A stretch of DNA of 14,232 bases from Thermoplasmata archaeon (lineage in GTDB: Archaea > Thermoplasmatota > Thermoplasmata > Thermoplasmatales > Thermoplasmataceae). The notes under the pieces are model-generated. The model was not told the DNA's origin, did not search any database, and was given only the letters and a program-made list of their open reading frames with translations. The stretch covers positions 1-14,232 of the forward strand of contig JAJZZQ010000030.1 of NCBI GenBank assembly GCA_021797525.1. The letters are read 5' to 3'. The translations under genes were made by a program, and so were the position numbers. Numbering within the stretch: position 1 is the stretch's first letter; each line of letters starts with the position of its first letter. Shown here piece by piece: positions 1 through 14,232 of this stretch.

Positions 1-260
1 TCTGCATATCCCTGGAATGAAAAATTAAGGATCTGCTTAGTGCGGACCAGATCTTCTGATCTGCGTGAGGAAAACCAGAATATGATGTCTGAATCCCATC
101 TCATGGATTCATAGTTCCTGAAATTCAAGAGACCGGAGGGGAGACTCTTCAATGATTTGATGAATGAATCCGTCACAGAGGATGAGACCTCATTCCTGTG
201 CAGATAAAAATTGCTGTTGAAACGGTATGTGATGACCATCGTCTTTATTTCATCATCCAT
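1..260 (-). CDS. Chlorite dismutase/HemQ-like protein, partial (N-terminal 86 residues)
   Basis: An open minus-strand frame runs from ATG at 260 to the left edge with no stop, so only the N-terminal part is present. The start follows an AAGGAG Shine-Dalgarno site on the minus strand (269-274) with 8 nt spacing. The visible sequence has the ferredoxin-like alternation of the chlorite dismutase family: an opening strand around residues 7-14 (TMVITYRF), a helix near 29-39, then a strand pair ending in RWDSDIIFWFSS (54-65), a typical family signature. From memory it resembles the Thermoplasma acidophilum family member. Relatives include coproheme decarboxylase (HemQ) and true chlorite dismutases; the heme-ligating His and distal residues lie in the missing C-terminal half, so function cannot be chosen. 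It is divergent from the tyrosine operon. The family call is moderately confident; a heme-related role is inference. Confidence 0.6.
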   Translation of the reverse strand, partial: MDDEIKTMVITYRFNSNFYLHRNEVSSSVTDSFIKSLKSLPSGLLNFRNYESMRWDSDIIFWFSSRRSEDLVRTKQILNFSFQGYA

Positions 261-471
261 AGAGAAAACTCCTTTATGTGTATCACTTCATCAGATATAT
301 CTTGTTTGAATGACAGATACTTCATACGCCGGTGATCTTAATATTATTATCTTTCTGAATTTAAACACCACTGTTATTATTTGTTCTGTAAGAACATATG
401 CCTGTGGAATGCTAACAATTAACTTATATCGAATTAATAAAATATTTATATTAATTAGATAATACATAGGC
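261..471. promoter_or_regulatory. Divergent AT-rich intergenic region
   Basis: This stretch separates the minus-strand chlorite-dismutase-like gene from the plus-strand tyrosine operon. It holds the Shine-Dalgarno site of the former (269-274, minus) and the TATA box of the latter (445-450). Other AT-rich boxes (ATATAT at 295-300, TTTAAA at 360-365) could serve either strand, but their distances do not single one out. No convincing gene lies here. Confidence 0.6.
439..450 (+). promoter_or_regulatory. TATA box for hpd (leaderless)
   Basis: TTTATA at 445-450 with AT-rich flank from 439. Its centre is 24.5 nt before the hpd ATG, so transcription would begin at or next to the start codon. No Shine-Dalgarno site is visible, which fits a leaderless mRNA. 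Confidence 0.7.
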
Positions 472-1557
472 ATGGATTATGGAGATGTTTTCAATTCTGT
501 TGACGCCGTTGAATATTATGTTGGCTCCGCAAGACAGTGGGCCTATTACCACAGGCATGCACTTGGTTTCGACCTTGTTGGATATGCCGGACCTGAAACG
601 GGTGTCAGGGACAGGGTTTCTTATCTGATGAAACAGGGAAACGTAAAAATGATATTTACCAGCTTCCTCAATTACACTTCACCAATAGCAGATCACGTAA
701 AGTACCACGGAGACGGAGTAAGAGACATATCAATGAAGGTTGACAACCTTGGAGACACTATTGATTTTATAAAACAGAAAGGCGTAGCAAAGTATGACGC
801 GCCAAAGAAGATTAAAACTGACAACGGAACTCTTAATGTGGCCACTCTAAGAAGCTATGGAGAAACCCTGCACACCCTGAATGATTATTCTGAGTATGAG
901 GATAATCTTCCTCCTGGTTTTCAGGAGGTTGGCCAGAAGGGAAAACCATCGGGCCTGAAAAAAATCGACCATATTGTGGGAAATGTTGAGGACAAAATGA
1001 TGGACCCATGGGTCAACTATTACGTAAAAGGACTGGGGTTTGACCAGCTTATTAGCTTCGATGACAAGGATATCAGCACAGAATATTCATCACTTCGTTC
1101 AAAGGTTGTTCACTATGGAAACAGAAGGATAATTTTCCCAATAAATGAACCCGCAATAGGCCTGAAGAAGTCCCAAATACAGGAATATCTGGATTATTAC
1201 AACTCGCCTGGAGTGCAGCATATCGCTATAGAGACCGACAATATAATAAAAACAGTTGAGGACCTCTCCTCGAGAGGTGTGGAATTTCTCAGCACTCCCC
1301 ATGTCTACTATGAGACTATGCCGGAAAGGGTCGGAAAAATAGACGAGAAGCTAGAAGATCTGGAGAGGCTGAACATACTTGTGGACAGAGATGATGATGG
1401 ATATCTGCTTCAGATATTCACAAAACCTGTGGGAGACAGGCCAACGTTTTTCTATGAGATAATTCAGAGAAAGGGTGCCACATCTTTTGGGAAGGGAAAC
1501 TTTAAGGAGCTCTTCAAATCAATAGAATTAGAACAGGCCAAGAGAGGAAACCTTTAA
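472..1557 (+). CDS. hpd: 4-hydroxyphenylpyruvate dioxygenase
   Basis: Fe(II)- and O2-dependent conversion of 4-hydroxyphenylpyruvate to homogentisate, the second step of tyrosine breakdown in the cytoplasm. The 361-residue length is normal for the family. Two vicinal-oxygen-chelate halves are visible: an N-terminal one opening VDAVEYYVGSARQ (10-22) and the catalytic C-terminal one opening KKIDHIVGNVED (163-174). The three iron ligands are placed as expected: H167 (DHIVGNV), H250 (GVQHIAIETDNI) and E329 (FFYEIIQR). The C-terminal hallmark runs from YLLQIFTKP (311-319) through FFYEIIQRKG, GKGNFKELF (340-348) and RGNL. The ATG at 472 is the only sensible start: an in-frame stop lies at 460-462 and a TATA box sits at leaderless distance. 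It is first of three genes; the stop overlaps the next ATG by one base. Hydroxymandelate synthase is a relative, but context makes that unlikely. Confidence 0.96.
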   Translation: MDYGDVFNSVDAVEYYVGSARQWAYYHRHALGFDLVGYAGPETGVRDRVSYLMKQGNVKMIFTSFLNYTSPIADHVKYHGDGVRDISMKVDNLGDTIDFIKQKGVAKYDAPKKIKTDNGTLNVATLRSYGETLHTLNDYSEYEDNLPPGFQEVGQKGKPSGLKKIDHIVGNVEDKMMDPWVNYYVKGLGFDQLISFDDKDISTEYSSLRSKVVHYGNRRIIFPINEPAIGLKKSQIQEYLDYYNSPGVQHIAIETDNIIKTVEDLSSRGVEFLSTPHVYYETMPERVGKIDEKLEDLERLNILVDRDDDGYLLQIFTKPVGDRPTFFYEIIQRKGATSFGKGNFKELFKSIELEQAKRGNL

Positions 1558-2468
1558 TGAAATTATTCAGAGTAGTTACTGACGAAGGACCGAAATGTGC
1601 AGTGGAACATGGAGATGCACTTTACGATATAGGTGCTATCCTGGAGAGTGACCCGCCTGACGGTTCACGCTCTTTTTACGGATGGTTTTCTTCCAATCAA
1701 CAGAAGCTGATCAAAAAGATTGGTGACGGAATTGAACAGGAGGCAGCAATCACACCTAATTCCTATCAGATCCCTGTTCATGGGCTGAACCAGATTAGAG
1801 ACTTCTATGCTTTTGAAACGCATGTCAAGAATTCCAGAGCCCTGAGAAACCAGGAGGTCCCAAAGGAGTGGTACGAGGTCCCAGCTTACTATTACTCAGG
1901 CACATCAGGGGTCATACCCAGCGGACATAACCTGAAATATCCAAGATTTTCAAAGGAACTTGACTATGAGCTAGAGGTTGCTGCAGTAATCGGAAGAGAG
2001 GGCAGAGATATACCAAGGGGTGACGTCTGGAACCATATTTTCGGATTCCTTCTTGTCAGCGACTGGAGTGCAAGAGATCAGCAGAGAAAGGAGATGGCCA
2101 TTGGACTCGGCCCATCCAAATCCAAGGATTTTGCCACAACATTCGGATACAGCCTGACTACAGCCGATGAGATCAAAGCTAAAATAAATTCTGACGGGAA
2201 GATAGTTGAATCTGTTTGGGCATATGTTAATGGGAAGGAATATTCCCGTGGAAATCTTGTGGACATGTACTGGACATTTCAGGATATCATCAGCTGGGCA
2301 TCAACTGACTGCACACTAAAACCGGGCGATGTCATAATGAGCGGAACGGTTGGGAATGGATGTATCCTCGAAAGAAGCAAATCTGGAATGAACTGGCTTA
2401 AGCCAGGAGATACCGTTGAATTCGGGTCAGATTCCATGGGGCGCTTAAAAACAGAAATAGTGGAGTGA
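1557..2468 (+). CDS. fahA: Fumarylacetoacetase-type hydrolase (FAH family)
   Basis: Likely the terminal enzyme of the operon, cleaving fumarylacetoacetate (or maleylacetoacetate) into a C4 acid and acetoacetate. A small N-terminal domain is followed by the FAH beta-roll. Metal ligands by motif: D82 (RDFYAFETHV), E138 and E140 (DYELE) and D169 (VSDWSARD). H89, seven residues after D82, matches the spacing of the catalytic His in mouse FAH, and E272 (CILE) fits the partner glutamate. KDF (190-192 region) and SGTVGNG (262-268) are further family landmarks. At 303 residues it is shorter than animal fumarylacetoacetase (about 420), like many microbial members. The ATG overlaps the hpd stop by one base (TAATG), with GAGAGG about 10 nt upstream, so translation is probably coupled. 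The exact substrate is inferred from its place between hpd and hmgA. Confidence 0.88.
   Translation: MKLFRVVTDEGPKCAVEHGDALYDIGAILESDPPDGSRSFYGWFSSNQQKLIKKIGDGIEQEAAITPNSYQIPVHGLNQIRDFYAFETHVKNSRALRNQEVPKEWYEVPAYYYSGTSGVIPSGHNLKYPRFSKELDYELEVAAVIGREGRDIPRGDVWNHIFGFLLVSDWSARDQQRKEMAIGLGPSKSKDFATTFGYSLTTADEIKAKINSDGKIVESVWAYVNGKEYSRGNLVDMYWTFQDIISWASTDCTLKPGDVIMSGTVGNGCILERSKSGMNWLKPGDTVEFGSDSMGRLKTEIVE
2462..2468 (+). promoter_or_regulatory. Shine-Dalgarno site deciding the hmgA start
   Basis: GGAGTGA overlaps the end of fahA and lies 5 nt before ATG 2474. It favours this ATG over the GTG at 2465, which would sit inside the site itself. Confidence 0.6.
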
Positions 2469-2473
2469 TTGTT

Positions 2474-3619
2474 ATGGTGTATTATGTAAGAAAAGGGAAA
2501 ATTCCTGAATTCAGGCATACCTATGACAGCAGGGACAACATTCTCAAAGAGGAACTGTTTGGGGAAGAGAGCTTTGATGGCCCGTATTCTCTGCTCTATC
2601 ACAGGACAGAACCGACGAGAGTTATATCAGTTAGTGGTGAGAGAAAACCGGAAATCTCAATGGGATTAACGGAGAACAGGCTTCACAGGCACATTAAGGG
2701 ATATGAGCTTAAGCGCTCAGGAAATTTCATCACAGGAAGGGTTGATCTTCTGGTCAACTCCAAGCTCAAGATTGGCATGCTTAAACCGGAACACAGCTCT
2801 GTAAATCTTTACAGAAATGCCTATTATGATGAGATATTTTTCATACATGAAGGTTCTGGGAAAATAACAACTCCATTCGGAAGACTGCGCTTCAGGAAGG
2901 GTGATTATCTCTATATCCCCAAGGGAACCACATACCACATGGAAAACGGGAAATCAGACACTCTGCTGTACGTTCAGAGCAGGGAGCGAGTTTCCATACC
3001 GAAGAGGTACCTAAACATTTACGGGCAGCTGAAGGAGGGCACACCATTCTATTCCAGGGACTTTGTTATTCCTGAATTCACTGAAACAGAGAAACTTGAT
3101 GGGGATTTCAATGTGTATGTAGAATATGACAATGAATTCATTATAGAGAAAAGAGACAGGACGCCATTTGACCTGGCAGGGTGGGACGGATATCTTTATC
3201 CATTTACCATCAACGTCGAGAAAATGGCCCCTATTGTTGGGAAACTGCACCAGCCTCCACCTGTGCATGAGAATTTCAGCGCCTCCTCGTTCATGATAGG
3301 TGCTTTCCTGCCCAGAAAGTTCGACTTTCATCCCAGGTCCATACCAATCTCTTACTACCACAGCAACATAGATACGGATGAGTTTCTGTTCTATTCTTCC
3401 GGGAATTTCATGAGCAGAAAGGGTATATCGCCAGAGTCTATGACTCTGCATATAAGAGGGCTAATTCACGGTCCTCAGCCAGGAGCTGTCGAAAACGCCA
3501 TCGGGAAGGAGTCGACTGACGAGGTTGCAATAATGGTTGAGGCATATGAACCACTGAAACTGACACAATCAGCAGTAAGCATGGATGACCCTGATTATAT
3601 GAAAAGCTGGGTCTCTTAG
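2474..3619 (+). CDS. hmgA: Homogentisate 1,2-dioxygenase
   Basis: Opens the aromatic ring of homogentisate to give maleylacetoacetate, using Fe(II) and O2. Numbered from ATG 2474 the protein has 381 residues. It begins MVYYVRKGKIP, the usual family opening, which together with the GGAGTGA site supports this start over GTG 2465. The bicupin fold is recognisable: GxGxxxTPFGRLRFRKGDYLYIP-like motif in the N-terminal half (about 127-149) and the catalytic region YYHSNIDTDEFLFYSSGNF, where H296 and E303 are iron ligands. The third ligand is H332 in HGPQPG. VHENF (265-269) and FDFHPRSIP are also typical of microbial members. It lies 5 nt after fahA and is the last gene of the operon. It ends flush against the convergent phosphatase gene. 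The YYHSNID type of motif marks the compact microbial form rather than the longer animal one. Confidence 0.93.
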   Translation: MVYYVRKGKIPEFRHTYDSRDNILKEELFGEESFDGPYSLLYHRTEPTRVISVSGERKPEISMGLTENRLHRHIKGYELKRSGNFITGRVDLLVNSKLKIGMLKPEHSSVNLYRNAYYDEIFFIHEGSGKITTPFGRLRFRKGDYLYIPKGTTYHMENGKSDTLLYVQSRERVSIPKRYLNIYGQLKEGTPFYSRDFVIPEFTETEKLDGDFNVYVEYDNEFIIEKRDRTPFDLAGWDGYLYPFTINVEKMAPIVGKLHQPPPVHENFSASSFMIGAFLPRKFDFHPRSIPISYYHSNIDTDEFLFYSSGNFMSRKGISPESMTLHIRGLIHGPQPGAVENAIGKESTDEVAIMVEAYEPLKLTQSAVSMDDPDYMKSWVS

Positions 3620-4192
3620 TCAGGGACCAGCCCTTACAAAACCTCCATTTTCCTTCTTAACTATCAGGTAGGAGCAGTTCTGGAATCTCTCTATAACATC
3701 ATTTCCAAGGATCATGGAATTGACAAATGCCATAACACCACCGTGTGTTACCACCCCCACCTTTTCAGTTCCGGATACGCCGGCAAGGTCTGACAGCCCC
3801 CTCAACACTCTGGCCTTAAATTCTGCAAGTGATTCTGATCCGGGAATATGGTCAAGATCGGCACTCAGTATGCTGGTCAAATGAATCCCGTACTTTTCCA
3901 CTATTCCGTAATAGTCCAGCCCGCTGATGTCGCCGCAACCTCGCTCCCTGAACTCAAATATTTTTCCTCTGTATGGTATGCCTGATGTGCCTGAGATTTC
4001 CTCTGCAGTCTGTATGGCCCTTGTCATATCGCTGCTGTAAAGAGACCCAATTTCAAGTTCTGTTGCATTTCTGCCGAATTCCCGGGCCTGCTCAATTCCA
4101 TGAGAATTTAATGGGACATCGTCTCCACACTGCCAGATCCCCTTAAGGTTGGAATCTGTTTCCCCATGCCGTATGAGAAATACTAGTGCCAT
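3620..4192 (-). CDS. Histidine phosphatase family protein (phosphoglycerate-mutase-like)
   Basis: A 190-residue branch-1 histidine phosphatase. Phosphohistidine signature RHGET at 8-12 (H9 nucleophile), SSDMTRAIQTA (53-63) with phosphate-binding R58, ERGCGDISG (83-91) with acid/base E83, and the second catalytic His in VTHGGVM (H150). The size and the short helical insert suit small-molecule phosphatases (alpha-ribazole phosphatase, cofactor-dependent mutase-like or broad-specificity sugar phosphatases); the sequence does not decide the substrate. The stop is immediately adjacent to the hmgA stop on the other strand, so transcripts from both sides must run into each other. It lies 76 bp downstream of the TenA-like gene on the same strand; a weak TTAATTA (4216-4222) is at leaderless distance, so it may also have its own promoter. 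Confidence 0.85.
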   Translation of the reverse strand: MALVFLIRHGETDSNLKGIWQCGDDVPLNSHGIEQAREFGRNATELEIGSLYSSDMTRAIQTAEEISGTSGIPYRGKIFEFRERGCGDISGLDYYGIVEKYGIHLTSILSADLDHIPGSESLAEFKARVLRGLSDLAGVSGTEKVGVVTHGGVMAFVNSMILGNDVIERFQNCSYLIVKKENGGFVRAGP

Positions 4193-4194
4193 TC

Positions 4195-4200
4195 AAAAAA
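4195..4200 (-). terminator. T-run downstream of the TenA-like gene
   Basis: Six T on the minus strand just before the phosphatase start codon, about 70 nt after the TenA-like stop. Archaeal RNA polymerase commonly stops at such runs. It is short, so read-through into the phosphatase is possible. Confidence 0.3.
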
Positions 4201-4268
4201 GTAATAAGAAAATGGTTAATTAGATATTCCATAAAATTAAGGAATTATCTATGGGATTCAACTGAAAA

Positions 4269-4964
4269 TTATTGGTCTGCGAGCCCAAGCCAGAACTTTT
4301 CTTCAAGGTCAAGTATGCCTTTGGCCCCTTTCATGAAACTGTCCCTTGCTACTGGATCATCCTTGTGGGTACCCAGTATATTCTCCATTGCCTCCTCATG
4401 GTGTTCCTCAAGTTCCCTGTGAAAAGTAAAATACCTGATGTCTGCGCCAGCGTATTCCGGATGCTTTTCCTTCCACACCTTGAAACCTGCAAGTATCTTG
4501 TCCCACATTGGTATTGCCATGTTTTCGAGCCCGAATTCTGCACCAAGAGCTTCAAAATGGTCTCCGGAGAAATATGTCCTCATTCCATCCAGCCAGCCCT
4601 TGGTTGTTCTGAGTTGCTGCCTTTTTACCATTGCAACCGGATCTATGTTCAGGCTTCTCAGGTATTGTCTGTACAGCAGCTCATGCCTCTTGTTGGGATC
4701 ATCATCACCCAACTCTGAAACCAGTATAGTTGTGAGGTTCCTTGCATCATCCTCATCCGGTGTGTTTACCAGGAGGGTTGAAAGAATGCTCGGCCACTCC
4801 CGTGTAAAATGAAAGAACTCAATAGAAAATCTCTTGAACTCATCTTCTGAAATGTCCCCTTTTGCAAATCTGTTTATGAAATCGTTATTTGTTGCATTGT
4901 GTGCTTTCACAAAGTTATATGTCTTCTTATAAAAATCCCCATCTTCGTATGTTTTCTGTTCCAT
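4269..4964 (-). CDS. TenA/PqqC-like heme-oxygenase-fold protein, putative di-metal oxygenase (CADD-like)
   Basis: A 231-residue all-helical protein of the heme-oxygenase-like fold, often annotated as a TenA-family or iron-containing redox enzyme. The arrangement fits the di-iron branch typified by Chlamydia CADD. E84 in SELGDDDPNKRHELL with H94, E147 in EFGLENMAIPMW, and a last helix FHRELEEHHEEAM containing H182, position 186 and H189, match the E...H...E...HxxxDxxH ligand pattern. Position 186 is Glu where relatives usually have Asp. CADD supplies p-aminobenzoate from its own Tyr and Lys residues; other branch members oxidise lipids or amino acids. The start is ATG 4964 with TTTATA 24.5 nt upstream on the minus strand. 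Thiaminase TenA is less likely because it uses a Cys nucleophile that I do not see (no Cys at all in the protein). The fold call is firm; the reaction is unknown. Confidence 0.75.
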   Translation of the reverse strand: MEQKTYEDGDFYKKTYNFVKAHNATNNDFINRFAKGDISEDEFKRFSIEFFHFTREWPSILSTLLVNTPDEDDARNLTTILVSELGDDDPNKRHELLYRQYLRSLNIDPVAMVKRQQLRTTKGWLDGMRTYFSGDHFEALGAEFGLENMAIPMWDKILAGFKVWKEKHPEYAGADIRYFTFHRELEEHHEEAMENILGTHKDDPVARDSFMKGAKGILDLEEKFWLGLADQ

Positions 4965-4984
4965 GCTATAGTATTACAAATCAG

Positions 4985-4996
4985 TTATAAATATTT
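4985..4996 (-). promoter_or_regulatory. TATA box for the TenA-like gene (leaderless)
   Basis: Minus-strand AAATATTTATAA; its TTTATA core (4986-4991) is centred 24.5 nt before ATG 4964. This is the same spacing as at hpd. Confidence 0.65.
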
Positions 4997-5062
4997 GATC
5001 CAATTATGACTGCGAAAATATCAGAACAGCAAAATACAATAACAGACAGATAAAAACAAAAG

Positions 5063-5068
5063 TAATAT
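5063..5068 (+). promoter_or_regulatory. Weak TATA-like box for the unknown gene at 5092
   Basis: TAATAT centred 26.5 nt before ATG 5092. It is weak in sequence, but the position matches the other leaderless promoters here and argues for ATG 5092 over GTG 5074. Confidence 0.35.
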
Positions 5069-5091
5069 TCCATGTGAGCCATGTTGAACGA

Positions 5092-5436
5092 ATGAGATTG
5101 CAGGAGGGAGATTACTTTGATCTGGTTTACTATCTTTCCGGCATGTTTGCGGTGAAACGAATGAGAGATATCCCGATGGATATATTCCAGATCCATTACA
5201 TTGGTTCGGAGATGATAACCCATCCGGGAAAAGATGAGACATATTACACTGAAGATTTCCCTGGAAAGGGGATGCAGGATCAGGTTAAATGTATCGATCT
5301 TGATGTGGAATGCCCATCCAGGAATGAAAGATTCCATGTTAAAATCAACTGGGACTATACAGATATAGAGCCAGACACAGTAACTGGAAAGGATTTTATG
5401 GATTTCCTGGACAGGTCAACATTTAGATATTTTTAG
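5092..5436 (+). CDS. Hypothetical acidic protein, 114 residues
   Basis: I do not recognise this protein. It is soluble-looking and acid-rich with many aromatic residues. It has an amphipathic opening around GDYFDLVYYLSG, a middle section rich in charged strands, two cysteines in VKCIDLDVECPS, and an aromatic C-terminus ending FRYF. There is no signal peptide or membrane helix. ATG 5092 is chosen because a TATA-like box lies at leaderless distance; GTG 5074 is an in-frame alternative that would add six residues. It precedes the FAH-family gene by 13 bp on the same strand and is divergent from the TenA-like gene, so it may act in the same pathway as the hydrolase. That is inference from position only. 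Confidence 0.6.
   Translation: MRLQEGDYFDLVYYLSGMFAVKRMRDIPMDIFQIHYIGSEMITHPGKDETYYTEDFPGKGMQDQVKCIDLDVECPSRNERFHVKINWDYTDIEPDTVTGKDFMDFLDRSTFRYF
5422..5427 (+). promoter_or_regulatory. Possible internal TATA box for the second FAH gene
   Basis: TTTAGA, in the last codons of the preceding gene, is centred 25.5 nt before ATG 5450. The ATG has no Shine-Dalgarno site (the 13-nt gap is C-rich), which makes an internal leaderless promoter plausible. Confidence 0.3.
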
Positions 5437-5449
5437 CCCATCCCTCAAC

Positions 5450-6283
5450 ATGAATATTTTCACTCTTGATTTTGGAAATGGCCAGGAGGTTTGCCTGGGA
5501 AAAGGGAAAACCATTTACCAGTTTGTTGACCGCGAAAAACGTCCTAAGGACGCCGTGGATCTGATAATGAATTACAGAAGTTATCTGGAACAGGATCTTG
5601 CAGAGATCCCACGAAAATACTCTTATTGCCCTCCGATAACTCCTCAGCAGATGTTCCTTCCTGCCAGGAACTTCAGGTCTCATTCTGAGGAGTCAGGAAC
5701 CCAGCCTCCAGAGAACCCATACTTCTTCATGAAGACCCAGAACGCACTTGTTCCCCATCATGGAAATGCCATACTGCCTAGAGGCGTTACCAGGCTAGAC
5801 TACGAAGGCGAAATAGGCATTATCATTGGAAAACGTGGAAAATACATCAAGCCGGAAGACGCTGGAGATTACATTTTCGGTTACACTGTGCTGGACGATA
5901 TCAGCATCAGGGACTTTCAGACACAGAGCCAGAAAGGTTATGGAATGGACTGGGTACTAGGGAAGAATGGGGATGGCTGCATGCCCATAGGTCCCCATAT
6001 TGTTCCCAAAGAAGATGCTGGTGATTTTAAATTCACAATTGAAACTTTTGTTGATGATAAGATGAAGCAGCATGGTTCAACGGAAGATATGATATTCTCT
6101 CCTGAGCAACTAATAGCGAGATTATCCCAGACAATTACACTCCGGGAAGGAGATCTCATCAGTACAGGGACTCCTGCTGGAGTGGCCGAATATTCATCAA
6201 AGGAGTACCTTAAGCCAGGAGACAATATTGAGATCAGCGTTAAAGGAATAGGCACTCTGAAGCATTCCATAGTTGCAGACTAG
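5450..6283 (+). CDS. FAH-superfamily hydrolase (2-keto-diacid/acylpyruvate type)
   Basis: A 277-residue enzyme of the fumarylacetoacetate hydrolase superfamily, of the acylpyruvase/fumarylpyruvate hydrolase/2-hydroxyhepta-2,4-diene-1,7-dioate isomerase kind. Family signatures: ARNFRSHSEE (72-81) with the lid H78, YFFMKTQNALV (91-101) with K95, metal ligands E119 and E121 in RLDYEGEIGIIIGK, D150 in LDDISIRDFQ, and TGTPAGVAE (239-247). The C-terminal LKPGDNIEISVKGIGTL is the standard closing strand pair. It differs clearly from the operon's fahA: it lacks the DFYAFETH motif and has the compact C-terminal core. Likely reactions are hydrolysis of an acylpyruvate or decarboxylation of oxaloacetate-like acids; the sequence cannot choose. 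It lies 13 bp after a small unknown gene and 7 bp before the ATPase gene, so cotranscription is likely. Confidence 0.85.
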   Translation: MNIFTLDFGNGQEVCLGKGKTIYQFVDREKRPKDAVDLIMNYRSYLEQDLAEIPRKYSYCPPITPQQMFLPARNFRSHSEESGTQPPENPYFFMKTQNALVPHHGNAILPRGVTRLDYEGEIGIIIGKRGKYIKPEDAGDYIFGYTVLDDISIRDFQTQSQKGYGMDWVLGKNGDGCMPIGPHIVPKEDAGDFKFTIETFVDDKMKQHGSTEDMIFSPEQLIARLSQTITLREGDLISTGTPAGVAEYSSKEYLKPGDNIEISVKGIGTLKHSIVAD

Positions 6284-6290
6284 TAATTAG

Positions 6291-8222
6291 ATGTACAGGC
6301 ACACTCCGCATATAAGAAGCAACCCGGCCATATTCTTTACCCCTGGGAATAGGGAAATAGGCCTTACCAGAAGAGGAGAAAAAGTTTATGCTCCAGATAC
6401 GGCACTGAATTCCCACATTCTCATTACCGGAGGCACTGGCACGGGAAAATCAAACATTATGAAACTGCTTGCAGCAGAGGCCTCGGAAAAGGATGACTCC
6501 GCAATTCTTGTAATAGATCCGCATGGGGATACAGCGATGAGCCTGATGTCGGCCTTTCCCCGCAGGATTATGTTTCTTCCTCTTGGAAAGTGGAATATAG
6601 GGGGTTCTGAACTAAGTATCTCCATGAATCCCATGCATCAGATTGGCCTAGATCCACACGTAACAGCTGGACTGATAAAGGATGCATTCTCAGGGAATGA
6701 AACACTTTCGCAGGGTACATGGGGGCCAAGGCTGGAGCTTGTCTTCTCATCTCTTCTCACTAAGCTTCTGGAAACAGACAGCAATGCAAGCCTTGCTGAC
6801 CTTGCAGATGTTCTGACTAACCAGAATAAACTAAGGCTTATCCTGAAGAATACAGGCGATTCCGCTTTTGCGTCCTATATGAAGATGCAGATGTCAGACT
6901 GGAAGGGTTGGTTGTCTTTTGTATCCAGTACACTTAACAAGATTCTTCCTGTAACCTCAAACCCGCTGACTTCATCCCTAACTTCCGGAAGAGAAGATTC
7001 CTTCAGCCTGGAAGATGTTTTCAGGAACAGAATGATTGTTATCCCTGAGATCTGGAACAGCGTTCTTTCAGGTGATGCATCAACTGTTCTAAGTTCTCTT
7101 TTAATAGTAAAATTCTGGGGATTCCTGTTTTCCAGATATGGAAAGGAGGTAATGAGGCTGAGAGTGTTCATAGACGAAGCTCAGTTAATACCGGAGAGCA
7201 TAATAGGAAAGATAATGACTGAGGGCCGTAAATTCGGTTTTTCTCTTACGCTTGCAACACAGCAGCTCCCTGCGAAATCCGACATTTGGTCCAGATCTGT
7301 TCTCGGAAACACCGGAAGTGTATTTCTTTTTGGAACTTCGGATAGAGACGCTGCACTGATCTCAGGTTCATTCTTCAGTGGAGGTATGGAGAAGACGGTG
7401 AAAGATGCCGCTAAAGGGCTTGTAAGAGGTGAGTGCCTTGCCTGGTCTAAATATGGGGATTCTATTTCAGGGCCCCTCTTCATCAAAGCCATGCCTTTTC
7501 CTGACAGCCCACTGGATCTTGAAACCTTCAGGTCTGAAGCTCTCGCAAAGTATGGCAGCCCTGGAAAGGAATTGATGGAGTCAGGAAATGTTGATCTGCA
7601 TGAGGAGCTTATCGCGAAATTTTCCCTTTTCATGGAGAGGAAAGGAATTCACATGGATACGGGGGTTTCAGTTGGTGGCAAAATACCAGATGGAGTGTTT
7701 CAGACTGGCGGGAGCCAGATTTTACTTGAGGTGGAGGTTTCGGATCTTGCCAGTATAAGGAGAATCTGGGACAAGATTATTAATTATAAAGGATGGAAGA
7801 AAATACTTCTCACCCCAGCAGGTTTTGGTGAACCCCTCCTTGAAAGGATCGTTGACCGGATCATGAATGTTTCCCCAATGGATAAGGACCTGATTTCCCA
7901 TTCATTGTCTTCTTTCCTTGATACAGCAGTTGCGGAATTTGATCTGAGATTCAGGCTCGTAATTCCTGGAGATAGGATGCTTCTGAATATTGATAATATG
8001 CAGTCAGGATCCATTTTAACAGGCGTGCGAAGGCACAAATACGGCGCCTTAATGGAAAAAGCACTCCGTCTCATGGTGAAGTCGGGTAGAAATCTGGCGG
8101 AAATCAGGGACATTTTTGATGGAAACCTTAACCCATCCTTGCAGGACATGCTTCCCAAGGATGTCTGCAAGAGCAGAGAGTTTATCACACTTAAGGAGGT
8201 TTATGAACTTTGCAGGAGATAG
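6291..8222 (+). CDS. HerA/VirD4-like ATPase with C-terminal PDG...ExE domain
   Basis: A 643-residue P-loop ATPase of the HerA/FtsK/VirD4 (TraG-like, type IV secretion DNA-binding) group. Walker A GGTGTGKS at 47-54, the DPHGD strand (76-80) common in this group, Walker B RVFIDEAQ (291-298) with D295-E296, EGRKFG (311-316), and the sensor-like LATQQL (321-326) followed by LGNTGSVFLFGTSDRDA (338-354). Such enzymes are hexameric pumps for DNA or, rarely, protein. After about residue 430 a second domain appears. IPDGVF (465-470), a short turn, ILLEVEVS (477-484) and a following helix resemble the PD...ExE core of nuclease-like and replication-relaxation domains. A basic helical tail follows. No transmembrane segment is evident, unlike many VirD4 proteins. 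It is 7 bp after the FAH gene without a clear ribosome-binding site and overlaps the next gene by 13 bp. The ATPase call is firm; the C-terminal domain call is tentative. Confidence 0.85.
   Translation: MYRHTPHIRSNPAIFFTPGNREIGLTRRGEKVYAPDTALNSHILITGGTGTGKSNIMKLLAAEASEKDDSAILVIDPHGDTAMSLMSAFPRRIMFLPLGKWNIGGSELSISMNPMHQIGLDPHVTAGLIKDAFSGNETLSQGTWGPRLELVFSSLLTKLLETDSNASLADLADVLTNQNKLRLILKNTGDSAFASYMKMQMSDWKGWLSFVSSTLNKILPVTSNPLTSSLTSGREDSFSLEDVFRNRMIVIPEIWNSVLSGDASTVLSSLLIVKFWGFLFSRYGKEVMRLRVFIDEAQLIPESIIGKIMTEGRKFGFSLTLATQQLPAKSDIWSRSVLGNTGSVFLFGTSDRDAALISGSFFSGGMEKTVKDAAKGLVRGECLAWSKYGDSISGPLFIKAMPFPDSPLDLETFRSEALAKYGSPGKELMESGNVDLHEELIAKFSLFMERKGIHMDTGVSVGGKIPDGVFQTGGSQILLEVEVSDLASIRRIWDKIINYKGWKKILLTPAGFGEPLLERIVDRIMNVSPMDKDLISHSLSSFLDTAVAEFDLRFRLVIPGDRMLLNIDNMQSGSILTGVRRHKYGALMEKALRLMVKSGRNLAEIRDIFDGNLNPSLQDMLPKDVCKSREFITLKEVYELCRR
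8193..8200 (+). promoter_or_regulatory. Shine-Dalgarno site deciding a TTG start
   Basis: AAGGAGGT inside the 3' end of the ATPase gene, 9 nt before TTG 8210. An in-frame stop at 8204-8206 excludes any earlier start in that frame. The next in-frame ATG is some 47 codons further on and has no such site. Confidence 0.75.
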
Positions 8223-9133
8223 CTGATCTTAAAATCTCTGATCTGAATTCAGTAGACCTGAATTTTACCCCCTTCGTCCCTTCAGACCAGGAAAATTTCC
8301 ATATCAGTTACAGGCCGGAAGGGAGCAAATGGGCTTCCATCCTGTTCATGGATATCTATAACGGACATAGACTGAGAATAAAGGAGTTCTTCATGGACTG
8401 GTTCTGTCCGGGGTATCCAAAAAGCCTTATGAAAAGCTTCGTAGACGCCTATTCAGGCCTTGAAGTAACGCAAATAAACAGTACAGTATATTTTTATGGA
8501 AAAAATTACAGAAACAGAGATTCTGTAACTTTCTATGCTTCAGGAACAACGGTTGAAATTGAGTCTGAAAGCTCATGCTCTTCAGAAGAACTTATGGAAT
8601 ATTCTGCAAGCCTCATTCCCGTAATGGGATTGAAACACAATATGGCAGGAAGCGACTTCTTTCAGAGAAGTTTCTTCTGCAGACACCAAGCAGGTGACTG
8701 GTTCGAGGATATCAGAGTATCCAGACTTTCGTGGACAGCCTTAAGTGAGGAGATATGTCTTGGAAATGCTGTTTTGAAGGGATCTGGTATTGGGAGATTA
8801 CTCCAGAACAGAAATGAACATTTAATCTGTGTTTACGAAGATACCAAGCACAACAGGGCAATCTGGATCGAATACCTGAGAGATGGATCCTCACTGGAGC
8901 ATGGGTCATACCAGTTGAGGGTTGGAAAATATCTCTACACAGATTTTAATCTTGACGGGCAGACGAAAAAATGGGCATTCAGGAAAAAGACAGGTCCATA
9001 TACTTTTCATTTTCAGATTTTGAACGGCAGAGTTACAGCGATGTTTTCACCCGGATTTGTTCTGAGCCAGGATAATATGGAGAATATGAGCAACCTGGTG
9101 GAATCCAGTCTGGTTAATGTATTTGAAAAGTAA
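8210..9133 (+). CDS. Hypothetical protein, 307 residues, partner of the HerA/VirD4-like ATPase
   Basis: I do not recognise this protein. It has no membrane helix and no signal peptide, and is rich in aromatic beta-strand-like stretches. Two regions look alike. One is around 91-138: YFYGKNYRNR, then a TFYASGTTVEIES strand, then SSEELMEYSASL. The other is around 255-303: AFRKKTGPYT, a FHFQILNGRVTAM strand, then SQDNMENMSNLVESSL. Each is strand-turn-strand-helix, suggesting an old internal duplication. The middle part holds DFFQRSFFCRHQAGDWFEDIRVSRLSW. The TTG start at 8210 is fixed by a canonical AAGGAGGT and overlaps the ATPase by 13 bp, so the two proteins are very likely made together and may form a complex. 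A role in substrate binding for the pump is a guess. No catalytic motif is evident. Confidence 0.8.
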   Translation: MQEIADLKISDLNSVDLNFTPFVPSDQENFHISYRPEGSKWASILFMDIYNGHRLRIKEFFMDWFCPGYPKSLMKSFVDAYSGLEVTQINSTVYFYGKNYRNRDSVTFYASGTTVEIESESSCSSEELMEYSASLIPVMGLKHNMAGSDFFQRSFFCRHQAGDWFEDIRVSRLSWTALSEEICLGNAVLKGSGIGRLLQNRNEHLICVYEDTKHNRAIWIEYLRDGSSLEHGSYQLRVGKYLYTDFNLDGQTKKWAFRKKTGPYTFHFQILNGRVTAMFSPGFVLSQDNMENMSNLVESSLVNVFEK

Positions 9134-9204
9134 TAGAAAACATCTCTTGTGTGACATTGATTCTATCTTGCTATGGAAAATCTGAAGGTTATCATGAAAA
9201 ATGA

Positions 9205-9213
9205 TTTTTATTA
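9205..9213 (+). promoter_or_regulatory. TATA-like box for the small gene at 9232
   Basis: TTTTTATTA; the TTTTTA part (9205-9210) is centred 24.5 nt before GTG 9232. This gives a leaderless GTG start, or a 9-nt leader if ATG 9241 is used. Confidence 0.4.
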
Positions 9214-9231
9214 CAATGCCATAATGGTAAG

Positions 9232-9489
9232 GTGTCACTGATGTATAATTGCGGAAAGATTCAACAAATCACTATACTTTATGCCTCCACCAGACCGGGT
9301 ACCTATGCAGCGGAGGAGAGAGATGTCCTTGGGCCAGATGTGTCAAAGGCTCTCTGCGAGGAAGCAAACCGTCAACAGATATCAATAGAGGAACTTATCA
9401 AGCGGAGGACTTCACGCAAGGTAGAGTCTGTGGTTATCAATTTGCCTGTTGCTGAAATTAAACCACTTAAGAAAGCACATGAAGAGTGA
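9232..9489 (+). CDS. Small hypothetical protein, 85 residues
   Basis: Not recognised. The N-terminal third is variable-looking; the middle has a protein-like amphipathic helix KALCEEANRQQISIEELIKRR (about 39-59), followed by a beta-like VVINLPVAEI and a charged tail. An overlapping frame at 9249-9455 encodes an implausible cysteine-rich product and is rejected. The start is uncertain: GTG 9232 sits at leaderless distance from a TATA-like box, while ATG 9241 has AAGGTG 6 nt upstream and would give 82 residues. Its stop is followed by a run of eight T and then by the promoter of the SIS gene, so it is probably a single-gene unit. The helix-rich small size could suit a DNA-binding or regulatory protein, but no motif proves this. 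Confidence 0.5.
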   Translation: MSLMYNCGKIQQITILYASTRPGTYAAEERDVLGPDVSKALCEEANRQQISIEELIKRRTSRKVESVVINLPVAEIKPLKKAHEE

Positions 9490-9500
9490 ATTATTTCAAA

Positions 9501-9508
9501 TTTTTTTT
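9501..9508 (+). terminator. T8 run after the small gene
   Basis: Eight consecutive T beginning 12 nt after the TGA at 9487-9489, a typical archaeal intrinsic termination signal. It lies just upstream of the SIS gene's TATA box. Confidence 0.5.
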
Positions 9509-9515
9509 GCCAAAG

Positions 9516-9521
9516 TTTAAA
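9516..9521 (+). promoter_or_regulatory. TATA box for the SIS-domain gene (leaderless)
   Basis: TTTAAA centred 25.5 nt before ATG 9544, with no Shine-Dalgarno site between. Confidence 0.65.
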
Positions 9522-9543
9522 TGAACTGCCTGATTAAGAAATT

Positions 9544-10584
9544 ATGACTGATGATCTCCCAGAGAGGAGAAATGGGCATCCGTATGTTATGTATGATATG
9601 CTGAAATCTTCAAAAGCAGGCATTCTTAAGACAATAGACATAATGGAGAAGACAGATTTTGACTTTCTTAAGCCTCCTTACTGTTTTACCGGAAATGGAA
9701 CCGCCTTCCATGCAGCAGCCCTGGGCTCACTGATTATTCCCGGCAATTCCCATGATTTTAGAGTTATGCAATCATATGAACTGGAGAACTATTCAGATTT
9801 CACCGGGACAGTTATTGGATTCTCCCATACTGGAAAAACAAAATCCACTGTGGACTCGGTTAAGAAAGCAGGAAAAACTTGCACAACAATAGGAATTAGC
9901 CATTACAATAATTCCCCACTGATTGAAGAATCCTCCATGGGGATTGTGATTGGTGATTCGCCGGATATGTCCCTCTGCAACACCAAGGCATTCTTTGACA
10001 ACTATTTTGCAGCTCTGGAAATTTCAAAAAGGATATCAGACGTGAACATAAACTCCAGAGCCCTTGCAGATCAGCTTCATTCTGTTATAAATGGAAAGGA
10101 AAACGAGGCAAAAGAGGCAGCAAAATTCATGGGCAACAGGCTCAGAAATATATTCGTCCTCGGCGCTGGTCCATCTTACTATGCAGCCAGAGAGACTGCC
10201 CAGAAATTGAAAGAGTCAACGCACATCCACGCTGAAGGGATCGAGCTGGAGGAGTTCAACCACGGTTGCACTTCTGTCATAGATGAAAGATCAGCAGTAA
10301 TAATGATCAATTCCGGCAGGGATGAGAGAAGAGCCTCGGAGATAGCCAGAGCCTGCCGTGAGGTTGGAACACGCACACTTTCAATAAACGCTGAAGGAGA
10401 TTTCAGGGTCAATATCCCGGAACCGGAAAGGATGGACTTGTTCCCTGTTCTTGCCGTAGGATTCCTGTATACTCTGTGCTATTATATGGCACTTGTAAAT
10501 GATGTGAACCCAGATCTTTTGAGATTCGAAGATAAAAAGTACCTGGACTTTGACTCCATAGTTTTCCCTCCAGGTGCTCACTGA
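9544..10584 (+). CDS. Double SIS-domain protein (GlmS isomerase-like)
   Basis: A 346-residue protein with two sugar-isomerase (SIS) domains, equal to the C-terminal half of glucosamine-6-phosphate synthase but without the glutaminase domain. HPYVMYDML (12-20) matches the GlmS hinge HPYxMYKEI-type motif. SIS 1 (about 45-165) contains FTGNGTAFHAA (48-58) and the phosphosugar-binding GFSHTGKTKST (92-102). SIS 2 (about 200-320) contains VLGAGPSYYAARETAQKLKE (205-224), then ELEEFNHGCTSVID (234-247), the counterpart of the GlmS ExxEFxHGP motif. The stand-alone form occurs in FrlB/AgaS-like enzymes and glucosamine-6-phosphate deaminases, which use or release ammonia instead of transferring it from glutamine; either is possible. 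It has its own TATA box. Its last 7 bp overlap the convergent CinA-like gene. Confidence 0.85.
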   Translation: MTDDLPERRNGHPYVMYDMLKSSKAGILKTIDIMEKTDFDFLKPPYCFTGNGTAFHAAALGSLIIPGNSHDFRVMQSYELENYSDFTGTVIGFSHTGKTKSTVDSVKKAGKTCTTIGISHYNNSPLIEESSMGIVIGDSPDMSLCNTKAFFDNYFAALEISKRISDVNINSRALADQLHSVINGKENEAKEAAKFMGNRLRNIFVLGAGPSYYAARETAQKLKESTHIHAEGIELEEFNHGCTSVIDERSAVIMINSGRDERRASEIARACREVGTRTLSINAEGDFRVNIPEPERMDLFPVLAVGFLYTLCYYMALVNDVNPDLLRFEDKKYLDFDSIVFPPGAH

Positions 10585-11342
10585 TCCTTTTTCCCAAAAG
10601 CCTTTCTGAAGAGTTCCAGCTCTTCTTTGACTATCCTGCGTGCTTCTGAATAATCTTCATTGTATGAAGATATCTCAAGCATGACACTATAACCAGAGCC
10701 GGAGCCGGAAAGTGGGTGGCTTTTAATATAAAGGCGATCTTTTAATTTTTTCATTTCCTCTTTGATGAGGGGTGCCATTTCACCCTCCATAGTTCCGGGG
10801 AATTCAAGGGATTCTTCATAATAGTGGAGATCTGCGTTCTGAAATCTTTCCCTTACGGAGTTAAATATGGCTTCCATTTCATGAGGAACACCGGGAAGGC
10901 AAAGAATATGCCTTCCACCATGTGTGATCAGGACACCAGGGGCTGATCCCACAGGGTTGAAAATTGGCTCTGCCCCATGAGGAAGTATTGCCATCTTCAT
11001 TCGCTCCTGAGTGAGCGGTATGTTCCTTGGCAACATACGCTTCCGGAGCATTTCCATAGCATCGTCGTTTTTTTCAAGAGTGAGATTAAGAGCCCTTGAA
11101 ATTGAGTCAAGAGTCATATCGTCATAGGTCGGCCCCAATCCCCCGGTTGTGATTATCAGGTCTGAATGTGAGAGTGCATCTTTAAGGGCCCATGAAATCT
11201 CAGCTGGATCATCGGAAACCGTGTATCCCCGCCTGACATGATTGCCCATTAAAGTGGATTGCCTTGCAATAAAAGTGTAATTGGAATTTGATGTGTGGCC
11301 CTTAAGGACCTCATTGCCTATTGAAATAATGGAAATTTCCAT
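10578..11342 (-). CDS. CinA/MoaB-type molybdopterin-binding-fold protein
   Basis: A 254-residue COG1058-type protein: the N-terminal domain of CinA (MogA/MoaB-like fold) without the amidase-like C-terminal domain of bacterial CinA. The opening ISIIGNE-like strand is IISIGNEVLKGHTSNSN (5-21), then TTGGLGPTYDDMT (65-77), the family signature, NPVGSAPG (129-136) and LPGVPHEM (149-156). Bacterial relatives hydrolyse ADP-ribose or other nucleotide pyrophosphates; the archaeal single-domain form has no settled role, and nicotinamide-nucleotide metabolism is a reasonable inference. Its ATG is 13 nt after the stop of a 59-residue gene on the same strand and has no Shine-Dalgarno site of its own, so the two are probably cotranscribed. 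The 3' end overlaps the convergent SIS gene by 7 bp. Confidence 0.88.
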   Translation of the reverse strand: MEISIISIGNEVLKGHTSNSNYTFIARQSTLMGNHVRRGYTVSDDPAEISWALKDALSHSDLIITTGGLGPTYDDMTLDSISRALNLTLEKNDDAMEMLRKRMLPRNIPLTQERMKMAILPHGAEPIFNPVGSAPGVLITHGGRHILCLPGVPHEMEAIFNSVRERFQNADLHYYEESLEFPGTMEGEMAPLIKEEMKKLKDRLYIKSHPLSGSGSGYSVMLEISSYNEDYSEARRIVKEELELFRKAFGKKDQ

Positions 11343-11355
11343 GTGAGGTAATGAT

Positions 11356-11535
11356 CTAGCGGTTCATTTTTCTTGCGTGTATGTCTATCTTGTCCTTAAG
11401 CTTCTTGAGATCAAATGCATCAAGGGGTTCCTTCTTTTTCTGTACCCACTTTTTCAGTTTTTCCCTGTACTGTTCATCCTTGCAGAGATCAAGTGCGTTA
11501 TTCTCAAATTTTTCAAGCTCCCTTAATTTAGCCAT
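11356..11535 (-). CDS. Small charged protein, 59 residues, upstream of the CinA-like gene
   Basis: A 60-codon minus-strand frame from ATG 11535 to TAG at 11356-11358. It is supported by a GGGAGGT ribosome-binding site 6 nt before the ATG and a TATA box further up. The protein is very lysine-rich and helical: it opens MAKLRELEKFENN, has a LKKWVQKKKEP segment near 27-37, then DAFDLKKLKDKIDIHARK (39-56). One Cys (position 18) and one Trp (30); no membrane segment. I know no family for it. It reads like a compact helical hairpin broken at Pro37. It may bind nucleic acid or a partner protein; this is a guess from charge. It lies 13 nt before the CinA-like gene, suggesting an operon. A plus-strand frame (11381-11590) across the same DNA is its antisense shadow. 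Confidence 0.75.
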   Translation of the reverse strand: MAKLRELEKFENNALDLCKDEQYREKLKKWVQKKKEPLDAFDLKKLKDKIDIHARKMNR

Positions 11536-11542
11536 TTTAAAA

Positions 11543-11549
11543 CCTCCCT
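11543..11549 (-). promoter_or_regulatory. Strong Shine-Dalgarno site of the 59-residue gene
   Basis: Minus-strand GGGAGGT, 6-7 nt before ATG 11535. It is one of the two best ribosome-binding sites in the window and a main reason to accept this small gene. Confidence 0.75.
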
Positions 11550-11584
11550 ATGATTCAGGAATGAAAACCTCAATCTTTGGGCAC

Positions 11585-11597
11585 ATATAAATATTAA
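11585..11597 (-). promoter_or_regulatory. TATA box for the 59-residue gene and CinA-like operon
   Basis: Minus-strand TTAATATTTATAT; the TTTATA core is 11586-11591. With the usual distance the transcript would start near 11563, giving a leader of about 28 nt that contains the Shine-Dalgarno site. This fits a leadered mRNA, unlike most promoters here. The box begins 12 nt past the stop of the 33-residue membrane protein gene. Confidence 0.6.
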
Positions 11598-11608
11598 TGC
11601 CGGTGCAT

Positions 11609-11710
11609 TCAAATATTCACGTTAAGAAACGCTATCAGCAGTATAACCACTATGTTAAGAGCCGCAATCAGAAGAGCGATCAAGAACTGTTTTGTCCTTA
11701 GTTCCAACAT
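11609..11710 (-). CDS. Single-helix membrane microprotein, 33 residues
   Basis: A 34-codon minus-strand frame, ATG 11710 to TGA at 11609-11611. It has a short charged N-terminus (MLELRTKQ) and then an uninterrupted hydrophobic stretch of about 22 residues (FLIALLIAALNIVVILLIAF), ending in NVNI. This is a textbook single-pass membrane helix with a positive N-terminal flank. A TAAATATAAA box lies at exactly leaderless distance (centre 25.5 nt before the ATG). The stop is 12 bp before the TATA box of the next minus-strand unit, so it is probably transcribed alone. I know no named homologue. It might be a membrane-associated regulator or an accessory subunit. The frame and promoter are seen directly; expression is inferred. 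Confidence 0.6.
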   Translation of the reverse strand: MLELRTKQFLIALLIAALNIVVILLIAFLNVNI

Positions 11711-11730
11711 TTGTATATGGTAAATATCGA

Positions 11731-11740
11731 TTTATATTTA
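11731..11740 (-). promoter_or_regulatory. TATA box for the 33-residue membrane protein (leaderless)
   Basis: Minus-strand TAAATATAAA centred 25.5 nt before ATG 11710; there is no room for a leader and no Shine-Dalgarno site. Confidence 0.6.
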
Positions 11741-11841
11741 TCCTCACTAAACTGATACTCCAAAAGATAAGGAGCATAGCAATTGATTTTTCTTAGAGGC
11801 TAAATTTGTGGATTATTCCATCTTAGGTTGTCAGGTAACAA

Positions 11842-11847
11842 TTTATT
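11842..11847 (+). promoter_or_regulatory. TATA box deciding the SMP-30 start
   Basis: TTTATT centred 26.5 nt before ATG 11871. It lies inside the longer open frame from GTG 11808, so the extra 21 codons are probably promoter DNA rather than protein. Confidence 0.5.
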
Positions 11848-11870
11848 ATTGCATTTTCACCTGTCTCCCT

Positions 11871-12716
11871 ATGAGAGAACCTGAGGTTATATTCCGATCA
11901 ATGGACAATCTGGGAGAAGGTCCACTGTATGATGATAGACTTGATGATCTATACTGGATCGATATAAATAACAGGAAGTTTCACAGATACAACCTGGAGA
12001 GTGAAGACCTGATCACATTCTCCATGCCGGGTCAGATATCCAGCTTGGCTCTGGGAAAACAGGACCTGCTATATGCTACATTGGGGCATTCAATATTTTC
12101 CATCAGAAGAGACGGTGAAAATACAGAAGTAGCGAGACTCCCTCTTAAACCTGAAGAAAGATTCAACGACGGCAAGGCGGGCCCTATGGGTGTCTATGTT
12201 GCTGGGACCATGGACAAAAACGAAATATCCCCTATAGGTTCTCTGTACACTTACGACGGGAAAATATTCAAAAAAATACTCAGTGATCTTAAAATATCCA
12301 ACGGTCTCGCATGGGATTTAAGGAGAGAGATTTTCTATCATATAGATTCGCCAGGAAAAGTGGTTAATGCTTATTCCTACACTGCAGAGATGGATCTAGA
12401 GCATCTGGGAGTATCAGCCGACCTTAGGGATGAAAATGGTGTACCTGATGGGATGTGCATCAGTGAGGATGGGCTTATCTTTGTGGCCCAATGGGGAGGA
12501 GGCAAATTATCAGTGTGGGACCCACAGGCACAGAAAAAACTGGAGGAGGTAATTTTCCCTGCTAAGAATATCACCTCCTGCTGCTTCGGAGGGAGTGATA
12601 ACAGTAAGCTTTTCGTAACCTCCGCATCTGAAGGTCCTTATGATAACTACGGAGGATCTTTATTCAGTATCGATACAGACTTCAAGGGGGGAAAACAGTT
12701 CAGGCTCAAATTCTGA
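11871..12716 (+). CDS. SMP-30/gluconolactonase family sugar lactonase
   Basis: A six-bladed beta-propeller of 281 residues from ATG 11871, likely hydrolysing a sugar lactone such as gluconolactone with a bound divalent metal. The metal-site residues known from human SMP-30 are all in place: E16 in LGEGPLYD, N144 in SNGLAWD, D194 in PDGM; the substrate-side motif ERFNDGK (96-102) is also present. Repeated blade motifs are DDLYWIDI (25-32), GLAWD and GLIFVAQWGGGKL (201-213). This length equals the usual 280-300 residues. A longer frame from GTG 11808 is rejected because its extra residues (Cys-rich, YYCIFTCL) are unlike the family and cover the TATA box. In Thermoplasmatales such lactonases fit the non-phosphorylating Entner-Doudoroff route, which is inference from known physiology. 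It stands alone on its strand. Confidence 0.9.
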   Translation: MREPEVIFRSMDNLGEGPLYDDRLDDLYWIDINNRKFHRYNLESEDLITFSMPGQISSLALGKQDLLYATLGHSIFSIRRDGENTEVARLPLKPEERFNDGKAGPMGVYVAGTMDKNEISPIGSLYTYDGKIFKKILSDLKISNGLAWDLRREIFYHIDSPGKVVNAYSYTAEMDLEHLGVSADLRDENGVPDGMCISEDGLIFVAQWGGGKLSVWDPQAQKKLEEVIFPAKNITSCCFGGSDNSKLFVTSASEGPYDNYGGSLFSIDTDFKGGKQFRLKF

Positions 12717-12739
12717 ACTTATGTATCTATAATCTATAG

Positions 12740-12745
12740 AAAAAA
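12740..12745 (-). terminator. T-run after the 32-residue microgene
   Basis: Minus-strand TGTTGTTTTTT ending about 40 nt past the microgene stop; a plausible archaeal termination signal. Confidence 0.35.
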
Positions 12746-12779
12746 CAACAGTAAAATTATAAAATTCCATCCTATACAA

Positions 12780-12878
12780 TTAATTATATTTCCCTTTCCT
12801 GAACTGTGTTTCGTCAAGAATCTTCTTTATCCTGTTCAACTCTTCATGCAATGTTTTCATAAAGTCGGACTTATTCAT
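12780..12878 (-). CDS. Putative 32-residue microprotein
   Basis: A 33-codon minus-strand frame from ATG 12878 to TAA at 12780-12782. The product is charged and helical: MNKSDFMKTLHEELNRIKK forms an amphipathic helix, followed by a basic tail. The frame stays open further upstream to ATG 13022 (80 residues). I prefer the short form because a very good TATAAA-type box on the minus strand (12902-12907) is centred 26.5 nt before ATG 12878. The upstream residues are also an unlikely mix of aromatics and Cys. A T-run downstream is consistent with a complete transcription unit. There is no known family. It is divergent from the winged-helix regulator gene, a common arrangement for a regulator and its target, but this remains a guess. 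It may also be a small non-coding RNA. Confidence 0.4.
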   Translation of the reverse strand: MNKSDFMKTLHEELNRIKKILDETQFRKGKYN

Positions 12879-12901
12879 AAAAAAGCATGTCACAGGAAAT
12901 A

Positions 12902-12907
12902 TATAAA
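12902..12907 (-). promoter_or_regulatory. TATA box of the 32-residue microgene
   Basis: Minus-strand TTTATA within ATATTTATATATTT, centred 26.5 nt before ATG 12878; strong match in sequence and distance. Confidence 0.55.
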
Positions 12908-13047
12908 TATTGTCAGACAAAAAAAATTTTGATTCATTTAATCCCGCGGCCCATTTTTCTTGTGTCTGCTTGAGAGACCTAAAATATACTGGATAGTTTG
13001 CTATATGGTATGTCGGACGCATAACTGAAAATAGAAATTACTAAGGG

Positions 13048-13056
13048 TTTATATAA
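13048..13056 (+). promoter_or_regulatory. TATA box of the winged-helix gene
   Basis: TTTATATAA about 42 nt before ATG 13095. The expected start of transcription is near 13077, giving a leader of about 18 nt that includes AGGTG at 13085-13089, 5 nt before the ATG. The box is nearly palindromic and could also act on the minus strand. Confidence 0.5.
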
Positions 13057-13094
13057 GGCTAGAGCGTTATTACTTGTTACCTACAGGTGTACAA

Positions 13095-13829
13095 ATGATT
13101 GAATCTACATACATTGACGAGAAAGAATTCATAAACAACCTGATTCTCAATATACTGCCGGAACAGAACAACTGGGAACTGAAGACAGATTATATAACCA
13201 CCGGGAAAGGAGGGGCCATTCTGAACTTTGACTACATACTCATCTCCAGCGATGGGAGTGAAAAGATTCCCATTTTGTTGCTAAAAGGTGGAAAGAATGA
13301 GAGGCTGGATCAGATCGCAGGGCTCCATCTTAAGTCCAAAGCTATTAATGCAACAAGAAAAATAGCAATTTCCAGTACTTCCTGCACACCTTATGAAAAC
13401 TTTCTGGCTGGAATATTTAACGTTAGTATCATAAGGGAGAGCTCAACTGAGCAATTATCTCTCGTGGAGTCTGAAAGAAAGACAAGAAACGACATTAGAA
13501 CTGCAAAGAAAACTGAGAACACCATAAGAAATCAGACCGTTGTTAAGAAAAAGCGCGAGTATAATGCCAGCAGAAAACGCAGGGACCGAACGAAGATCGT
13601 TCATGATATTCTGGAACTAGCTGATTCCAATGGCACACTTGGCATCACAAAGATAATCTATAGATGCAACCTGAATTACAATTCTGCCCAGAAAATTATA
13701 AACGACCTTGTTTCCAGAAAGCTTATTGAGGTAATGGCTTCAAACGGAATAAAAAAGAAATTCAGGATTACTGAAACAGGCCTTACATTCCTCAGTGACC
13801 TGAAAAAGTTGAGCTTTGTGGACAGGTAG
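13095..13829 (+). CDS. Winged-helix regulator with nuclease-like N-terminal domain
   Basis: A 244-residue protein from ATG 13095, chosen over TTG 13074 because of the AGGTG ribosome-binding site and a TATA box that leaves a short leader. The C-terminal domain (about 163-240) is an archaeal winged helix of the HTH_45 type: RDRTKIVHDILELAD, then ITKIIYRCNLNYNSAQKIIND, the wing strand, and FRITETGLTFLSDLKKL. The N-terminal domain (about 8-115) has an alpha-beta pattern like restriction-endonuclease folds: a first helix, a strand with NFDYILI (D46), a strand IPILLLKGG (59-66) where K64 sits like the K of a (D/E)xK motif but Leu takes the acidic position, then a helix and AINATRKIAISS (83-94). It is probably an inactive nuclease-like sensor or DNA-binding module. 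A basic linker (about 127-163) joins the two. Its target is unknown. Confidence 0.75.
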   Translation: MIESTYIDEKEFINNLILNILPEQNNWELKTDYITTGKGGAILNFDYILISSDGSEKIPILLLKGGKNERLDQIAGLHLKSKAINATRKIAISSTSCTPYENFLAGIFNVSIIRESSTEQLSLVESERKTRNDIRTAKKTENTIRNQTVVKKKREYNASRKRRDRTKIVHDILELADSNGTLGITKIIYRCNLNYNSAQKIINDLVSRKLIEVMASNGIKKKFRITETGLTFLSDLKKLSFVDR

Positions 13830-13858
13830 TTCCTCTATCTGATCCGCGATGTTTTGCC

Positions 13859-13864
13859 TTTTTT
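13859..13864 (+). terminator. T6 run after the winged-helix gene
   Basis: TTTTTT about 30 nt past the stop, preceded by TTTTGCC. It is a short, archaeal-type termination candidate. Confidence 0.35.
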
Positions 13865-14036
13865 AAGATCAATTTACATATTTTCCATATCATTTCTGGA
13901 AATTGGTGCTATTCCTTACTTAAATTCCGGCATTGCAACATTTTAGGATACAGGAAAAAGCATTTGGGAAGATGAAACAATCTTTCGATCATACCGGGAA
14001 AATTTAATAATTAGTAGGTTGTTTACCATCAATCCG

Positions 14037-14232
14037 ATGAATGATTACTTTCTCTACATAATTCCTACAGCCATTGTTTTACTGACTTACTTCATATCAC
14101 GGCTGATTGAGAAGGGTTTCGGAGACTATCTCAGCACTTTGAACTCAAAGGTCCAGGAACTGGAGGGCGTTCTAAATCTGACCTTCATGAAAGAACTTCT
14201 TAATTTCTTCATGTCAAGCACAACGAGCCAGA
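14037..14232 (+). CDS. Membrane-anchored protein, partial (N-terminal 65 residues)
   Basis: A frame opening at ATG 14037 that stays open to the window end. The N-terminus is one hydrophobic helix (about residues 4-21, FLYIIPTAIVLLTYFIS) followed by a basic flank R22...K26. After that comes an amphipathic, coiled-coil-like stretch LSTLNSKVQELEGVLNL (32-48). AATTTAATAATTA (14001-14013) upstream is AT-rich enough to serve as its TATA region, though the best hexamer spacing is imperfect. This could be a membrane-tethered coiled-coil or signalling protein; the remainder lies outside the window, so no function is assigned. Confidence 0.55.
   Translation, partial: MNDYFLYIIPTAIVLLTYFISRLIEKGFGDYLSTLNSKVQELEGVLNLTFMKELLNFFMSSTTSQ

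Follow-up and report, generated by a model that had tools for sequence, protein, structure and literature searches.

A gene for a DNA-pump ATPase with a nuclease-like C-terminal domain, overlapped by the gene of a protein of no named family, raises the question of what this pair, found in acid-loving archaea, does with DNA. The question bears on chromosomal DNA exchange in archaea beyond the Sulfolobales and Thermoproteales, and on what cuts the transferred DNA. To address it, we analyzed the locus in its window (the whole stretch of 14,232 nucleotides from a Thermoplasmata archaeon), which had been described in an earlier note made from the sequence alone. The anatomy of the locus (domain order, motifs, and overlap; Table 1) is well supported, and its placement on the chromosome, as supposed earlier, was borne out.

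Table 1. Features of the locus and of the VirB4-like cluster in genome G053
Feature	Positions	Strand	Details or basis
120-aa unnamed gene (cluster c3), upstream of FAH gene	5074..5436	+	No Pfam match
Fumarylacetoacetate-hydrolase (FAH)-family gene	5450..6283	+	Ends 7 bases before ATPase
ATPase-nuclease gene	6291-8222	+	643 aa, ATG start
VirD4/TrwB-type DNA-pump ATPase domain, residues 1-400	6291..7490	+	Pfam, invariant columns, hydropathy
C-terminal PD-(D/E)xK-like nuclease domain, residues 401-643	7491..8219	+	Predicted fold, invariant residues
Putative nuclease residues	H437 at 7599, D467 at 7689, E480 at 7728	+	
Putative nuclease residues	E482 at 7734, D485 at 7743, K495 at 7773	+	
AAGGAGGT, likely ribosome-binding site of partner, within ATPase gene	8193-8200	+	Sequence
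Partner gene	8210-9133	+	307 aa, TTG start, overlaps ATPase gene by 13 bases
VirB4-like cluster in G053	1,157,404-1,160,764		VirB4-like ATPase (631 aa, 2 membrane spans); 7-span protein
G053 cluster, further genes			92-aa two-span protein; convergent 84-aa two-span gene

A VirD4/TrwB-type pump domain

The open reading frames and the ATPase motifs are as the earlier note gave them. The pump domain has an intact Walker A motif at residues 47-54 (GGTGTGKS) and a Walker B at D295-E296, with the all-alpha-domain region falling between the two, and residues G47, G50, G52, K53, D295, and E296 are invariant in the 38 sequences of alignment A1 (the window protein and 37 of at least 120 relatives). The domain scores above the Pfam cut-offs for DUF87 (47.7 bits; cut-off 23.2) and for TrwB_AAD_bind (PF10412; 39.4 bits; cut-off 20.5; residues 37-360), the latter match giving it the P-loop ATPase with TrwB-type all-alpha domain by which type IV coupling proteins are recognized; PF12696 reaches 20.4 bits only, under its cut-off of 22. 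Among solved relatives found by sequence, HerA-type, FtsK, and TrwB structures rank first, on the pump part, with HerA as the top PDB match, and several of the named bacterial relatives are annotated as type IV secretion DNA-binding proteins. No transmembrane segment was found in the ATPase-nuclease (top 19-residue hydropathy mean of 1.54); the bacterial relative L046 has one (mean of 2.69). The dN/dS ratio is 0.08 for the pump, where the window was compared with L001 only. For the C-terminal domain it is 0.10-0.19 and for the partner 0.15-0.17 (three pairs each), with dS close to saturation in comparisons with L002; all three parts are therefore constrained.

In other clades, a gene of about 200 amino acids lies upstream and may correspond to an N-terminal domain that has become separate (a weak match, P 0.007).

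A predicted nuclease domain at the C-terminus

The nuclease-like reading of the C-terminal region had been built on two motifs, IPDGVF and ILLEVEVS, placed about 11 residues apart. Both motifs are present (residues 465-470 and 477-484), and the spacing needs correction, as D467 and E480 lie 13 residues apart. An unrelated predicted fold was to count against that reading; instead, structure prediction gave the alpha-beta core fold of a PD-(D/E)xK nuclease (pLDDT 89), in agreement with the earlier view of a VirD4/HerA-superfamily pump carrying a nuclease-like domain. Residues H437, D467, E480, E482, D485, and K495 are invariant in 42/42 aligned relatives (alignment A3 omits the truncated L005, L009, and L048, the split L044, and L045, L046, and L047). 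Further sequences, spanning Thermoplasma-like, 554-aa, and Aciduliprofundum-like clades, retain the H, PD, ExE, and D in 14/14 and the K in 11/14 (two of the 14 being identical). A Foldseek search returned no match under E 0.001 for the C-terminal model or for the partner model. Prediction and conservation together give good support to a putative nuclease at this position.

Two families come near this domain. The first, Replic_Relax (PF13814), had no match at E up to 10 in the C-terminal piece of the window protein and six others, and is absent from the best 25 families listed for the 42 C-terminal members. A profile comparison with 25 Replic_Relax sequences (alignment A6, 25 of the 28 loci with a Replic_Relax match; L167, L171, and L178 omitted) gave a P of 1.9e-4 and a probability of 47%, the 48 aligned columns bringing PD, ExE/ExD, K, and Y into register; with 8 sequences instead of 25, the probability was 2% (P 0.02). 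In a first control, a single block shuffle out of 100 reached 141, where the real Replic_Relax alignment gave 35.9; after gap-rich columns were removed, the real alignment scored 35.7 and none of 400 shuffles went above 28.7. The window piece has no wHTH match that would indicate a winged helix, and relative L047 has a weak HTH_45 match (E 0.01). The second family, CoiA_nuc (PF06054), matches 5/42 members at E up to 1 (best E 8e-4), its best score of 20.0 bits falling narrowly below the cut-off of 20.3, and two CoiA proteins, compared by profile, gave a P of 7.6e-4 over 71 columns, the first of which is the invariant histidine. The links to Replic_Relax and to CoiA both fall below the curated thresholds.

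In bacteria, Replic_Relax adjoins an ATPase of the pump family (A1 family) in 4/8 loci (L046, L049, L053, and L054), and was not found by profile near the pump relatives in L050, L051, L057, and L065. Across 76 genomes of one bacterial class, that of G118, 12/17 Replic_Relax matches have an A1-family ATPase no more than 3 kb away. The archaeal ATPase-nuclease thus looks like a joining of genes that some bacteria keep side by side. Genomes in the class of G118 are small (0.6-1.6 Mb).

An overlapping partner gene

A TTG start for the partner inside the ATPase gene, preceded by AAGGAGGT, had been described earlier, and both were found, 9 bases apart. The two closest relatives, L001 and L002, also carry AAGGAGGT, although the stretch encodes conserved residues as well, so that its conservation is confounded. 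The 13-base overlap is retained in L001 (GTG start) and L002 (TTG start), and the competing ATG at 8203 persists in L002 but not in L001.

The earlier note could not place the 307-residue product, and our searches agree: Pfam, NCBIfam, and PADLOC gave no match to the protein, and PHROG a weak one (E 0.0011). Its relatives number 13 by single-sequence search and 28 by profile, the 2 organism-named rows being both from Thermoplasmata. The model (pLDDT 91.5) predicts a soluble, beta-rich, two-part protein with no confident structural match. The partner is a recurring companion gene without a named family. Weak structural rows suggest two Mog1/PsbP/RseB-like halves.

Linkage of the pair and gene neighborhood

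Linkage was analyzed in the order to which G001 belongs (117 genomes, with fragmented assemblies) at thresholds of E up to 1e-5 for the partner and up to 1e-30 for the ATPase. The ATPase was found in 77 genomes and the partner in 54, with both in 53, the partner alone in 1, and the ATPase alone in 24 (including G100 and G104), a co-occurrence with a Fisher p of 3e-13, uncorrected for ancestry. The expectation that the two genes are kept together holds in part: they lie at most 3.1 kb apart, on one contig and codirectional, in 36/53 genomes with both, and on different contigs in 17/53, among these fragmented assemblies. Where the pair lies within 150 bases (28 genomes), the ATPase comes first in 12 and the partner in 16. 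In the ATPase tree (53 rows; truncated, split, and bacterial rows omitted), a branch with support 99/97 sets the 15 partner-first rows apart, and 10/11 ATPase-first rows group together elsewhere (100/99); in the remaining one, L021, a single gene intervenes between the ATPase and the partner. The L021 locus is in the complete genome CP009479.1.

The separate contigs, and the 24/77 ATPase genomes with no partner match, would fit a fortuitous association in which the ATPase-nuclease acts alone and the partner has an unrelated housekeeping function. We consider this very improbable, since the ATPase is missing in only 1/54 partner genomes, by the co-occurrence test given above, and since the genes are found adjacent in either order, with each order largely confined to one clade of the ATPase tree. 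The link with the partner is genuine, though not strict.

An FAH-family gene immediately precedes the pair in loci of both gene orders, and in the window it is presumably co-transcribed with the ATPase gene. The cluster c3 family is present in 26 of the compared loci. Recurring neighbors include the FAH hydrolase and haem-oxygenase-like, phosphoglycerate-mutase-like (by sequence reading), and MoCF genes, those scanned being mostly metabolic.

Repair and defence as alternative functions

The earlier note had named repair like HerA-NurA as one possibility beside DNA transfer and defence; the locus is not the HerA-NurA pair. NurA matches occur in 68/117 genomes, and in G001-G004 NurA lies within about 1 kb of a HerA-sized (~520 aa) ATPase match, on the same contig and away from the pair. 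The HerA equivalog models fall far short of their cut-offs on the ATPase-nuclease (NF040819, 21.8 bits; cut-off 970), and the operon with NurA by which HerA is recognized is absent here, the adjoining partner having no Pfam match. HerA proteins have an N-terminal HAS barrel, and a Walker A motif starting at residue 47 leaves no room for one.

A wider alternative is DNA repair or end processing, with the locus encoding a second HerA-NurA-like machine whose translocation would supply the fused nuclease with broken or stalled DNA. The shared ATPase superfamily and the top PDB match to HerA are consistent with it, as are the chromosomal location, the recurring neighborhood, the purifying selection, and the spread of the ATPase over 77/117 genomes in the order; moreover, none of the 15 genomes G030-G044, which mostly have a short ATPase of 540-560 aa, is among the 68 NurA-matching genomes. 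Nevertheless, G001-G004 have NurA beside a HerA-sized ATPase elsewhere, the pump is TrwB-like and lacks space for the HAS barrel, and its bacterial relatives adjoin relaxase-type genes, so we regard repair as possible but on balance unlikely.

Defence, in which the ATPase-nuclease would degrade invading DNA in the manner of DUF4297-HerA, appears less likely still. Two-component ATPase-nuclease defence is established, according to the text available from PMC11291478, and the PADLOC models mad8 (7.4e-17) and several of HerA (best 2.2e-9) match the ATPase. However, the best PADLOC stretches fall within residues 22-405, which correspond to the pump, no defence genes were recognized nearby, the partner has no PADLOC match, the scanned neighbors are mostly metabolic, and the gene arrangement clusters on the ATPase tree.

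A possible role in DNA exchange

For Cuniculiplasma, PMC5155288 reports a VirB4 cluster (CSP5_1185-1189) as well as an ATPase of the TraG/TraD/VirD4 family (CSP5_0791). Gene number and position indicate that CSP5_0791 is probably the counterpart of the ATPase-nuclease gene, and gene numbers and positions likewise that G053 is probably that Cuniculiplasma. The earlier idea that the locus is undescribed must accordingly be narrowed: the ATPase is in print, probably as the same gene, and the nuclease domain and the partner go unmentioned in the available part of PMC5155288. We found no description of the fusion or the partner in the accessible portion of the open-access literature, subscription papers being outside its scope.

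In the G053 cluster, the 92-aa protein weakly matches a model for conjugal pilin-like proteins (E 0.009, short of the cut-off). The order of pilin-like, multi-span, and VirB4-like genes also occurs in G001, G002, G003, G004, G049, G100, and G105, as read in 8 loci hand-chosen among the 77 VirB4-matching genomes; VirB4 is split in some, and the small convergent two-span gene is clear except in G049. VirB4-like matches were found in 77/117 genomes (E up to 1e-8; weak matches included unverified), together with the ATPase-nuclease in 59; 18 have the VirB4-like match alone, 18 the ATPase alone, and 22 neither (Fisher p 0.0009, uncorrected for ancestry). Genomes G030-G044 account for 14/18 of those with the ATPase-nuclease and no VirB4-like match. 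Among VirB4-only genomes, 17/18 match the ATPase weakly (E 3e-11 or weaker), mostly over Walker A stretches in ORFs of ~520 aa, and 1/18 has no match at all.

We propose that the ATPase-nuclease would be a soluble, probably ring-forming, VirD4/TrwB-type DNA translocase tethered to a putative metal-dependent PD-(D/E)xK nuclease with a D...ExE active site, in effect a coupling protein fused to a relaxase-like nuclease. Either the pump would pass DNA on to the nuclease or the nuclease would open DNA for the pump, and the 307-residue partner could bind as a dedicated accessory subunit; chromosomal DNA would be processed in this way for cell-to-cell exchange via a Ced/Ted-like apparatus encoded elsewhere in many of these genomes. 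We give this reading, of a coupling-protein-like soluble pump with its own nuclease preparing DNA for exchange, a little less than an even chance, and its rank ahead of repair and defence is a reasoned guess. The apparatus genes are not adjacent to the pair, the protein has no transmembrane anchor, unlike classical coupling proteins, and the 18 genomes each with a VirB4-like match or the ATPase-nuclease alone also argue against exchange. More doubtful is the full version, an archaeal relaxosome analogue made of a fused chromosomal pump and relaxase-type nuclease with a new subunit, serving an unrecognized Ced/Ted-like exchange system of many Thermoplasmatales. If true, the fusion of pump and relaxase-like nuclease would make the question of DNA cutting testable.

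Comparison with known systems

HerA-NurA also combines a pump with a nuclease, and its ATPase belongs to the same superfamily as the window protein; its nuclease, however, is a separate protein of another fold (RNase H-like, as described for NurA in the available text of PMC9905601), whereas that of the window is fused. Type IV coupling proteins (VirD4/TrwB/TraD) share the P-loop pump and the TrwB-type all-alpha region. Most of them have an N-terminal transmembrane anchor (PMC7431656, part available), while the window protein is without this anchor, carries a fused nuclease, and has no T4SS genes at its locus. TdtA of Thermus (transjugation), an FtsK/HerA-type ATPase without a secretion signal, offers a functional parallel, and the nuclease of its operon is reported to be needed for efficient DNA donation (PMC5365140, part available); yet TdtA lies on an integrative element and its nuclease is separate and NurA-like, unlike the fusion described here.

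Replic_Relax appears as the MobC relaxase in the available part of PMC5357655, and MOBC relaxases are described as akin to the PD-(D/E)xK superfamily, with the active site of TraX confirmed by mutagenesis (PMC12857230, part available). Like the window protein, they have a conserved H before the PD (outside the aligned block), but they are encoded by separate genes, whereas the window nuclease is fused and shows no winged-helix match before its core. Over ~70 residues, the CoiA nuclease domain and the window nuclease share H, PD, Ex(E/Q)xS, and Y, arranged alike, the third acidic position being E in the window nuclease and Q in CoiA. Finally, Ced/Ted DNA import uses pilin-like, multi-span, and VirB4-like genes, as found in these genomes. 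The available text of PMC9905601 describes no coupling protein or relaxase for Ced/Ted. The ATPase-partner pair stands at a separate locus from the apparatus genes. In PMC9905601, HerA-NurA is proposed as the maker of the transferred ssDNA; a pump fused to a relaxase-like nuclease would offer another source.

Variation and neighborhood of the ATPase-nuclease

Three of the compared genomes carry two paralogues of the ATPase-nuclease. A partner gene adjoins the ATPase-nuclease at L008 in the first pair of loci (L008 and L013), with no adjacent partner at L013; it is adjacent to both paralogues in the second (L006 and L015) and to neither in the third (L014 and L026). One clade (genomes G030-G044; loci L137-L139, L151, L153, and L154) has a short form of the ATPase-nuclease of about 554 aa, immediately preceded in the loci read by a gene encoding 167-209 aa. 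Several of these genomes also encode a second VirD4-like ATPase (about 680-709 aa) near a VirB4-like match.

In Thermoplasma-like and Aciduliprofundum-like genomes, the gene immediately upstream of the ATPase (Table) may encode, as a protein of its own, what is the N-terminal domain in the bacterial coupling-like proteins (P 0.0067).

Within the window, one gene cluster includes a glyoxalase/dioxygenase-superfamily gene (Pfam), a 384-aa gene, and two members of the same fumarylacetoacetate hydrolase family, one recognized by Pfam and the other by clustering; perhaps, as a guess, it serves aromatic-acid degradation. The 251-aa protein resembles chromatin proteins of the Sso10a family, scoring 54.6 bits against a cut-off of 60.

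Table. Positions of the features discussed
Feature	Position	Further loci, genomes or domain
Upstream gene, ~200-220 aa	L142:8152-8778	L143, L156, L045, L047, L048
Cluster with glyoxalase/dioxygenase and fumarylacetoacetate hydrolase genes	window 472-3619, 5450-6283	
251-aa protein, C-terminal winged helix	window 13074-13829	Pfam HTH_45
Pilin-like/multi-span/VirB4-like cluster	L214:12405-15765	L228-L234; G053, G001, G002, G100, G003, G004, G105, G049

VirB4-like gene cluster of the Thermoplasmatales

A conserved cluster of pilin-like, multi-span, and VirB4-like genes occurs in Thermoplasmatales, usually accompanied by a small convergent 2-span gene. A VirB4-like match (E up to 1e-8, weak matches included) is present in 77 of the 117 genomes of the order. 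The cluster resembles the Ced/Ted DNA import systems.
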